Part shown: positions 1 through 64,000 of the stretch, piece by piece
How the letters are laid out: every line of letters begins with the position of its first letter
How positions within the stretch are numbered: the stretch's first letter is position 1
NCBI GenBank assembly: GCA_018266735.1
Contig: JAFDZT010000004.1
Location: forward strand, 1 to 64,000
DNA from: Bacteroidota bacterium
GTDB lineage: Bacteria > Bacteroidota > Ignavibacteria > Kapaibacteriales > Kapaibacteriaceae
DNA: 64,000 bases
Direction: 5' to 3'
The notes under the pieces: generated by a model
Databases searched by the model: none
Told to the model about the DNA's origin: nothing
What the model saw: only the letters and a program-made list of their open reading frames with translations
Position numbers and translations under genes: made by a program

Positions 1-39
1 AAGGGCGTCATGCGAACGTATTGGCTGGAGACGAGCTGA
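1..39 (+). CDS. C-terminal end of a class III nucleotide cyclase (partial)
   Basis: The first 13 codons read KGVMRTYWLETS and then TGA. The other cyclases in this window end almost identically (for example KGKGAMRTYWIDRND in the gene ending at 21587), so this is the tail of another class III adenylate/guanylate cyclase whose body lies left of the window. It would place two cyclase genes in tandem on the same strand, about 110 bases apart. Only the tail is visible, so input domains and catalytic residues cannot be judged. Confidence 0.7.
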   Translation, partial: KGVMRTYWLETS

Positions 40-149
40 GTTCGTGGCCCTTATCGCTTGTCCTTCATCCCCGAGGCACGCCTTCTCATTGCATGCTATC
101 TTTGACCACCACCAGTGATCCACAGGCAGACATTCCATTGGAAGCGCAG

Positions 150-1922
150 ATGAGTTCAGCAGAGATCGATCTCGGATCCATCGAGGCCGAGATCGCCGTG
201 GCCGAAGGAGATCCGAATACACTTGATGCCATCGCGACACGGCTGATCCTTGCAGCTCGAGCGAGTCTGGGTCACGACGACATGTCAGCGGCCTTGCACC
301 TCTGCGATCGTGCCCTTCAGATCAGTTCCGCCACGGCGAACGTCAAGGGCATTGCTGTGGCTCGTTCTACGATGGGCATTGCTCTGGCAAGCGCGGGGTC
401 GTTTCCCGAAGCGCTCGAACATATGACCGCTGCGCTCCAAACAGCGCAAGAACTTGGGGAAGATGAGCGCATAGCTGCTGAGTTGCACAACATCGCGCGT
501 TTGTTCGAGCAGACCGGAGATCTGCCTGCAGCACTTGAATACCTCCATCGGGCATTCGAGATCAACGTGCGACGTGGAAATACGGAATGGCAAGCTCACA
601 ATCTCAGCGCTCTGGCCACCGTGCATCAACAGAGCGGCGATGACGGCGCATCCCTTGATCTCTTCAAACGTGCCAGGGAGTTGTACCACCAACGCAACGA
701 TGTGGTCGGCATCACGAAGATGGATCTCAACATCGGCGCGACATTGCTACGCTTAGAGCAATTCGACAAGGCACATGCAGTTCTGGAAGAGGCCCTTCGT
801 ACCGCCGAATCCGCAGGTCTGCACGCCTTGCATCTTCATGCCACCGTTCACCTCGGTGCAATTCATCTTGGAATTGGCAACATCGATGCAGCACAGGCAT
901 GTCTGAACAGTGTGGCCGACGTAGACATTGCTGATCCACAGATGTACCTCCTGAAGTGCGAACTTGATGCCAACATCCGACTTGCCCGCAACGATGTTGA
1001 TGGTGCCTATGACGTGCTCATCACGGCCCTGGAGGAAGCGGTGCAACAGTCACGGACAGCCTTCGTGGCTTCGTTTCACGAACAATGTCGCGAGCTGGCC
1101 AAGCGACGAGGCGACTTCGAAGGATATGTCAGGCACAACGACGAGTTCATGAAGGCCAATGACGTGTTACGTGGACGTCAAACGACGACACGTCTCGTCA
1201 TGCATGCCAAGCAACGCGAGATCGACGATCTCCAACAACATCGGGAACGAGAGCGCGCCATCTTGTTCGCCACACTTCCGAAGCAGGTGGCAGACCGTAT
1301 CATTCGCGGCGAGGATGTGTCCGGCGATGACCACGACAACGCTGCTGTTCTCTTCTGCGACATCGTGGGCTTCACCACGCAAACGGCAGCGCTAGGCTCC
1401 ACCATCGTGACCGCTCTCCTGGGACAACTCTTTGCATCCTTCGATACCTTGTGTGAACGCTATGCCATCACCAAGGTCAAGACCATTGGCGATGCCTACA
1501 TGGCCGTCGCCTTTTCCACGAACGATACAGATGACTCCCCTTCTCGCCGCATCGCCGCCTTTTCCCTTGCCATGCTGGATCACGGCCTCACTTGGCCATC
1601 GGGAGAGCCTTTGCACATCCGCATCGGCATCCACTGCGGTCCGGTCACTGCCGGCGTGATCGGCACGGAACGGTTGCAATACGACGTGTGGGGCGACACC
1701 GTGAACGTGGCCTCGCGCATGGAAAGCTCGGGTGAAAAGGGACGCATTCACGTATCTGCAGCGTTTGCCACTGAACTCGATCTCGAATCGAGGTCCAACG
1801 ATAAAGGCGACGGTAGCGGGTTGCATGAATTCCTCATCGAGGAACGAGGTACGATCGATGTCAAGGGAAAAGGCAGCATGGTCACATGTTGGCTTCGCGA
1901 AGCTGGTCGACCCACAAGCTGA
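150..1922 (+). CDS. TPR-domain class III adenylate cyclase
   Basis: Predicted cytoplasmic enzyme making cAMP from ATP. The first ~340 residues are tetratricopeptide repeats (helix pairs such as ALEHMTAALQTAQELGE and ALEYLHRAFEINVRRGN). A charged helical linker and a C-terminal class III cyclase domain follow. Visible catalytic elements are the metal-binding Asp in VLFCDIVGFTT and in KTIGDAYMAV, the Lys/Asp purine-selecting pair (VKTIGD and QYDVWGD, the ATP-type combination), and the Asn/Arg transition-state residues in NVASRMES. ATG at 150 was chosen because GGAAG lies just upstream; ATG 93 and TTG 21 are alternatives, the latter overlapping the preceding stop. There is no signal peptide or membrane segment. 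The architecture matches the gene at 19689-21587, so the two are probably paralogues. The activating signal is unknown; TPRs suggest a protein partner. Confidence 0.88.
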   Translation: MSSAEIDLGSIEAEIAVAEGDPNTLDAIATRLILAARASLGHDDMSAALHLCDRALQISSATANVKGIAVARSTMGIALASAGSFPEALEHMTAALQTAQELGEDERIAAELHNIARLFEQTGDLPAALEYLHRAFEINVRRGNTEWQAHNLSALATVHQQSGDDGASLDLFKRARELYHQRNDVVGITKMDLNIGATLLRLEQFDKAHAVLEEALRTAESAGLHALHLHATVHLGAIHLGIGNIDAAQACLNSVADVDIADPQMYLLKCELDANIRLARNDVDGAYDVLITALEEAVQQSRTAFVASFHEQCRELAKRRGDFEGYVRHNDEFMKANDVLRGRQTTTRLVMHAKQREIDDLQQHRERERAILFATLPKQVADRIIRGEDVSGDDHDNAAVLFCDIVGFTTQTAALGSTIVTALLGQLFASFDTLCERYAITKVKTIGDAYMAVAFSTNDTDDSPSRRIAAFSLAMLDHGLTWPSGEPLHIRIGIHCGPVTAGVIGTERLQYDVWGDTVNVASRMESSGEKGRIHVSAAFATELDLESRSNDKGDGSGLHEFLIEERGTIDVKGKGSMVTCWLREAGRPTS

Positions 1923-2063
1923 AGAACCGAACGAGGTCGAAGCGAGATCACCCCGAATTGGGGACGCACTATCTCGGTACCCATCCATTGTGCGACGTTT
2001 GCGTGTGCTTGCATCGCATGACACACCTCGTTCAATGTTGTCAACGCGACGTACGATCCACCA

Positions 2064-2221
2064 AACAAAACACCAACGTGTACGGGCAACAAGCCAAACG
2101 GCATGTTCAAGGCTCTACCCACTGAGCTACACAACGACGGAGGCCGTCGTTATGACTGGAGTTGAACCAGCGACAATTGAATCCGAAGGAATCCGCTTGT
2201 ACGGCACCGCACACGTTGATG
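2064..2221 (-). ncRNA. yrlA: Bacterial Y RNA (YrlA type) with a complete tRNA-like domain
   Basis: Read on the minus strand, the ends pair in a 15-bp stem (2207-2221 with 2071-2085, two G-U pairs), followed by UUUUGUUU. An asymmetric internal loop and a 6-bp helix (2195-2200/2089-2094) come next; this is where Ro binding is expected. The inner part, 2106-2181, is a permuted tRNA: a 5-bp anticodon-stem equivalent (UUCAA/UUGAA), 5-nt variable loop UUGUC, T arm GCUGG-UUCAACU-CCAGU, 7-bp acceptor helix CAUAACG/CGUUGUG extended by 4 bp and closed by a CCU loop, then UA and D arm GCUC-AGUGGGUA-GAGC. Residues equivalent to U8, A14, G15, G18, G19, C48, U54, U55, C56 and A58 are all present. The RNA begins about 20 nt after the rsr stop, as expected for a Ro-associated RNA that is co-transcribed or independently initiated. 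YrlA RNAs are known tRNA mimics bound by bacterial Ro proteins. The exact ends are inferred. Confidence 0.87.
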
Positions 2222-2239
2222 ACAAAGAACGTTGATCAC

Positions 2240-3817
2240 CTACACGTCGATCCGATCGATGGCATCGATCGCCGTGCATCCATTTTCGATCGCAGCCAGG
2301 ATCTCGAAGATGCGCTCATTCCAACCGGCAATGAGATACACATCATTCTGCATGAGCGACAGTGGCGACTGACCAAGACCGGCAAGGTCGAAGAGATACA
2401 GGCGAGCGCCCGGCGCGATCGTTCGCTTGTATTCGGTCCACAGCTCTTGCAGGCGACCCCCATCTCCATTGCTGTTCCACAGCTGACAATCCGTGAAGAT
2501 CATCACCTTGTCCATTTCCACATTGCGTTGGATCAGGTCGAGGATGACGAGATAGCCGTTCGTTGCATATCCCACTTCACCTTCACGTTTGTAGAAGGTC
2601 TGGACGTTTGCCAGGATCGACGTTGCCGGTACATGAATGGTCTTCCATGTATCACCGAACATGCCCACTTCCGAGCAAGCGCACTTCGACCGAAGCAGCA
2701 TGCCTAGCATGAGGCCGATATCGTAGTACATCACAGTTGACCGAGCGGAGATCGGCATCTGCATCGACCCCGATACGTCACATGCGATCAACACGCGCGT
2801 TTCAGCGCCAAATCCGGTGATGTTGGACACGGAAGCCGTCACGGCCCGCTCGAGGGCATCAAGAACAAGACCAACATGACCGTTCCTGACATCTCCCCAT
2901 TTCAAGAGCCTCTGGAGCAATGTCCGCCCCGTGTCGAGCGACGTCTCCTGCAGCAACTGACGATACGCCGACAGGAATCTCAACGGGAACTGCTTCGAGC
3001 GCGCCACACTCTCCGAATCCGACAGCTTGGCACAAACCATTGCGATGTGCGACGATGAGACGTTGGCCGCCAGAATGTTTCGCAGATTCCGGAGCATTGC
3101 CATGTAGCCAAGACCGCCACTCTCGATCAACGATTCCCACGTGGCCGTGATGGCAGCTGTCCGCTCCGCTTCGTTGGCAAACGACCGCTGTCCAACCGCA
3201 CTGAGCTCCGTCTCCCAGGTATACGGTGTCTCCAGTGTTCCATTCACGATCGCGTCGAAGATGACCTGCTGAGCTTCATCCTTTGCCTTCGGGTGGACGA
3301 GGAAAAGCGCATCTCGCAACGAGACCGACGTCTTCCGATCGTACTTGGCGAATTGATAGGCATCGAACCGATTGAACGATGCCGCAAGACCTTTCTGTAC
3401 TTGCTTCGACAACTGACCGAGCTTCTTCACATCTGTACGGTCATTGACAATGGCATAACAGGCGAGTAACTCCGTGATCTCGTCCGCACGAAGGACTATG
3501 CGCTCGATCGTCTTCGAGACCAATGCCGTCCCCGTTGCCTTCTGCGCCAACAGGCATGCCAAATAGACCGGCACAGAGCGCAGATGCATCTTCGTTCGTG
3601 CATAGATGGCCAGCTTCGCAACGAAGACCGGATCACACGCTGCAACGAGTTCGCGAAGACGGACCATTCGGTCCGATCCCGACTCATAGAACGTATCGCT
3701 CAGCGTCGACGTCACAACGGCCGTGTACAGCTCAAGCTCCGGGCGCATGGCATAGGCGACCTCACCCTCGTAGTTCGTCAGGGTCGCTTGCTTCCGCTTG
3801 ATGATGTTGAATCTCAT
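2240..3817 (-). CDS. rsr: Ro60/TROVE-domain RNA-binding protein Rsr
   Basis: Bacterial orthologue of Ro60, a ring of helical repeats that binds Y RNAs and the 3' ends of misfolded RNAs and acts in RNA surveillance with exoribonucleases. The 525 residues have the family start (TNYEGEVAYAMRPELELYTAVV), a helical TROVE region to about residue 340 and a C-terminal von Willebrand A-like domain. The metal-ion-dependent adhesion site DVSGSM lies near residue 350, with a later acidic strand VMIFTDCQLW. Length is normal for the family. ATG 3817 has a strong ribosome binding site (GGAGGA, 5 nt spacing). The Y RNA gene lies directly downstream on the same strand. A 19-bp palindrome identical to one in the rtcB/WYL gap lies 49-67 bases upstream, implying shared regulation. 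Confidence 0.95.
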   Translation of the reverse strand: MRFNIIKRKQATLTNYEGEVAYAMRPELELYTAVVTSTLSDTFYESGSDRMVRLRELVAACDPVFVAKLAIYARTKMHLRSVPVYLACLLAQKATGTALVSKTIERIVLRADEITELLACYAIVNDRTDVKKLGQLSKQVQKGLAASFNRFDAYQFAKYDRKTSVSLRDALFLVHPKAKDEAQQVIFDAIVNGTLETPYTWETELSAVGQRSFANEAERTAAITATWESLIESGGLGYMAMLRNLRNILAANVSSSHIAMVCAKLSDSESVARSKQFPLRFLSAYRQLLQETSLDTGRTLLQRLLKWGDVRNGHVGLVLDALERAVTASVSNITGFGAETRVLIACDVSGSMQMPISARSTVMYYDIGLMLGMLLRSKCACSEVGMFGDTWKTIHVPATSILANVQTFYKREGEVGYATNGYLVILDLIQRNVEMDKVMIFTDCQLWNSNGDGGRLQELWTEYKRTIAPGARLYLFDLAGLGQSPLSLMQNDVYLIAGWNERIFEILAAIENGCTAIDAIDRIDV

Positions 3818-3865
3818 GATGTCCTCCGTGTTGTCCTTTTGTCTGGTACAAACTTCGGAGGCGTG

Positions 3866-3884
3866 TGCGCAGTCTTTCTGCGCA
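3866..3884. promoter_or_regulatory. Palindromic operator in front of rsr (shared with rtcB/WYL gap)
   Basis: TGCGCAG-TCTTT-CTGCGCA, a perfect 7-bp inverted repeat with a 5-bp spacer. The same 19 bases occur at 6696-6714. The site lies between rsr (minus) and the divergent interrupted gene starting at 3893, so it could affect both. The WYL protein at 6742 is the obvious candidate ligand; that assignment is inference. Confidence 0.75.
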
Positions 3885-3892
3885 GGTGAACT

Positions 3893-4885
3893 ATGTTTGC
3901 AGAATATTCTGGAGATATTCTGAAACGACCACTGCCGTTCTTGCTTTTCATGGTGCTTGCCCTACGATGTGTCGGGCAGACACCAACGCCAGCGATCATT
4001 GCTGCTTCGATGGACTCTGTGAAACATCACAGCAAACTTGATGACATCCATACGGCGGCTGAGATCGAAGCGCTGTTGACCTCCATCCATCGCGACTACG
4101 ATGATTTCAGAGTGAACGCATCCTTAGTGTTCAAAGAGAGAAAATGGGACACGACCGACAACGAATGCCAACGGGTTGCAGACTCGCTCCATGTACAGGC
4201 GTAGACAAAGTGCGACGTTGATGGCAATGGATACACCGATCTACTCGTTGTAGGTACATGGTATGACCCTTCTATTCTCTGTCTGATGGACAGTGGCAAC
4301 GCGAGGATCACCGTCAAACACATCACGAGGCGATCATTCCAAGAGATCACGTTTCCGGTCGTATCGCAGGTCAATGGCAAGCCTGCAATACTCTACTACG
4401 CACGTGAGGAGCGCAAGTGGATCGATGACGGGGTGAAACGGAAGTGGCTTGTAGACACCCTCGTCTACATGTTCGGAGATTTTGTCGAGTACAACAAGGC
4501 TCCGGCACATCACGCCATTGGATCGATCTCGTATCGTACGGGACATTGTTTCGGAAAGTGTCCTGTCTTCGATCTCAAGATCAAGTCCGACCGTTCGGCA
4601 ATACTTGAAGCTCGCGAGTTCAATGATAGAGAGGGGGTCTTTACAGCGACGATCGATCCATCTCACTTCGATCAGCTCGTTGAGATCTTGAACTACATCG
4701 ATGTCGCTACACTTGACAGTTCCTATAGTGTCCCATGGACAGACGCCCAATCATGTGTGTTGACCGTCACCTTCGAAGATGGACGTACGATAAAGATCCG
4801 GGACTACGGCTTGCTCGGCACCTACGGTCTACAACGCACATATCGGCTCTTGTTCGACCTTCGGACAAACCAAGTTTGGAAATGA
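3893..4885 (+). pseudogene. Secreted DUF6438-like protein interrupted by an in-frame amber codon
   Basis: Two open segments (3893-4204 and 4286-4885) lie in the same frame and are separated only by TAG at 4202-4204. Reading through it gives continuous, sensible protein: VADSLHVQA-stop-TKCDVDGNGYTDLLVVGTW, the latter resembling a calcium-loop/FG-GAP repeat. The N-terminus has a hydrophobic export signal (PLPFLLFMVLALRCVGQ). The C-terminal ~120 residues (GHCFGKCPVFDLKIKSD onward) resemble the DUF6438 family, whose function is unknown. The start lies 9 bases from the palindromic operator, divergent from rsr, so it may once have belonged to the same regulon. A recent nonsense mutation is the simplest reading; readthrough or a sequencing error is possible. 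A separate downstream start at 4286 has no signal peptide and looks unlikely. Confidence 0.6.
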
Positions 4886-4892
4886 CAGGAGT

Positions 4893-5306
4893 TCACTCCT
4901 CGTTCCGTTTCTCACCGTTCAGAATGACAGGAACTTTTCCGATCCTCCATGCCGCCTTTGCCACCAACAACCATCCCATGATGAAGGCAATTCCACCAAA
5001 TGGTGTGATCATGCCCAAGGCACGCACGCCGGTGAGTGCGAATGCATAGAGCGATCCGCTGAACAGGACGATGCCTGATCCAAAAGCGATCGCTGCCATC
5101 TGCACGGTACGTGAAGGTCGGGAAAGGGCAAGGAGGCCGACGCCGAACAAGGCCAGTGTATGCGAGAGGTGGTAGGAGGCGGCCTTGGTATAGATGTCCA
5201 TCGACGCAATGTCCAGCACATCGCGAAGTGCATGCGCGCCCATGGCACCAAGTGCTACGGCCAATGCGCCGGAGATACCGGCTGCAAGAAGAATTATACG
5301 TGCCAT
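4893..5306 (-). CDS. DUF423 family small membrane protein
   Basis: A 137-residue integral membrane protein with four predicted helices. It has the family hallmark near the N-terminus (SGALAVALGAMGAHALRD) followed by YHLSHTLALFGVGLLAL and a glycine-rich last pair of helices (MITPFGGIAFIMGWLLVAKAAW). DUF423/YgdD proteins are widespread inner-membrane proteins without an established biochemical role. It lies 142 bases downstream of rtcB on the same strand and could share its transcript. It converges on the interrupted gene, whose stop lies 8 bases away. ATG 5306 gives the standard family length. Confidence 0.85.
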   Translation of the reverse strand: MARIILLAAGISGALAVALGAMGAHALRDVLDIASMDIYTKAASYHLSHTLALFGVGLLALSRPSRTVQMAAIAFGSGIVLFSGSLYAFALTGVRALGMITPFGGIAFIMGWLLVAKAAWRIGKVPVILNGEKRNEE

Positions 5307-5448
5307 GGACGAAACTACGAACGATCACAACAACGGCAGGGAGCGATGATCGCGTCGGCGTAAAGGATCGAGATCCCTTCTTTGACTGAGAAGAACTCCG
5401 ACGCTACGGCATCCCTACCGTGTGTTCACGTTTCAATGTACTTCGAGG

Positions 5449-6633
5449 TCAATCCTCCGGTCGTTCCTTGGCACTGGCCATGCGCACGATCCTTGGTTGG
5501 AATGTGGCGACCACGTCCACAAGCGCTTCCTGCGCTGCCATCACGTCGTGAATGTTCTTGTAGACCATCGGCGCTTCATCGACATCGGAACCGATGAGCG
5601 TCACGTCGTGATCCCGTAGCATCTGCTTCCACGCATGTCGGTCCACGGTGCGATGCGCCACTCCCCGACTCATGCGTCTGCCTGCTCCGTGTGAGGCGGA
5701 ATGGAGGGAGGGGGCATGGCCCTTGCCGCGCACCACGAAACCCGGTGTGCTCATGCTGCCCGGAATGATGCCCATCACTCCTTCGCCGGCCGGCGTTGCA
5801 CCCTTACGGTGCACCATCACTTCTGTCCCGTCGGCCAAGTGCTCCAACCATGCAAAGTTGTGGTGGTTCTCCACGATGAGGCGAGGCTCGAGCTGCATCG
5901 CATGCGAGATCTTGCCATGGATCTCGTGGTGGTTGGCCTTCGCATACTCACCTGCAAGATTCATGGCGACCCAATACTCCTGTCCCGCTTCCGAATGCAT
6001 GTCCAACCATGCCAAGTGCTTTGCTTCTTCAGGAAGACCGGAGTTCTGCATGGCGATCTTTGAATACATCGAAGCGAGATTACCTCCGAAACCGCGCGAA
6101 CCGGAGTGCGTGAGCAAGGCAACATACTTGCCCTCGGGGAGCGATTCATGTTCATCCGACTCGACCGAGAGGATGCCCCATTCGGCGAAGTGATTCCCCG
6201 TGCCGGACGTGCCAAGCTGATGATAGGCCCGATCCTTCAGGTCGCGGATGGCCTTGGTAGCGCCCCACTCCGGTCGGTCAAAGAGTGACGTGTCGTGATG
6301 CTCCTTCGTTGTGGACCCCAATCCGAAGTGCGTATGCTTGAGAAGCATGGCATGAAGTTCCCGTCGGTGCTCATCGAATCGTTCAGCCGGAATATCGTAC
6401 ACACTCAAACACATACGACAGGCAATGTCCACTCCCACAGCATATGGGATGATCGTATCAGCGCGTGTTGCCAAGACCCCGCCGATCGGAAGTCCGTATC
6501 CAACGTGGGCATCCGGCATCAGCGCGCCGGCGACGGCGATCGGGAGCTGCATGGCCGTGTTCATCTGGTCGAGCGCTCCCTGTTCGATGTGCTCGCGTCC
6601 GTAGATCGGATAGGTTGACATGTGTTGTTCCAT
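5449..6633 (-). CDS. rtcB: RtcB-family RNA ligase
   Basis: GTP- and Mn2+-dependent RNA ligase that joins 2',3'-cyclic phosphate or 3'-phosphate ends to 5'-OH ends, used in RNA repair. Visible motifs are MPDAHVGYGLPIGGV, the metal-binding VGVDIACRMC (Asp and Cys), LLTHSGSRGFGG, the NHHNFAWLEH loop, HRKGATPAGEG and the guanylate-accepting histidine motif SASHGAGRRMSRG. At about 394 residues it belongs to the shorter RtcB class. The start is uncertain: 6633 fits the family best, 6621 and 6666 are alternatives, and no clear ribosome binding site decides. The palindromic operator lies upstream, between rtcB and the divergent WYL regulator. No RtcA cyclase or RtcR activator is present in the window. 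Confidence 0.92.
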   Translation of the reverse strand: MEQHMSTYPIYGREHIEQGALDQMNTAMQLPIAVAGALMPDAHVGYGLPIGGVLATRADTIIPYAVGVDIACRMCLSVYDIPAERFDEHRRELHAMLLKHTHFGLGSTTKEHHDTSLFDRPEWGATKAIRDLKDRAYHQLGTSGTGNHFAEWGILSVESDEHESLPEGKYVALLTHSGSRGFGGNLASMYSKIAMQNSGLPEEAKHLAWLDMHSEAGQEYWVAMNLAGEYAKANHHEIHGKISHAMQLEPRLIVENHHNFAWLEHLADGTEVMVHRKGATPAGEGVMGIIPGSMSTPGFVVRGKGHAPSLHSASHGAGRRMSRGVAHRTVDRHAWKQMLRDHDVTLIGSDVDEAPMVYKNIHDVMAAQEALVDVVATFQPRIVRMASAKERPED

Positions 6634-6693
6634 TGTTCTGCGTTGTATCGTTCGTTCAGTGTTCATGATCGTCGAATGCAAATTTCAGGGTAT

Positions 6694-6716
6694 ACTGCGC
6701 AGTCTTTCTGCGCAGT
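6694..6716. promoter_or_regulatory. Palindromic operator in the rtcB/WYL intergenic region
   Basis: A 9-bp inverted repeat (ACTGCGCAG) around the spacer TCTTT. The inner 19 bases (6696-6714) are identical to the site in front of rsr. It lies between rtcB (minus) and the WYL gene (plus), so one bound regulator could control both and itself. A TATACT element (6691-6696) overlaps its left edge. An A-tract of about ten bases follows just before the WYL start. Confidence 0.78.
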
Positions 6717-6741
6717 AAAAAAAAAAACGTGAAGAGCGACC

Positions 6742-7785
6742 ATGCCGATCAATCGCAATGCCCTGATCCGATACCGCACCATTGACGGATGCCTTCGGAA
6801 TCGACGCCGACGGTGGACGTTGGAGGATCTCATCGATGCCTGTTCCGATGCACTCTACGAATACGAAGGCATCGACAAAGGTGTGAGCAGACGTACGGTT
6901 CAGGCGGACCTGGAGGTGATGCGAAGCGGAAAGCTCGGCTACGAGGCACCGATCGTCGTCATAGAGAAGCGCTACTACACGTATGCGGAGGCGGACTTCT
7001 CGATCTCGAACATCCCGCTCGATGCGCAAGACCTGAACGTGTTGGCAGAGGCCTCGGCATTGTTGCAACAGTTCAAGGGTCTTCCCCACTCTGCCGATCT
7101 CACCGAGATGGTCCTGAAGCTCGAGGACAAGATCTATGCAGGAAGATCGCAAGCGCGACCGGTGGTCGAGTTTGAGCGAAACGACCTGCTGAAAGGATTG
7201 CAGTGGATCGATGTGCTTCGCCGAGCCGCCGTCGATCAGCGCTCGGTGTCGGTCACCTATCGGTCATTCCGCGCGCGCTACGCATCGACGTTCCTGTTCA
7301 GCACGTACCTATTGAAAGAGTATCGCAACCGATGGTTCGCCATCGGCGTTGACCATCGGCGCCGTACACAGTTGGTGATCCTGGCGATCGATCGGATCGA
7401 GGACATTGCGGATGTGTCTGACATCGACGATGACTATACACCGAACACGCTCGCGGATCTTGCCACGTATTTCGAACATGTGATCGGCGTAACGCGAGAT
7501 CAGAAGAGCACTCCGCGCAAGATCGTCTTTCGCGTCAGCACGAGTGATGCACCCTACATTGCTACGAAGCCACTTCATCCCAGTCAGCACCTTGAACGAA
7601 CCGAACCAAATGGTCACGTGTTCTCGATCAACGTGATCCCGAACTTCGAGCTCGAACGTGAACTTCTTGGATTCGGTGCCGCCCTCGAGGTCTTGCATCC
7701 TCCGGGACTTCGTGCGCGGATCGCCACCATTCACCGACAGGCCGGGCAACTGTATGACGCACCTTCATCGAGCACCACCACCTGA
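6742..7785 (+). CDS. WYL-domain transcriptional regulator
   Basis: A 347-residue regulator. The N-terminal ~90 residues form a winged helix-turn-helix (TLEDLIDACSDAL, then GVSRRTVQADLEVMR). A linker, a central WYL (Sm-like) domain around residues 160-230 (VSVTYRSFRARYASTF, then YRNRWFAIGVDHRRR) and a C-terminal WCX-type domain (KIVFRVSTSDAPYIATK) follow. WYL domains are thought to sense nucleic-acid or nucleotide ligands and often regulate defence or RNA/DNA-damage genes. It is transcribed divergently from rtcB across the palindromic operator that also precedes rsr, so the likely role is control of this RNA-repair regulon. The start ATG follows GTGAAGAGCGACC. The ligand is unknown. Confidence 0.9.
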   Translation: MPINRNALIRYRTIDGCLRNRRRRWTLEDLIDACSDALYEYEGIDKGVSRRTVQADLEVMRSGKLGYEAPIVVIEKRYYTYAEADFSISNIPLDAQDLNVLAEASALLQQFKGLPHSADLTEMVLKLEDKIYAGRSQARPVVEFERNDLLKGLQWIDVLRRAAVDQRSVSVTYRSFRARYASTFLFSTYLLKEYRNRWFAIGVDHRRRTQLVILAIDRIEDIADVSDIDDDYTPNTLADLATYFEHVIGVTRDQKSTPRKIVFRVSTSDAPYIATKPLHPSQHLERTEPNGHVFSINVIPNFELERELLGFGAALEVLHPPGLRARIATIHRQAGQLYDAPSSSTTT

Positions 7786-7791
7786 TCGCCA

Positions 7792-7971
7792 TCACGTGCG
7801 CTGAAGGAACCGTGCCACCTTCGACTCGAGAAGCTCCGCGCTGAGCGGAATGGTCGCATCGTTCAGGAGTCCGGCTGAATCCGTTTCGACGCCGGGCCAC
7901 GATGCGAACACCCGCTCTGCCGTTGGGCTTCGCAGCTTGTTCTGGCTGCAGATGAACAGTGCGCGGATCAC
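7792..7971 (-). pseudogene. Internally deleted low-molecular-weight tyrosine phosphatase-like gene
   Basis: Starts at GTG 7971, overlapping the stop of the preceding gene (GTGA), so translation is probably coupled. The 59 residues begin with a clear phosphatase P-loop, ALFICSQNKLRSPTAERVF (CX5R), followed by SAGLLNDATIPLSAELL. Full-length relatives have ~105 residues with a helix reading roughly EWADLIFVME after LSAE. Here the sequence jumps directly to ESKVARFLQRT, which resembles the family C-terminus. This fits an in-frame deletion of ~45 central residues, leaving the catalytic loop but no core fold. It is therefore likely non-functional. Confidence 0.6.
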
Positions 7972-8162
7972 AGTTGAAGGGTTTGCAGCACCTTGTACAT
8001 CACGATCGCCGGCCAGACAAGTGCCTTGAGAATACCGAGTGCGCCATCCCAGAAGCCCGTGGACTGTTGCACGAAATAGACGGCGGCGCCAACGGTGGCC
8101 AAGAACCACACGAGGCCCCACATGCCGTCATTGCTGACGATGACGTTCTTCTCTGATGCCAT
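7968..8162 (-). CDS. Small two-helix membrane protein
   Basis: A 64-residue protein with two predicted membrane helices (GLVWFLATVGAAVYFVQQ and ALGILKALVWPAIVMYKVL) around a short loop with TGFWDG. Similar small proteins of unknown function occur in many bacteria. It overlaps the phosphatase relic by four bases. The membrane protein at 8199-8540 lies 36 bases upstream on the same strand, so the three probably form one transcript. No function can be assigned. Confidence 0.75.
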   Translation of the reverse strand: MASEKNVIVSNDGMWGLVWFLATVGAAVYFVQQSTGFWDGALGILKALVWPAIVMYKVLQTLQL

Positions 8163-8198
8163 GACCCTGTCTCCGTAGAGTGTGATGGAAATGCGGTC

Positions 8199-8540
8199 TT
8201 ATGAGACACGCCGCCGTTGACGTTGCAGCACGCCGTCCACAAGGAACAATGCCGCGGGCAGTGCGAACAGTGCAAAGTACGGTCCACCCGGGAATCTGCC
8301 ACTGGCAACGTACATCCATCCGTAGAAGATCGACAGGCTTACGACAGAGAAGATGGAACCGACCAACGGCCTCCACCAAGCGATCCCAAAGCCGACCACA
8401 AGTCCGATCGGAAAGAAGAGAAGGGCGATCGTCTCCTTCGGCGTGGCATTCAGATGTTCGGAACCTCCGAACATGAACATGAAGAGGAGTCCTGCACAGA
8501 AGAGTGAAAGAAGTCGTGCGGACCAGCGAAGAGCAAGCAT
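8199..8540 (-). CDS. Four-helix membrane protein of unknown function
   Basis: A 113-residue protein with four predicted helices: LLSLFCAGLLFMFMFGG, IALLFFPIGLVVGFGIAWW, IFSVVSLSIFYGWMYVA and YFALFALPAALFLVDGVL. It ends in a basic tail (QRQRRRVS) placing the C-terminus in the cytoplasm. It lies upstream of the small membrane protein on the same strand and divergent from the methyltransferase. I recognise only a generic small integral membrane protein and give no function. Confidence 0.75.
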   Translation of the reverse strand: MLALRWSARLLSLFCAGLLFMFMFGGSEHLNATPKETIALLFFPIGLVVGFGIAWWRPLVGSIFSVVSLSIFYGWMYVASGRFPGGPYFALFALPAALFLVDGVLQRQRRRVS

Positions 8541-8658
8541 ACCATACCAAGATGTTGGAACAACTGCGGTGAGCGGCGCTCGAACGAACGAGGTACCGAA
8601 GGGTTACGTTACCACGAAAAACGAGTTAATTTTCCCCACTCATCGAAAGGATACCGTC

Positions 8659-9504
8659 ATGGACGAACATCTCCATCAGATCCGCGAGCAACAGCGTGCA
8701 TCGTGGGACAAGTTCTCTGGGGGTTGGAAGAAGTGGGACGACCTGACCATGGAGTTTCTTGAGCCCGTGGGCAGTGCCATCATTCGATCGCTTGCACCGC
8801 AAGGATCGCACGCGGTGCTTGACATTGCGGCCGGAACGGGTGAGCCAGGTCTGACGATCGCGTCGATGCTCACGGACGGACATGTGGTGATCACCGACCT
8901 GTCCGAGAACATGCTCGACATTGCCCGCGAGAATGCCGAACGTCGCGGCATCACGAACATTCGCACGCAGGCATGCGATGTATGTGAGCTGCCGTTCGAG
9001 GACAATAGCTTCGATCGCATTTCCTGTCGCTTCGGATTCATGTTCTTCCCCGACATGGAACTCGCGGCGTCGGAAATGGCACGGGTGCTCAAGCCCGGTG
9101 GGAAGCTCTCAACGGCCGTGTGGAATGTGGCCGAAAAGAACTTCTGGGTGACGGCCATCATGAGCTCCATCAAGAACCATCTCGATCTGCCACAACCACC
9201 GGTAGGCGCACCGGGCATGTTTCGTTGTGCGGCAGACGGTATGATGGTGGAGCTGTTTCGATCCGTTGGCCTCAAGAACCTCGAACAACACGAGATCCCT
9301 TCCACCTTGCCAAGCGGTACTGTGGACGTGTATTGGGACATGATGAATGACATTGCTGCACCGGTCGTCTCGGCGCTGGCTGCAGCCGACGAGGCGCAGG
9401 TTGCCGCGATCCGTCGCGATGTGTACGAGGCAGTGAACCGACGGCATCCCGATGGAAACGTCGTGATCGATGCCAGTGCTCTGGTCATTGTCGGTGAGAA
9501 GTAA
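8659..9504 (+). CDS. Class I SAM-dependent methyltransferase
   Basis: A 281-residue cytoplasmic methyltransferase. SAM-binding motif I is VLDIAAGTGEPGLTIA; the acidic ribose-binding position is in VVITDLSENMLDIAR; motif IV-like CELPFEDNSFDRISCRFGFMFFPD is of the UbiE/Coq5-like type, followed by the ARVLKPGGKL motif. The substrate is unknown; menaquinone-type methyltransferases are close in style, but the C-terminal half is not diagnostic. ATG 8659 is preceded by GAAAGG at good spacing; upstream in-frame sequence lies in the shadow of the opposite-strand membrane gene. The Crp-family gene follows after 39 bases on the same strand. Confidence 0.88.
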   Translation: MDEHLHQIREQQRASWDKFSGGWKKWDDLTMEFLEPVGSAIIRSLAPQGSHAVLDIAAGTGEPGLTIASMLTDGHVVITDLSENMLDIARENAERRGITNIRTQACDVCELPFEDNSFDRISCRFGFMFFPDMELAASEMARVLKPGGKLSTAVWNVAEKNFWVTAIMSSIKNHLDLPQPPVGAPGMFRCAADGMMVELFRSVGLKNLEQHEIPSTLPSGTVDVYWDMMNDIAAPVVSALAAADEAQVAAIRRDVYEAVNRRHPDGNVVIDASALVIVGEK

Positions 9505-9543
9505 CGCTGTCGATCGAAAACGCTTGTGATCAATTGATGCTCT

Positions 9544-10038
9544 ATGTCCGACCTCGCGCCACTGTTCGACCATCTTCGCAACCATGTACCATTGACCGAA
9601 GCCGATGAAGCGCTCCTTCGGGAGCGCGTCGGCATTCGTCGGTATCGTAAGGGACAGTTCGTCACGCAACATGGCGATGTATGCCGACATGAGTCCTTCG
9701 TCCTCCAGGGATGCCTGCAGCAGTTCTTCACCGACGCAGATGGGAACGACCACGTGGTGATGTTCGCCACGGAAGGCTGGTGGATCGCCGATCTCGAGAG
9801 CTTTCTGAATGGAACACCGGCACGGTTCTTTCGCCTCATCATCCAACGCGCCTACATCGCTTCGCAACGTCGCGTGGTCGAGAACGTGAGCATGCCCGCC
9901 AAAGAGCGCTACCAAGCCTTTGCCGAGCGATATCCCCTGCTCATTCAGCGACTTCCGCAATACCGGATCGCCTCCTACCTTGGCATGAGTCGCGAGTTCC
10001 TGAGCAAGGTCCGCAAACAACTTCTCGAAGACCTCTGA
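9544..10038 (+). CDS. Crp/Fnr-family regulator with a shortened sensor domain
   Basis: A 164-residue transcription factor: N-terminal cyclic-nucleotide-binding-type beta barrel (VPLTEADEALLRERV, GQFVTQHGDVCRHESFVLQGCL), dimerisation helix and C-terminal helix-turn-helix (YRIASYLGMSREFLSKVRKQL). Relatives are usually about 190 residues. Between FLNGTPA and RFFRLIIQRAY roughly 28 residues of the sensor barrel, including the ligand-cassette region, seem to be missing in frame. The recognition helix keeps Arg-Glu (SREFLSK), resembling the residues CRP uses on TGTGA. A perfect TGTGA-N6-TCACA site starts one base after the stop. The sensor may no longer bind a ligand. Confidence 0.82.
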   Translation: MSDLAPLFDHLRNHVPLTEADEALLRERVGIRRYRKGQFVTQHGDVCRHESFVLQGCLQQFFTDADGNDHVVMFATEGWWIADLESFLNGTPARFFRLIIQRAYIASQRRVVENVSMPAKERYQAFAERYPLLIQRLPQYRIASYLGMSREFLSKVRKQLLEDL

Positions 10039-10054
10039 TGTGAACTAGTTCACA
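10039..10054. promoter_or_regulatory. CRP-type palindrome upstream of doxX-like gene
   Basis: TGTGAACTAGTTCACA is a perfect 16-bp palindrome and matches the classical CRP consensus TGTGA-N6-TCACA exactly. It lies between the Crp-family gene and the DoxX-like gene, 89 bases before the latter's start. A hairpin-forming repeat CACGAC-GTTCTT-GTCGTG (10053-10070) overlaps its right edge. Binding by the neighbouring regulator or by another Crp protein is inferred. Confidence 0.6.
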
Positions 10055-10107
10055 CGACGTTCTTGTCGTGGTTCATCGTTTGCGCACCGCCCACCCCTGA
10101 GTTTTGT

Positions 10108-10123
10108 ATCGAACAGTTTCGAT
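10108..10123. promoter_or_regulatory. Second palindrome in the doxX-like leader
   Basis: ATCGAA-CAGT-TTCGAT is a perfect 6-bp inverted repeat with a 4-bp spacer, 20 bases before the DoxX-like start codon. It may be an operator or an RNA hairpin close to the ribosome binding site (AAGGA at 10132-10136). The regulator is unknown. Confidence 0.35.
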
Positions 10124-10142
10124 CATTTCTCAAGGACGCATC

Positions 10143-10493
10143 ATGCTCCAAGCACTCTTCACCACACGCAACGATTGGACGGGTCTGATCACACGCATCA
10201 CCATTGGCGCCATCCTCTTTCCGCACGGCGCACAGAAACTCTTGGGCGCCTTTGGCGGCTATGGCTTCACCGGGACCATGGGCTTCTTCACCGACGTGGT
10301 TCATCTGCCGTGGATCGTTGGCTTCGCAGTGATCCTCATCGAGTTCTTCGGTTCGATCTCCATGTTGCTCGGCTTTGCCAGTCGATTCTGGTCGGTGGCC
10401 ATCATCGGTCTCACGCTCGGCATCATCACATCGTCACACGTTCAGAACGGCTTCTTCATGAACTGGGCAGGGACGCAAGGCGGCGATCAGTAG
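10143..10493 (+). CDS. DoxX-family membrane protein, C-terminally shortened
   Basis: A 116-residue membrane protein with the DoxX signature: TRITIGAILFPHGAQKLLGAFGG in the first helix, then FTDVVHLPW, GFAVILIEFFGSISMLLGF and FWSVAIIGLTLGIITSSH. DoxX/DoxD-like proteins have four helices and are linked to redox or thiosulfate-quinone chemistry in some organisms. The family motif FFMNWxGxQxGE is present as FFMNWAGTQGGDQ, but a stop follows at once, so the usual fourth helix is missing. The convergent fabF stop is only 20 bases away. The ribosome binding site AAGGA precedes ATG 10143. Function is uncertain because of the truncation. Confidence 0.75.
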   Translation: MLQALFTTRNDWTGLITRITIGAILFPHGAQKLLGAFGGYGFTGTMGFFTDVVHLPWIVGFAVILIEFFGSISMLLGFASRFWSVAIIGLTLGIITSSHVQNGFFMNWAGTQGGDQ

Positions 10494-10513
10494 AGTTCGT
10501 TCGTAAGCCAGGG

Positions 10514-11767
10514 TTAGCTTGATGCCGCATGCCGACGGAACACGGCAATGGCATTGTGTCCGCCGAAGCCGAACGTATTGCTCATCACCACATTGATCTC
10601 GCGCTCCTGCTTCACATGAGGCGTGAGGTTGAAGCCCTCTGGAATGTCCGGATCCGGCGTGTCGAGATTGATGGTGGGCGGCGCCGTTTGATGTTGGAGT
10701 GCGAGGACGCTGATAACAGCTTCCACTGCACCGGCGGCACCAAGGAGATGACCGATCATGGATTTCGTCGAGCTGATGTTCATGGTCGGCGCATGATCGC
10801 CAAAGACATCACGAATGGCCTTGAGCTCGATGATATCACCATTGGGCGTTGACGTTCCATGCGTGTTGATGTAGTCCACCTCGTGCGGTGCGATGCCTGC
10901 ATCATCAAGAGCGGCCTTCATCGCCAGTTTCGGACCAAGTCCTTCGGGATGAACTGAGGTCAAGTGATAGGCATCGGCCGACATGCCGGCGCCGATGACC
11001 TCGGCAAGGATCGTGGCCCCACGTGCAATGGCGTGTTCATATTCTTCGAGGACAAGTGCAGCAGCACCTTCACCCATCACGAATCCGTCGCGGTCTGCAT
11101 CGTACGGACGTGAAGCGCGCGTGGGCTCATCGTTCCGCGTCGACATGGCCTTCATGGCGTTAAATCCTCCAACCCCGGATGCGCAGATCGCTGCTTCGGA
11201 TCCGCCGGTGATGAACATATCGGCCTTGCCCCATCGAATGTAATTGAAGGCATCCATCAAGGCTGAGTTGCTGGAGGCACATGCCGAGACCGTTGTGAAG
11301 TTGATGCCGTTCAGGCCGTAGCGAATGGCTAGCTGACCTGACGTGATGTCGACGATGGTGCGTGGAATGAAGAACGGATTGAAACGCGGCGTTCCGTCAC
11401 CACGAACGTAGTCCGTGATCTGTTCCTCGACGGTTTGAAATCCGCCTTGTCCACTTGCCCAGATCACACCGAACCGTGTCCGATCGGTCTGCTCCATGTC
11501 GAACCCTGCCTGCTTCATGGCCTCGTCCGCCGCCGCAATGGCATAGTGCGTCACGGGGTCCATGCGACGCAATGCCGCACGCTCAATGAAGTTTTCGGCA
11601 TTGAAGCCCTTCACTTCGCAGGCGAAGCGTGTCTTGAACTTCGAAGCATCGAATTGTGTGATGGGGGCCGCCCCACTCACGCCGGCGAACAGATTGGCGC
11701 TGAACTCTTGTACCGTGTTCCCGATGGGCGTGAGCGCCCCCATGCCGGTGATAACGACTCGTCTCAT
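10514..11767 (-). CDS. fabF: 3-oxoacyl-[acyl-carrier-protein] synthase II
   Basis: Cytoplasmic condensing enzyme of fatty-acid synthesis, extending acyl-ACP with malonyl-ACP. The 417 residues match the normal KAS II length. The start VVITGMGALTPIGN is typical. The active-site Cys lies in TVSACASSN near residue 163, the two catalytic histidines in YINTHGTSTPNGD and STKSMIGHLLGAAG, and the C-terminal NTFGFGGHNA loop is intact. The start overlaps the stop of the TetR gene by four bases (ATGA), so both genes form a translationally coupled operon. That suggests the regulator controls this fatty-acid enzyme. The genuine family could also include KasI-like enzymes, but the overall match is to FabF. 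Confidence 0.95.
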   Translation of the reverse strand: MRRVVITGMGALTPIGNTVQEFSANLFAGVSGAAPITQFDASKFKTRFACEVKGFNAENFIERAALRRMDPVTHYAIAAADEAMKQAGFDMEQTDRTRFGVIWASGQGGFQTVEEQITDYVRGDGTPRFNPFFIPRTIVDITSGQLAIRYGLNGINFTTVSACASSNSALMDAFNYIRWGKADMFITGGSEAAICASGVGGFNAMKAMSTRNDEPTRASRPYDADRDGFVMGEGAAALVLEEYEHAIARGATILAEVIGAGMSADAYHLTSVHPEGLGPKLAMKAALDDAGIAPHEVDYINTHGTSTPNGDIIELKAIRDVFGDHAPTMNISSTKSMIGHLLGAAGAVEAVISVLALQHQTAPPTINLDTPDPDIPEGFNLTPHVKQEREINVVMSNTFGFGGHNAIAVFRRHAASS

Positions 11768-12330
11768 GGTGTTGGTCTCGCTGTAAGGTCTGATAGAAGT
11801 TGCTGTGATACTCGTTTGAATTCTTGCGTACCAAGAATGCGAGCAAGGTGAAGGGAGGCGGCCATGTTCGTGGCCACCATCAACGCTCGTGCATGCGCCG
11901 TTCCCTCGAAGGCGAGCCTTCCCGCCTTCCTACCCTCTTGAAGCGTGCGCTCAAGCCACGCAAGAATGTCGGTTGCCATTCGTTGGATCTCGCGATGCAC
12001 ACCGGCGCCAAACGAAGCATAGTCGGCCCCAGACGCGCCCAAGAGACACAACCGGTGCGCTTCGGCATGCTCTGCGAACATGTGGACGAACCGTCGCAAA
12101 CGCTGACGTTGATCAGGGAGTCGATCTGTCTTCACTGCAAAGGCATGGAACGTCTCCCGCTCCTGCTCGATGATGGCGCGTGCGAGATCGTCCTTCGACG
12201 GAAAATGATAGTGAATGGCGGCGGGGCGCACCTTCAAGGCATCGGCCAGGTCGTAGTAGCTGAAGGCATTGAAGCCCCTTGTTCGAAAGAGGTCCTGTCC
12301 GAGATGCAGGATGAGGTCACGCGTGGCCAT
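11764..12330 (-). CDS. TetR-family transcriptional regulator
   Basis: A 188-residue TetR-type repressor. The N-terminal helix-turn-helix reads FRTRGFNAFSYYDLADAL and AAIHYHFPSKDDLARAII, the family's classic YYHF-type motif. The remaining helices form the ligand-binding domain (FVHMFAEHAEAHRLCLLGASGADYASF), resembling AcrR/QacR-like members. It is upstream of and overlaps fabF, suggesting regulation by acyl-type ligands; that is inference from context. A short palindrome (ACTACTTAGT) lies 14-24 bases before its start, consistent with autoregulation. An AGG element sits almost against the ATG. Confidence 0.9.
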   Translation of the reverse strand: MATRDLILHLGQDLFRTRGFNAFSYYDLADALKVRPAAIHYHFPSKDDLARAIIEQERETFHAFAVKTDRLPDQRQRLRRFVHMFAEHAEAHRLCLLGASGADYASFGAGVHREIQRMATDILAWLERTLQEGRKAGRLAFEGTAHARALMVATNMAASLHLARILGTQEFKRVSQQLLSDLTARPTP

Positions 12331-12336
12331 CCTGCA

Positions 12337-12358
12337 ATATACTGACTACTTAGTAAGG
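12337..12358 (-). promoter_or_regulatory. Probable promoter/operator of the TetR-fabF operon
   Basis: Read on the minus strand, CTTACTAAGTAGTCAG is followed by a TATATT -10-like element, then the TetR start. The core ACTACTTAGT (12345-12354) is palindromic. Position between the Nudix stop (12361) and the TetR start fits an autorepressed promoter. No binding evidence is available. Confidence 0.4.
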
Positions 12359-12360
12359 AG

Positions 12361-12909
12361 TCAACCACTACCGACTAGCTTCTGAAGGAATCTCGCCATG
12401 TGCGGGTCAGACCGATGCAAGGGCACCTCGGAGAAAGGGAACCACTGCACCGTGTGGAACTCGGAGGCATCGAACGCAATGTCGGCACGACGATCACCGG
12501 CCACCACGTACCACAGCGACACATCCGTGTGCCCTGCCGTCGTACCAACGGTCTCGGTGCACGTGATCATGATCGGCGCAGCGACCGGGGTCGTGCATCG
12601 AAGTCCAAGCTCTTCCAAGAGCTCACGCTCGACGGTGGTTCGAGGATGCTCGTTCGGCTCGACATGTCCGCCCGTGGGTAACCAGAGCTGGGCATTCTTG
12701 TGATCGACGAGCAAGATGTGGTCATCGTCGACCACAGCGAAGTAGGCGACCAAATGCTTTGGCGGCGTGGCCGCCTTTGCCGTGCGAAAAAGTGGAGCAC
12801 CGGAGTCGACCCAAGCGAGTGCATCTTCGATGTGCTGCTGCTCCAACGCATCAAGCGGAACGATGGATGCGATCTCTGCACGACATTCTTGATCCTTGCC
12901 GCCGTTCAC
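12361..12909 (-). CDS. Nudix hydrolase
   Basis: A 182-residue hydrolase of nucleoside-diphosphate-linked substrates. The Nudix box GGHVEPNEHPRTTVERELLEELG fits GX5EX7REUXEEXGU exactly, with the metal-binding REXXEE helix intact. An N-terminal ~45-residue helical extension and a C-terminal WFPFSEVPLHRSDPHMARFL segment flank the core. The substrate cannot be told from sequence. Its start overlaps the tspO stop by four bases, so the two are co-translated; the TetR-fabF unit follows 30 bases further on. Confidence 0.9.
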   Translation of the reverse strand: MNGGKDQECRAEIASIVPLDALEQQHIEDALAWVDSGAPLFRTAKAATPPKHLVAYFAVVDDDHILLVDHKNAQLWLPTGGHVEPNEHPRTTVERELLEELGLRCTTPVAAPIMITCTETVGTTAGHTDVSLWYVVAGDRRADIAFDASEFHTVQWFPFSEVPLHRSDPHMARFLQKLVGSG

Positions 12910-13397
12910 AGTAACCCCGGATTACGATTCCACACGGCGAACGTGAGCGCCGATGCGAACGTCACCCAACCCAGGTATGGAATGAGCAAGGCGCCGGCCG
13001 CACGATGAAGGCGCCAGAAGGAGAGGAGGGTGGCAAGGATGGCCACCCACAGAATGAGGATCTCTGCAAAGGCAAGTGCGCCGTTGCGAAGTCCGAAGAA
13101 CAGCCACGTCCATAGGCCGTTCAAAACAAGTTGGATGATGAACAACGTCAGCGGTCCACGTGCCGCACGAAATCCGTTCATGCGCCAGATGAGCCATGCC
13201 GAGACGGCCATCATGCAGTAGAGTATGGTCCAGGCCGGACCGAACAGCCATGCCGGTGGTGCCCATTCGGGACGCACCAGATCTCGATAAAAACTGCCGG
13301 CCGAGGCCGAGGCAAGTCCACCGAAGGCAGCGGCCACAAAGCAGAGGAAGATCCAGCCGAGCAGGCCAACGAACTGTGTACGACGTTGCATGTTCAT
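12906..13397 (-). CDS. tspO: TspO/MBR-family tryptophan-rich sensory protein
   Basis: Membrane protein of about 163 residues with five predicted helices, matching the TspO family: FYRDLVRPEWAPPAWLFGPAWTILYCMMAVSAW contains the conserved P-W-PP-x-W-x-F-x-P-x-W signature. QLVLNGLWTWLFFGLRNGALAFAEI follows. TspO proteins bind porphyrins or cholesterol-like ligands and have been linked to oxidative or tetrapyrrole stress. In this operon it is first, followed by the overlapping Nudix gene. The start could be 13406, 13397 or 13391. Confidence 0.9.
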   Translation of the reverse strand: MNMQRRTQFVGLLGWIFLCFVAAAFGGLASASAGSFYRDLVRPEWAPPAWLFGPAWTILYCMMAVSAWLIWRMNGFRAARGPLTLFIIQLVLNGLWTWLFFGLRNGALAFAEILILWVAILATLLSFWRLHRAAGALLIPYLGWVTFASALTFAVWNRNPGLL

Positions 13398-13488
13398 AGG
13401 TAGCAATCTACAATGTAACCGCTGACCATGGTTGGTGTGTCCTCACAGGAGAGCGAGTTCTCGCACCCACTATTCATCGGAGGTATCC

Positions 13489-14775
13489 ATGAAACGCAGC
13501 ATCACACTCGTTGCCTTTGTCTTTGTTCTCTGCGTCGGCACACAGAGATCCCATGCCTGTTGTTGCGAGACAACCTACCGAAGTATGAACAGTACCTTCG
13601 TCGTTGGCGATACGCGGTGGATCCTCTACAACGGTGTGGTGTACCGGAACTCAATGTCGACGGACGCAGCGACGGCCTCACGACGATACATCCAAGCTGC
13701 CACGGGTTCTCGCATATCGTTCGCTCCAATAGATCGCACAACGTTTCCCTCTTTGTTGCACTACACGTCGGAAACTACTCCCCTTGTTTCTGGACGGATC
13801 GCTCGCATCCTTCTTGATGATCGCAACAGACTGTGGGCATTCAACGACAATGGGGATGCGTCGATGTTCGATGGTGTTGCGTGGGAGACCCTTCGGCATT
13901 CGGGTTCCGCGTCTAAGGAGATATTGTCGTACTACTACAAGACGGGCCTTGATGTGATCATACGAGACGGCATCATGCGGATCGCCACATCTGAGTATGT
14001 GGACGAGATCGATATGAACCGGCTTGTGCGCCGCAGACTACTGGAGGCCAATGGAGCACTAAATAACCCTCAGTTTCTGGGCTTGGACACGATCACGTCC
14101 ATTGGTTACGACAATATCATCTTCATCGATCTGGCATCGAACACCATCGACATCGACAGCAAGATCGACAGCACTAACAACGGTGATACGATTTACAATC
14201 TCCCCCACTTCTCAGATCAGCGAATGCGTGCGACACCGATCGAGATCCGCAGTTCCGGTCATCATGCCGATGCACATGAACAACGACTTGAAGCGTTCTT
14301 TTGGGAGTATACCTTTCAACAAGCTCCACGTGCGTTACAATCGACCTTGCGTTCATTGAATTTGTCTATGTCCGACACTGTGTTTCTGCATGGATGGACA
14401 CCAGAGCGCACCGGTGCCTATCTCGACATGGTCGCCGACAAGAACGGCACGATCTATCTCGCGGGATTCGATGGGATCACGGTGATCCCGATGACCACTG
14501 AGGAAGACGTCGTGCGCGATCGACCAACGCCGCTCGCAACAGCAACACTCTATCCGAATCCGGCAACGCATCACGTAACGATCGGTCTCGAAGCGGCATC
14601 TGCACAGCGTGTTTCTGCGCTGCTCGTCGATGCATCGGGGACAACGGTCGCAACGGCTGACCTTCGTGACCCTTCCACCCTTGTCGACCTTACGCCCTAT
14701 CCCAACGGAATGTACACCGTGGTCCTCACATCTGACCATGCACGGACTGCTCGTTCGCTTATCGTTCAGCGATAG
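13489..14775 (+). CDS. Secreted protein with type IX sorting domain
   Basis: A 428-residue exported protein with an N-terminal signal peptide (MKRSITLVAFVFVLCVGTQRSHA) followed by CCCE. The middle ~300 residues look beta-rich (RIARILLDDRNRLWAFNDNGD, DMVADKNGTIYLAGFDGITV), similar in style to sensor-propeller repeats. The C-terminal ~80 residues are a type A sorting domain (ATLYPNPATHHVTIGLE to YPNGMYTVVLTSD), expected to direct secretion through the type IX system. ATG 13489 has GGAGG 5 bases upstream. A strong terminator follows at 14844. The function of the central part is unknown. Confidence 0.85.
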   Translation: MKRSITLVAFVFVLCVGTQRSHACCCETTYRSMNSTFVVGDTRWILYNGVVYRNSMSTDAATASRRYIQAATGSRISFAPIDRTTFPSLLHYTSETTPLVSGRIARILLDDRNRLWAFNDNGDASMFDGVAWETLRHSGSASKEILSYYYKTGLDVIIRDGIMRIATSEYVDEIDMNRLVRRRLLEANGALNNPQFLGLDTITSIGYDNIIFIDLASNTIDIDSKIDSTNNGDTIYNLPHFSDQRMRATPIEIRSSGHHADAHEQRLEAFFWEYTFQQAPRALQSTLRSLNLSMSDTVFLHGWTPERTGAYLDMVADKNGTIYLAGFDGITVIPMTTEEDVVRDRPTPLATATLYPNPATHHVTIGLEAASAQRVSALLVDASGTTVATADLRDPSTLVDLTPYPNGMYTVVLTSDHARTARSLIVQR

Positions 14776-14843
14776 CATGCTGACGATCTGCGCTCTTATT
14801 GAACAGCATGGCGCTCGGCTCTGTCATGTTGGTCGTCGTTCCC

Positions 14844-14876
14844 CAACAGGTGCCCTATAAGGGCACCTGTTGTTTG
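14844..14876 (+). terminator. Rho-independent terminator
   Basis: CAACAGGTGCCCT-ATA-AGGGCACCTGTTG forms a perfect 13-bp hairpin with a 3-base loop, followed by TTT. It ends the transcript of the sorting-domain protein at 13489-14775. Confidence 0.8.
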
Positions 14877-14899
14877 AGCGCGATTGTCTACTTTCGCGG

Positions 14900-15547
14900 A
14901 TGATCCAACGCCGCATTCTGTTGCTGTTCGCCCTGGTCATCGTCGTGACGATAGGCACTAGGTGTGGCGGTCGCGTGGATGAGCATGCCCCACAAAGCAC
15001 TCCTGATACGACTGCACGGGTCGGCGCGGACAGGTCATTGGTGTCCATCGCTGTGATCAGTCTAGACCCACAAGGGTGGGACGATGTGCGCGCGTTCATC
15101 CAAGATCTCCCGTCTCCCACCATCGTGAAGATCTTCTATGGTGACGGAAACGTTGTTGTTGGCTCCAACGTCACCGCTATGCGTCTATTGGATTCGTTGA
15201 GCAAACACGAATCCCTTTCGCACACCGACGTCCCGGCAACGCTCCCCTACTTCTCAACCGCCTTGATCGCAGCCATTGGGGCATCTCTTGAAACGTCGTG
15301 CGAACACACGCGCACGGTGGTCTTGGGAACGTTCCCGCCGTTGAAGGTACGATCCCGCAGGGAGATCGAGCGTATTGGACCAATCATTACGAGAACAGAA
15401 CTCGAATCGCTCGCCAAGCTTCCTGACCATCGGTTCATTGTGATCGGTCCGTCGGATGCATCAGTTCTTCGCGACATGATGCTGCGTGCCCTGGCAGAGG
15501 CGAAGAGTCGCGTCACGTCCATCAGCTATCAATCCGGAGTTCAATGA
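14900..15547 (+). CDS. Exported protein of unknown function, possible lipoprotein
   Basis: A 215-residue protein with a short basic start and a hydrophobic segment (RRILLLFALVIVVTIGTRC). The cysteine after TIGTR could be a lipidation site, but the lipobox is not ideal. The body has beta/alpha-type strands (RSLVSIAVISLDPQGWDD, KIFYGDGNVV, HRFIVIGPSDASVLRDMM). I do not recognise the family. Its stop overlaps the start of the next lipoprotein gene (ATGA), so they form a two-gene unit right after the terminator. ATG 14870 is an alternative start inside the terminator stem and unlikely. Confidence 0.7.
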   Translation: MIQRRILLLFALVIVVTIGTRCGGRVDEHAPQSTPDTTARVGADRSLVSIAVISLDPQGWDDVRAFIQDLPSPTIVKIFYGDGNVVVGSNVTAMRLLDSLSKHESLSHTDVPATLPYFSTALIAAIGASLETSCEHTRTVVLGTFPPLKVRSRREIERIGPIITRTELESLAKLPDHRFIVIGPSDASVLRDMMLRALAEAKSRVTSISYQSGVQ

Positions 15548-16260
15548 TGAGGTCACTCTTCTTCGCCTGTTTGAGCTGCGCGATCCTCGTGGGTTGCAGT
15601 TCTTCGTCGACAACCACATCATCGTCTAGCACGACACCGTCACCCTCATCCATTGCTGCCGCCCAGAACGCCTATCAGCCCGTTGTCCTCGCGAAAGACA
15701 CCGTGATGGCACAGGCAACGGCTGGAGGTCTCACCTATGTGGCAGTGCCAAAGTCAAAGACCCCTCCACGCACAGAGTCACTCCAGAACGTTGGCGACGA
15801 GATCGTGATGAAGTATGGCGAGTCCGTGCTGATCGTCATTGATAGTCTCAATCCGACGGCGGTCACGATAGAGTCGATCGTCGACGAAGCATCAAAGACC
15901 GTCACGCTTCGTGTGGTCGATAAAGACAAGGATGTCGTGATGCTTACGCATAAGTGTCAGACCGTCGATCGCATTGGAGGTGGTGCGACAGCGTTTCCCA
16001 AGATCAGTATTGCGGACGGACTTGCATTGGAGCAAGTGGTCGTTACGCCGATGTGCGACGACAAGAATCGTCTGGCAGGGTACTCTATCCGGTATGGTGC
16101 CGAAGAACGGGGCTGTCAAGTCCAAGCGCAGGCAGGCCTCAAGTCCTTCCATCGGTGCTTCGACAAGATCGCTCCGGAGAAGAAACAGATCGCTCGGACA
16201 ACAAGCACGGTGAAGAACGATACGTGGCGCCTTCTCTTCTACGGCGACGAACGCAAGTAG
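15544..16260 (+). CDS. Lipoprotein of unknown function
   Basis: A 238-residue protein with a clear lipoprotein signal (FFACLSCAILVGCSSSS). A Ser/Thr/Pro-rich low-complexity linker of ~25 residues follows, then a domain with several cysteines (TLRVVDKDKDVVMLTHKCQTV, VVTPMCDD, AEERGCQVQAQAG, FHRCFDKI). No family is recognised. It is translated together with the upstream gene (4-base overlap) and converges on the large sensor cyclase gene. Confidence 0.78.
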   Translation: MMRSLFFACLSCAILVGCSSSSTTTSSSSTTPSPSSIAAAQNAYQPVVLAKDTVMAQATAGGLTYVAVPKSKTPPRTESLQNVGDEIVMKYGESVLIVIDSLNPTAVTIESIVDEASKTVTLRVVDKDKDVVMLTHKCQTVDRIGGGATAFPKISIADGLALEQVVVTPMCDDKNRLAGYSIRYGAEERGCQVQAQAGLKSFHRCFDKIAPEKKQIARTTSTVKNDTWRLLFYGDERK

Positions 16261-16279
16261 GGCTCGAAGGCGGAAGGTC

Positions 16280-19200
16280 TCAGTCCTTCTTCTTGATCCA
16301 GTACGTTTGCATGCGTCCTTTTCCTTTCACGTCGATCATGCCGTGTTCTTCAATGTTGAATGTGCCCATTGCCTGTGATGCGAGTGCGTCGACGAACGCT
16401 TGCGTACAGTGGATGCGGTCCGCTTCTCCATTTGCTTCCATGCGGGCAGCAACATTGACCGTGTCACCCCATAGATCATAGGCGAAGCGACTCTCTCCAA
16501 CGACGGCCGCGACAACGTCACCACAATTGATCCCGATCCGAATGTGCAGATCGTATCCGCTTTCTCGTGCATAGGCTTCCATCGCATCGAGCATATCGAC
16601 GGCGAAGGCAGCAATACGGACGGCATGATCAGCTGCTGGAGCCGGAACGCCAGTCGCCGCCATGTACCCGTCACCGATCGTTTTGATGCGCTCGACACCA
16701 TGTTCACGCGCTAGTCTATCGAAGAGGGAGAAGAGTCCGTTCAAGATCGTGACGATCTGGATCGGCGTGAGCGCTGCGGTCAGAGGAGTGAATCCGACCA
16801 GGTCTGCGAACAACACCGACGCATTCGAGTAATGATCGGCGATCTGACGTTCTCCGTTCTTCAGTCGTTCTGCAACGGCAGAGGGCAGCACATTCAATAA
16901 AAGTCCACTACTCCGCTCTTGCTCGGCTTGCAGGTCTCTTGTCCGTTCTCGTACTTGCTCCTCGAGAGCGTGATTTCGTGCCGTGATGGCACGCACGCGA
17001 GACCGATAGAAGCCCATGCCGACGAGGCCTACCGCGAACGCAACTCCGAGTTTGAGCCACAGTGTTTGCCACCATGCGGGTGTGATGATCACCGTGAGTG
17101 GCCGTCGGGGTTCCTTCCATGTGCCGTCGACGTCGAAGATCTGCACACGAAATGCGTATGTGCCCGGACCAACATTCTGATACCGGGCCTCGAGTACATC
17201 GGAGGCGTCGATCCAGTGTGCATCGTATCCTTCCAGCAGGTATCGATAGCGAAGATGCTGACCATACGTCGGATCGATCACCGTGAACGCGATCGTGAAC
17301 GGAGATTCCTCGTAACCGAGCATCAGTGAATCCCGAAGGTTGAGCCATGGTTCCAGAGGTCGGATCTCGTCACGTACGCGCAAGGCCGAAAGCTCGATCG
17401 CAACATCTGTGCGCATCGCAGGAACAAGATGCGGATCGAGGACACTCGTACCGCGAGCATGCTCGAGCCAGATCTTCATCGTGTTGCCGACGCTCGGAAA
17501 CGTGGCCGAGCGGATACGTAGCGGACCGTCATCATCTTCAAGGGGAAGGAGACGATACCGTAACGTGCGCAGGTCAAGACATTCAACATGCGTGGTAGCG
17601 ACGATCCACAGAATGCCGCGATGATCACGCTTGGCACCAAGATATGGTTGCCGTCCTGCGTCGACGAACGGACTCTTCACGCGGGCAAACGTTCGTTGGG
17701 TAAGATCTGCGATCGCAACACCACGACGATCCACGATCACGGCCTTGCCACCCTCCATCATGGATACGTACTTGATGGCTGCAAGCTTCTCCATGGTCTC
17801 GTTCACAGGTTGAAGGTGCAATGGGGAAACCGATCCATTTGAGCTCATCACCCCAACATCTTTGTACCCATAGATCCATGTTTGGCCGTCGGTACTCGGA
17901 ACGATCCCAACAATGGCGTTCTGCAGCTCGAATTCGAGAACATTGTCCGTGCCGGCGTGGTGTGTGAACGAACTCTTGTTCGGATCCCACATGAATCGAC
18001 CATGATCCGTGAAGGCGAACAGTGTTCCATCGCGTCCCTCGCCGAACCGAAGCACCGTCGACGAGAGGTCGGATACATCTGCATTCGACATCTGAAGTGC
18101 GTAACGCTTGACCTCACCACTTTGTGGCCAGATGGCGAACACCTGACCTTTGCTGCCAACCCACACACGGCCATCACGCGCCCGATAAGCACCGTGGACG
18201 TCCACACGCTGCGAACCAAGTCCGATGTACTGCACCGCCTGCGTGCGCGTGTTCACAAGTGCCGCATCAGCCGGACCGGTTGCGAAGAATGCAAGCGTGC
18301 GATCCTCGTCGATCCCCACTGTCTGTACGACCTGGTCGTGAAGACCTTCGATCGGTCGTGCGAACGGACGCATCGGATCTTGAACGATCACCCCACCGCT
18401 TGGAGGTTGTGCCGTGATGCGACCGAGGGCGTCGACATGAACAGGAACGATGATGCTTTGCGGCGTGGCAAGTGCCGTCCGCCCGACAAACGACACGAAT
18501 GCATAGGTACCTGACATTGGATCGAAGGATGACACCCCGCCCGCTCCGGACCACCATAGGTTGCCGTGCGCATCAAGGACCCCAGATTCACATTGCGTCA
18601 GATCGGCACGTCGGAGCTCAGGGCGTTCCACATTCCGTATCTCATACTGTCCGCTTCGCTCGCGCTGCACGAGCCAGATGGTGCCACCGGCCGTCACGAG
18701 CACGCAACGATCATTGCGTAACGGTCTGAAGACGGCGATCGGCTGCTGTACAAAGGCTGGTGGCAATGGGACGATACTTGCGCTTCCCTTCTGTGCAAGA
18801 TCAAGTATCTGGAGTGCCCCTGTTTGCCATGAGAGCAACCATGCAACACGCCCGTCGGCCGTTCTCATGACGAACTCCGGAAGGGTCGTTGTCGATCGTA
18901 TCGAAGCATTCATGACACGAAAGACAGAGTCGGAAGGCTGAAGGGAGGCGAGGCCGTATTGCGTAATGGCCCAAACCGCACCACGGCGATCACTGATCGG
19001 CGACGGTGAGCCCGTGATCTCCACGATCGGAGATTGCCGACCCCGTGCTACTCGCATCTGGGACCTTGTGTTGCGAGCAAGGTTGAAGAGCTTGTTGACC
19101 TGCTGAGCATTTGTAGAGTAGACAAGCGAGTCGTTGACAGCAACCACCACACTCGACTTCAGGGGCTCACCATCACGACGTCCACTCGGATACCAGTTAC

Positions 19201-19546
19201 GGAACGCCTGACGTCCACGATCGAACTCCGCAAACCCATTGATAGCCGAGAATCGGAGCCGTCCATCTGCGTCCTCGAAGATCTGATAGCAGCGCTGATT
19301 GATCACCGACGTGGAGTCTTCAAGGTTCGGACCAAAGGTCTGCAACGAACGTCCATTCCACCTGCAGAGGCCGTCCTGCGTGGCGATCCATATCACGCCC
19401 GTCCTGTCGACGTGTACTTCATTCACATTGAACGAAGGGAGACCATTCCGCACATCGATCGAATGCACAGCATGCTGCTGCGCAAGAGTGAATGTTGTGC
19501 TCAACAAGCACAGCAACAGCGCCGTCACCTGACCTACGATCTTCAT
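16280..19546 (-). CDS. Sensor-propeller (Reg_prop/Y_Y_Y) protein fused to a class III adenylate cyclase
   Basis: A 1088-residue transmembrane sensor. A signal peptide (MKIVGQVTALLLCLLSTTFTLAQ) is followed by ~700 residues of periplasmic two-component-regulator propeller repeats (HVDRTGVIWIATQDGLCRW, LDAHGNLWWSGAGGVSSF, RARDGRVWVGSKGQV). A Y_Y_Y domain (YRYLLEGYDAHWID, about 765-810), one membrane helix near 830 (WLKLGVAFAVGLVGMGFY), a coiled coil and a C-terminal cyclase complete it. Cyclase motifs are VLFADLVGFTPL, IKTIGDGYMA and AYDLWGDTVNVAARME, the ATP-type set. In Bacteroidota this extracellular part normally drives histidine kinases in hybrid two-component systems; here it is joined to cAMP synthesis. 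ATG 19546 has a strong GGAGGA site. The divergent TPR cyclase begins 142 bases away. Confidence 0.9.
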   Translation of the reverse strand: MKIVGQVTALLLCLLSTTFTLAQQHAVHSIDVRNGLPSFNVNEVHVDRTGVIWIATQDGLCRWNGRSLQTFGPNLEDSTSVINQRCYQIFEDADGRLRFSAINGFAEFDRGRQAFRNWYPSGRRDGEPLKSSVVVAVNDSLVYSTNAQQVNKLFNLARNTRSQMRVARGRQSPIVEITGSPSPISDRRGAVWAITQYGLASLQPSDSVFRVMNASIRSTTTLPEFVMRTADGRVAWLLSWQTGALQILDLAQKGSASIVPLPPAFVQQPIAVFRPLRNDRCVLVTAGGTIWLVQRERSGQYEIRNVERPELRRADLTQCESGVLDAHGNLWWSGAGGVSSFDPMSGTYAFVSFVGRTALATPQSIIVPVHVDALGRITAQPPSGGVIVQDPMRPFARPIEGLHDQVVQTVGIDEDRTLAFFATGPADAALVNTRTQAVQYIGLGSQRVDVHGAYRARDGRVWVGSKGQVFAIWPQSGEVKRYALQMSNADVSDLSSTVLRFGEGRDGTLFAFTDHGRFMWDPNKSSFTHHAGTDNVLEFELQNAIVGIVPSTDGQTWIYGYKDVGVMSSNGSVSPLHLQPVNETMEKLAAIKYVSMMEGGKAVIVDRRGVAIADLTQRTFARVKSPFVDAGRQPYLGAKRDHRGILWIVATTHVECLDLRTLRYRLLPLEDDDGPLRIRSATFPSVGNTMKIWLEHARGTSVLDPHLVPAMRTDVAIELSALRVRDEIRPLEPWLNLRDSLMLGYEESPFTIAFTVIDPTYGQHLRYRYLLEGYDAHWIDASDVLEARYQNVGPGTYAFRVQIFDVDGTWKEPRRPLTVIITPAWWQTLWLKLGVAFAVGLVGMGFYRSRVRAITARNHALEEQVRERTRDLQAEQERSSGLLLNVLPSAVAERLKNGERQIADHYSNASVLFADLVGFTPLTAALTPIQIVTILNGLFSLFDRLAREHGVERIKTIGDGYMAATGVPAPAADHAVRIAAFAVDMLDAMEAYARESGYDLHIRIGINCGDVVAAVVGESRFAYDLWGDTVNVAARMEANGEADRIHCTQAFVDALASQAMGTFNIEEHGMIDVKGKGRMQTYWIKKKD

Positions 19547-19688
19547 GTTTCCTCCAAGGCTCGAACATACAACATGTTCGTACAAACCATTGGAATGCTA
19601 TCCGAACGAGAACGGATCTCAGCGCTGAAGGAAAGCACAGCAAATGATGGTAACTTCACGACGAGAATCCTGAGGATCTGAACTCCCA

Positions 19689-21587
19689 ATGCGCACCTAC
19701 GACGACTACCTGACCACTGTCAACGCCGCGAATGATGCCTATGATCATGCTGGACTTGAGTCCGTTGCCGAGGAGCTCGCACGGACCGATGATCCGCGAT
19801 GTCATGCACTCGGATCGCTTGCACGCGGACTTGCCGCCTACATACGTCACTCGTACGTCGACGCGCTCCCGTGGTTCGAACGTGCTCTCGAGGTATACAC
19901 CAACGTTGACGATGATCTCGGTATCGCACGTGCTCTGAGCAATGTGGGTCTGGTACACTACCTGAACGGTCGGGAGACCGAGGCACTCGATGCCTTCACG
20001 CGTTCACTCGAGATCCACAAGCGCTGCGGCAACGCAAAGGGCATTGCAACGCTCACGAGCTTTCTTGGTATCGTCAACTTCGGCATGGGCAACTATGCAG
20101 ACGCTCTCGAGCGATACACCACCTCGCTTGGTATGCACGTGGAGCTCGGCAACGATGCGGAGATCGCGAACGACCTCAGCAACATCGGCTTGGTGTACGA
20201 GACCACCGGTGACTACCCCACGGCCCTCGAGTACTATCACAAAGCCTATCACAAGTACGAGACGCTGAACGACCGCGACGGACTTGCCGGCGTGATCGGC
20301 AACATCGGGAATGTGCAGAGCGTGACGGGCGATCTCAATGCGGCCATGGACAGTTACCAATTGGCCCTTGCCATCCATACAGAACTTGGCGTTCAGCGTG
20401 GCGTGGCCGTCGTCACCGGCAACATCGGGTCATTGCTGGTACTCATGCTTCGTCTTGATGAGGCGCAGACCTATCTCCAACGGGCGTATGATCTCTACAC
20501 TGCCCTTGGCGACCAGCGTGGTGCCGGCACGGTCCTTGGCAGCATGGCTTCAACGTTCATCAAACAAGGCAACATCGACGATGCTCGACGTGTGATCGGG
20601 TCGACCCCTGTGATGGAATACGACAACCCTCGAACCGTGATCGATCTGCTCGACAGTACGGCCAAGCTCCACGATCACGACGGTGATGTCGATGCCGCCA
20701 TTGCTGTGCTGACCTCTGCCCTTGCGATCGCCGAAGAGCATACGCTCCGCGAGGAGCAGGCCGACATTCAAGCGCAGCTTCGCGACCTTGCGCTCAAGCA
20801 GAACAACCTTGCAGAGTACGTTGCACGGAACACGGCCTTCATGAAGTTGAATGACGAGATCCGCGGCCAGGACGCAACGCGACGTCTTGCCATGCACGAT
20901 GCCCAACGTCGTATCGATGCTGAACGCAAAGAACACGAGAAGCACCTGGCCGTCCTCCATTCCACCCTACCAAAGCATGTTGCTGAGAGGGTGGCACGGG
21001 GCGAGGTGGTGAACGACCATTACGACCATGCGGCCGTGCTCTTCCTCGACATTGTTGGTTTCACGACGATCTCGTCGAGTCTCGATCCGCAACAAGTGAT
21101 CGAGCTCCTCGACAGGATCTTCAAGCACTGCGATGCCATTTGCGCACGTCATGGTCTCACGAAGATCAAGACCATCGGCGATTCCTACATGGCCGTGTCG
21201 TTCAATGTCGATGCAACGAAAGCGTGCTGGGATGCGGCGATGGCGGCGGTGGAGATGAAAGAAATGCAATACCAATACACAATACAGAATACAGAATGCA
21301 ATGAGGGAATGATCGAATACAGAATAGGACTACACTGCGGCCCCCTTGTGGCGGGCGTGATCGGCTCCGAGCGCATGCAGTACGATGTGTGGGGCGACAC
21401 CGTGAACATCGCATCGCGAATGGAGTCGACGGGTGAACGTGGGAGAATTCAGTGCAGTGAGGAGTTCGCCGAGAAGATCAAGGAAACGGACTCCATCAAG
21501 GTGACGTTGCGTGGCGTGAACGACGTCAAAGGAAAGGGTGCCATGCGCACCTATTGGATCGATCGGAACGATCGATCACTCGAATAG
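19689..21587 (+). CDS. TPR-domain class III adenylate cyclase
   Basis: A 632-residue cytoplasmic enzyme predicted to make cAMP. Seven to nine TPR units fill the first ~390 residues (ALPWFERALEVYTNVDDDLGIARALSNVGLVHY, with repeated GNIGN/SNIGLV motifs of the NB-ARC/LGN-like TPR type). The cyclase domain from ~435 has VLFLDIVGFTTI, KIKTIGDSYMAV, QYDVWGDTVN and NIASRMEST, so both metal Asps, the ATP-type Lys/Asp pair and the Asn/Arg pair are present. An unusual ~20-residue insert (EMQYQYTIQNTECNEGMIEY) lies in the catalytic domain and is encoded by an AT-rich tandem repeat. It is divergent from the sensor cyclase at 16280-19546, and paralogous to 150-1922. Confidence 0.9.
   Translation: MRTYDDYLTTVNAANDAYDHAGLESVAEELARTDDPRCHALGSLARGLAAYIRHSYVDALPWFERALEVYTNVDDDLGIARALSNVGLVHYLNGRETEALDAFTRSLEIHKRCGNAKGIATLTSFLGIVNFGMGNYADALERYTTSLGMHVELGNDAEIANDLSNIGLVYETTGDYPTALEYYHKAYHKYETLNDRDGLAGVIGNIGNVQSVTGDLNAAMDSYQLALAIHTELGVQRGVAVVTGNIGSLLVLMLRLDEAQTYLQRAYDLYTALGDQRGAGTVLGSMASTFIKQGNIDDARRVIGSTPVMEYDNPRTVIDLLDSTAKLHDHDGDVDAAIAVLTSALAIAEEHTLREEQADIQAQLRDLALKQNNLAEYVARNTAFMKLNDEIRGQDATRRLAMHDAQRRIDAERKEHEKHLAVLHSTLPKHVAERVARGEVVNDHYDHAAVLFLDIVGFTTISSSLDPQQVIELLDRIFKHCDAICARHGLTKIKTIGDSYMAVSFNVDATKACWDAAMAAVEMKEMQYQYTIQNTECNEGMIEYRIGLHCGPLVAGVIGSERMQYDVWGDTVNIASRMESTGERGRIQCSEEFAEKIKETDSIKVTLRGVNDVKGKGAMRTYWIDRNDRSLE
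21265..21330 (+). repeat. AT-rich CAGAATA-type tandem repeat inside a cyclase gene
   Basis: Imperfect copies of AATACA and AATACAGAAT (AATACCAATACACAATACAG and onward) lie in frame within the cyclase catalytic domain. The stretch is conspicuously AT-rich compared with its surroundings. The encoded insert falls just before the strand IGLHCGPLVAGV, where relatives have a short loop. Confidence 0.55.
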
Positions 21588-21630
21588 CGTACCATTGTCA
21601 ATATCGTCCCGTAACGTATGTTATGGCGTT

Positions 21631-22593
21631 ATGGACACACACATCCTCGTCTCGAACCTGACCAATCCGACACTTCTCTTCTTCGTATTGGGCGTGATCG
21701 CATCGAGGATCCGCAGTGATCTCGAGATCCCGGCCGCATCGGTGAAGTTCATCTCGCTCTACCTTCTCTTCTCTATTGGCTTTAAGGGCGGACAAGAGCT
21801 CTCGCACAGCTCGTTCACGCCGGAGATCGCATGGTCGCTCGTCTTCGGTCTGCTGATCGCAACGGCCATCCCCGCCTACACGTTCTTCATCTTGAAACGC
21901 AAGCTCTCGATCGCCGACAGCGGCGCCATCGCTGCCGCCTATGGCTCGGTGAGCGCCGTGACCTTTGTGGCCGCTTCTGCATTTCTCGAATCGCAGCAAC
22001 TCACGTTTGGCGGACACATGGTGGCCGTGATGGCACTCATGGAGTCGCCGGCCATTCTTGTTGGCGTTGTGCTGATGATCATCTATGATGCACGCTCCAC
22101 ATCTCGAGATTCGCTTGGTCCAATGATCCGTCACTCCTTCACCAATGGAAGTGTGTTGATGATCGTGGGGAGTCTCATCATTGGACTGATCGCCGACGTG
22201 AAAGCAGCAGAAGGCATCAAGCCATTCACCACCGATATCTTCAAGGGCTTCCTCGCCATCTTCCTGCTCGAGATGGGCTTGGTGACCGGTGCAAAGCTCT
22301 CAGCCTTCCGTCAATACGGCTGGTTCGCTCTTGCCTTTGCCATTGCCATTCCCTGTTTGAACGGCTGTGCGATCGCCGCGATCAGTCACCTTGTGAGTGC
22401 CGACCCCGGCAATCGCTTCATGTTCGCCGTCCTGGCCGCAAGCGCTTCGTATATCGCCGTCCCTGCCGCCATGCGCCTTGCCGCGCCCAAGGCCGATCCC
22501 GGCCTCTATATTCCCATGGCCCTTGCCGTTACCTTCCCGTTCAACATCACGGTCGGCATGCCGCTCTATGCGTGGGTGATCCAGAACATCTGA
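21631..22593 (+). CDS. SbtA-like sodium-dependent bicarbonate transporter
   Basis: A 320-residue inner-membrane permease with about ten helices, of the DUF897/SbtA family. The start LTNPTLLFFVLGVIASRIRSDLEIP is characteristic, followed by LYLLFSIGFKGGQEL, AAAYGSVSAVTFVAA, MALMESPAILVGVVLM and, in the second half, FLAIFLLEMGLVTGAKL. The FGSVS/ESPA-type sequences are those of the paired helix-breaking motifs of SbtA. The expected role is Na+-coupled bicarbonate uptake; no SbtB-type partner lies beside it. ATG 21631 gives the family start; no strong ribosome binding site is seen. The stop directly abuts the convergent gene ending at 22594. Confidence 0.85.
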   Translation: MDTHILVSNLTNPTLLFFVLGVIASRIRSDLEIPAASVKFISLYLLFSIGFKGGQELSHSSFTPEIAWSLVFGLLIATAIPAYTFFILKRKLSIADSGAIAAAYGSVSAVTFVAASAFLESQQLTFGGHMVAVMALMESPAILVGVVLMIIYDARSTSRDSLGPMIRHSFTNGSVLMIVGSLIIGLIADVKAAEGIKPFTTDIFKGFLAIFLLEMGLVTGAKLSAFRQYGWFALAFAIAIPCLNGCAIAAISHLVSADPGNRFMFAVLAASASYIAVPAAMRLAAPKADPGLYIPMALAVTFPFNITVGMPLYAWVIQNI

Positions 22594-23406
22594 TCAACGC
22601 ACGAACATCATCCGTCGCACTTCTTGTGATGAACGAACGGTGATGGCATAGATGCCGCGCGGAAGTGTTGCCACGGTTGATGGAAGAGTGAGCTGTCCAT
22701 TGGTGGCAATGATGTTCGACGCATGCACGAGCACTGCACCGGTCGCATCGATGACGTCGACGTCGTGCTCTCCATCGTTGATACCGGAAAGCATGACAAC
22801 AGATGCATCACCCATGGGTTGCGGATGGATCGCATTGCTCACTGGCGGTACGTCCATGACCGACGTTGGGTCTTCGACCACGATGCTCACGATGGGCATG
22901 AAGTTCCAGCTATCGTCTGCCGACTCGATATCATCGAGGTTCACGGCATTGCCTGTTGCACGCAAGTAGTACGTGCCCGGAGTGGCAGGAGCCTTGAACG
23001 AAAAGATAAACTGTGCCTTGCCACCTTGCATGGTCTTCGGTGCCGAGTGCACCAGTTCGTTCACCTTCATCTTGAGTCCGGAACCTGCCGGCGCGATCAA
23101 CGTGCCCGCGTCCGCGTTGCCTGTTGTGGTGGTCTTGACGGCGATGTTCACGCCTGCGGCCAGCATCGATGTGTGAGCCACTTCGATGGTGAATGCACGC
23201 GTTTCACCGGGTGCCATGGTCATCGAGTTTCCGGAGATCCCGATGAGTTGAATAGCGGTAGCCGTGCTCGGATTCAAGCCGTGGCAGTCTCCGCAGCCTT
23301 CTCCGGCAACAGCGGTACGACCGGATTTTCCGGACTTGTCGGCTTTGACAATGGTAGCAGAGGTGAGTCCTACAGCGAGGAACATCAAGAGAAGTTTGGT
23401 CATCAT
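22594..23406 (-). CDS. Secreted CXXCH choice-of-anchor V protein with type IX sorting tail
   Basis: A 270-residue exported protein: signal peptide (MMTKLLLMFLAVGLTSATIVKA), then GRTAVAGEGCGDCHG, a haem-type CXXCH motif. A ~150-residue beta domain (AFTIEVAHTSMLAAGVNIAVKT; PATPGTYYLRATGNAVN) is of the choice-of-anchor V type. The C-terminal ~85 residues form a sorting domain (PSTVATLPRGIYAITVRSSQ). The same N-terminal layout appears in the upstream overlapping gene, so the two are duplicates of one domain. Covalent haem attachment is possible from CXXCH but unproven. Its start overlaps the upstream stop by four bases. Confidence 0.82.
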   Translation of the reverse strand: MMTKLLLMFLAVGLTSATIVKADKSGKSGRTAVAGEGCGDCHGLNPSTATAIQLIGISGNSMTMAPGETRAFTIEVAHTSMLAAGVNIAVKTTTTGNADAGTLIAPAGSGLKMKVNELVHSAPKTMQGGKAQFIFSFKAPATPGTYYLRATGNAVNLDDIESADDSWNFMPIVSIVVEDPTSVMDVPPVSNAIHPQPMGDASVVMLSGINDGEHDVDVIDATGAVLVHASNIIATNGQLTLPSTVATLPRGIYAITVRSSQEVRRMMFVR

Positions 23407-25679
23407 GGAACGATCATCAAAGAAGTGGTGAAGGGAAGAGCGCCGGTCGTTGTCATCCATCGGATCACATAGGCACCAGGTGCCAGTGAGGTTGATAGTT
23501 GCGTTTGCATGCTTGGCAGGTCTGCATGGTGCATGGTCTGTCCGGTGATGGAGATCACATCACATCCGACAACATCTTCCTGCGGTTTGCGAACGGTGAA
23601 GGAGTGTCCGTTGCTGACGGGTTGTGGTGCGATGAGGGCACGACCGTTTTCGTCTTGTGTGCTGACATCGGTGAGCACAGGATTCACCACCATGAAGGCA
23701 CCCGATACTTCGAGGATCTTGGCGGGGTTGGCTGCATCGACGATGCGGATCACTCCAAGTCCGTCGGCATGCTTGGGCACATTCCATTGATAGTGACCGA
23801 TGTTGGCATGAATGTTCGACGTGATGGTCTGCCATCCATCACCACATGCATCCCACTCCACATTCACTTTGCACGTTGCCCGTGTCTCCCATGTGATGAT
23901 GGTGGCAGTGCGAGGTGTGAGTCGTGCGCCTGTGCGCGGCGCCGTGATGTGCACGGTCTCGATCTCCGCTGTGTCGCCGTCGTCTGCTGTTGTTCCGAGG
24001 ATCGTGAAGGCGATCTTGTTGATCGACTCTTGCGAACTGTTGAGCATGTTGCTTAAGCGGACGAAGGCCGTCGTGGTCGGATGATTGGGAACCACCCAGG
24101 CGAACTGCGCATTCTTTGCATTCACTCCTTCGGCGATCACGGACCATGGTCCGGCAGGACCGTCTGCTGACCATTCGATGCGCAAGCTGACGGTCGACAC
24201 AGTCGACGTGTCCTTTCCGCCCCCGCCACCTCCGCTTGTTGTGGTCGTATCCGTGCTGCCGCCACCACCACCCGTTGTGGTCGTATCTGTGCTGCCGCCG
24301 GAGCCGGCGCCTGTGGTGTCGCCGCTGTTGTCGTCACCACCATTATCTCCGTCGTCGTCACTGTCATCGTCACCGTCGTCGTCGCCGCTGTCGGAGCTGT
24401 CGTCGTCCTCATCTTCTTCTTCCGACATCAAGAGCTTCACGGCAGAACCACTCCAACGAATGGAGACGCGGTCACCCACATGATAGAGTTCACCACCTTG
24501 AGGGACCGTGAGCACGAAGGTTGCTGCCGTGCTCTGCGGAAGGATCATCATGTTGATGGTGTTCGTGGAGGTGAGCGTGGGTGTCTCCACTGATGACACG
24601 CGCACGAACACCGACATCGACGAATCCGTCGGCACGGTCCACTGATACGTCCCTGCTGATGCCGCCATGCTGGTGACGATGTTCTTCCACGGACCCGTAA
24701 CGCCCGTTGTACTATAGTCGAGCATGATGTTCTGCACACTCGTCGACCGCCACGTGATAGGAACGACCGTTCCGATGCGCAGCGTCGCTCCACCAACAGG
24801 TGCCGTAAGCGTGAGGGTTGGAGAGGGCGGCGGGGGTGGCGTGGTCGTGATCGTGAAGGCCGCATTCGACATGTCCGAGGTCGTCGCTGCAGTGGTCGAC
24901 ACATCGCGTACACGCACGAAGCCACTCGTTGTGGCCGTGTTCGGCACGGTCCATGCATACGAGCCGGACGCGGCGGCCACAGAAGCGGCGATCGTCGTCC
25001 ACGGACCATTCGTTCCGGTTGCACTCCAATCGATGGCCACTGTGGTGACGTTCGTTGACGTCCACGTGATCGTATGAGCTGAGCCCGACTGCCATTGTTC
25101 GCCACCATTCGGTGCCAATACCGTGATCACAGGAGTCGGCGTCGATGCCGTGACCACCAAGGTGAACTGCGGCAGACGTGCCCAAAGGTCGCCGGTGTCT
25201 TCGACACCGTTGTTGTTCGTCGAAAGGCCGATGGCACGCAAGTAATACGTACCGGGTGTTGTCGGTGCTGTCCATGCGAAGTCGAACGTGGCACTGTTGT
25301 TCGTCAGCGTCTTCGGAGAGCTATGCGTGAGCTCCGTGCCAGAGAGCTTGAGATTCGTGCCGGCCGCTGTGAGCGTTCCCGCGTCCGTGGTTCCCGTCAT
25401 GTCGGTCTTCACCGCAATGTCCACACCGGCGGTGCGACCCGTTGCCGTATGCGCGATCAGCACCGAGAGGTTCACCTTCGCGCCTGCCGTGACGTTCATG
25501 GAGTTTCCCGTCGAGCCCGGAACAGAGAGGGTAACGGCAGCCGAAGCGGAGGAGGAGTGACACGATCCGCAGCCTGCGCTGGTTGTGGCCGTGCGACCTG
25601 TTTTGCCGTTGTTGCTGGCCTGCAGGCCGATCACGGCGAAGAGCGCGAGAACGAGTGAAAGACGAAGTGTACGTATCAT
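23403..25679 (-). CDS. Large secreted CXXCH choice-of-anchor V protein with Asp/Gly linker and sorting tail
   Basis: A 758-residue exported protein. A signal peptide (MIRTLRLSLVLALFAVIGLQA) and GRTATTSAGCGSCHS (CXXCH) introduce a choice-of-anchor V domain (to ~190). Repeated Ig-like modules follow (ITVLAPNGGEQWQSGSAHTITW and related copies beginning LTLTAPVGGATLRIGT, VLTVPQGGELYHVGD, VHITAPRTGARLTPRT). A linker at ~416-493 is almost only Asp, Glu, Ser, Gly and Thr. The C-terminus is a type A-like sorting domain (QPVSNGHSFTVRKPQ to LAPGAYVIRWM). The Asp-rich stretch may bind calcium. ATG 25679 has AAAGGA; the gene is divergent from the ECF sigma factor. Confidence 0.85.
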   Translation of the reverse strand: MIRTLRLSLVLALFAVIGLQASNNGKTGRTATTSAGCGSCHSSSASAAVTLSVPGSTGNSMNVTAGAKVNLSVLIAHTATGRTAGVDIAVKTDMTGTTDAGTLTAAGTNLKLSGTELTHSSPKTLTNNSATFDFAWTAPTTPGTYYLRAIGLSTNNNGVEDTGDLWARLPQFTLVVTASTPTPVITVLAPNGGEQWQSGSAHTITWTSTNVTTVAIDWSATGTNGPWTTIAASVAAASGSYAWTVPNTATTSGFVRVRDVSTTAATTSDMSNAAFTITTTPPPPPSPTLTLTAPVGGATLRIGTVVPITWRSTSVQNIMLDYSTTGVTGPWKNIVTSMAASAGTYQWTVPTDSSMSVFVRVSSVETPTLTSTNTINMMILPQSTAATFVLTVPQGGELYHVGDRVSIRWSGSAVKLLMSEEEDEDDDSSDSGDDDGDDDSDDDGDNGGDDNSGDTTGAGSGGSTDTTTTGGGGGSTDTTTTSGGGGGGKDTSTVSTVSLRIEWSADGPAGPWSVIAEGVNAKNAQFAWVVPNHPTTTAFVRLSNMLNSSQESINKIAFTILGTTADDGDTAEIETVHITAPRTGARLTPRTATIITWETRATCKVNVEWDACGDGWQTITSNIHANIGHYQWNVPKHADGLGVIRIVDAANPAKILEVSGAFMVVNPVLTDVSTQDENGRALIAPQPVSNGHSFTVRKPQEDVVGCDVISITGQTMHHADLPSMQTQLSTSLAPGAYVIRWMTTTGALPFTTSLMIVP

Positions 25680-25812
25680 CGTATGTCCTTTCGTGAAAAG
25701 GAAAAGTGGCGGACGCCAGTATTGCGACATGCGATCCAATCGGCATGGACGCGATTTGGTTACAGCATGCACGACATGTATCCTTTTCAGACCATTGCGA
25801 GTTGTAGGCACT

Positions 25813-26373
25813 ATGACGTCATTGGATGCACTCACCGACGAAGAGTTGATGGAGCGCTTGAAGGCCGACGAGATCGACGCCTATCGGGTGCTATATCAGC
25901 GCTACAAGCGTACGATGTATGCGTACATTCTGCAGATCGTTCGCAACGATGAAGTGGCCAAGGATGTGTTCCAGACGGTGTTCGCCGACATTTTCGAACA
26001 TCGACGTCAGTTCACCTATGGAACGTTTCGCGCTTGGATGTATACGATCGCACGGAACGCCTCGATGAAGGCTTGGACGAAGGAGGCTCCGTCTCGAGCC
26101 GGACGTGGAATTGCCGATCCACCCGAACTCGCCGACGAGGGCGATCGAACCGGCGCTGATGTTCTTCTGTCGAACGCACTGCACAACGCACTCAACCAAC
26201 TCACGCCGGAGTTCCAACAGGCGATCCAACTCCGGTACTACGACGATCTCTCGTTCGAAGAGATCGCAGATCGATTGAACATTTCTCTCTCCCTTGCCAA
26301 AGTGAGAGTGACACGGGCAAAGCAAGCGCTCCGCACGTTGCTGATGCCACTGTCTTCAGAGGTCATGATATGA
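25813..26373 (+). CDS. ECF-family RNA polymerase sigma factor (module copy A)
   Basis: A 186-residue extracytoplasmic-function sigma factor. Region 2 (AYRVLYQRYKRTMYAYILQIVRNDEVAKDVFQTVFADIF) and region 4 (ELRYY-like QLRYYDDLSFEEIADRLNISLSLAKVRVTRAKQALRTLL) are both complete. It directs polymerase to a specific promoter set. The stop overlaps the next gene, its likely anti-sigma partner, by four bases. The nearest relative in the window is the sigma factor at 51408-51974, with the same partner arrangement. ATG 25813 matches the relative's start; the upstream 130 bases form the divergent promoter region with the CXXCH protein. Confidence 0.92.
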   Translation: MTSLDALTDEELMERLKADEIDAYRVLYQRYKRTMYAYILQIVRNDEVAKDVFQTVFADIFEHRRQFTYGTFRAWMYTIARNASMKAWTKEAPSRAGRGIADPPELADEGDRTGADVLLSNALHNALNQLTPEFQQAIQLRYYDDLSFEEIADRLNISLSLAKVRVTRAKQALRTLLMPLSSEVMI

Positions 26374-26972
26374 GCAAACGCCATCCCGACGAACAACTTT
26401 GGAACGACATCGTGCAAGACGACGAACTTGATCGTTTCTTCGACGAAAGCGAGGCATCCCTCGTTGCTCGCGCCGAGCAACACGTCCGCAGAACGTCGGC
26501 ACCGTGGAAGCGTCCCGGCATCATTGGCCTGGCCGTCGGACTGATGATCACATCCGGTGCTGCATGGTCGCTGCTGACGCAACACGGTCCGGATGTTGTC
26601 GTCCCGACGACCACCCCTCGCACGACCGTTGCAATGCCAACGGTCGCACCAACACCTGCACCTGCTTCCGGTTCAACGACGAACACTCCCACCGCAGAGC
26701 GTTTCTCCACACAGGTCTCGGCCACGTCCACATCGAACAACGCCGCCCTCATCGAGCGCGCCGATTCGTTGCAGGGTGTTGTATCGAACACGTCGGACGT
26801 CCATCAAACGCCAACGATGTGGTATACGATCGGCGTGCTCCGGCACCGTGCCGGTCAGGTCGAGGCTTCGCGACGCGCCTTGGCAGAGGCGGAACACATT
26901 GCGATGCAAATGAAGCTCGACGATCTGCTCGACAAGATCCGTCGTGAACAGACTTCCCTACCGTCCCGTTAA
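26370..26972 (+). CDS. Single-TM partner of the ECF sigma factor, putative anti-sigma (copy A)
   Basis: A 200-residue protein with a cytoplasmic ~50-residue N-terminus containing ELDRFFDESEASLVARA. One membrane helix (PGIIGLAVGLMITSGAAWSLL), a Thr/Pro-rich periplasmic linker and a C-terminal helical TPR-like segment (TMWYTIGVLRHRAGQVEASRRALAEAEHIAMQ) follow. Position after and overlapping the sigma gene, and the single helix, fit an anti-sigma role; no zinc-binding ZAS motif is seen, so this rests on context. The FFDE(S/T)E motif is shared with the copy at 51971-52747. Its stop overlaps the convergent gene tail by 15 bases. Confidence 0.7.
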   Translation: MSKRHPDEQLWNDIVQDDELDRFFDESEASLVARAEQHVRRTSAPWKRPGIIGLAVGLMITSGAAWSLLTQHGPDVVVPTTTPRTTVAMPTVAPTPAPASGSTTNTPTAERFSTQVSATSTSNNAALIERADSLQGVVSNTSDVHQTPTMWYTIGVLRHRAGQVEASRRALAEAEHIAMQMKLDDLLDKIRREQTSLPSR

Positions 26973-28187
26973 GACGATCTCCCCGGGCGACGTTGCCGTG
27001 GTACTTCCGTCGATGGTCTGCACGATCAGTCGATAGGTGCATAGACGACGTTGTTTCTTCGCATGGCCGGCAATGCCTTTGATCTCGTGATCGATCTGCG
27101 CGGGCACTTCACCGGTGCCTTGCACGATCTCGACCTGCGCATTGGGCACACTCGGGAACGAGATCTCAATGGTCCACGAGCGGACCGCAACATCAGAACC
27201 CACCGTTGGCGCGAAGCGCACGATCACCGGATCGGTACGCAGCACGGTCGTACGCACTGATAATGTCACCACTGGCGGGGGTGGCGCAATGGATCGCACA
27301 TAGTATTGATGGACCGTGATCTCCGTGCCAACGGTGTCGTTGGTCTGCCGGGCAAGCATCACGCTTGGAGTTGCACCATAGGCGGCCACGATCGTCGACG
27401 TGTCGCTCACCACTCGTTGCGTGAACGTTGGCGGCGACGGGACGGGAGGTATGAACGGTGGAACAACCGGGATGGTGGTATCAGGGAGGCGGGGTGGCGT
27501 GGAAGTGGTCGACGTGCGCAGACGCACGCCAACACTCAATCCCACCATCGTCCACGATACATCGGACGAGATCGACGTGAGCGGGATCTCGATGCGCACA
27601 TTCGGCTCGATCATAAAGGAGCCCACAGATGTTCCATTCGATTCCACACCGAGCTCGATCATCGGGATCACCGCCTTGCTTCCCGGCAGTTGCCGGGAGA
27701 GATCGGTGGAGGGTGGGAACTGCACACCGGGCGGATCGAGGATCCGTTGCGATTGCGAGACACTCGGTTGCAGTGCTGCGCGTGCGATCACGCCCACTCG
27801 GAATCGTGCCGAACGCATGCTGAACAGCGCCGACAACGAAGCATCGATTGCCGTGTATTGCAAGGTAATGGTGTGCTCGATCGTGGCAGGCACCACATCA
27901 CCATCGATGGACAATGTGGTGGATTCATTGGCGCGGATGGACGATGTCGTGTGCATCACACCAAGGCCGCCCACAAGGGTCCACGTTGGATCGAGAACCA
28001 TGCCTCCCTCCAGCCCTGCCGAACCCTGCCATCCGATCGATGGCGAGAATGAAATGCCCGCACTTGGAAACCCGGGCAATCCAGAGAACGAAGGCAATTG
28101 CAACATGCCGCCCAGACGGGCCTGAACGCCCAGCCAGAGCGGCTGTGCGCTAACAGAGGTGCACCACATCAGGAGCACAGCGATCAG
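26958..28187 (-). CDS. Outer-membrane-type secreted protein (copy A of paired module)
   Basis: About 409 residues with a signal-peptide-like start (LALIAVLLMWCTSVSAQP), a barrel-like N-terminal half (LGVQARLGGMLQLP, FMIEPNVRIEIPLTSISSDVSWTMVGLSVGVRL), a Pro-rich linker and a C-terminal beta domain (WTIEISFPSVPNAQVEIVQGTGEVP). The copy at 52752-54692 shares both regions and additionally has an OmpA-like segment. The start is unresolved: CTG 28187 overlaps the upstream stop (CTGA), GTG 28178 and ATG 28169 truncate the signal peptide, and ATG 28319 adds ~44 residues within the upstream gene. Localisation and function are inferred from the export signal and barrel-like strands. Confidence 0.7.
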   Translation of the reverse strand: MIAVLLMWCTSVSAQPLWLGVQARLGGMLQLPSFSGLPGFPSAGISFSPSIGWQGSAGLEGGMVLDPTWTLVGGLGVMHTTSSIRANESTTLSIDGDVVPATIEHTITLQYTAIDASLSALFSMRSARFRVGVIARAALQPSVSQSQRILDPPGVQFPPSTDLSRQLPGSKAVIPMIELGVESNGTSVGSFMIEPNVRIEIPLTSISSDVSWTMVGLSVGVRLRTSTTSTPPRLPDTTIPVVPPFIPPVPSPPTFTQRVVSDTSTIVAAYGATPSVMLARQTNDTVGTEITVHQYYVRSIAPPPPVVTLSVRTTVLRTDPVIVRFAPTVGSDVAVRSWTIEISFPSVPNAQVEIVQGTGEVPAQIDHEIKGIAGHAKKQRRLCTYRLIVQTIDGSTTATSPGEIVLTGR

Positions 28188-31100
28188 TGCAAGACGATGA
28201 AGCGCTGCACGGCCGTTGAGGTGCCGGTGTGAAAGACGGCCGTATAGGTACCGGATGCCAGGCCAACGGGTATGGTCACGCTGACGACGGCCGCCGGTAA
28301 GGTTGGTGCAATGGTCCATGAGCTGGCCAAATTACCCGTGTTGTCGTACACGTCCAACACTCCGCCTTGGTCGGCATGGTACAGCCGCACCTGCAATGGC
28401 AACGACGAAGGACTTGGAGTGATCACCACTGCTGCCTGCGACGTGTCGAGCTGCACGTAACGAGGTCCGCCACTCCAGGCATCGTCGATCACGAACGTGG
28501 CCGTCAATGTCGTGTCGGCACGGTAGATGCGCGTTGGACCTGCATAGAATTCGATCTCGTCAACGACCACCGTGCTCGTGTCGTGATCGCCCAAACATCC
28601 CGTGAACAAGAGCGTGGCGGCAAGCGTGGTATCTGTTGGCAGTGCGCTCTTGCGCATGGTGGTGCGAGTGGTGCCGAGCAGCACATCGGAACGGTTGGAG
28701 GAATCGAGAGCGATGACCGTGTTACGATAGGCGATGCGCATCTGTACGTCGGTGACGTTGCGTGCCGCAAGCCATGCATGCCCCACGGTGAGTTGAATGG
28801 GTAGCACTCGCGCCTCGCCGATCTTGCAATGGACGGGGACACTATTGCACGCAAGGCGCACGGGCTCCGATACCACCGGTGTGTCCGACCGACGTCGCAC
28901 GGGAATGGTCACAACGATGATAGCCGTATCCTCGGCGGCCTGAGCTTCGGCACGGAGCGTGACGTTATCGGCGGACAATGCTTCGACCTGCACCATGCAT
29001 TCGACGGAGTCGCTCGGGGCGATGGAGCCGTAGGGCGGAGGGGTGGCAAGGGACACGTTGGCCTTGGTTGCCGTGACGACCATGGCCTGCAAGGTTGCCT
29101 TGGCGGAACCGACGTTGCGGATGAACATGCGCACCATCGTTGGTGTTGCGATCGACAGTGAATCCGGCGGATCCGCACGAAGAGTGATGTCTGCTTTGGA
29201 GGTGTCGGGCGGTGGACCGGAGCGTCCCCTTCCTGTGAGGTGCGTGGTGGCGATGACAGACGTGCTCGACCACCAGGTAAGCGTGCCCGACATGGCCAGC
29301 GTATCGGTTGGCGTGAAGCGGAGCAGGACGGAGTCCGAGGCACCCGAGGCAAGACGTCGTACCGTGAAGGGTTGCACCAGTTCCACGTGCTCCGCCTGCA
29401 ACCGCACACTATCCAGGCGGATCGACACCGTTGCCGGGTTCGTGAGCACGGCGGCGACGATGGTGTCGTGTCCGATCTCGACGCGCTGGAAGTCCACGTC
29501 GATGGCAATGGGCAGGGGTTGGGCATGACGGGAGCGGATCACGTGACCGGCCTTCCATGTCTGTCCGTTTGACGTGACGCGACACTCAACACCATGGTCT
29601 CCGAGCTCGGATGCCAGAATTGCATACGAGATCGTGTCTGTAGCGCCCGGATCGAGGAAGTGGACCGTTGGACCGATGATGGGTCCCAGGATCCAATGTG
29701 GGTCGGTTTGCACGTCCCGAATTTCCACCGTCACCTCCGTCATCCGCGTCCCCACGTTGCGAATTGGCAGGCGGATCGTGTCGAGGTTATCCACAATGCA
29801 CGATGTGGATAACGGCGGAAGGATGCGAATGTCAAGCGGTGAGATCACTGTTGAATCTTTGCCGACCCATCGGATCACAGCCGTCGCCGTGGTGTCCGCA
29901 TACCAACATTGCACCGTGGCCGAGTCGGCGCCGATCCGCGTAGCTCGCACGAGCACATCGGCATACGACTGTTTGTTTTCAATCACTTGCGGAAACGACA
30001 CGATACTACACTTCAAGGTATCCGACACCACGCGTGCACTATCGATGCCGACGTTCGCACCACGAAGGAGCTCGATCAGCACGGGCGAATGGACGCTGTC
30101 GCCCACGCGAAGGGAATCCAACGTGACGTCTTCCATGGCGATCCGCGGCTTTGGCGGAGGTGGCGGAAGTGTGGAATCGATGGCGAGGCCGTGGAGAACG
30201 ACGTTGAAGCGTCGACCGTCGACGTTTTCCACAATAGTATCCGTCAACACGCCCGCTCTTCGCGGTCGCCAGACAACATGCACCACGGAATCGCCCTGCG
30301 GTCGCAGTGGCCATGGTGCCGCCGGAGCAAGCGAGACCTGTTCTCCACTGTGGAGTGTGGATATCGAGAGCACCTGTACTGTGTGGAACTGACCGTGGTT
30401 TCGGATGTGGAACGTGCGTCGAGCGGAGTCGCCAACGGTCACCGTATCCATATTGATAATCAACGGACTTACCGAGATCGTATCACGTGGTTTCGAGCGC
30501 AAGATGGCATTGTCGGGAAGTTCGCTCGCGGGTGGATCTCGACGTGCGGCCGTGGCGGGCATGTCCAGGTCCGGCGAGGTTGTCCACAGTATCATGGTGA
30601 ATGTGTCGACCGAGTCCACGTCGATCCTTGCTGCCACGTCCGCCCCGCTCCCTCCCGCAAACGATGTGAATTGCAGTGTGGATAACGTCGGATCGAAGAC
30701 GCAGGCAAGGATGTCGTCGGAGCCATGGTTGGTCGACTGCCAAGCATCGGCACTGACCGAGAAACTGCCGGTCGTCGCCAGTCCGGCGATCACCCTTCCG
30801 TCGCCCATGGTCCCCACAGACGTCACCCTATCCGCTGCATCGGTCCCCAAAAAGGTGGATGATCGGATCGTGCCGTTAGGGGCGATCACAGACAGGAATC
30901 CATCTCCGCCGCCAAGGGCCGTTGCACGATGACCCGTGCCAGCAGCGGGCAGTGTGTCGGAAGTTGTGCGACCACCAATGACCACGTCTTGGGATGCGGC
31001 GAGAGTGGCGCACAGCACGTCCACCGTATCGGTTCCCCGCACTGTCGTCGTCCAGTCGGCGGCTCCGGACTCGAGGATCCGAGTGAGGTTGGACGTCGGC

Positions 31101-31873
31101 ACTTCATCGTCGCTTCGGGTGTTCCACACTACGATCATCGACCGGTCCGTACGACCAAGGATCGACACGGCGGCATCCTTTTCCTTGGAGCCAAGGTACG
31201 TGGCATACAGCAAGGTGGTAAGGGCAGCATCGGTCCCGACGACATAGCAATCGTGATCACCCGGAGGAATGCCTTGGGCAGCCGTTGCCGTAACGGACAG
31301 GAGAGGATCTTCCGTTGTCCCCACGAACCACAGCTCGCCATTCGCCCGTTCCGTGATCGACGCAATGTCGATGGGCTTTGCGCTTTCGAACTGCACGGAC
31401 GAGGTTGGAGGGCCCAGGGTGGCGGGGAGACTGAGGATAACGGAGAACTCATCTGCCGGTCCATTCAATGCAATTGTGGTTGTCGTGACCGTTCTCTTCT
31501 GCGAGGAATACGCCACGACCACCGATCCGTCGACCGTGATACACATCGAGCGAACGTCATCGTCCTCGGACGTCCCCATATACGTGGCCGCCACCAGAGC
31601 GCCCTGTGGCGTGCGGATCTCCACATAACCGTCCCTGCCACCTTGCCGCCCTACCTTGTAGGCCCCTGCCGTGGTGGGCAGTGCTGCGGATGACGTGGTG
31701 AAGGCCATCACGGTATTGCCATTGGGAAGCGTGGCCGTAACGGGCGGACGCTCGGCCGCAGCACCACCTACATAGGTGCTGCCGGACTCCATAAACATCC
31801 CGGTCGCCGTAGGGGGTTGAGCCACGGCGACCAGGAGTGAAAGGTATAGAATGAGGGGTTTAACTCTCTTCAC
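28184..31873 (-). CDS. Giant secreted SBBP/choice-of-anchor D protein with sorting tail (copy A)
   Basis: A 1229-residue exported protein: signal peptide (MKRVKPLILYLSLLVAVAQP), then ~450 residues of SBBP-type beta-propeller repeats (ATYMGTSEDDDVRSMCITVDGS, LYATYLGSKEKDAAVSILGR, STFLGTDAADRVTSVGTMGDG). Several choice-of-anchor D (ASPM-SPD2-Hydin-like) Ig modules (DTVTVGDSARRTFHIRNHGQFH, DVTLDSLRVGDSVHSPV) follow. A C-terminal segment RLYHADQGGVLDVYDNTGNLASSW to GLASGTYTAVFHTG looks like a type IX sorting domain. The gene downstream overlaps it by four bases or more. The same architecture appears at 54638-57340. Probably a surface or adhesive protein; no catalytic residues are seen. Confidence 0.82.
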   Translation of the reverse strand: MKRVKPLILYLSLLVAVAQPPTATGMFMESGSTYVGGAAAERPPVTATLPNGNTVMAFTTSSAALPTTAGAYKVGRQGGRDGYVEIRTPQGALVAATYMGTSEDDDVRSMCITVDGSVVVAYSSQKRTVTTTTIALNGPADEFSVILSLPATLGPPTSSVQFESAKPIDIASITERANGELWFVGTTEDPLLSVTATAAQGIPPGDHDCYVVGTDAALTTLLYATYLGSKEKDAAVSILGRTDRSMIVVWNTRSDDEVPTSNLTRILESGAADWTTTVRGTDTVDVLCATLAASQDVVIGGRTTSDTLPAAGTGHRATALGGGDGFLSVIAPNGTIRSSTFLGTDAADRVTSVGTMGDGRVIAGLATTGSFSVSADAWQSTNHGSDDILACVFDPTLSTLQFTSFAGGSGADVAARIDVDSVDTFTMILWTTSPDLDMPATAARRDPPASELPDNAILRSKPRDTISVSPLIINMDTVTVGDSARRTFHIRNHGQFHTVQVLSISTLHSGEQVSLAPAAPWPLRPQGDSVVHVVWRPRRAGVLTDTIVENVDGRRFNVVLHGLAIDSTLPPPPPKPRIAMEDVTLDSLRVGDSVHSPVLIELLRGANVGIDSARVVSDTLKCSIVSFPQVIENKQSYADVLVRATRIGADSATVQCWYADTTATAVIRWVGKDSTVISPLDIRILPPLSTSCIVDNLDTIRLPIRNVGTRMTEVTVEIRDVQTDPHWILGPIIGPTVHFLDPGATDTISYAILASELGDHGVECRVTSNGQTWKAGHVIRSRHAQPLPIAIDVDFQRVEIGHDTIVAAVLTNPATVSIRLDSVRLQAEHVELVQPFTVRRLASGASDSVLLRFTPTDTLAMSGTLTWWSSTSVIATTHLTGRGRSGPPPDTSKADITLRADPPDSLSIATPTMVRMFIRNVGSAKATLQAMVVTATKANVSLATPPPYGSIAPSDSVECMVQVEALSADNVTLRAEAQAAEDTAIIVVTIPVRRRSDTPVVSEPVRLACNSVPVHCKIGEARVLPIQLTVGHAWLAARNVTDVQMRIAYRNTVIALDSSNRSDVLLGTTRTTMRKSALPTDTTLAATLLFTGCLGDHDTSTVVVDEIEFYAGPTRIYRADTTLTATFVIDDAWSGGPRYVQLDTSQAAVVITPSPSSLPLQVRLYHADQGGVLDVYDNTGNLASSWTIAPTLPAAVVSVTIPVGLASGTYTAVFHTGTSTAVQRFIVLH

Positions 31874-31917
31874 ATGTTCTCAAGACGGATGTCCTCGAAA
31901 TCGTTACACATCCGACA

Positions 31918-34044
31918 TCATTGCCGTTGAAGTGTCGTGGTGGAGATACGCAGCGCATCGGAGACGCGGAGTGCATAGGCGCCGGGTGGAAGGATGGAGA
32001 CGTTGACAATGGCCTCGCGCGGGTCGGTCATCACATCGATCATACGATTGCCAAGCATGTCGAAGATCTCAACGCGCACCTCGTAGACGGAGGCGGTGAA
32101 CGACTCGTCGAGCACGAGGTGCACATGGTCTGCACACGGATTCGGAACGACGATGGTACCGCCAACGGAAGTCTGCTGCGTTGCAACGGAGACAGGTGTT
32201 GGATCGAAGCGTGCAATGCCTTTGTCGCCGGCGGCGAGGATCGTCGTGCCGTTGATATGCAGTGCGTTCACAGCGAACCGTTCATTGGGATAGCTCGAAT
32301 TGTAGAGCGTATCTACCACACTGTTACCGCGGTGCAGCCGAAGCAGCGTACCGGTGGATGTTGCCGCGTAGATATTGTCGGTGGCATGCGGATCGACAAG
32401 CAATTCGGCCGGTTGATCGGTGAGTGTCGATAGTGACGTCCAGGTTGCTCCACCGTCGGTGGAACGCAGGATCGTACTATAGACGCTTCCAATGAAGTTG
32501 GCCGAGCCCGTTGGGTCAACCGTTACCACCGTTGGCGTGCTACCACTTCCCTCGCGCTTCGTCCATGTTGTTCCTCCGTCGGAAGACGTGTACAGCGTTC
32601 CGGACTCCAGAGCGATCATACGCATAGGATCCGTGGCGCGATAGAGCTCTTTGATGTAGCCAAAGGATGGTGACTGGATCGAGGTCCACGATGCTCCTCC
32701 ATTGCTCGAACGCTTGATCGTGAACATTCCACCGACCACCACATCGTTCGCATTGGTGGGATGATAGGAGACGGTGTAGATCGGGATGTTCTGACGTGGG
32801 TTGGACTCGAGCCATGTGCGTCCGGCATCGGTGCTATGGTAGATCTCAGAGTTCGTGCCTCCGACCATGTTCTGCGTCGACGCATTGCAGACATCAAACG
32901 AATACACGCGACCGCCGGAAGGCTGATCGTACTTCACCGGCGTCAGCCACTTCCATGTTTCGCCGCCATTCGTGGTCTCGATCACGTCATTCGTTCCTTC
33001 AAGATAGAAGTGGGCATCCGTGATCGCATGGATCCGACGTACGCTCACAAAGGCCAGCCCATTCTCGATACGTTGCCAAGGCGCGCCTGTGGCCGTTCCG
33101 CGCAGGATGCCGCCTTCATAACATGCCAGCGTGAGGATGTGCCCAACCAGAGCGGCATTCATGCGGGTTGGATTCATCGTGTCGGCAGGCGTCCAGGACA
33201 TACCTCGGTCAGTGCTGCGCAGAACGTTCGTTCCCCACGACCACATGATGTTCGGCGTTTCGCGATCCTGCTCAATGCCTGTTGTTGTCAAAATGTTCTT
33301 ACCAGTCCGGTCGGACCATGTGCGCCCGTAGTCCGTCGACACGCCGATCCTTCCTTGGAAGTAAGCATAGAGTCGCGTACTGTCCGTGAGGTCCGCGCAC
33401 TTCAGCGAGATCGAATAGCCAAGGATCCCTGTGTACGTGACCTTCGTCCACGTAGCACCGGTGTCGACGCTCTCATAGATCGAATCGCGCAGTGCTGTCC
33501 ACATCCGTCGTGGAGCCGCCTCCGACATGAGGACAGACGAAATGGCCACTGTGCTCGGACGTGTGGCGATCACCGTGTCCCAATGTGCGCCGTTGTTCGT
33601 GGTGCGCACCACGGGAAGTGCATTGCCCCAGGCAAGCCATGTGGAGGTCGTCCCCGGTGCCTTTCGCACTTTGTTGAAGGGTGATGAGGCGGGAAGGTCG
33701 AAGACCTTCCTCCACGACACACCAAAGTTCGACGTTTCGTGCAGCGCGCCGTATGCGATGAGTTGCAGTGTTTGTGCTGTTCCCGGAACGAAGCGCAGGT
33801 CATAGAGTCCGCCCGACCAGCCTGTCGGAACACTTGCAAACAGCTGCCATGTTGTTCCGCCATTCGTGGTATAGTAGAACTTGTCCGTCGACATGATGCG
33901 CGTGGCGATGATGTTCGGGTCCGTTGTGCTCACCGTCAGTTCATCGAACGTTCCCCCATTCGGTCCGCCAAGCGGCACCCAACGTTGTCCATGGAGCGTT
34001 CCAAGTGCTAGCACGAGTACGAAGAGTAGGATGAGCGATTTCAT
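31918..34044 (-). CDS. Secreted BNR/YCF48-like propeller protein with type A sorting domain
   Basis: A 708-residue exported protein with signal peptide (MKSLILLFVLVLALGTLHGQ). Many ~45-residue beta-propeller repeats carry the Asp/Asn-box form TNGGTTW, TNNGAHW, VDTGATW, STDRGMSW, SNGGASW and SSDGGTTW, as in sortilin/BNR proteins. The C-terminus is a sorting domain with VPNPCADHVHLVLDESF and LPPGAYALRVSD. Such proteins are usually surface-exposed or secreted through the type IX system. ATG 34044 has GAGAGG upstream. Not in an obvious operon; the ferredoxin oxidoreductase operon is divergent. Confidence 0.85.
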   Translation of the reverse strand: MKSLILLFVLVLALGTLHGQRWVPLGGPNGGTFDELTVSTTDPNIIATRIMSTDKFYYTTNGGTTWQLFASVPTGWSGGLYDLRFVPGTAQTLQLIAYGALHETSNFGVSWRKVFDLPASSPFNKVRKAPGTTSTWLAWGNALPVVRTTNNGAHWDTVIATRPSTVAISSVLMSEAAPRRMWTALRDSIYESVDTGATWTKVTYTGILGYSISLKCADLTDSTRLYAYFQGRIGVSTDYGRTWSDRTGKNILTTTGIEQDRETPNIMWSWGTNVLRSTDRGMSWTPADTMNPTRMNAALVGHILTLACYEGGILRGTATGAPWQRIENGLAFVSVRRIHAITDAHFYLEGTNDVIETTNGGETWKWLTPVKYDQPSGGRVYSFDVCNASTQNMVGGTNSEIYHSTDAGRTWLESNPRQNIPIYTVSYHPTNANDVVVGGMFTIKRSSNGGASWTSIQSPSFGYIKELYRATDPMRMIALESGTLYTSSDGGTTWTKREGSGSTPTVVTVDPTGSANFIGSVYSTILRSTDGGATWTSLSTLTDQPAELLVDPHATDNIYAATSTGTLLRLHRGNSVVDTLYNSSYPNERFAVNALHINGTTILAAGDKGIARFDPTPVSVATQQTSVGGTIVVPNPCADHVHLVLDESFTASVYEVRVEIFDMLGNRMIDVMTDPREAIVNVSILPPGAYALRVSDALRISTTTLQRQ

Positions 34045-34217
34045 GGTGAACCTCTCGCTGATTGATGCCTCAACTTGTGCACCTGAGCCACATCGACCAA
34101 TGATAATCGTCACCCTGACGGACGTCCTTTGTAGAGAGACAGAAATTGCAGATGTTAGCCTCCGAAACCTCGCACGACACTCGCTGCGAGCTTCGCACAC
34201 CACGCAAGGTCTTGCAC

Positions 34218-35990
34218 ATGCTGCCTACGAATACAAAAGACCCGGAATACTATCACAAGGTCGTGGACTGTCAGTACGCCTGTCCTGCCCACACTCCCGT
34301 TCCCGAATACATCCGCCTGATCGCCGCCGGTAAGTACACCGAAGCCTACATCGTGAATTGGGAGTCGAACGTGTTCCCCGGTGTGCTCGGACGGACGTGT
34401 GACCGACCGTGCGAGCCGGCATGTCGACGTGTGCGTGTGGAAGAACAACCCGTGGCCATCTGTCGCCTCAAGCGCGTTGCCGCCGATCATAAAGGCGACC
34501 TTGCGAGCTACATTCCGCAAGGACCCTTTCCACCCAACGGAAAGAAGATCGCCCTCATCGGTGGTGGCCCTGCCTCCCTGACCGTTGCTCGCGACCTTGC
34601 CCCACTTGGCTACGAGATCCATCTGTTCGATGAGCAGCCCGCCGGTGGCGGTATGATGCGCACGCAGATCCCATCGTTCCGACTTCCGATCTCCGTACTG
34701 GAAGAAGAAGTTGGCCACATCCTCAACATGGGCATCCACACACAGTTCCTCACGTATGTGAGCAGCCTGCGCTCCGTGCTCGAGCAAGACTACGATGCTG
34801 TGTTCGTGGGAACAGGTGCGCCGCGTGGACGTGACCTTCAGATCCCCGGTCGAAATGAAGCGGCCAAGAACGTGCACATCGGTATCGACTGGTTGCAGAG
34901 CGTTGCCTTCGAGCACACGAAGCAGATCGGCAAGCGCGTGATCGTACTTGGTGGCGGGAACACTGCTATGGACTGCTGTCGGACAGCACGGCGGCTGGGC
35001 GGCGAGGAGGTCAAAGTTCTCGTCCGGAGTCCATTCGCCGAGATGAAGGCCTCGCCATGGGAGAAAGAGGATGCGATGCACGAGGACATTCCGATCCTCG
35101 ACAATCACGTACCCGTCTCCTTCATTGTCGAAGATGGCGTGCTCAAGGGCATGACCTTTGACAAGGTCCATGCCGTGTATGACGAGAATGGCAAGCGATC
35201 GCTCGTATCAACCGGAGAGCCGCACGTGCGCGTCGATGCAGACGATGTGCTCATCGCCATCGGACAGGAGAACTCCTTCCCATGGATCGAACGCGACCTT
35301 GGTATGGAGTTCGACAAGTGGGACATGCCGGTGGTGGATCCCACCACGTATCAATCGACCATTCCCACGGTCTTCTTCGGTGGCGACGCGGCCTTTGGTC
35401 CGAAGAACATCATCACCGCTGTTGCGCAGGCCCATCAGGCGGCCATCTCCATCGACCTGTTCTGCTCACGCAAGGAATTGCGCGAACGTCCGCATCCGGC
35501 CGTGAATCTCGTCAGTCAGAAGATGGGCATCCATGAGTGGAGCTACGACAGCTACGTGACCGTAGATAAACGTTTCGTTGTGCCACAGGCGGACAAGAAG
35601 CTCACGCTCTGTGATCGCAAGATGGAAGTGGAGCTTGGCTTCGACGAGGCCACGGCATGGAAGGAAGCGGAGCGGTGTTTGAATTGCGACATCCAAACGG
35701 TCTTCACCGAGAAGCTCTGCATCGAATGCGATGCCTGCGTCGACATCTGTCCAACGTCGTGCATCACCTTCACGACGAATGGCGACGAGGCCGATCTGCG
35801 AACGCGTCTGAAGGCCCCGGCAACGAATCTCTCTCAGTCCCTCTTGGTCTCTGCTCCCCTTGCCACCACGCGGGTGATGGTGAAGGACGAGGACGTGTGC
35901 CTGCACTGCGGTCTTTGCGCAGAGCGATGCCCAACGGCCGCATGGGACATGCAACTCTTTTCCTACTACACAGCCAAGGCAGGGGCATAA
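34218..35990 (+). CDS. GltD-like FAD/NAD(P)H oxidoreductase with C-terminal ferredoxin domain
   Basis: A 590-residue cytoplasmic flavoenzyme. N-terminal cysteines of the GltD type (VVDCQYACPAHTPV, CDRPCEPACRR) are expected to hold Fe-S clusters. FAD binding is at GGGPASLTVARDLAPLGYEIHLFDEQ, NAD(P)H binding at VIVLGGGNTAMDCCRTARRLGG, and the C-terminus has two CX2CX2CX3C sets (CIECDACVDICP, CLHCGLCAERCP) for two [4Fe-4S]. It likely passes electrons between NAD(P)H and the ferredoxin-type enzyme encoded next: the KorA start is 6 bases after its stop. It resembles glutamate synthase small subunits, but no large subunit is present. Start ATG 34218 matches the family; 34146 is longer. Confidence 0.88.
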   Translation: MLPTNTKDPEYYHKVVDCQYACPAHTPVPEYIRLIAAGKYTEAYIVNWESNVFPGVLGRTCDRPCEPACRRVRVEEQPVAICRLKRVAADHKGDLASYIPQGPFPPNGKKIALIGGGPASLTVARDLAPLGYEIHLFDEQPAGGGMMRTQIPSFRLPISVLEEEVGHILNMGIHTQFLTYVSSLRSVLEQDYDAVFVGTGAPRGRDLQIPGRNEAAKNVHIGIDWLQSVAFEHTKQIGKRVIVLGGGNTAMDCCRTARRLGGEEVKVLVRSPFAEMKASPWEKEDAMHEDIPILDNHVPVSFIVEDGVLKGMTFDKVHAVYDENGKRSLVSTGEPHVRVDADDVLIAIGQENSFPWIERDLGMEFDKWDMPVVDPTTYQSTIPTVFFGGDAAFGPKNIITAVAQAHQAAISIDLFCSRKELRERPHPAVNLVSQKMGIHEWSYDSYVTVDKRFVVPQADKKLTLCDRKMEVELGFDEATAWKEAERCLNCDIQTVFTEKLCIECDACVDICPTSCITFTTNGDEADLRTRLKAPATNLSQSLLVSAPLATTRVMVKDEDVCLHCGLCAERCPTAAWDMQLFSYYTAKAGA

Positions 35991-35996
35991 CGCAGT

Positions 35997-37790
35997 ATGT
36001 CAGCATGTAACGACTTCGTCGTCCGATTTGCCAACGTCAATGGAACCGGTTCTGCAAGTGCGAACTATCTCTTCGCCAAGAGCATCTTTCGCATGGGCAT
36101 TCCGGTCTCCCCGAAGAACATCTTTCCGTCGAACATTCAAGGTCTGCCCACCTGGTACGAGGTCCGCGTAAGCGAGAAGGGCTATCTAGGGCGGCGAGAA
36201 GGCGTGGACCTGTGTGTGAGCGTGAATCCGCAGAGCATGAAGCAGGACGTGCAATGCGTCAAGCCGGGCGGATACTTCGTGTATGACAACACGAAGCCGC
36301 TGGCTGACGAATTGGTGCGTCCGGACATCACCTACATCGGCATTCCACTGATGGAAACGTGCAATCGTGAATACACGGATGCACGTCAACGACAGTTGTT
36401 CAAGAACGTGATGTATGTGGGTGCCCTTTCCGCCTTGCTCGAGATCGAATTCTCCGTCCTCGAAGATCTCCTGCGTGAGCAGTTCGCCGGCAAGGAAAAA
36501 CTCATCGCACCGAATGTAAAGGCCTTGCAACTCGGCATCGACTTCATCCATCAGAACGTTCCGTATCCATTGCCCTTCCGCGTGGAGCGACGTGATCTTG
36601 TTGGTAACAGCATTCTCACCGACGGGAACTCGGCATGCGGTCTCGGCGCCGTCTACGGTGGCGCTACCGTAGTGGCCTGGTATCCGATCACGCCATCCAC
36701 GTCGGTCGCCGAAGCATTCCACTCGTATGCCGATGAACTGCGTATCGACGCCGACGGTCGGAGCAACTATGCCATCGTCCAAGCCGAAGACGAGCTTGCA
36801 GCGATCGGCATGGTGATCGGTGCTACATGGAATGGTTCACGCTCATTCACCGCTACGAGCGGTCCGGGCGTATCGCTCATGAATGAATTCCTTGGTCTTG
36901 CCTACTTCGCAGAGATCCCCGTCGTGCTCATCGATGTACAGCGCACCGGACCGAGTACAGGGATGCCAACGCGGACGCAACAATCGGACATCACGCTTGC
37001 GGCCTATGCATCGCACGGTGACACAAAGCACGTGCTGCTGTTTCCGTCAACACCAACAGAGTGTTTCGACATGACGGCTGACAGCTTCGATCTTGCGGAG
37101 CGTCTGCAAACACCGATCATGATCATGTCCGATCTCGACCTTGGCATGAACGATCACATGTGCGAACCATTCCACTGGGACGATGCTCGCACGCATGATC
37201 GCGGCAAGATCTACACAGCAGAGCATCTCGAGAAGATCACACGCTATGGTCGATACCTCGACACGGATGGTGACGGTATTCCCTATCGCACGATCCCCGG
37301 CGCACACCCCACCAAGGGATCGTATGTGGTACGCGGCACGTCGCGGGACGAGCACGCCGTCTACACCGAAGACTCGGCAGCCTATAAGCGCAACATGGAT
37401 CGACTCACGAAGAAATGGGAGACGGCCAAGACCTTGGTCCACGCCCCACAGCGTTATCAAGAGAAGTATGTGAGCAAGCTCGGCGTGCTGTTCTTTGGCA
37501 CGTCCACGCAGAGCGCCGAAGAGGCCTTGGACCTTCTTCGCGAGAAGGGTCACGTCCTCGATGCCTTGCGCCTTCGCTCCTTCCCGTTCCATCATGCAGT
37601 GTCAGACTTCGTGGCCTCGCATGAAACGGTGTTCGTGATCGAACAGAATCGCGACGGACAAATGCGTGGCCTGCTGATCACAGAGTTGAATGTCGATCCG
37701 CACCGATTCATTTCTGTGCTGAACTACGACGGAATGCCGATCACGGCAGACACCATCATGCAACAGATCCTTTCCCACTTGCCCAACTAG
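35997..37790 (+). CDS. korA: 2-oxoacid:ferredoxin oxidoreductase, fused gamma-alpha subunit
   Basis: A 597-residue subunit. The first ~190 residues are the gamma domain (VRFANVNGTGSASANYLFAKSIFRMGI, VDLCVSVNPQSM), and the rest the alpha domain (GNSACGLGAVYGGATVVAWYPITPSTSVAEAF; ATSGPGVSLMNEFLGLAYFAEIPVVLIDVQRTGPSTGMPT). The enzyme oxidises a 2-oxoacid to acyl-CoA with ferredoxin reduction, or runs in reverse in the reductive TCA cycle. 2-Oxoglutarate is the likeliest substrate by family, but pyruvate or branched acids are possible. It follows the GltD-like gene and precedes KorB by 6 bases, giving a tight operon. Confidence 0.9.
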   Translation: MSACNDFVVRFANVNGTGSASANYLFAKSIFRMGIPVSPKNIFPSNIQGLPTWYEVRVSEKGYLGRREGVDLCVSVNPQSMKQDVQCVKPGGYFVYDNTKPLADELVRPDITYIGIPLMETCNREYTDARQRQLFKNVMYVGALSALLEIEFSVLEDLLREQFAGKEKLIAPNVKALQLGIDFIHQNVPYPLPFRVERRDLVGNSILTDGNSACGLGAVYGGATVVAWYPITPSTSVAEAFHSYADELRIDADGRSNYAIVQAEDELAAIGMVIGATWNGSRSFTATSGPGVSLMNEFLGLAYFAEIPVVLIDVQRTGPSTGMPTRTQQSDITLAAYASHGDTKHVLLFPSTPTECFDMTADSFDLAERLQTPIMIMSDLDLGMNDHMCEPFHWDDARTHDRGKIYTAEHLEKITRYGRYLDTDGDGIPYRTIPGAHPTKGSYVVRGTSRDEHAVYTEDSAAYKRNMDRLTKKWETAKTLVHAPQRYQEKYVSKLGVLFFGTSTQSAEEALDLLREKGHVLDALRLRSFPFHHAVSDFVASHETVFVIEQNRDGQMRGLLITELNVDPHRFISVLNYDGMPITADTIMQQILSHLPN

Positions 37791-37796
37791 AAGATC

Positions 37797-38849
37797 ATGA
37801 GTTTCGTACGCCCCCAATTCCGACATCCGCATCTTCCGAAGAACGAACTCGGCTATACGACACGCGAGTACGAAGGATCGCTCTCGACGCTGTGCGCCGG
37901 CTGCGGACACGATAGTATCGGTGCCGCCATCGTTCAGGCCTGCTTCGAAATGAACATCGAGCCGCATCAAGTGGCCAAGCTCTCGGGCATTGGATGTTCC
38001 TCGAAGACACCGGCCTATTTCCTCGGCAACTCCCATGGCTTCAACACCGTGCACGGACGCATGCCGTCCGTTGCCACGGGTGCGAACATGGCCAACCGCG
38101 ATCTGATCTATCTTGGCGTGTCGGGTGATGGTGATACTGCATCGATCGGCATGGGTCAGTTCGTCCACGCTGTGCGACGGAATCTGAACATGACGTACAT
38201 CGTCATGAACAACGGTTGCTACGGACTTACCAAGGGGCAGGACTCTGCAACGGCCGACATGGGATCGAAGAGCAAGGCCGGTTCGGTGAATCCCTTCGAG
38301 GCCATTGATCTGTGCGGACTCGCCCTCGAGCTTGGTGCGTCGTTCGTGGCGCAGAGCTTCAGTGGTGACAAGCAACAACTCATCCCGCTTATCAAGGCCG
38401 CCATGCACCATCATGGCTTCGCCTTCTTGAATGTGATCTCACCGTGCGTGACGTTCAACAACAACGTGGGCTCGACCAAGTCCTATGACTACGTCCGTCA
38501 GCACGTGCAGGCAACGGCCACGATGGACTTCGTGCCACCGGCCACGGAGATCACCACGTCGTATGCAGAGGGTGCCGATGCGAATGTGACGATGCACGAT
38601 GGCTCCCTGCTGCATCTGCACAAGCTTGCGCAAGGGTGGGATCCAAGCGATCGGATGTCGGCCATCGAGGCACTCCAGCGCTCACGGATGGAGGGAAAGG
38701 TCCTTACAGGACTCGTCTATTACGACGATAAGGGGAAGGATCTGCACGATGTTCTCAATACAAGTGCACGGCCACTGAACTCCATTCCGATGACGGAACT
38801 CTGTCCGGGTTCCGCAAAGCTGCGCGAGATCAACGCTGGTCTCCAATAA
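37797..38849 (+). CDS. korB: 2-oxoacid:ferredoxin oxidoreductase beta subunit
   Basis: A 350-residue TPP- and Fe-S-binding partner of KorA. The first Cys pair is CAGCGHDS, the next in GIGCSSKTPAYF; the TPP motif is GDGDTASIGMGQFVHAVRRNLNMTYIVMNNGCYGLTKGQ. VISPCVTFNNN follows. These match the beta subunit that carries thiamine diphosphate and the [4Fe-4S] cluster. Length is normal. Its stop overlaps the convergent MazE/MazF relic by 20 bases. Confidence 0.92.
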   Translation: MSFVRPQFRHPHLPKNELGYTTREYEGSLSTLCAGCGHDSIGAAIVQACFEMNIEPHQVAKLSGIGCSSKTPAYFLGNSHGFNTVHGRMPSVATGANMANRDLIYLGVSGDGDTASIGMGQFVHAVRRNLNMTYIVMNNGCYGLTKGQDSATADMGSKSKAGSVNPFEAIDLCGLALELGASFVAQSFSGDKQQLIPLIKAAMHHHGFAFLNVISPCVTFNNNVGSTKSYDYVRQHVQATATMDFVPPATEITTSYAEGADANVTMHDGSLLHLHKLAQGWDPSDRMSAIEALQRSRMEGKVLTGLVYYDDKGKDLHDVLNTSARPLNSIPMTELCPGSAKLREINAGLQ

Positions 38850-39168
38850 GCGTATGGAGCTTTGCCAGCACTTCCTTGAGCGATCGCGCGGGAAGTGCTT
38901 CGATGAACGTTGCCTTGCGCTTCACCCAGTCCAGACTGCGAACGTGGTCGGACAACACGGCGCCTTGCAGCTTGCCGTTCTTCGGTAGGTGTACTTCAAA
39001 TGGATAGGCCTTGGGCTTCGATGTGATCGGGCACATGATGGCCAGGCCAACTCCTTGTTCGAGCGTGATGTCCACCATCGTTTGTTCTGCAAATCCCGCA
39101 TCGATCGCGATCGACCGAGGGATGCGAAGAGCAAGGCTATTGCCCCACTTCTGAATACGTGCTTTCAT
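38830..39168 (-). pseudogene. MazE::MazF fusion from an apparent deletion of a toxin-antitoxin locus
   Basis: A 112-residue open frame. The first ~40 residues are a MazE/AbrB-type antitoxin DNA-binding domain (MKARIQKWGNSLALRIPRSI, typical start). From residue ~42 it becomes the C-terminal two thirds of MazF: AIMCPITSKPKAYPFEVHLP, then GAVLSDHVRSLDWVKRKATFIE and LAKLHTLIG. The antitoxin's toxin-binding tail and the toxin's first ~40 residues, which carry the catalytic Arg loop, are missing. An in-frame deletion linking the two genes is the simplest explanation. The product may still bind DNA but should not act as a toxin. Confidence 0.75.
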
Positions 39169-39258
39169 GCGTCGCTTCCGTGACAATGGGTTTCGAATGT
39201 GTCTACTTTGTAGACACTACGGACCTACGGAACCGTTGTCGTATCTCCAAAAAGAGCA

Positions 39259-39987
39259 CTATCCGCCAACGATGGTCACAACGCCATCCTTCTCGATGAA
39301 CAACACCGTCGGTACCGTGGCGTTTTTGTTCGGTGGCAGACCGAGCAGCACGAATGGCGGCTTGATTTTGGTCTTCTTGGACAGGCGCGCCACCGTCGAC
39401 CGATCCACGTTCGAAAGCACGATCATCCTTCGAAGGATCCGGTGGTCGATGGTCGTCAGCGCGCGCAACGGATCGGTCACGATCCCCACGCTATCGGCGG
39501 GATAGGGTACGTCCGGCTTGTAGTTCCACGGCATCCCGAAGTCGCGCAGATCCTGAAGCTCAAAGCTCACATCCTCGAGATGCCGATACTCCACCTCGTG
39601 TTGCAAGAAGTCGAGCACGTTCTTTGCCACATCCCCTTCCGGCCATGCCGCCTTCCGGAGTTCATTGGGCAGATAAATGGCCGCTGGCGGGATGAGGTCG
39701 TGTCGCATGCGCATCGTGTCTTCGATAGTTCCTTGCGTGAGTACAGCAATGATCGTCGGCTTCGTGGTCGAATCGCTGCGCGTCGTGAGCACATAGGCCT
39801 TGGTGAACGGCTTCTTGGGCTTCAGCGCCTTGTTCATGGTCGCCACCATGCCTTCGTCCCAATACACGCGATGCACATCCACCATGCAGAATCGCCAATG
39901 GTCGTACCGCTGGAGCACGTTGCGAATGGACGCATCTTGCTGGGCATGGAGGGTTAGGGCGGCGAGGAGGAGAAGGAGAGAACGCAT
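39259..39987 (-). CDS. Exported protein of unknown function
   Basis: A 242-residue protein with a signal peptide (MRSLLLLLAALTLHAQQ). The body has alternating alpha/beta segments (HWRFCMVDVHRVYWDEGM, KAYVLTTRSDSTTKPTIIAVLTQG, PPFVLLGLPPNKNATVPTVLFIEKDG). I recognise no family. The start is set by ATG 39987, directly next to a 7-bp tandem-repeat array (39988-40070). It is divergent from the rhodanese gene. Confidence 0.75.
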   Translation of the reverse strand: MRSLLLLLAALTLHAQQDASIRNVLQRYDHWRFCMVDVHRVYWDEGMVATMNKALKPKKPFTKAYVLTTRSDSTTKPTIIAVLTQGTIEDTMRMRHDLIPPAAIYLPNELRKAAWPEGDVAKNVLDFLQHEVEYRHLEDVSFELQDLRDFGMPWNYKPDVPYPADSVGIVTDPLRALTTIDHRILRRMIVLSNVDRSTVARLSKKTKIKPPFVLLGLPPNKNATVPTVLFIEKDGVVTIVGG

Positions 39988-40070
39988 AGTGACAAGTTAC
40001 GAGTGACAAGTGACTAGTGACAAGTGACAAGTGACAAGTGACGAGTGACAAGTATGTGACGAGTGTCACA
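39988..40070. repeat. AGTGACR 7-bp tandem repeat array 1
   Basis: At least nine imperfect copies of AGTGAC(A/G), for example AGTGACAAGTGACAAGTGAC, fill the gap between the start of an exported protein (39987) and the rhodanese gene. The same unit recurs at 40496-40560 and 49135-49209. There are no spacers, so it is not CRISPR-like. Confidence 0.85.
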
Positions 40071-40120
40071 AAGGTGAAGACGCGGAAGTGCGATCTTTGT
40101 ACCAACTACAAGGACCTACC

Positions 40121-40501
40121 ATGACCACCTTCAAGATCGTTGCTACCCTCTTCACGCTGCTGATCGCAGCGTCGTGTTCGAACGGACAGAATTCCAATGC
40201 ACTGTCCCCCGATGAGTTTGCGGCAAAAATACGTTCGATGCCAAATGCACCGATCGTCGACGTGCGGACGCCCGGAGAGTATGCGGGCGGACATTTGCCA
40301 AAGGCCACGAACATCGACTGGAACAGCAGCACCTTCATGCAAGCGATCGCCCAGTACGACAAGAAGAAGCCCGTTTTCGTCTACTGTCTGGCTGGTAGCC
40401 GCAGCGCCGCTGCCGCTTCTGCCATGCGCTCCGCCGGATTCAAGCAAGTGTATGAGATGGCGGGAGGGATCAGAGGATGGAAGGGAAACCTAGTAAAGTG
40501 A
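40121..40501 (+). CDS. Rhodanese-domain lipoprotein
   Basis: A 126-residue protein: lipoprotein signal (VATLFTLLIAASCSNG), then one rhodanese domain (IVDVRTPGEYAGGHLPKATNIDW). The active-site loop CLAGSRS (Cys-X4-Arg) is present and the conserved GGIRGW motif precedes the end. Expected to carry a persulfide in sulfur transfer at the cell envelope; the partner is unknown. ATG 40121 has AAGGA upstream. Its stop sits inside the second tandem-repeat array. Confidence 0.88.
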   Translation: MTTFKIVATLFTLLIAASCSNGQNSNALSPDEFAAKIRSMPNAPIVDVRTPGEYAGGHLPKATNIDWNSSTFMQAIAQYDKKKPVFVYCLAGSRSAAAASAMRSAGFKQVYEMAGGIRGWKGNLVK

Positions 40502-40560
40502 CGAGTGACAAGTGACAAGTGACGAGTGACGAGTGACGAGTGACAAGTGACAAGTGACAT
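40496..40560. repeat. AGTGACR 7-bp tandem repeat array 2
   Basis: About nine copies of AGTGAC(A/G) fill exactly the gap between two convergent stops (rhodanese at 40501 and metalloprotease at 40560). Identical unit to arrays 1 and 3. Confidence 0.85.
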
Positions 40561-43118
40561 TACCGAACGTGGATGAAAGAGCGTGCGTTGATACGCGCGC
40601 CGCGATGTTCGACGCTCACGTACAGTCCATCTCCGAGTGATTCCCTGCTCACGACGCCGTTGACGGATGTTGCGACGAGGCGGCCGAGTTGGTCGTAGAC
40701 CTCTTCGTGGTCGACGGGATCGTTGGTGATGTCGTCGGTCACACTGCTCACGCTACCGGTGGTGAACGACCATGATGGCGACCAGCCACTCCACCCTGCC
40801 GAATTGCCTGCCCGCACTTGCCAATGATACGTGGTGGCGGGAGCAAGGGATGTCGCGGCGAACGAAGTTGTCGTGCTGTTGGAATCGTCGACGACGCGCG
40901 ATGAGGGCGCGAGGTCCGGCCTCGTTCCGACTTGAACATGATAGAACGTTGCGTTTGGACTTGGCGTCCATTGCAACGTGACCGGAGCGACGAGGTCTGT
41001 TGAAGTGTTGGTCGGTGCCAGCAGCATTGGTGTTGGTGGAGGCGACGCAAGTTCCGATGCGATCTTCAAGATCTCAGACGCACCGAGGGCGCGACGATAG
41101 ATGCGAACATCGTCGAGTGCGCCACGCATGTACTCCGTGTTCTTGCGTGCTCCCACATAAAAGGGCGTGGTGTTCTTGAGGAGCACACCGGTCTTGGGCA
41201 CCGTCGAGACCAACGCACCGTTCACAAAGATCTGCGCTGCGCTCCCGTTGTAGACCAGTGCAACGTGATACCACACGCCCGGCGTACAACCATTGGCCCA
41301 TATCTGGAATGGAATGCCCTCGCCTTCAAAGTAGATGGCTGCTCCCAATGTGCCTTGCCACAGATATGTGTAGAACGACGGCCCCTCTTCCCAGTTCTGT
41401 CCGAAGAATGTTTGCACTCCGTTCACATCGTTCACCTTGAACCAGAATGCTGCAGTGAACGTGGTGAAGTCTGCAACGAAGTTCTTGGCAACGAGTGAGG
41501 ATGTTCCATTGAATGCTGCCGCACGATCTGCTGTGTTCGATCGGTCCGCACCATACGCTGCTACTCCTGCCAAGGGGTAGTACCCGCATGATGCAGAATC
41601 GTTCGTTGTTCCATTGAACGGATACCATGCAACGAGTCCGCTTGGATCATTAGGCTGTTTGATGGTGAATGTGCGGATGGAGGTATCACCAACGGAGGTG
41701 TTCGTCAACTGTACAATGCGCACGAGCATCGCATTCGAACAGATCTCCGGCAGCTCCCACTCATACGCCTCCGCCTGTGCATCGACGAATGAAGCGATGC
41801 TTACCCAAGTGGCTCCGGCATTTCTCGAATAGGCAAGGGCCACTTGATCTACATCGGAGGACGCGCGCCATCGGATCGCTATCGTGTCACCGGCCGTGAA
41901 CACTTCATTCCCGCGTGGGCTCACCAAACGCAGGGTTGGTGTTGGCGGCTCCTGGACGCACGTTGACGCCTCTACCGTTTGCCGCATCAGGGCCATCACA
42001 CGTGGCAGGAACGTCATGCGCATCGTATACCCGCGACCTGCGTCCAGGTTCGTGTTGGCACAGTAACTCATGATCGAGCCCGGATTCGGCAAGGGCTTCT
42101 GTCCGGCCGGCAAACATCCAGCACCGATCCCGTCCGTCGCAACACATGTGTCGATGGGTGGCGCCCAATAGCAATCGTGCGTATGCACGGCGTTGAAGTT
42201 GTGTCCGAGTTCGTGAGAAACGATGTAGACGTCGTACACGAAGCCGAACGACGTCAGATTGTCCGTTGCTTTCACGGATGCCGTCGAGAATCCGAAATCC
42301 CCGTTCTTCCCGCAAAGTCCGTCGAAGTAGCCGAATCCACCTCCACCCCACGTCGACGCCGTCAGACCTTGGAAGACGTCTCTCTTGACGGACGTGTAGT
42401 TGTTCTTCCAATACGGCGCCATCGCATCGCGCAGCTTGAACGGATCGCCCTTTGCCTGATACGGGTCTGCGGGCGCACCGGTCCAGATCCGCACGTTGCT
42501 CAAATGGATGGTGACGTGGATCTCGTCCTCATACAGTGCACTGACAACGGTGTAGAGGGCGGCAAGGTAGGCTTGTGCCTTCTCCACCGTGCCGCCGACC
42601 ATGGTGAAGAACGTATCGTCGGTCTCCACAGCCAGTTCGAGTTGAAGAAGCGGTTTCGACGCAAGCACCACAGGATCCATTGCCGCGGGCGGTGGGATCG
42701 GTGGCGCGTCGCCATCGCTCACACCACAGGAGATCGGAAGATGTTGTGCGACGTCGACGGTCTCATCACCGAACACGGAGATGGCATCGGTGCTCCGGTC
42801 GTAGATGAGAACGAGTGGCGACGTGGTTGTGAGACCTGCTCCAGAGAAGTACACGTCAACGTCCGGGATCGGTACGACACTGTCGCCATGCGCCGTTGGA
42901 ACGATCACGAGTGTCTTCTTGTCCATGGCGACACGTCGGCGTTGCAGAGGCACCTCACCCACAACGATGGAGGCCGGAGCCTGCCGGAGTTGCGGCAGGA
43001 GCGCTTGACGTGCGGCCGCATCGAGTTGACGTGCTACCGGGTGTTGTGCCTCAAGGAGCCCAGATCCCGTCAGGGCACAACACACGAAGGCGAGAAGCAG
43101 AACAAGAAGTTGGCGCAT
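40560..43118 (-). CDS. Secreted reprolysin-like (metzincin) metalloprotease with lectin-like and Fn3 domains
   Basis: An 852-residue secreted protease. Signal peptide MRQLLVLLLAFVCCALTG; a prodomain; then a metzincin catalytic domain with the zinc site HELGHNFNAVHTHD (HEXXHXXXXXH) and, further on, the Met-turn SIMSYC. An Ig-like module (SPRGNEVFTAGDTIAIRWRASSDVD), a LamG/concanavalin-type domain (GLVAWYPFNGTTNDSA; ALDDVRIYRRAL), an Fn3 domain (PVTLQWTPSPNATFYHVQVG) and a sorting tail (DQLGRLVATSVNGVVS) follow. Expected to cleave extracellular proteins. Alternative start 43130. The flanking tandem repeats are noted separately. Confidence 0.88.
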   Translation of the reverse strand: MRQLLVLLLAFVCCALTGSGLLEAQHPVARQLDAAARQALLPQLRQAPASIVVGEVPLQRRRVAMDKKTLVIVPTAHGDSVVPIPDVDVYFSGAGLTTTSPLVLIYDRSTDAISVFGDETVDVAQHLPISCGVSDGDAPPIPPPAAMDPVVLASKPLLQLELAVETDDTFFTMVGGTVEKAQAYLAALYTVVSALYEDEIHVTIHLSNVRIWTGAPADPYQAKGDPFKLRDAMAPYWKNNYTSVKRDVFQGLTASTWGGGGFGYFDGLCGKNGDFGFSTASVKATDNLTSFGFVYDVYIVSHELGHNFNAVHTHDCYWAPPIDTCVATDGIGAGCLPAGQKPLPNPGSIMSYCANTNLDAGRGYTMRMTFLPRVMALMRQTVEASTCVQEPPTPTLRLVSPRGNEVFTAGDTIAIRWRASSDVDQVALAYSRNAGATWVSIASFVDAQAEAYEWELPEICSNAMLVRIVQLTNTSVGDTSIRTFTIKQPNDPSGLVAWYPFNGTTNDSASCGYYPLAGVAAYGADRSNTADRAAAFNGTSSLVAKNFVADFTTFTAAFWFKVNDVNGVQTFFGQNWEEGPSFYTYLWQGTLGAAIYFEGEGIPFQIWANGCTPGVWYHVALVYNGSAAQIFVNGALVSTVPKTGVLLKNTTPFYVGARKNTEYMRGALDDVRIYRRALGASEILKIASELASPPPTPMLLAPTNTSTDLVAPVTLQWTPSPNATFYHVQVGTRPDLAPSSRVVDDSNSTTTSFAATSLAPATTYHWQVRAGNSAGWSGWSPSWSFTTGSVSSVTDDITNDPVDHEEVYDQLGRLVATSVNGVVSRESLGDGLYVSVEHRGARINARSFIHVR

Positions 43119-43245
43119 GCACGGTACCATGGGGATGTTGTTCGGAAGGGCGCTCTGTAATTTACACGCTGGGCATGACAAACATCATTGCCGACGATGC
43201 ACCGCTCGAGTACGTTGCCAGTGGATCAACGTTCACGAGGCTATC

Positions 43246-44013
43246 ATGAAACGCTTCCCTTGCTTCCTTGCCACCTTCACCGCCCTTGCGCTCATCCTGA
43301 GCGGATGCGATCTTTTCACGAAGGACGAACCCGGACCGAATGACATGGGTGGGAATCCAGACCTTGAGCTCACGAAGGTCGGGAACACGTTCCCCTCCTA
43401 CTTTGCCAATGACGACGGAAGCTCGATCCCGGCGCTTGATAATGTGAAGGACTCGATCTGGATCTCCAAGAATGACAATGGCATTGTGACCACGAACTAT
43501 CAGTTCACGTTCGATCAGCGAGCATTGTCCTATGCTGACTCTTTGTTCGGCACCAGCTCCTTGCCGTTGAGCACGAAACTGGCGGTGTTGGACAAGTACC
43601 TCGAGAAGTATGGCGCCACGATTGACACCACCGACAAGAACGCCATCAAGGTGCGTGGTACATTCATAAGCAAGAACACCTCGGAAGGACTACAAGAGTT
43701 CATCAATTCACGCGGCGATCTGACCAAACCGTTCACCGTGATGAAGTATGGCGACGGTGTTGGCGCGAAGTATGAATTCACGGATAAGGACGGAATTCAT
43801 ATCACACGAACCATCACGTCCAAATCCACCACCGATGACTACCCCGTAGGATTCTGGCTGCTCAAGGTGAGCAAGGTGGAAGAACGCAAGGACGATCCCT
43901 TCATCGACTACATCACATATGTGGGCAACCACAAGTTCGGACTCGTTGGTGTGCGCATCGCGATGAAGAACGGCAAGAAGTTCGTGATGGGCATCTTCCC
44001 GCCGACCTTGTGA
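43246..44013 (+). CDS. Lipoprotein of unknown function
   Basis: A 255-residue protein with a clean lipobox (FLATFTALALILSGCDLF), then a ~230-residue body (FTFDQRALSYADSLFGTSSLP, KDGIHITRTITSKSTTDDYPVG, FGLVGVRIAMKNGKKFVMGIFPP). I recognise no family. It is divergent from the metalloprotease gene (128-base gap) and converges on the YCF48-like gene, whose stop is 7 bases away. Confidence 0.8.
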   Translation: MKRFPCFLATFTALALILSGCDLFTKDEPGPNDMGGNPDLELTKVGNTFPSYFANDDGSSIPALDNVKDSIWISKNDNGIVTTNYQFTFDQRALSYADSLFGTSSLPLSTKLAVLDKYLEKYGATIDTTDKNAIKVRGTFISKNTSEGLQEFINSRGDLTKPFTVMKYGDGVGAKYEFTDKDGIHITRTITSKSTTDDYPVGFWLLKVSKVEERKDDPFIDYITYVGNHKFGLVGVRIAMKNGKKFVMGIFPPTL

Positions 44014-44019
44014 TCCGAC

Positions 44020-46575
44020 CTATCGAATGATCGTAAGTGTGACTGTCTGTGTCGACGTAGCCGAGCGGACGGTCACGTAGTACAGACCCGAAGCCAATGA
44101 CGATGTTGAGAGCTTGAGTGGTGCGGCGTTCGATGTTGCACGTGCGATCACAAGACCGCGGGCATCCACGAGCTCGATCACAGCGTCAGCATCCGGAACA
44201 GAGATCGTAACGTCATCGGAAGCAGGATTCGGGAAGACCTGCACTCCCTGCTTCGCGATGTCTTCGTCGACACCGACGGTCGTGAGCGAGTACTCAGCGC
44301 GACTCATGCAAGACGTTCTCGTGTTGGTGATCTCCACTGCATAACGTCCGTTCTTGCCCGGTGTGTACTTCTGTGTTGTCACGCCCGGGACCACGCTCCA
44401 ATCCGTTGTGAACTCATACCAGACAAAGGCAGGCGTTGTCACGTTGGTCTGTGCTACGAGTGTTCCCGCCGGGTTCTCGGCGATCGTGATCGATGGAAGT
44501 GCATTCGGTGTGACGCGCATCGTGACGGTATCACGCAGTGTGTTCGCATCGGTGACCTCCACGACGATGTCGGACAGCTTTGACGGACTGAAGCGCATGG
44601 TCGAATCATTGGGTCCACCACCGGAGAGCTTCTCTGTTGGAAGGAACGGCGTATTGTCCTTGCGCTTCCAATAGTACGTGTACGGCGGCTTCCCACCCGA
44701 TGCACGAACAGCCAACAACGTGTCCTTACCGAAACAGATGCTCACGTTTGGAGTGAGGGCGGTCAGAACGGGTGGGAGCACCACGGTACTATCCACCTTC
44801 GTGCGCATGATGACGCCCAGTCCACCAACGGCATACCCTTGTTGTCGATCAAGGAACCGCACCGAGGCAATGGCCTTGTTCGTGACGGTGCGTTCTACCG
44901 CCCACGACGCTCCGCCGTTCTCCGTGCGATAGAGTTCGCCATTCATTCCGGCAAGCCATCCGTGTAGCTCATCAACGAAGAAGAGCTTCGTGAACGCTGC
45001 GCCCGTGGCAACGTTCAACGCAGTCCACGTTGCGCCGGCATCCGTTGTCTTCAAGATGTTCGAGCCGCTTGTCGAGATGAATCCAATTCTGTCATTCACA
45101 AACTGGATGTCGAAATAGTGCAGTGTGGAATCGAATCGAATGACCGACCATGTCTCACCGCCTGTGACGGTTCGGAGGATCATGCCGCCCATCCCAACGG
45201 CAACGCCGACGTTCTCATCGAGAAAGGCCACGTCGTTCAGGTCACGACTGGAATCTGCTGTTTGCTGGATCCATGTGGTGCCGGCATCGCGCGTTTTGAA
45301 GATGGTCCCGCTGGCACCGACCGCCCAACCTTGTGCACTCGACAGCATGAAGATCCCATAGAGGTTCTTCGTTGTCCCAACAAGCTGTTTCCTCCACGTA
45401 GATCCACTGTTCGTCGTGTTCAGCACCAGACCGGAACTACCTGCCACCCAGCCCGTGACGGCATCACTGAACTGAATGTCGGCCAAATGATTCGTCGTGA
45501 ACGTCTCCACAGAATCCCATGCGAGGCCACCATTCGTGGTGCGCAGCATCGTGCCGTTCCACCCGACCACATATCCATTGTCCGTGGACGTGAAGGCACA
45601 TGCAGAGAGTGGTTGCGTGTTGCCGCTCGATCGCACGGTCCAGTTCTTCCCTTGGTTCGTTGACCGTTCCATTCTGCCGGCATCGCCGAACACCCACATA
45701 TTCGTTCCATCGATCACACTCACGGACGTCAAAGCAACCGATCCTGTTGCCGATTGCACTTGCCAGCTTGCTCCGCCATCGCGTGAGCGAAGGATCGTAT
45801 GCCCATCGCCGACGATCCATCCTGTGCGCGCATCCAGGAATCCCATGCCGAGTAAGCGGATGCTATTGGTGCTTGCCGAAACAGGCGTCCACGTAGCGCC
45901 ACCATCAACAGTATAGGCCGTTGCAGAGCCTGGGCCGATCATCCACCCCGTCATGGCATCGATGAAATAGATCTTTGTGATCTGTGCAAGTGGTGATGTG
46001 GAGGATGTCCACGTTGCCCCACCATCGATGGTCTTATAGATCTTCAACGCATCTGTCGCAAGGAATCCAATGTCGGCATTCAGAAAGTGTGCGTCCTTGA
46101 TCGCGTCGGTCGCTCCATTCGTTTGGCGCGTCCATGTTGTTCCCCCATCGGTGGTCTTCAGGATGAGACCCGAATCGCCAACGATCCATCCGCGTTGTTT
46201 GGTCACGAACTGCACATCTCGCAAGGGTTGCATCGACGGTACGATCACGGTCGTCCATGCACTCCCGCCATTCGTTGTTCTCCGCACCACACCACTATCA
46301 CCCACGAGCCAACCGAACTGCGGATCGGAAAAGTACATCGCGTTGATGTCGCGCAACGTCCCTGCGTCTTGCGTCTTCCACGTCGTCCCGCCGTCGGTGG
46401 TGGCCATCACCGTGCCATACTGTCCGGCAACCACTCCCACCAATGGGTCGAGGAATTGCGATACGGTGAACATGTTCCCTGTGGGCTTCGGATTCTGCAA
46501 TTCCCAGACGGACTGCGCAGCGGTTGGCGACAAGGCAATGACGAGAAGGAACAGGGCGGCAAGGGCGAACTTCAT
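44020..46575 (-). CDS. Secreted YCF48-like propeller protein with type A sorting domain
   Basis: An 851-residue exported protein: signal peptide (MKFALAALFLLVIALSPTAAQ), then about 13 propeller repeats of the form DGGTTWKTQDAGTLRDINAMYFSD, with TNGGSAW, DGGATW, RDGGASW, NQGKNW and NSGSTW boxes, as in YCF48-related photosystem-assembly and BNR proteins. After that, an Ig/PKD-like section (SICFGKDTLLAVRASGGKPPYTYYW) and a C-terminal sorting domain (VQVFPNPASDDVTISVPD to SGLYYVTVRSA). Mostly a scaffold for surface display; no enzyme motif. ATG 46575 follows GATCCC. Confidence 0.87.
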   Translation of the reverse strand: MKFALAALFLLVIALSPTAAQSVWELQNPKPTGNMFTVSQFLDPLVGVVAGQYGTVMATTDGGTTWKTQDAGTLRDINAMYFSDPQFGWLVGDSGVVRRTTNGGSAWTTVIVPSMQPLRDVQFVTKQRGWIVGDSGLILKTTDGGTTWTRQTNGATDAIKDAHFLNADIGFLATDALKIYKTIDGGATWTSSTSPLAQITKIYFIDAMTGWMIGPGSATAYTVDGGATWTPVSASTNSIRLLGMGFLDARTGWIVGDGHTILRSRDGGASWQVQSATGSVALTSVSVIDGTNMWVFGDAGRMERSTNQGKNWTVRSSGNTQPLSACAFTSTDNGYVVGWNGTMLRTTNGGLAWDSVETFTTNHLADIQFSDAVTGWVAGSSGLVLNTTNSGSTWRKQLVGTTKNLYGIFMLSSAQGWAVGASGTIFKTRDAGTTWIQQTADSSRDLNDVAFLDENVGVAVGMGGMILRTVTGGETWSVIRFDSTLHYFDIQFVNDRIGFISTSGSNILKTTDAGATWTALNVATGAAFTKLFFVDELHGWLAGMNGELYRTENGGASWAVERTVTNKAIASVRFLDRQQGYAVGGLGVIMRTKVDSTVVLPPVLTALTPNVSICFGKDTLLAVRASGGKPPYTYYWKRKDNTPFLPTEKLSGGGPNDSTMRFSPSKLSDIVVEVTDANTLRDTVTMRVTPNALPSITIAENPAGTLVAQTNVTTPAFVWYEFTTDWSVVPGVTTQKYTPGKNGRYAVEITNTRTSCMSRAEYSLTTVGVDEDIAKQGVQVFPNPASDDVTISVPDADAVIELVDARGLVIARATSNAAPLKLSTSSLASGLYYVTVRSATSTQTVTLTIIR

Positions 46576-46662
46576 GGGATCTTTTTCTGGTGACTGTTTG
46601 ACGACTTCAGCAAATATCTGATTTTTACCCTCCTGCCCACCGGTCATCGCCGCGAAACGATA

Positions 46663-47148
46663 TCACCGCGATGTCCGTTGGAATTCGAGCTCGTTGTTCA
46701 TTGCCTTGCGCATGAGTTCGAGGGCGCGACGAATGCGCACGTCCTGACTCTTCGCGCTCGATACGTAATGAGCGAGTCCGCGTTGCCGGCCCACTGTAAA
46801 CGTGGACCAAACGGCTTGCATTTCGGGGTCCACGTCCAACAATGCTTGTAGTTCTTCCGGGAGCACCAACCGATCGACATCTACGCAATGGAACTTCACA
46901 TGCACCGGTTCCCCATCCTTGACCCTTGCCGCCTTCCGAAGGGCCGCGCTCACGACGAAGTAGCGTTCGCCGGTCTTTTGTCGAAGGATGGCCAGTGCGA
47001 ACGGCGCTCCGTTCATGGTGCCTTCCGTGCGGATCCGAGTCTGTGGTGGCAAGGCCCGGAGCACGACATCGGGGATCACGATCATCGCTGTGCGGTATGT
47101 GCCGTTGTATCCCACCACCGTGGTGGTGAATTCGAATTCTGTTTCCAT
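46663..47148 (-). CDS. DUF1905/YdeI-like protein
   Basis: A 161-residue cytoplasmic protein. The N-terminal ~95 residues resemble DUF1905 (TEFEFTTTVVGYNGTYRTAMIVIP, GTMNGAPFALAILRQKTGERYFVVSAALRKAARVKDGEPVHVKF), and the C-terminal part the YdeI/OmpD-associated helical domain (ALELMRKAMNNELEFQ). Function is unknown in both families. ATG 47148 was chosen; 47205 adds 19 residues. It diverges from the desaturase gene. Confidence 0.8.
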   Translation of the reverse strand: METEFEFTTTVVGYNGTYRTAMIVIPDVVLRALPPQTRIRTEGTMNGAPFALAILRQKTGERYFVVSAALRKAARVKDGEPVHVKFHCVDVDRLVLPEELQALLDVDPEMQAVWSTFTVGRQRGLAHYVSSAKSQDVRIRRALELMRKAMNNELEFQRTSR

Positions 47149-47249
47149 GTCCACTACACTTCGTACGTGGAAAATGGGCAGAACTACCTTCTGCCCAGAG
47201 CACAAGAATACCGTATCTTTGGCCTATTCACTCATTCTTTGCAGCCCAC

Positions 47250-48131
47250 ATGCTTCGATTCAAAGCCGACCGACGTACCCTCGCCTACATGGCCGTCACA
47301 ACGGGTATGTTCTTTCTCTTGTGGAACCTTCCGACCTTCAATTTCTGGCTCTATCCCGTCTACCTATTCCTGTCGGTTGCCGTGACGGTGATCGCCCACA
47401 ACCACAACCACCTTCCCATCTTCCGCAACAGCACCCTCAATTCGCTGACGGACTACTGGCTGACGGTGTTCTATGGTTTTCCGGCTTTCGCCTGGATCCC
47501 GACGCATAACAAGAACCACCATGCCCTGAACAACAAAGAGGGCGACTACACGATCACCTATCGGCTCACAGAGAACAACCACTTGCTGATGTTGCTGTTC
47601 TACCCGACGATGAGCTCGTACTATCAGCAAAAGCCGATCCGCGACTACTTGAAGCAGCTGTGGGCCACCGACCGAAAGAAGTTCTGGCTCTGCGCCTTCC
47701 AGTACGTTGCGCTAGCACTGTGGATCGGGATCGCTCTCTTCATCGATTGGAAGAAGGCTCTCCTCTTTGTCATCATTCCGCAGCAATTCGGTTTGTTCTC
47801 GGTGCTTGTCTTCAACTATGTACAGCACGTCCATGCCGACGAAGAAAGTCCGGTCAATCATTCGCGCAACTTCACCGGCTTCCTGAATGTGATGCTGTTC
47901 AATAACGGCTATCATACGATTCACCACGACAAGTCGGGCACACATTGGAGCAAGGCACCAGAATTGCATGCGGCCATTGCCGACAAGATCGATCCTTCGC
48001 TGAACGAGCGGAGTTTCTGGTGGTACATCTTCCGCGTGTACTTCCTCGGTGCCATCTTCCCGAAATTCCGCACACATTCCTTGCGTCTCGAACGCATGGC
48101 GCATCAGCAAGAAGCCAGCGTTCAGCACTAA
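47250..48131 (+). CDS. Membrane fatty acid desaturase-like protein
   Basis: A 293-residue membrane enzyme with four to six helices and the three histidine clusters of non-haem diiron desaturases: HNHNHLP, HNKNHHALNN and HTIHHDKSGTHWSKAPELH. These bind the two iron atoms that introduce a double bond into lipids. FNYVQHVHADEESP lies before the last cluster. Chain and position specificity cannot be told. Start ATG 47250 is at the first helix (MLRFKADRRTLAYMAV). It converges on the asparaginase-type gene, with 6 bases between the stops. Confidence 0.87.
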   Translation: MLRFKADRRTLAYMAVTTGMFFLLWNLPTFNFWLYPVYLFLSVAVTVIAHNHNHLPIFRNSTLNSLTDYWLTVFYGFPAFAWIPTHNKNHHALNNKEGDYTITYRLTENNHLLMLLFYPTMSSYYQQKPIRDYLKQLWATDRKKFWLCAFQYVALALWIGIALFIDWKKALLFVIIPQQFGLFSVLVFNYVQHVHADEESPVNHSRNFTGFLNVMLFNNGYHTIHHDKSGTHWSKAPELHAAIADKIDPSLNERSFWWYIFRVYFLGAIFPKFRTHSLRLERMAHQQEASVQH

Positions 48132-48137
48132 GTATGT

Positions 48138-49127
48138 TCACATGGCATGTGATGCCGCGTGCATCGCATGCGCACCGTTCGTTGAAAGGGCATACGTAAA
48201 GCCCTTCGTGACGGCGTGTGCCCCATGACGACCTGTTGCATCCAAGGCGAGGATCCCCACCTGATAGGAAGCAAGATTCGGATGCTTATGGATGAGACGT
48301 GCGATCGCTTCTTCACAAGCCTTCTGCGGTGAGTCACCCATACGCATGCGCTCCACAGCAAGGAACGATGCAAGGGTCCGCAACACGGTCTCGCCCAATC
48401 CTGTGCACGTCGCACATCCGACCTCTTCGTCGACGTACAGACCGGCACCGATGATCGGTGAGTCGCCAACACGTCCATGCACCTTGTAGGCAAGTCCACT
48501 TGTCGTACACGATCCTGCCATCGATCCATCACCCTTGCGTACGAGCAGTCCGATCGTGTCGTGATTCTCGATGTTGATGACGGGCGCATAGTGACTCGTC
48601 TTCTTCCATTCTTCCCATGCCGTCCGTGCCTGTTCACTCAGTGCATTGGCACGCTGGTGAACGCCTTGCTCACGCGCGAATCGCTCTGCCCCTGCACCAG
48701 CGAGCATCACGTGCGACGTGCGCTCCATCACCATGCGTGCAACGGACACGGGATGTTCAATGCCCTGCACGAAGCAGACGGAGCCGGCCCTGCCATCGCC
48801 ATCCATGATGCAGGCATCCAACGTCACGATGCCATCTCGGTCCGGCAATCCGCCCAGTCCCACCGAGAGATTCTTCGGGTCGGCCTCGACCACCATCACC
48901 CCCTGTTCGGCCGCATCCAGCGCAGAACCACCACGCTCCAACGCGGCCATGGCAGCCACATTGGCGGGCATGCCATGGTCCCATGTCGAGATGATGGTAG
49001 AAGGCGGCACGGCGGAAGGGCGAGGCATTGGGTCCATGAACATTGCAGCAGTATGTGAAGGGGCCAAGGCAGCAGCGCTCGCTGTGGCCACGATCCCCGA
49101 AACGAGTGTTCGACGTGTTGCATCCAT
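48138..49127 (-). CDS. N(4)-(beta-N-acetylglucosaminyl)-L-asparaginase-like Ntn hydrolase
   Basis: A 329-residue enzyme of the glycosylasparaginase/isoaspartyl peptidase family. These self-cleave before a Thr, here in IENHDTIGLLV, giving alpha and beta chains. Family motifs AALERGGSALDAAEQG and the beta-chain GDSPIIGAGLYVDEEVGCATCTGLGE follow. The N-terminus (ATRRTLVSGIVATASAAALA) resembles an RR-type or cleavable export signal. Expected to hydrolyse N-linked Asn-GlcNAc or isoaspartyl bonds. ATG 49127 was chosen; an upstream in-frame stretch is only repeat sequence. Confidence 0.87.
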   Translation of the reverse strand: MDATRRTLVSGIVATASAAALAPSHTAAMFMDPMPRPSAVPPSTIISTWDHGMPANVAAMAALERGGSALDAAEQGVMVVEADPKNLSVGLGGLPDRDGIVTLDACIMDGDGRAGSVCFVQGIEHPVSVARMVMERTSHVMLAGAGAERFAREQGVHQRANALSEQARTAWEEWKKTSHYAPVINIENHDTIGLLVRKGDGSMAGSCTTSGLAYKVHGRVGDSPIIGAGLYVDEEVGCATCTGLGETVLRTLASFLAVERMRMGDSPQKACEEAIARLIHKHPNLASYQVGILALDATGRHGAHAVTKGFTYALSTNGAHAMHAASHAM

Positions 49128-49134
49128 GGCGAGG

Positions 49135-49209
49135 AAGTTACGAGTTACAAGTGACGAGTTACAAGTGACGAGTGACAAGTGACGAGTGACAAGTGACGAG
49201 TGACAAGTT
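49135..49209. repeat. AGTGACR 7-bp tandem repeat array 3
   Basis: About ten copies, including degenerate AGTTACG/AGTTACA forms, in the divergent gap between the asparaginase-type gene and the phospholipase-like gene. Same unit as arrays 1 and 2, which are ~9 kb away. Confidence 0.85.
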
Positions 49210-49278
49210 CTCATATCTGTGCAATTCTGTATTCTTGACCCTGTGTTCCGCTTCCGATCCTTTTTCTCTCGTCATGCC

Positions 49279-51165
49279 ATGCGTGTTCTCCTCGCCTTCG
49301 TTCTCTGCCAAGCATTGCTTGTCAGCTCGGTCTTTGCCTGGGTGTACCCTGAGCATCGCGACATTGCCGTGCGCGCCGTCTTGAATCTGCAACCAAAGCA
49401 TCGAGTGGTACTGGATGCGTTATGGACACAGGCACGGCGTGGGTATGAGGATCGATTGACCATTCCGGTGGTCGACACAGCGCTGGGTTCTCAACGCACA
49501 GCCATCGACTTTGCTGCATGGTCCGGCATCTCGGGCGATCACTCATGCTCACCGCGACAAATGATGTCGACCGTGCTCACGTCGAGCTGGATCATCGACG
49601 TATCCAAGATCGCCGATGATCTGAAGACCAACCTTGCAGCCGCCACGCGACGTGATGAACGTGTGAATGCCTTGCGGGACTCGGACATTCGGCTGCAACG
49701 TGCCGACCCGGAGTATGCGACGCGGGCTGGATCGAACAATGTGCACTTCATGCTTCCGCGCTCAAGCGAGGTCGAGACCGCGGCCGAGTATGGAGAGAAG
49801 AGCATGAAGGAGTCCACCGATCTGAATGCCATCGGCGCCTACACCTTCTACCACATGAGCGCACTTGCAAAAGCCGACATGTTGCATGATGTGACATCGA
49901 TGTCCGATTCGACACGTCAGGCCCTTATCCTTGCCATGCTTGCCGATGAGGCCTTCGCTCTGCATTTCCTCGAGGACTGCTATTCATCGGGACATGTGGT
50001 GGGCACGTGGGGCAATGCCTCCTTGCGCAAAGGAACACATGACTATTACTGCGAACATGGCATGGAAACGGTGCGGTGGGATGGCCGCAGGATCGTGCTC
50101 AGCGGCGACGCCTACATGCGAGACGAGGATGTTCGACGAGCGGCAGAGGCCGTAACGCTGAGCTTGACGCAGGTGTTGGAGGCGACGCAAGGAAGTTTGC
50201 CGTTCTCTTCCACTATGCCCACTACCACACCCGCTCCTGATGCCTTCGATGTCTGCGTGAGCAACGTCATGCCTGCCTTGTCGCGAGAACGCTCCATCGC
50301 GAAGGACATCGTTGAGGTCTACAAGCCCTTGCCGGTACCCGGCCTTCGTGATGGGCTTGGCTCCTTGCCTCGGTTTCGTGCCGAACTTGGACCATTCATC
50401 GGAATTGCTCCCGCAGCAACGGTCTATGGCGTCAATGCGGGCTTCCAGGACCTGCAAACACGTCCGGGTTCGGTTGGAGGACTTGGTGTGGCCATCCGCT
50501 TCGGTCTGGGTCTTGAAGGTGTGATGAATGAAGCCGGCGATGGACTTGCCTTTCTCGACGTGGGATTCCGTCAAGACGCCCACAGCTCGATGTCGTTCTA
50601 TGATGGCGACGAGAAGAACCTCGGTGGTGGTCTCACGTCGGCCATTCCTGCTCGCAATGCCTTTACCGGCAGGATCCGCATGCCGTTCTGGCTGATCCCG
50701 GGCGACCTCATCCTTGCCGCCCCTCTGGCCCTCATCGATCCCGATGCCTATACGGCCATGGCCGTGATCGCCGGCAACGGGGGGCTGATCCCGTGGCAGA
50801 CCGGTCTCGCCACTTCGATCGGGCGCTTTCAGTTCATGCTTGGACGCGAGATAGGTGTTTCGTTCTTCGGGTACGGTGAAGAGGAGGATCGAGCCTTTGT
50901 GGCGACGCCAAATGCAAACGGTGATCTTGAGATCGGCGTGGTCTCGTTCCGGTCGATCCAGATCGAATTCCCGTTCCTGGAGTACCGGCCGTTCCGCTCA
51001 TTCTCCCTGGACCAAAGCTCGAGCCTGACGATCCAGTTGACGGCCGGTGCAGACATTCCCACGGTGGTCCACACGATCAGCCCTGCCACGTTGACCGATC
51101 CCACCTTCGACACTATCTATTACCTTGGAATTCGAGGCGTGTTCGACTGGCGCTCCTATTTCTAA
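49279..51165 (+). CDS. Zinc phospholipase C/P1 nuclease-like domain joined to a barrel-like C-terminal part
   Basis: A 628-residue exported protein: signal peptide (MRVLLAFVLCQALLVSSVFA) followed by WVYPEHRDIA. That N-terminal Trp/His, GDHSCSPRQM, YHMSALAKADML and ALHFLEDCYSSGHVVG give the histidine/Asp layout of zinc-dependent phospholipase C/S1-P1-type folds. From ~residue 350 the sequence becomes beta-rich (GVNAGFQDLQTRPGSVGGLGVAIRFGLGLEG, GRFQFMLGREIGVSFFG) and ends YLGIRGVFDWRSYF, as an outer-membrane barrel would. Substrate and exact fold are inferred; this may be a new family combining lipase-like and barrel parts. Confidence 0.75.
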   Translation: MRVLLAFVLCQALLVSSVFAWVYPEHRDIAVRAVLNLQPKHRVVLDALWTQARRGYEDRLTIPVVDTALGSQRTAIDFAAWSGISGDHSCSPRQMMSTVLTSSWIIDVSKIADDLKTNLAAATRRDERVNALRDSDIRLQRADPEYATRAGSNNVHFMLPRSSEVETAAEYGEKSMKESTDLNAIGAYTFYHMSALAKADMLHDVTSMSDSTRQALILAMLADEAFALHFLEDCYSSGHVVGTWGNASLRKGTHDYYCEHGMETVRWDGRRIVLSGDAYMRDEDVRRAAEAVTLSLTQVLEATQGSLPFSSTMPTTTPAPDAFDVCVSNVMPALSRERSIAKDIVEVYKPLPVPGLRDGLGSLPRFRAELGPFIGIAPAATVYGVNAGFQDLQTRPGSVGGLGVAIRFGLGLEGVMNEAGDGLAFLDVGFRQDAHSSMSFYDGDEKNLGGGLTSAIPARNAFTGRIRMPFWLIPGDLILAAPLALIDPDAYTAMAVIAGNGGLIPWQTGLATSIGRFQFMLGREIGVSFFGYGEEEDRAFVATPNANGDLEIGVVSFRSIQIEFPFLEYRPFRSFSLDQSSSLTIQLTAGADIPTVVHTISPATLTDPTFDTIYYLGIRGVFDWRSYF

Positions 51166-51180
51166 GAACACCTTCCCGGA

Positions 51181-51217
51181 AAAGAAAGAGCCCCGACACA
51201 CAAGTGCGTCGAGGCTC
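51181..51217 (-). terminator. Rho-independent terminator
   Basis: On the minus strand GAGCC-T-CGAC forms a stem with GTCG-G-GGCTC across a ~10-base loop (51188-51217), followed by TTTCTTT (51187-51181). It would end a minus-strand RNA and may also stop the convergent transcript of 49279-51165. Confidence 0.6.
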
Positions 51218-51360
51218 CATCATTGAGGGTTTCTCGCCACCAGGCGCGTTCCGGTCGCCTGACCGCAAGTACGCCCGGCAGATGTAACACACACACGCTA
51301 CCGAGCGGCGCCAATTCGGAGGAAATGGCCACGAGGGGAACATAGGTTCGTGCCCTTCAA
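51181..51360 (-). ncRNA. Candidate structured small RNA
   Basis: The ~240-base gap between the phospholipase-like gene and the ECF sigma gene carries no plausible reading frame. On the minus strand, a GC-rich stretch with stems such as GGCACGA/TCGTGGCC (near 51330-51352) ends at a clear terminator (51181-51217). The region upstream has a TAACCTTTG element near 51360, resembling the Bacteroidota -7 box. An independently transcribed ~180-nt RNA is plausible; size would fit 6S-type RNAs, but no defining sequence was recognised. Confidence 0.4.
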
Positions 51361-51407
51361 AGGTTACAGTTGTATCTTTTCCGCATGATTACTGAATGTA
51401 CCCCGCA

Positions 51408-51974
51408 ATGAAGGATCTGACGGTAGAGACGGACAACGAGTTGTTCGCCCGCATACAGAACGACGATGATGCACAAGCGTTTCGAGTCCTGTATGGTCGC
51501 TACAAACGGCGGATCTTTGCCTATTGCCTTCAGATCGTCAAGGATGAAGAGAGCGCAAAGGACGCTTTTCAGACAACGTTCGCAGCGGTGTATGAACAGC
51601 GGAAGAGCTACACGCCGGGAACATTCTCCGCATGGTTGTTCACCATCGCCAAGCGAACAGCGATGCGAGTTTGGTCAGAGCGACGTGTTGCGAATCTTCC
51701 GGCCGGTACGGAACCATTCGACACCGAAGAGCTGATCGACGAGCATGACGCCACAGAGGTGGACGTGTATCTGTACGAGGCACTTCGAAAGGCCATCAAC
51801 GGACTCGGTCCGGACTACAAGGAAGCTGTTGAATTGCGGTATTTTCAGGGATTGGCATTCGAAGAGATCGCCCAGACCCTTGGCATTTCCCTCTCGCTCG
51901 CAAAGGTGCGGGTAACGCGTGCAAAACAGATGTTGCAGCGATTGATGAATCTTGAACCGGATGATATATCATGA
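51408..51974 (+). CDS. ECF-family RNA polymerase sigma factor (module copy B)
   Basis: A 188-residue sigma factor with region 2 (AFRVLYGRYKRRIFAYCLQIVKDEESAKDAFQTTFAAVYEQ) and region 4 (AVELRYFQGLAFEEIAQTLGISLSLAKVRVTRAKQMLQ). It is clearly paralogous to the one at 25813-26373, sharing long identical stretches (ISLSLAKVRVTRAKQ). The stop overlaps the partner gene by four bases. ATG 51408 starts at the conserved region; 51396 adds four residues. Target promoters are unknown. Confidence 0.92.
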   Translation: MKDLTVETDNELFARIQNDDDAQAFRVLYGRYKRRIFAYCLQIVKDEESAKDAFQTTFAAVYEQRKSYTPGTFSAWLFTIAKRTAMRVWSERRVANLPAGTEPFDTEELIDEHDATEVDVYLYEALRKAINGLGPDYKEAVELRYFQGLAFEEIAQTLGISLSLAKVRVTRAKQMLQRLMNLEPDDIS

Positions 51975-52747
51975 ACAAGCCTGACCTGATCGAAGAGCTG
52001 ATGTCCACAAAGAAGCTCAATGCCTTCTTTGATGAGACCGAACGTTCCATGGTCACCATGATGGGCGCACCGGCAACCGAATCGGCTGCGCGCAGAGGTG
52101 TGTGGTGGATCGTTGGCGGGGCGGCAGGGCTGGCACTCATTGGTTCCACGGTTTGGATGACCCTTCGCTCCGACTCTTCGGATATGGCAACCGTGTCCAC
52201 AACCCGCACGGCCGCAGTGTCCGAGCAAGCACCGAACACCACCATGGCTCCCGTTCCGGCATCATCCGGCACAAACCAACGCGTTCAGATGAACACGCAG
52301 GCGATGCCTTCGGCCGCTCCTGTTCCAACGTCGACACAAGATGCCTCACGCCAAGCCGACCACATGATGATCGCTCAGGCAGATGCCACGCCTACGATCG
52401 AGTCCGCAACGCGACGCGAGATCGACAGCTTGTCCACGATGCTCGAGTCCATGCAATCTCCGTTGGACAAGGCACGCCTTGCCTATCAGATCGGTATCCG
52501 CCAGCGCCTGCATGGCGATGTTGATGCGGCCATCGCGTCGCTGGCAACAGCGCGCTCGCTTGCACAATCATCGCATGCTACCGTTCTGGAAGCGCGTTCG
52601 TTGGCCGAGCAATCTCGGTGCGAGGCAAAACGTGGACGGATCGGTGAAGCACAAACGCTTCTCGAGTCGGCCATTCGCCTTCTCTCGGATCGCAACGATT
52701 CCTTGCGTCAGCAATGGCGCATCGAACGGGATGCCCTCGCTCGTTGA
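51971..52747 (+). CDS. Single-TM partner of the ECF sigma factor, putative anti-sigma (copy B)
   Basis: A 258-residue protein: cytoplasmic start with KLNAFFDETERSMVTM, one helix (VWWIVGGAAGLALIGSTVWMTL), a long Ala/Thr/Ser/Pro-rich linker and a helical TPR-like end (LAYQIGIRQRLHGDVDAAIASLATARSLAQS). Shares the FFDE(S/T)E motif, helix and layout with the protein at 26370-26972. Anti-sigma activity is inferred from position and topology; no zinc motif is present. It ends 4 bases before the convergent gene. Confidence 0.7.
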   Translation: MNKPDLIEELMSTKKLNAFFDETERSMVTMMGAPATESAARRGVWWIVGGAAGLALIGSTVWMTLRSDSSDMATVSTTRTAAVSEQAPNTTMAPVPASSGTNQRVQMNTQAMPSAAPVPTSTQDASRQADHMMIAQADATPTIESATRREIDSLSTMLESMQSPLDKARLAYQIGIRQRLHGDVDAAIASLATARSLAQSSHATVLEARSLAEQSRCEAKRGRIGEAQTLLESAIRLLSDRNDSLRQQWRIERDALAR

Positions 52748-52751
52748 TCGT

Positions 52752-54692
52752 TCATTGATCTGACCGGACGATCATCATTCCATTGACGATGCGTCCCCAC
52801 GTAGCACCGTAACTGTGCAGCATATCTAGTTCCTCTGCCGTAAGGTCGAGCACTTCCGTCTTTCCCCATTTCAACGTATGGAATGCTGCATCGTGTGCTG
52901 AGCGCACTTCCGTGGTGGGCAGTGCCATGTACCGCTTCGTTCTCGTCGATCCCTCGTGCGAAACCTGCTGTAGAGTGATCCGGGCAGGTTCGGAGGCGAA
53001 CGATGTACTATCGTCCCCTCGTACCAACACTCGATAGAAGATCTCACTTCCCGACCCCATGGCCACGAGAACAGAATCGGGCACCATGAAGAGAATGCTC
53101 TCCGGTAGCTCACCCTGGCCGCCGATCGCGCCAATGGAACCTGCCTTCGTACTGAAGCCCACTTCCCATGATCGAACAGGTGCGTCCCCTTCTGCCCGTA
53201 AATGAATGCGGAGACTGCACGCTTCCGGCTGCACCGTCGACCACTGCTCACGCTGCATGGCCGTGTGCGCCTTCCCCGGGTCGATCGTCACCGTGCGTGC
53301 GTTCGACGCCGAGTCGTCGAGGAATTCAGCATCGAGCACTCGGATCTTCGACCGTGGCGCTCCGTGACGGACGAGATGGTCGACCACAGCGGCCACGCGT
53401 TGCTCTGCAAGGCTCGGATCTTCTGAGATGCTCGCACGTCCCCGCACGGTCACCGACGTCGATCGTGCGATCTCCTTGGCCCAATCATCGAGAAGACGGA
53501 ACTGCATGGCCGCGATCCTGCGTGCGAACGCGCCGCTCTCCCATGCCGTTGGCGGGGGTACCGAACGCGCATCATAGGACGAGAGGTCACTGGACCTTGG
53601 TGCAAAGTACACGGTCGATACAAGTGGCATCAGGAACTCATTTTCAAACTTCACGGTGCGGATCGAGATCCGCTCTCGCTCAACACCCTGCCGATCGACG
53701 AACATGGCACGAGCCTCGGCACGGATGAAGGCAGGTTCATGTGGCACACTGATCGTCGTCCGCTCTCGAAGGGCCACATGTCGAAGGATCACCTCGTCGC
53801 CAACGGCATCCACTGAATCCACTGCAAAGATGTTCGTGCTGGTCGAGCTGACGTCCGTAGCGGCCACCTCGACCACCGTCGTGTCGCGGATCCACAACGT
53901 GTCACGTTTGATCGGCCGGATCTTATCGAACGATGGTGCCACTCGCACGCCTGCCGAAACGGACCAAATGGTCCAATCGGCCGCACTCGAAATGCTCGAG
54001 ATCGGGATACGGAGTGTGACCTCCGGTTCGATTCGCACGCCCCCAAACTCCTTACCCGTTGTTCCAAACCCTACGGATACAGCGGGGACAAAACGCTGGA
54101 GACCGGGCAACGTACCCTCACTTTCGACGCGAACCGCCTGCCCACCAAGGTACACGCCCGGTGGATTCACCACCTGCTGTGTGGCCACGTACGAACCATC
54201 CAGCAAGATCTGCAGTGGCAGCCCAAGACGCATACGGAGCGGACCTGCCAACAATCGTACTGACGGCTCAATGGAGAGCGCGAACAAGGAAAGGTCGATG
54301 GTATGGCGAATGGTGGCAGGGACCGGAGAATCGTTGATGCTCAAGACGGTCGATTCATCCGAGATCACACTTCCGGAGAGGTAGGATCCGTGAAGTAGCA
54401 CGCTGGCACTGAACAGAGGTGAGAGGCGTTTGGCAACGCCACCTCCAAGTAAGGCCATCGGACCTACTTGCGATCGATAGGGTGAGTTCGCACCAGGGAT
54501 CCCCGGTACAGCAGAAAAATTGGGAGAATGGACCGAAGCTCCAACTCCGGCAACGCCGATCAGCTGGTATGGATAGATGGGTGAGGATCGATCTGGTTGC
54601 GCGGTGGCGGTCGCGAACACAACGCTCCAGAGGAGCGCTACAAGACCACAAATCTGAACGTAGCGGCTCCCCCGTTCGACCGTAGGATGCAC
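52752..54692 (-). CDS. Outer-membrane-type protein with OmpA-like segment (copy B of paired module)
   Basis: About 646 residues. The export signal (ICGLVALLWSVVFATATAQP) precedes a barrel-like region (GVGASVHSPNFSAVPGIPG, GGVRIEPEVTLRIPISSISSAADWTIWSVSAGVRV). An OmpA-like segment follows (RLLDDWAKEIARSTSVTVRGRASISEDPSLAEQRVAAVVDHLVRHG), with a C-terminal beta domain like copy A (SWEVGFSTKAGSIGAIGGQGELPE). The OmpA-like part could bind peptidoglycan. GTG 54692 is the only standard start giving a signal peptide, and overlaps the upstream gene by 55 bases. The same start difficulty occurs in copy A. Confidence 0.75.
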   Translation of the reverse strand: MHPTVERGSRYVQICGLVALLWSVVFATATAQPDRSSPIYPYQLIGVAGVGASVHSPNFSAVPGIPGANSPYRSQVGPMALLGGGVAKRLSPLFSASVLLHGSYLSGSVISDESTVLSINDSPVPATIRHTIDLSLFALSIEPSVRLLAGPLRMRLGLPLQILLDGSYVATQQVVNPPGVYLGGQAVRVESEGTLPGLQRFVPAVSVGFGTTGKEFGGVRIEPEVTLRIPISSISSAADWTIWSVSAGVRVAPSFDKIRPIKRDTLWIRDTTVVEVAATDVSSTSTNIFAVDSVDAVGDEVILRHVALRERTTISVPHEPAFIRAEARAMFVDRQGVERERISIRTVKFENEFLMPLVSTVYFAPRSSDLSSYDARSVPPPTAWESGAFARRIAAMQFRLLDDWAKEIARSTSVTVRGRASISEDPSLAEQRVAAVVDHLVRHGAPRSKIRVLDAEFLDDSASNARTVTIDPGKAHTAMQREQWSTVQPEACSLRIHLRAEGDAPVRSWEVGFSTKAGSIGAIGGQGELPESILFMVPDSVLVAMGSGSEIFYRVLVRGDDSTSFASEPARITLQQVSHEGSTRTKRYMALPTTEVRSAHDAAFHTLKWGKTEVLDLTAEELDMLHSYGATWGRIVNGMMIVRSDQ

Positions 54693-57340
54693 AAATAGAC
54701 GCCAGGAGAAAGTCTGGTGGGCAGCGTCGTGTGCACTTCGGTTTGCGTCGTCGTGGCGGTGGAAGTCCATGTGTCCAGCAAGTTACCAAGCTCATCGTAC
54801 ACAGAGAGGGTGGCACCCGGAGAAACTGTGTAGAGCCGGAAGATCGACGATGGTGTCACCGGATTGGGGTCGGCCGTGATGGCCGGCTGCCTCGGATCCC
54901 GACGCGCCACACGCGGATCCGGACCCTGCCATGCGTCGAGGACATCGATCACGGAATGGACGGCGGTATCGAGGACCATGTCTCCCAAATCGGTCGAGAA
55001 CAGAACGTCGTCGATGCTCACATCACTACTGTCCGCATCACCAATGCACGCCGTCATCTGCACGAGTGCCATGGTGTCCGATGTTCCGTCCCACGGTAGT
55101 GTGAGCCACACCGAACGCTCCGTGGAGGTCCCCACCGAAGAATCGATGGACGTTTGAACAGTGAGGATGGTCCGGCGGTAGGTGTATCGGAACGACACAG
55201 ATTCCACTCCGATCCGACGCAAGGAATCCAGTCCCTGTACAACACGCACCGGATAGGTGAACGACTGCCCAATGGCCGCAGACGCCCGAACGGCACCGAT
55301 GGCCACATTCATGGACGGACCCAATGGAACGGCCGTATCCTTACCGCATACCCCTGCAAGGCTTGCGGTCGCAGCCACGTTCTTATCACCCACCACTCTC
55401 ACGCTGCTTTGAAACGAACCTGTGTCGGCGGGTGCAAAACGCACCGGTACGCTTAGTGAACCGCTTGGTGCCAAGGTGATCGGAAGCGCAGGGTACGTTG
55501 GTGTGAACGGACCGGAAGCGTCGATCTCGATCTCGTTGATCTGCACCGGAACGTTCGATTCATTGGTGAGACGCACCATCCTGTCGCGGGTCTTTCCGAG
55601 ACGCACGATACCGTAGTTGATACTGGAAACGGTCACGCGAGGCGGCGGAGTGGTTGTGTCCTTCCCATTGCCGAACACGTCCACGTAGAACTTGGCATCC
55701 TTGGTCTTCACTTCGAGGGTCGTATGCATCGGTCCAGGTGCGGATGGTGTCCACCGTACCGTGATCGGCACTTCGTCTCGACTGAGTTGCACCCAGAAAG
55801 ATCGGGGAGGATTCACCTCGAACCCCGTGATGATCGGTGACGGCGTGATGTTCTCTACGAACATGGGGTACTGACTGTTCACGACGCGTGCAAGCGTGCT
55901 GTCGACCTTCGTGGTCCCAACCGGCACCGTTCCAAGATCGATGCGACTTGGTGCGAAGAACAACGACGGCAACAGACGCAACGTTGCCACGAAGCCCTCT
56001 GCAACGTTCATTGTGTCCGTACTCCGCGGCCGAATGGCCGTCTTCGATGTTGGCAGATCTCCCGACTCGGTCGAACCGACCATGATGAGCGTACCGGCCA
56101 AGGTCACCCAACTCCGATAGGCCACATCGGATCGCGTGCCATTGAGTTCATAGCGCTCTGTGACGGCATTCAGTCCTTTGTCGTACACAATGCTCCGTGC
56201 CGCACCATTGCTCGATCCGCTGACCACGATCCGTCCGGTGGGATCCAACGTGATGGAGCGTGCCAGCACGTGGTATGGATACGACAGTGAAAGCCCGAGG
56301 TCGTTCGTATCGATGTCGAGCGTCTGACGGATATTGCCGTTGCGTTCGATCGCCGAGATGAACCCATGCAACGGGGGTGGGCCCTTATAGCCGACCACGA
56401 AGAGCGTGCTATCTGCCGTTCTGCGAAGGATCACCTCATTGATCACATCGCCTCCCGGCTGCTGGTACACGGTGTCGAGGATGGGAACGAAGTTCCTGTT
56501 CAGTTTGAGCAAACGAATGTCGCCGAACACATCGGTGCTGGCATTCACACCAACGAACGTCACGCCATCGTCCCCGCGCTCGATGCAGGCCATGATGGCA
56601 TCGTTCTTCGGTCCGCCATCATAGGTGCAATACTCCACCTCGTCAAGGTTGTTCGTCATGATGATGGCGAAACCGTCCAAGCCACCCTTTTGTGTTTTCT
56701 GATAGGCGTTGTCGGTCACGGGAAGTGTGGATTCGCTGGTCGCCCCCGTGATGGCAACAGCGCCGCCATCCACGACCTGCACGCGAACGTTGTAGAACGC
56801 TCGCGAGAACAGGAAATGCATGGCGTTCTTGAGGCTGGACAGATCAGATGAAAGTCGGAGCACCACCACTCTGTCGTCGTCGGGATGTCCGGAACCAAGC
56901 GATGATGTGATCGGCAATGTGCGTGAGCTTGTGCGAAGCGACACCAACACGTTATCGTCCGGCTCAATGGCAATGCTCGTCGGATACTCATTGCCGTATC
57001 CACCGAAGTACGTGGAAGCGATCAGCTCCCCACGCGAGGTGATACGCGTGATGAAGAGATCCACGCCACGGTTCTTTGTCCGCTGCAGCGCATTCGGCGT
57101 GGTCTGAAGGTCTTCGGAATCCGTCCACCCGCACACGACGATATCACCGTTCGGTGCCTGCGTCACGCACGAGATGTAGTCGCGCCCGGTTGCTCCCCAG
57201 TACGTGAGCCGATCGATGCCAACGCGCTGCGCATGCGCTGCGGTGAACGCAACACAGAACATGGCCAAGATGGTAAGCGAGGTTCTCAAAAGACAAGCGG
57301 AATGGACCAAACTACGCACAGAGGGACGTTCCTCGTTCAT
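54638..57340 (-). CDS. Large secreted SBBP/choice-of-anchor D protein with sorting tail (copy B)
   Basis: A 900-residue exported protein. A basic N-terminus and signal peptide (SLTILAMFCVAFTAAHAQ) precede SBBP-type repeats (LTYWGATGRDYISCVTQAPNGDIVVCGWT, ASTYFGGYGNEYPTSIAIEPDD). Choice-of-anchor D Ig modules follow (RIDLGTVPVGTTKVDSTLARVVN, INYGIVRLGKTRDRMVRLTNESNVP), then a domain shared with copy A (FTYPVRVVQGLDSLRRIGVESVSFRYTYRRTIL). The C-terminal segment FRLYTVSPGATLSVYDELGNLLDTW to LSPGVYLCILRSNGG is sorting-domain-like. Shorter than copy A (1229 residues), mainly in the anchor-D section. Surface role only inferred. Confidence 0.85.
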   Translation of the reverse strand: MNEERPSVRSLVHSACLLRTSLTILAMFCVAFTAAHAQRVGIDRLTYWGATGRDYISCVTQAPNGDIVVCGWTDSEDLQTTPNALQRTKNRGVDLFITRITSRGELIASTYFGGYGNEYPTSIAIEPDDNVLVSLRTSSRTLPITSSLGSGHPDDDRVVVLRLSSDLSSLKNAMHFLFSRAFYNVRVQVVDGGAVAITGATSESTLPVTDNAYQKTQKGGLDGFAIIMTNNLDEVEYCTYDGGPKNDAIMACIERGDDGVTFVGVNASTDVFGDIRLLKLNRNFVPILDTVYQQPGGDVINEVILRRTADSTLFVVGYKGPPPLHGFISAIERNGNIRQTLDIDTNDLGLSLSYPYHVLARSITLDPTGRIVVSGSSNGAARSIVYDKGLNAVTERYELNGTRSDVAYRSWVTLAGTLIMVGSTESGDLPTSKTAIRPRSTDTMNVAEGFVATLRLLPSLFFAPSRIDLGTVPVGTTKVDSTLARVVNSQYPMFVENITPSPIITGFEVNPPRSFWVQLSRDEVPITVRWTPSAPGPMHTTLEVKTKDAKFYVDVFGNGKDTTTPPPRVTVSSINYGIVRLGKTRDRMVRLTNESNVPVQINEIEIDASGPFTPTYPALPITLAPSGSLSVPVRFAPADTGSFQSSVRVVGDKNVAATASLAGVCGKDTAVPLGPSMNVAIGAVRASAAIGQSFTYPVRVVQGLDSLRRIGVESVSFRYTYRRTILTVQTSIDSSVGTSTERSVWLTLPWDGTSDTMALVQMTACIGDADSSDVSIDDVLFSTDLGDMVLDTAVHSVIDVLDAWQGPDPRVARRDPRQPAITADPNPVTPSSIFRLYTVSPGATLSVYDELGNLLDTWTSTATTTQTEVHTTLPTRLSPGVYLCILRSNGGAATFRFVVL

Positions 57341-57360
57341 AGATGGTTCGCACGATACCG

Positions 57361-58497
57361 TTACAACACCAGCAGAACCGCGGCCAGGACGGCCATGGCA
57401 CCACTAAGCGCTAGGGCGGCCTGTGCCCCGAGGAACGTCCACACCAATCCCGTTAGGGCGCTTGCCAATACCATGGCAACGCTCTGGACCGCCGCATAGG
57501 TTCCGAGCGTGGTTCCGCGGGTCTCGGGTGGACAGAGGGTGCTCACATAGGCCTTGGCCACCCCCTCCGTCCCCGCCGCATACATACCGTAGACGGCGAA
57601 CAGCACGAAGCACCACGTGACGGAGGTCGCCATGGAGAAGCCGGTATAGACGGCACCGAACACCAGCAGACCTCCCACCAGTACCCGCTTCATTCCCACT
57701 CTGTCCGCCAAGTGTCCCATTGGGAACGATGCGATGGCGTAGACGATGTTGTAAAGGATGTAGGCGCCGATCACTTCCGTATCGGATCCGCCGATGCGCT
57801 TCATGTTCAAGAGCAGAAAGGTGTCGGCGCTGTTGAAGAGATAGAACAATGCCATCCGTGCCGTGAAGGACCGCATCGTAGGCGATAGCGACGACCACGA
57901 CCATATCCCACCCTTGCCACCCTGCCGCCGTACCACGCTTCCCTTGGCCTCACGAACACCGAACAGCAAGGCCACGGCGATCGCTCCGGGAATGAGTGTG
58001 AGGAGGAAGAGCCCTTGATAGTTGGAGGGGAAGGCGGCAAGAAAAAGAAGGGCGAGGAGCGGACCGATGACAGCGCCGGCCGTATCCATGGCGCGATGGA
58101 ATCCGAACACGCGGGCACGCGTTTCTGTGGTGGATGCATCGGCCAGCATGGCATCGCGGGCGCCGGTGCGCACTCCCTTTCCCAAGCGTTCGAGCGACCG
58201 TGTTGCCAACACCCACCACCACGATGTGAAGAGTACGAGAAGGGGCTTCGCAATGGCGCTGAGCGCATAGCCCGCGCGCACGAACGGAAGTCGTTTGCCG
58301 ACAACGTCGGACCGGGCTCCGAGATAGGCCTTACTCAGCCCGGTGACCGCTTCGGCAATGCTTTCCAAGATGCCGATGAACAGCGCAGAGTAACCGATGG
58401 AACGGAGATAGACCGGGATGACAGGATAGAGCATCTCGCTCGCAATGTCGGTGAAGAGACTGACGAACGAGAGCAAGATGACGACGCGTGAGAGCAT
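57361..58497 (-). CDS. MFS transporter
   Basis: A 378-residue inner-membrane transporter with about 12 helices. The first pair carries VSLFTDIASEMLYPVIPVYLRSIGYSALFIGI and the loop-2/3 motif YLGARSDVVGKRLPFVRAGY (a variant of the MFS G-X-X-X-D-R-X-G-R). The second half has YNIVYAIASFPMGHLADRVGMKRVLVGG, the same motif repeated. The substrate is unknown. Its 5' neighbour, the small secreted protein ending at 58499, lies one base away on the same strand, so co-transcription is likely. Confidence 0.88.
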   Translation of the reverse strand: MLSRVVILLSFVSLFTDIASEMLYPVIPVYLRSIGYSALFIGILESIAEAVTGLSKAYLGARSDVVGKRLPFVRAGYALSAIAKPLLVLFTSWWWVLATRSLERLGKGVRTGARDAMLADASTTETRARVFGFHRAMDTAGAVIGPLLALLFLAAFPSNYQGLFLLTLIPGAIAVALLFGVREAKGSVVRRQGGKGGIWSWSSLSPTMRSFTARMALFYLFNSADTFLLLNMKRIGGSDTEVIGAYILYNIVYAIASFPMGHLADRVGMKRVLVGGLLVFGAVYTGFSMATSVTWCFVLFAVYGMYAAGTEGVAKAYVSTLCPPETRGTTLGTYAAVQSVAMVLASALTGLVWTFLGAQAALALSGAMAVLAAVLLVL

Positions 58498-58498
58498 C

Positions 58499-58972
58499 CT
58501 AGTTCGCCACGTTCACGACGAAGGTCTTCGTGGCCACGTCGGACCGACGTTCGTTCCAGACAGCAACGGCTGTGAGCTCCAGGGTACAGGTGCCCTGAAG
58601 CGTACCCGCGGCAATGGGCTTGGATACGTTGGCCACATAACATCGCACAGAATAGGAGTCCGTCTCTTTGATGTACAATGCACGGTCGATCTCAATGCGC
58701 AAGGACTGCATCGATGCAACAGTGGATCGCACAGCATTCTTCACCATGCGCAACGTCACATCTTCGATGCGAGGGTGCATCGACGTGTCGATCGTCGACG
58801 TTGGGAGGCGAAGTCGAATGCCTTGGATCTCGAACGTTCCCGTTTCCGAAATACGCGAAGCACGAACACCACTCGTGATGATCTGTGGTCTGGCGATCGC
58901 GCTGTCTTGCGCAATGACATCGCAATAGCTTGCAAGGAGCATGACGCAGAACATACAAGCGCGGAGCGTCAT
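58499..58972 (-). CDS. Small exported protein of unknown function
   Basis: A 157-residue protein with a signal peptide (MTLRACMFCVMLLASYCDVIAQ) and a beta-rich body (GTFEIQGIRLRLPTS, TDSYSVRCYVANVSKPIAAGTLQGTCTLELTAVAVW). I recognise no family. Its start shares one base with the stop of the upstream exported protein (TGATG), and both have a similar layout, suggesting an operon of related secreted proteins followed by the MFS gene. Confidence 0.75.
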   Translation of the reverse strand: MTLRACMFCVMLLASYCDVIAQDSAIARPQIITSGVRASRISETGTFEIQGIRLRLPTSTIDTSMHPRIEDVTLRMVKNAVRSTVASMQSLRIEIDRALYIKETDSYSVRCYVANVSKPIAAGTLQGTCTLELTAVAVWNERRSDVATKTFVVNVAN

Positions 58973-59436
58973 CAGTTGGAGACCTCGATGTCGAAGTTCT
59001 TGGTACGATACGCTTCGAATCTCTCGAGGCACATGATATAGACCTGCACGGTCAGTTGTGCCGGACCACTGATCGTTCCGGGCTGCACAGGCAGAGGTCC
59101 ACCACGCAGACCCAAGTAAACGTTGCACACGGAATCACTCTTCCACTCCGTATCGAGATGGGCCAGGTGATACGTCTGACGTGTTGTGGTGTTCATCACC
59201 TCTCCCCACAATTGCTCCACCTTCACACTATAACTGGTAGGACGTGCTCCGTTGTAACATGCCCCGCCGGTCACAACGATGTTCTTTAGCACGAGGATTC
59301 CGCGCTCATGATCGGTGATCTTTCCCACCACCATCTTGTCGAGTGAGATCTTCGGCTTCTCAACGCCGGGGATCTGTTGGGCGATGGCCGACAGGGTGAA
59401 CGTGGTGGAAAGCAACAAGAAAAGCACAGATCGCAT
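58972..59436 (-). CDS. Small exported protein of unknown function
   Basis: A 154-residue protein with a signal peptide (MRSVLFLLLSTTFTLSAIAQQ) followed by a beta-rich body (ITDHERGILVLKNIVVTGGACYNG, SVKVEQLWGEVMNTTTRQTYH, AQLTVQVYIMCLERFEAYRTKNFDI). Two conserved-looking cysteine pairs suggest a disulfide-stabilised fold. No family recognised. It lies 4 bases downstream of the glycine-rich protein on the same strand. Confidence 0.75.
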   Translation of the reverse strand: MRSVLFLLLSTTFTLSAIAQQIPGVEKPKISLDKMVVGKITDHERGILVLKNIVVTGGACYNGARPTSYSVKVEQLWGEVMNTTTRQTYHLAHLDTEWKSDSVCNVYLGLRGGPLPVQPGTISGPAQLTVQVYIMCLERFEAYRTKNFDIEVSN

Positions 59437-59440
59437 AGGT

Positions 59441-62400
59441 CTATCGAGTGATGATCAAGAAGTGTGACTGTTCGAACAGATCGGAGTGGAACAGGAGCGT
59501 GTACGACCCGGCGCTCAAGTGTTCAACCGAGACGGGTACGACGTGCGCGCCACGTTCTAGTGTGAGAGCGGACCGTATGACGGTCTTACCGGCACCGTCC
59601 ACAATGAGCATCGTGCCCGACACATCGGCCGTGGACTCATACCATAGATGCAAGATACTATGTGCGGGATTTGGACCGATCTTCACACGTCGCACACCAT
59701 CGCCGATGCGTACGATGCGCAAGTCTCGACCTGCGCAGATATCATCAACATCGAGCCGCCCGTCCACTTGGATCACATCCGTTGGTACCTCGCCCCACGC
59801 GAACGGCGATGCGTCTGAAAGATCGAGCGGCACCGAGTTTTCCGATGCCAACAGGACTGTGCATGGGATCACGGCCAAGGTGTCGGTTCCGTTCCACCGA
59901 CCTCGACAGCGAACGATCGACAACGAGTCCGACGTGCGCACGTCGAGCGTCAATCCCTCCATGCCGCCTTCCTCCACTGGTGCGAGAACAGATCGATCGA
60001 ATTGCATCTCGCATTGGAAGGTGTGCAACAGCGAGTCGTTCACTCCCTCTACCGTGTCGAGGATGACGGGGATGTTCACGATCTGTCCGACCTTGCCCTT
60101 CAGATATGGGACGTGCAGTGTTGTTCGTCCGTAGGCCTCGATCGTGAGCATGGTCGCGGCCGAGAGATCGCACGGATCGTTCGACACCACCGTGATCTGC
60201 GACATGTACGTGCCAGGGATCGATGCACCCCGCACATCCACCCACAATGTATCGCCCGGACGCAATGTCGTTGGCAAGGCGGGTCGAACGGCGGCAAGGA
60301 TAAAGGGCTGTTGCGGTGCCTGTACCGTGGTCACTGTAAGCGGGCGCGAGCCAGTGTTCGTATAGGAAGCGCGCAACATTGTCGTGTCACCGATGCTTCG
60401 TTTCGGGAACGCAAGAAGTGGCGTGCCTTCCAGTGCGGCGCTTTCACGTCGACCTCGTAGGTAGATCACCTTGCGTTGAGCACATGGTCCAAGATCGAAC
60501 ACGATACTGTCGCGATACTCTCCATCATACAGTGGTTCGAAGACGATGTCGACGATCCGATCGCCGTACGTTCCGATCGTATCACCAACGACCATCGTAC
60601 ACGTGAAGGGCTGCGAGATGCCGATGCCATTCAAATGACCGACGATGTTGCCCGAGCTGACGTTTCCGATCGCAACGGAACGTGTTCGCGATCGCTCCTT
60701 GCAAGAGATGACCGTTCCAAAGACAACAGTATCCGGCACAACGAACCGGACGCTATCAACAATGATGTGCAGACCAATGGAGAGTGTATCGTTGCACGGT
60801 GCTGTCGTGATCAGGAATCTCCCCGTTTGCTCGCCAACCTTCGTTGGTCGGATCGCAAACGGGATCAACAGCGAATCGTTGGGTTGCAGGGTAGCGGTCG
60901 TTGTCACCGGTGTGGTGTACGACAATGGTCCGTTCCGTGTGAAGGTGAACGTCATCACGTCAACCCCGGTATTGCGGATCATGATCGATGTATCGCGTTG
61001 TGCATCGCATTCAAGCACGCGACCAAGATCCAGGAGCGTGTCGCTGACCGACCATTGTGTTCGTTGGATGTTCGCCTCGAACCACGTCGCAAGCGTATCG
61101 GTGCATCCTGCACCGGTCCACGGTACACGAAGGGCTCCCGTTTGACTGGACAGCGACGGCGTGAAGATCACAGTGATGGCAAGGGTCGCTCCGGCCTTCA
61201 CCACTTGCGGGAACTTTGGAAAGATCGTCGACAGCTGTCCGCTGGAGATGATCGTTGGGATCGTCACATCAACCGAGGAACGATTGGTGAACGTGAGGAC
61301 CTTTACCAGTTGCACAACGTCGCACGATGGACTCGGTGCGAGGATCACGGAATCTGGTGTGAGTTCGGCCTCCAGTGTCGCATTGATTCCCTTGATGAAG
61401 CTGGTCACCACGGTATCACACGAGCTGGCGGACACTCGGATCGGTAGGATGAACGAACCCTTGGGGATCGAGGTCAAGCGAATGGGGATCCGATACGATC
61501 CACCGGCAGGGATGGTCAACGGAAGGACGGGCAGGCCCGGAGTGGTGATCGAGGGGGACTGCGGTGCAATGTCGGTGATCGTGAGCGCGAACGTATCGAG
61601 GTTGCGTAGGAGCATCGATGTATCACGCACACTCCTGCATATACTGAGCATCCCAACGTCCACAGTATCGAGCATGACCTTCGGTGCGGAAAGCACATTG
61701 ACCACAGCCGTGTCTTCGCCCATGCACCCTGCATCATCGGACACGTTCACGATCAGTCGCGTTGGTCCTTGCACACGATAGCGGATCGATGCTCCGAAGT
61801 CTTCCACTTGTCCGTTCGGCTGTCGCCATGTGATCGTGTAGTTGCCTGTTCCTCCGCGCGCGCGCGCAATGAACGTGAGCATCGTGCCTCTGCACACCGT
61901 CGTATCCGGTGTTGCCGTGACGGTGATCGGTTGTAGTGAGAACGCACCTTCAGGGATCGAGAATCTCTCGATGAAGGCACCGGGCCCGCCCGGCTGTGCA
62001 TTCAAGGTGGAGTCTGCTGTTGTGCGGAACGGGATGTTGTAGCCGCAGGAACCGCCTTGCAATTGCAGTTGCAGCATGGGAGAGCGTGCAGGGAGCGGAC
62101 TCAACACGATGCCGCCACCACCGCCGCCACCAACGCCATGCGCAGGATTCGTGTTGACGGACCCTCCGGCGCCGCCGGTCACCACGGCACGGAGTGGCGT
62201 CGTGAACCGAGCACAGTCGATCCATATCGCACCGCCTGCTCCTCCGCCGCCGGCGGCATCGTTCCCTCCGACGACCGTGACGCTTCCGCCTGCTGCCGAG
62301 ATGGACCTATTACCTCCGTCGATGGACGTGGCACGCAGGATGACGATACCGCCACCTGTTGCCCCACTTGTTCCCGTACCATTGTTCTGATGTCCGCCAC

Positions 62401-63244
62401 CACCGCCGCCGCCCATGTAGATCTTCGGGAAGTTCCTGGAGTACGGCATCATCAGTCCGCCAATGGCTCCGTTGGTGATCGTTCGTCCACAACCAACCCA
62501 CTGATCGCCGCCACGTCCACCGGCTCCGGCATTCCCACCACCGCCACCTCCGGAGTTATGGTCAACGCCTCCCCCGCCGCCATTCGCCAACTTCCCTCTT
62601 CCCGCTTCATAGGCCGTTGCCATGGCCGTCACGCCATCGCCCTTTTGTGCTCCGTATCCCGTGGCCATGGTGTAGACATAGCCGGTGCGAGAACAGGTAG
62701 CGTAGTTGATGGAGCGGAGTCCGCCCACAAAGCCGCAGGCACTTGCATCGATGTCGGCCTGGAACGTCACCGTCCCACTTGCCTCGATGGCCACGACCCC
62801 TCCCGTGCGTCCATCCCATGGTTTCGCGCGCACGGTTCCGCTGATGATCACGTTCACATACTCTGCAACGCGGATCAATTGCACCGACGAATTCACATCG
62901 TAGGCGTTCACAAGACGGGCAACGAGCGTGATCACATTCCCATTCACGGCCTTGATGCTGCCGAACTCAAGATTGCCGCAGGAGCCAAGGGTGACGAGAT
63001 CTCCGAACTGTGGTGCGTCGGTCGTGTTGATGGTCGCACCCTTCATTTGCATGATGATCACACGATCACCCGGCTTGAAGCCGTAGGGCTGTTCGACCAC
63101 GATGTCCTGACTGCACATCACCGGTATCGAGAGCACCGGTGTGTAGATGTTCACCACTCCGCTGATGCGCGTTTGTGCATGCATCGCTATGCCGCCACCA
63201 AGAGCGATCATGGCGGAAAGGAGGAGAGGCAGGGTGCGGAACAT
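59441..63244 (-). CDS. Giant secreted glycine-rich choice-of-anchor D protein with sorting tail
   Basis: A 1267-residue exported protein. Signal peptide (TLPLLLSAMIALGGGIAMHA), a beta region (DIVVEQPYGFKPGDRVIIMQMKGATI), a glycine-dense section (~190-420: GGGGGVDHNSGGGGGGNAGAGGRGGD, GGGGGGGHQ, GGGGAGGAIWID) and repeated anchor-D Ig modules (DVGMLSICRSVRDTSMLLRNLDT, DLGRVLECDAQRDTSIMIRNTGVDVM) follow. The tail has a cohesin-like segment and a sorting domain (VKIGPNPAHSILHLWYES to LSAGSYTLLFHSD). A cell-surface role is likely; no catalytic site is seen. ATG 63244 sits at the signal peptide. Confidence 0.83.
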   Translation of the reverse strand: MFRTLPLLLSAMIALGGGIAMHAQTRISGVVNIYTPVLSIPVMCSQDIVVEQPYGFKPGDRVIIMQMKGATINTTDAPQFGDLVTLGSCGNLEFGSIKAVNGNVITLVARLVNAYDVNSSVQLIRVAEYVNVIISGTVRAKPWDGRTGGVVAIEASGTVTFQADIDASACGFVGGLRSINYATCSRTGYVYTMATGYGAQKGDGVTAMATAYEAGRGKLANGGGGGVDHNSGGGGGGNAGAGGRGGDQWVGCGRTITNGAIGGLMMPYSRNFPKIYMGGGGGGGHQNNGTGTSGATGGGIVILRATSIDGGNRSISAAGGSVTVVGGNDAAGGGGAGGAIWIDCARFTTPLRAVVTGGAGGSVNTNPAHGVGGGGGGGIVLSPLPARSPMLQLQLQGGSCGYNIPFRTTADSTLNAQPGGPGAFIERFSIPEGAFSLQPITVTATPDTTVCRGTMLTFIARARGGTGNYTITWRQPNGQVEDFGASIRYRVQGPTRLIVNVSDDAGCMGEDTAVVNVLSAPKVMLDTVDVGMLSICRSVRDTSMLLRNLDTFALTITDIAPQSPSITTPGLPVLPLTIPAGGSYRIPIRLTSIPKGSFILPIRVSASSCDTVVTSFIKGINATLEAELTPDSVILAPSPSCDVVQLVKVLTFTNRSSVDVTIPTIISSGQLSTIFPKFPQVVKAGATLAITVIFTPSLSSQTGALRVPWTGAGCTDTLATWFEANIQRTQWSVSDTLLDLGRVLECDAQRDTSIMIRNTGVDVMTFTFTRNGPLSYTTPVTTTATLQPNDSLLIPFAIRPTKVGEQTGRFLITTAPCNDTLSIGLHIIVDSVRFVVPDTVVFGTVISCKERSRTRSVAIGNVSSGNIVGHLNGIGISQPFTCTMVVGDTIGTYGDRIVDIVFEPLYDGEYRDSIVFDLGPCAQRKVIYLRGRRESAALEGTPLLAFPKRSIGDTTMLRASYTNTGSRPLTVTTVQAPQQPFILAAVRPALPTTLRPGDTLWVDVRGASIPGTYMSQITVVSNDPCDLSAATMLTIEAYGRTTLHVPYLKGKVGQIVNIPVILDTVEGVNDSLLHTFQCEMQFDRSVLAPVEEGGMEGLTLDVRTSDSLSIVRCRGRWNGTDTLAVIPCTVLLASENSVPLDLSDASPFAWGEVPTDVIQVDGRLDVDDICAGRDLRIVRIGDGVRRVKIGPNPAHSILHLWYESTADVSGTMLIVDGAGKTVIRSALTLERGAHVVPVSVEHLSAGSYTLLFHSDLFEQSHFLIITR

Positions 63245-63292
63245 GGGGCCCATGACCGCTAACATAGTCATGAGCGGAATACGGTCGACGCG

Positions 63293-64000
63293 TTAGAAGA
63301 ACACTTGGTATTGCAGGACGAACTGGGTGGCGCGGCCCGACTTGAGCGTGGCTCCTGTGGCCGATGTCGTGAACGTGGGGCGGTTGTTGAGGTCGACCGA
63401 GAATTTCGCCGAATGGCCCGACAGGAGCAGCGAACATCCCACGGCATAGGTATCGGACACCACGTGCGAAAGCTTGTCGTAATCGGCAAGCGTTGCCGTT
63501 GCATATGGTAAGAGTCCGGTCGTGCCTTCGATCACATGCGGAATGAAGTACCCGAGCTGCGAATAGATCACATTCCCCGTCCCGAACATCGGAAGTCCGT
63601 TGCCATAGGATGGCGATTGCCCCGGGTTCAACGCACCGTTGTAACGCAAGTAGTTCGTGCCGTAGTCCGTGTGGAAGAACCCAGCATACGCAGAGATGGC
63701 ATGTCCGCTCTCACCCACCGGTGCATCGTAGAACGACTCGATGGCGGCGAGCTTCATGTCTTCGTAGACCGTATCGGTGGGTGAAGCTCCTGTGCGCCAC
63801 ATGGCACGTGGCTGATAGATGCCTCCAATGGCAACGTTGAACACGCTCTTCTTGCCGAGGTAGGTACCGGCCATATAGGGCGTAAGGTGCGGCTCTTGGT
63901 CCATGAACTGCCAGATCACATAGCCCTGATACTGCAGGGCATGACCTTTCTGCGCGAACGTTGCCGACGGACCGATGGGCGGAGGTGTGGCCCCGTTACT
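63293..64000 (-). CDS. C-terminal part of an outer-membrane beta-barrel protein (cut by window edge)
   Basis: 236 residues of an open frame that runs past the right edge. It has alternating barrel strands (GYVIWQFMDQEPHLTPYMAGTYLGKKSVFNVAIGGIYQP, KLAAIESFYDAP, GHAISAYAGFFHTDY, NVIYSQLGYFIPH) and ends RATQFVLQYQVFF, a terminal aromatic strand typical of outer-membrane porins. The N-terminus and any signal peptide lie outside the window, so the family is not settled. Confidence 0.75.
   Translation of the reverse strand, partial: SNGATPPPIGPSATFAQKGHALQYQGYVIWQFMDQEPHLTPYMAGTYLGKKSVFNVAIGGIYQPRAMWRTGASPTDTVYEDMKLAAIESFYDAPVGESGHAISAYAGFFHTDYGTNYLRYNGALNPGQSPSYGNGLPMFGTGNVIYSQLGYFIPHVIEGTTGLLPYATATLADYDKLSHVVSDTYAVGCSLLLSGHSAKFSVDLNNRPTFTTSATGATLKSGRATQFVLQYQVFF

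Follow-up and report, generated by a model that had tools for sequence, protein, structure and literature searches.

The question raised by this locus is how RNA-repair genes are controlled in a Bacteroidota bacterium in which the same 19-bp palindrome, TGCGCAGTCTTTCTGCGCA, stands before rsr and again between rtcB and the divergent gene of a WYL/WCX protein. The window analyzed is a stretch of 64,000 nucleotides (assembly GCA_018266735.1, contig JAFDZT010000004.1, positions 1 to 64,000). The interpretation advanced here is that this palindrome is bound as an operator by the neighboring WYL/WCX protein, and that this protein is a transcription factor dedicated to a regulon of RNA-repair genes. 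On the strength of sequence comparison, it is highly probable that a WYL activator resembling DriD and PafBC would run this regulon in place of RtcR and sigma-54.

The palindrome and its gene neighborhood

The coordinates of the features are presented in Table 1. The predicted Y RNA falls below the gathering score of 69 for Rfam RF02553, and no Y RNA was found in the relatives at this threshold. In L032 (66-180), L197 (5001-5065), and L276 (4919-4994), YrlA-like matches below the threshold lie close to rsr or downstream of it, and L196 (10892-11194) and L191 (3135-3395) have two such matches each. The start of rtcB was placed at MSTYPIYG by comparison with relatives, and the TTG at 6681 belongs to the predicted -7 box. 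Most Bacteroidota RtcB proteins encoded behind the operator carry an N-terminal extension of ~90 residues that is missing from the RtcB of the window (L081, 3765-5219, and other loci of the RTCB2 type). A DUF6438 gene (3893-4885, plus strand) starts 9 bp from operator copy 1 and is interrupted by an in-frame TAG at 4202-4204; it is either a decayed gene or the result of a sequence error.

Table 1. Positions of genes and predicted regulatory features within the window
Feature	Position	Strand	Evidence or remark
YrlA-like Y RNA, tRNA-like	2092..2199	-	Directly downstream of rsr; Rfam RF02553, 39.6 bits, E 5.9e-6
rsr, Ro60 orthologue, TROVE and vWA domains	2240..3817	-	Pfam PF05731, E 9.9e-30
GAAGTTTG, predicted -7 box of the rsr promoter	3849..3856	-	8 nt from operator, TTTG at +12
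Operator copy 1 (predicted)	3866..3884 (21-mer 3865-3885)	-	Before rsr; kept before rsr in relatives
rtcB, RNA ligase	5449..6621	-	Pfam PF01139, E 5.4e-81
GAAATTTG, predicted -7 box of the rtcB promoter	6679..6686	-	Spacing as in the rsr promoter
Operator copy 2 (predicted)	6696..6714 (25-bp palindrome 6693-6717)	-	Kept before rtcB and the WYL gene in relatives
WYL/WCX transcription factor, 347 aa, predicted regulator	6742..7785	+	Pfam WYL 1.4e-9, WCX 1.6e-13
Predicted recognition-helix codons, residues 50-62	6889..6927	+	R50 6889-6891, Q54 6901-6903; AF2 model and class comparison

The initial annotation had reported an identical 19-mer at the two places, hard to explain by chance, and had named many unrelated genomic copies as a result that would refute a regulon. 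Each copy was recovered with 0 mismatches, and shuffles of the window yielded 0.04 matches at three or fewer mismatches. The pattern TGCGCAGN5CTGCGCA occurs exactly twice in the 3.35-Mb genome and not at all in the reversed control. With up to three mismatches only two further places were detected, both within long open frames. The motif is not scattered, and chance and a multitude of unrelated copies were ruled out by the shuffle and whole-genome counts. Each copy occupies a genuine promoter gap, and the second can be extended to a palindrome of 25 bp. Two identical copies separated by 2.8 kb might also reflect a chance match or a recent local duplication of 19 bp, an explanation that can be dismissed for practical purposes given the shuffle count and the uniqueness of the element in the genome. 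The flanks of the two copies differ, and the retention of the element in orthologous promoters of many genera has already refuted a chance or duplicated origin.

Conservation of the putative operator and its link to the WYL protein

Hundreds of Bacteroidota stretches encode an orthologue of the WYL protein, and the best 80 loci were fetched. A divergent rtcB is present in most of these, rsr in many, and the palindrome in nearly all. When one mismatch was allowed, 94 of the 100 sites in the 80 loci fell within the 400 nt upstream of RNA-repair or WYL genes, a fraction that makes up 7.9% of the sequence; shuffled DNA gives one site. The operator is confined to RNA-repair promoters by this count, and to exactly two promoters in its own genome. 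The site is mostly located ~40-50 nt before the start of rsr, which either adjoins the WYL gene or lies kilobases away. Sites were also identified before Hen1-Pnkp (L051, L062, L084, L093), RlaP (L097, L102, L108, L192), slipin-rtcB (L189, L207), and a second RtcB-like protein (L208). In flavobacterial L204 the site precedes a T4-Rnl1-type ligase and a type-1 Hen1, of the Pnkp1-Rnl-Hen1 kind. Judged from the gene contents, RNA repair is the common theme of the recognizable targets. Because the loci share ancestry, the counts are not independent of one another; the nearest approach to independent replicates is the occurrence of one geometry at different genes (rtcB, rsr, hen1, rlaP). Two observations count against the proposed interpretation: the flavobacterial sites deviate in arms and spacer, and some WYL genes have no recognizable site within 700 nt.

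Several further genes were noted at these loci. The RNA-repair cluster of flavobacterial L204 also contains, downstream of a copy of the operator, a gene for a RING-domain protein of the MXAN_6230/SCO0854 family (6739-8979, minus strand). Chryseolinea serpens has more operator copies before small genes of unknown family (L190, L191, L193, and L194, with the site at 3001 in each), and these genes are candidates for new RNA-repair factors. In a group of Chitinophagaceae the WYL gene is preceded by two operator copies, mostly ~41 and ~152 nt upstream (L229, L233-L237, L239, L241-L243, L247, and L249).

A bare phylum-wide count of the pattern was indecisive because matches with random spacers also turned up in genomes that lack the WYL gene. 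It was replaced by an analysis of promoters against the presence of the WYL gene, with an orthologue defined by an E value below 1e-60. Such an orthologue is encoded in 34 of 296 Bacteroidota genomes, and in 14 of the 17 that possess a close rsr. The site is present in the rsr promoter of all 14 genomes with the WYL orthologue and in none of the six rsr promoters examined from genomes without it (three with a close and three with a distant Rsr). In genome G253 the site precedes rsr although the WYL gene is 1.6 Mb away.

In a clade of Chitinophagaceae the arms read TGTGCA rather than TGCGCA, and the helix-turn-helix of the WYL protein carries S[LMV]RTxR in place of S[RK]RTxQ. Arms of the TGCGCA type accompany proteins with Q54 (117/117) and arms of the TGTGCA type accompany proteins with R54 (11/11). 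One Q54 protein has both kinds of site in its locus, and nine proteins have no site. Only positions 50, 54, 59, and 102 of the 347 fully separate the two classes, and the first three of these four belong to the recognition helix predicted from the AF2 model (residues 50-62). The other RNA-repair promoters of the R54 genomes (rtcB, rlaP, slipin, rsr), distant ones included, likewise carry TGTGCA, and TGCGCA sites are absent from these genomes except for chance matches. The switch arose once, in a clade of 12 members, and thus represents a single evolutionary event, though one that involves multiple sites; that it is only one event counts against the proposed interpretation.

Distance and conservation alone would suit any regulator, and the palindrome could in principle be bound by another, unlinked transcription factor, with the WYL gene as a mere fellow member of the regulon. 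This possibility is given very little weight since the site is gone from rsr promoters where the WYL gene is absent, and since the arms and the recognition helix, with three of the four discriminating residues, change on one branch. These correlations strongly support the view that the WYL protein binds the palindrome; direct binding is inferred in the absence of binding data. The single regulon under the adjacent WYL protein, as proposed in the initial annotation, is supported by each comparison made: the same palindrome precedes RNA-repair genes across Bacteroidota, some of the targets are distant from the WYL gene, the rsr site follows the presence of this gene, and the arm sequence changes together with the recognition helix. 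The same annotation set this control apart from that of enterobacterial rtcBA-rsr by the sigma-54 activator RtcR. In Salmonella and E. coli the rsr-yrlBA-rtcBA genes are under RtcR and sigma-54 (PMC7790460). The distinction is borne out by the absence of RtcR (PF06956) from the whole genome, for which the E. coli control was positive. Near rtcB no match to the sigma-54 element TGGCACN5TTGC with fewer than three mismatches was detected. A single match with two mismatches precedes the start of rsr by ~230 nt and lies off the promoter. Control by sigma-54 and RtcR was rejected in view of the missing RtcR and the lack of a good -24/-12 site at the rsr and rtcB promoters.

Promoter geometry and proposed mode of action

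When read toward rsr or rtcB, each palindrome is followed by 12 nt and then by TTTG (3849-3852 and 6679-6682). Since the TTTG follows both copies at the same distance, the repeat amounts to a ~36-bp promoter and extends beyond the 19 bp, a feature not recorded in the initial annotation. The composite of palindrome, 12 nt, and TTTG occurs without mismatch at only those two places in the genome, and weaker matches are at the control level. The sigma-A -7 box of Flavobacteriaceae and Bacteroidota is TAnnTTTG at -12 to -5 (PMC9723704). The transcription starts inferred from the predicted -7 boxes are at ~3844 for rsr and ~6674 for rtcB. Both boxes begin with GA instead of TA, which counts against the proposed interpretation. 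The 21-mer spans about -41 to -21, the region normally taken up by the -33 box in a Bacteroidota promoter. Across the promoters compared, TTTG begins at exactly +12 relative to the 21-mer for 64 of 65 rtcB promoters, 25 of 38 rsr promoters (with four more at +13), and 9 of 10 other promoters. The remaining nine rsr promoters have no TTTG at either position and also count against the interpretation. A conserved -33 TTTG at normal spacing was not found on the repair-side promoters. In the direction of the WYL gene, 76 of 88 sites contain a TTTG within the arm, at a possible position for a -33 box.

The same inverted repeat could form a stable hairpin, with an A-run after copy 2, and might act as RNA, either as a 5'-UTR hairpin or as a terminator in the rsr and rtcB transcripts. 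The -7 box is located downstream of the palindrome in the direction of each gene, and the palindrome should therefore lie outside both transcripts. A function as RNA was ruled out by this promoter position and is considered exceedingly improbable. In addition, the asymmetric spacer holds its orientation, a terminator would be senseless between divergent starts, and the changes in the arms track a DNA-binding helix.

Both the WYL domain (PF13280, 38.3 bits, cut-off 21.8) and the WCX domain (PF25583, 51.3 bits, cut-off 23.9) are present in the regulator. No Pfam helix-turn-helix match was obtained. The AF2 model (mean pLDDT 87) contains an N-terminal winged helix-turn-helix with helices 2-19, 27-42, and 50-62 and strands 71-74 and 78-81. 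In the Foldseek search the activators DriD and PafBC rank above the repressors CapW and BrxR. Overall superposition of the model on DriD is poor (TM ~0.5, rmsd 15-19 Å) and the domain arrangement is thus uncertain. No named NCBIfam family was found for the protein, and PADLOC matched it to nothing beyond generic WYL models, apart from a weak match to Cas3c. Residues of the WYL domain such as N196, R197, and W198 are invariant. WYL domains of DriD, PafBC, and SiwR bind ssDNA, and WYL1 binds ssRNA (PMC10693628). The inducing ligand is inferred by analogy to be a product of RNA damage, and damaged RNA would be the logical signal.

In the proposed mechanism, a WYL homodimer would place its winged helix-turn-helix domains on the two 7-bp arms of an operator at about -41 to -21, in the place of the -33 box and in fixed phase to the -7 box. 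The WYL domain would take up a nucleic-acid ligand, and the protein would then bring the sigma-A RNA polymerase to promoters without a -33 box, as described for PafBC and DriD. The regulon in its own genome would comprise rsr with the YrlA-like Y RNA, rtcB, and probably the WYL gene itself. Sequence comparison establishes the element, the regulon, its link to the WYL protein, and the promoter geometry; activation and autoregulation, like binding and the RNA-damage ligand, are inferred, and there are no expression data.

Activation is the most likely mode of action because the site occupies the -33 place in fixed phase to the -7 box, and it is favored over repression with reasonable confidence. 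The WYL protein might instead block the promoters until a ligand frees it, in the manner of CapW and BrxR, two repressors of the WYL type with a related fold. Such a mode would fit the overlap between the site and the promoter core, and the TTTG within the arm in the direction of the WYL gene is compatible with autorepression. Repression is nonetheless rather unlikely in view of the absence of a normally spaced -33 TTTG from the repair-side promoters, the single fixed distance from operator to core across unrelated genes, which is typical of activators, and the closest folds, which are those of the activators DriD and PafBC. It is proposed more tentatively, as an idea with somewhat less than an even chance, that the activator uses its Sm-like WYL domain to sense broken RNA directly, such as fragments with 5'-OH or 2',3'-cyclic-phosphate ends, and then turns on every RNA-repair pathway of the cell together through sigma adaptation. 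If so, this would be an RNA-damage response of the Bacteroidota and an RNA counterpart of SOS and PafBC.

Comparison with known regulatory systems

The main survey of RNA-repair neighborhoods (RtcB, Hen1-Pnkp, RlaP, and slipin) is reportedly that of Burroughs and Aravind from 2016. RlaP is treated there, as cited in PMC7824862, and the enzymes found under this operator are reportedly those covered by the survey. No account of RNA-repair genes controlled by a WYL regulator or through a palindromic operator was found in the literature; the 2016 survey lay outside the search, and priority for the gene association is not judged. Induction of RNA repair is known mainly from the proteobacterial RtcR, and a testable regulator, operator, and promoter are now available for a whole phylum. 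Since the WYL protein appears to read the palindrome before RNA-repair genes, one protein probably switches on several pathways at once, which would tie RtcB, Ro60 and Y RNA, Hen1-Pnkp, and RlaP into one program. Two residues are predicted to set the operator specificity, and the operator can serve as a search tool for unknown RNA-repair genes.

CapW (CBASS) and BrxR (BREX) are also WYL transcription factors of related fold that regulate neighboring genes, but they are repressors in phage defense with a weaker fold match and no RNA-repair genes. DriD from Caulobacter (PDB 8tp8, 9pfq) is a homodimeric WYL activator and the best Foldseek match; it shares only ~17% identity and controls a DNA-damage regulon. 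PafBC is an activator of a repair regulon with the same order of winged helix-turn-helix, WYL, and WCX domains, and it does not need a normal -35 box. The promoters of PafBC contain TTGTCRGTG-8 nt-TANNNT (PMC5656591), and the protein engages the -26 motif and inserts between the DNA and sigma domain 4 (PMC11804915). In both systems exactly 8 nt separate the core box from the site, which occupies the -26/-33 region, as in the arrangement TGCGCAG-8 nt-core box observed here. The mycobacterial PafBC is a heterodimer that recognizes a one-sided motif, responds to ssDNA, and serves DNA repair, whereas the present system has a perfect palindrome, one gene, and RNA-repair targets. RtcR is similar in that a dedicated regulator adjoins and diverges from rtcB and controls rtcB (and rsr with Y RNA); its ligand is damaged tRNA. 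RtcR is a CARF-AAA+ bEBP and works with another sigma factor, whereas the protein described here combines wHTH, WYL, and WCX domains, its operator overlaps the promoter core, and many more repair pathways are included.
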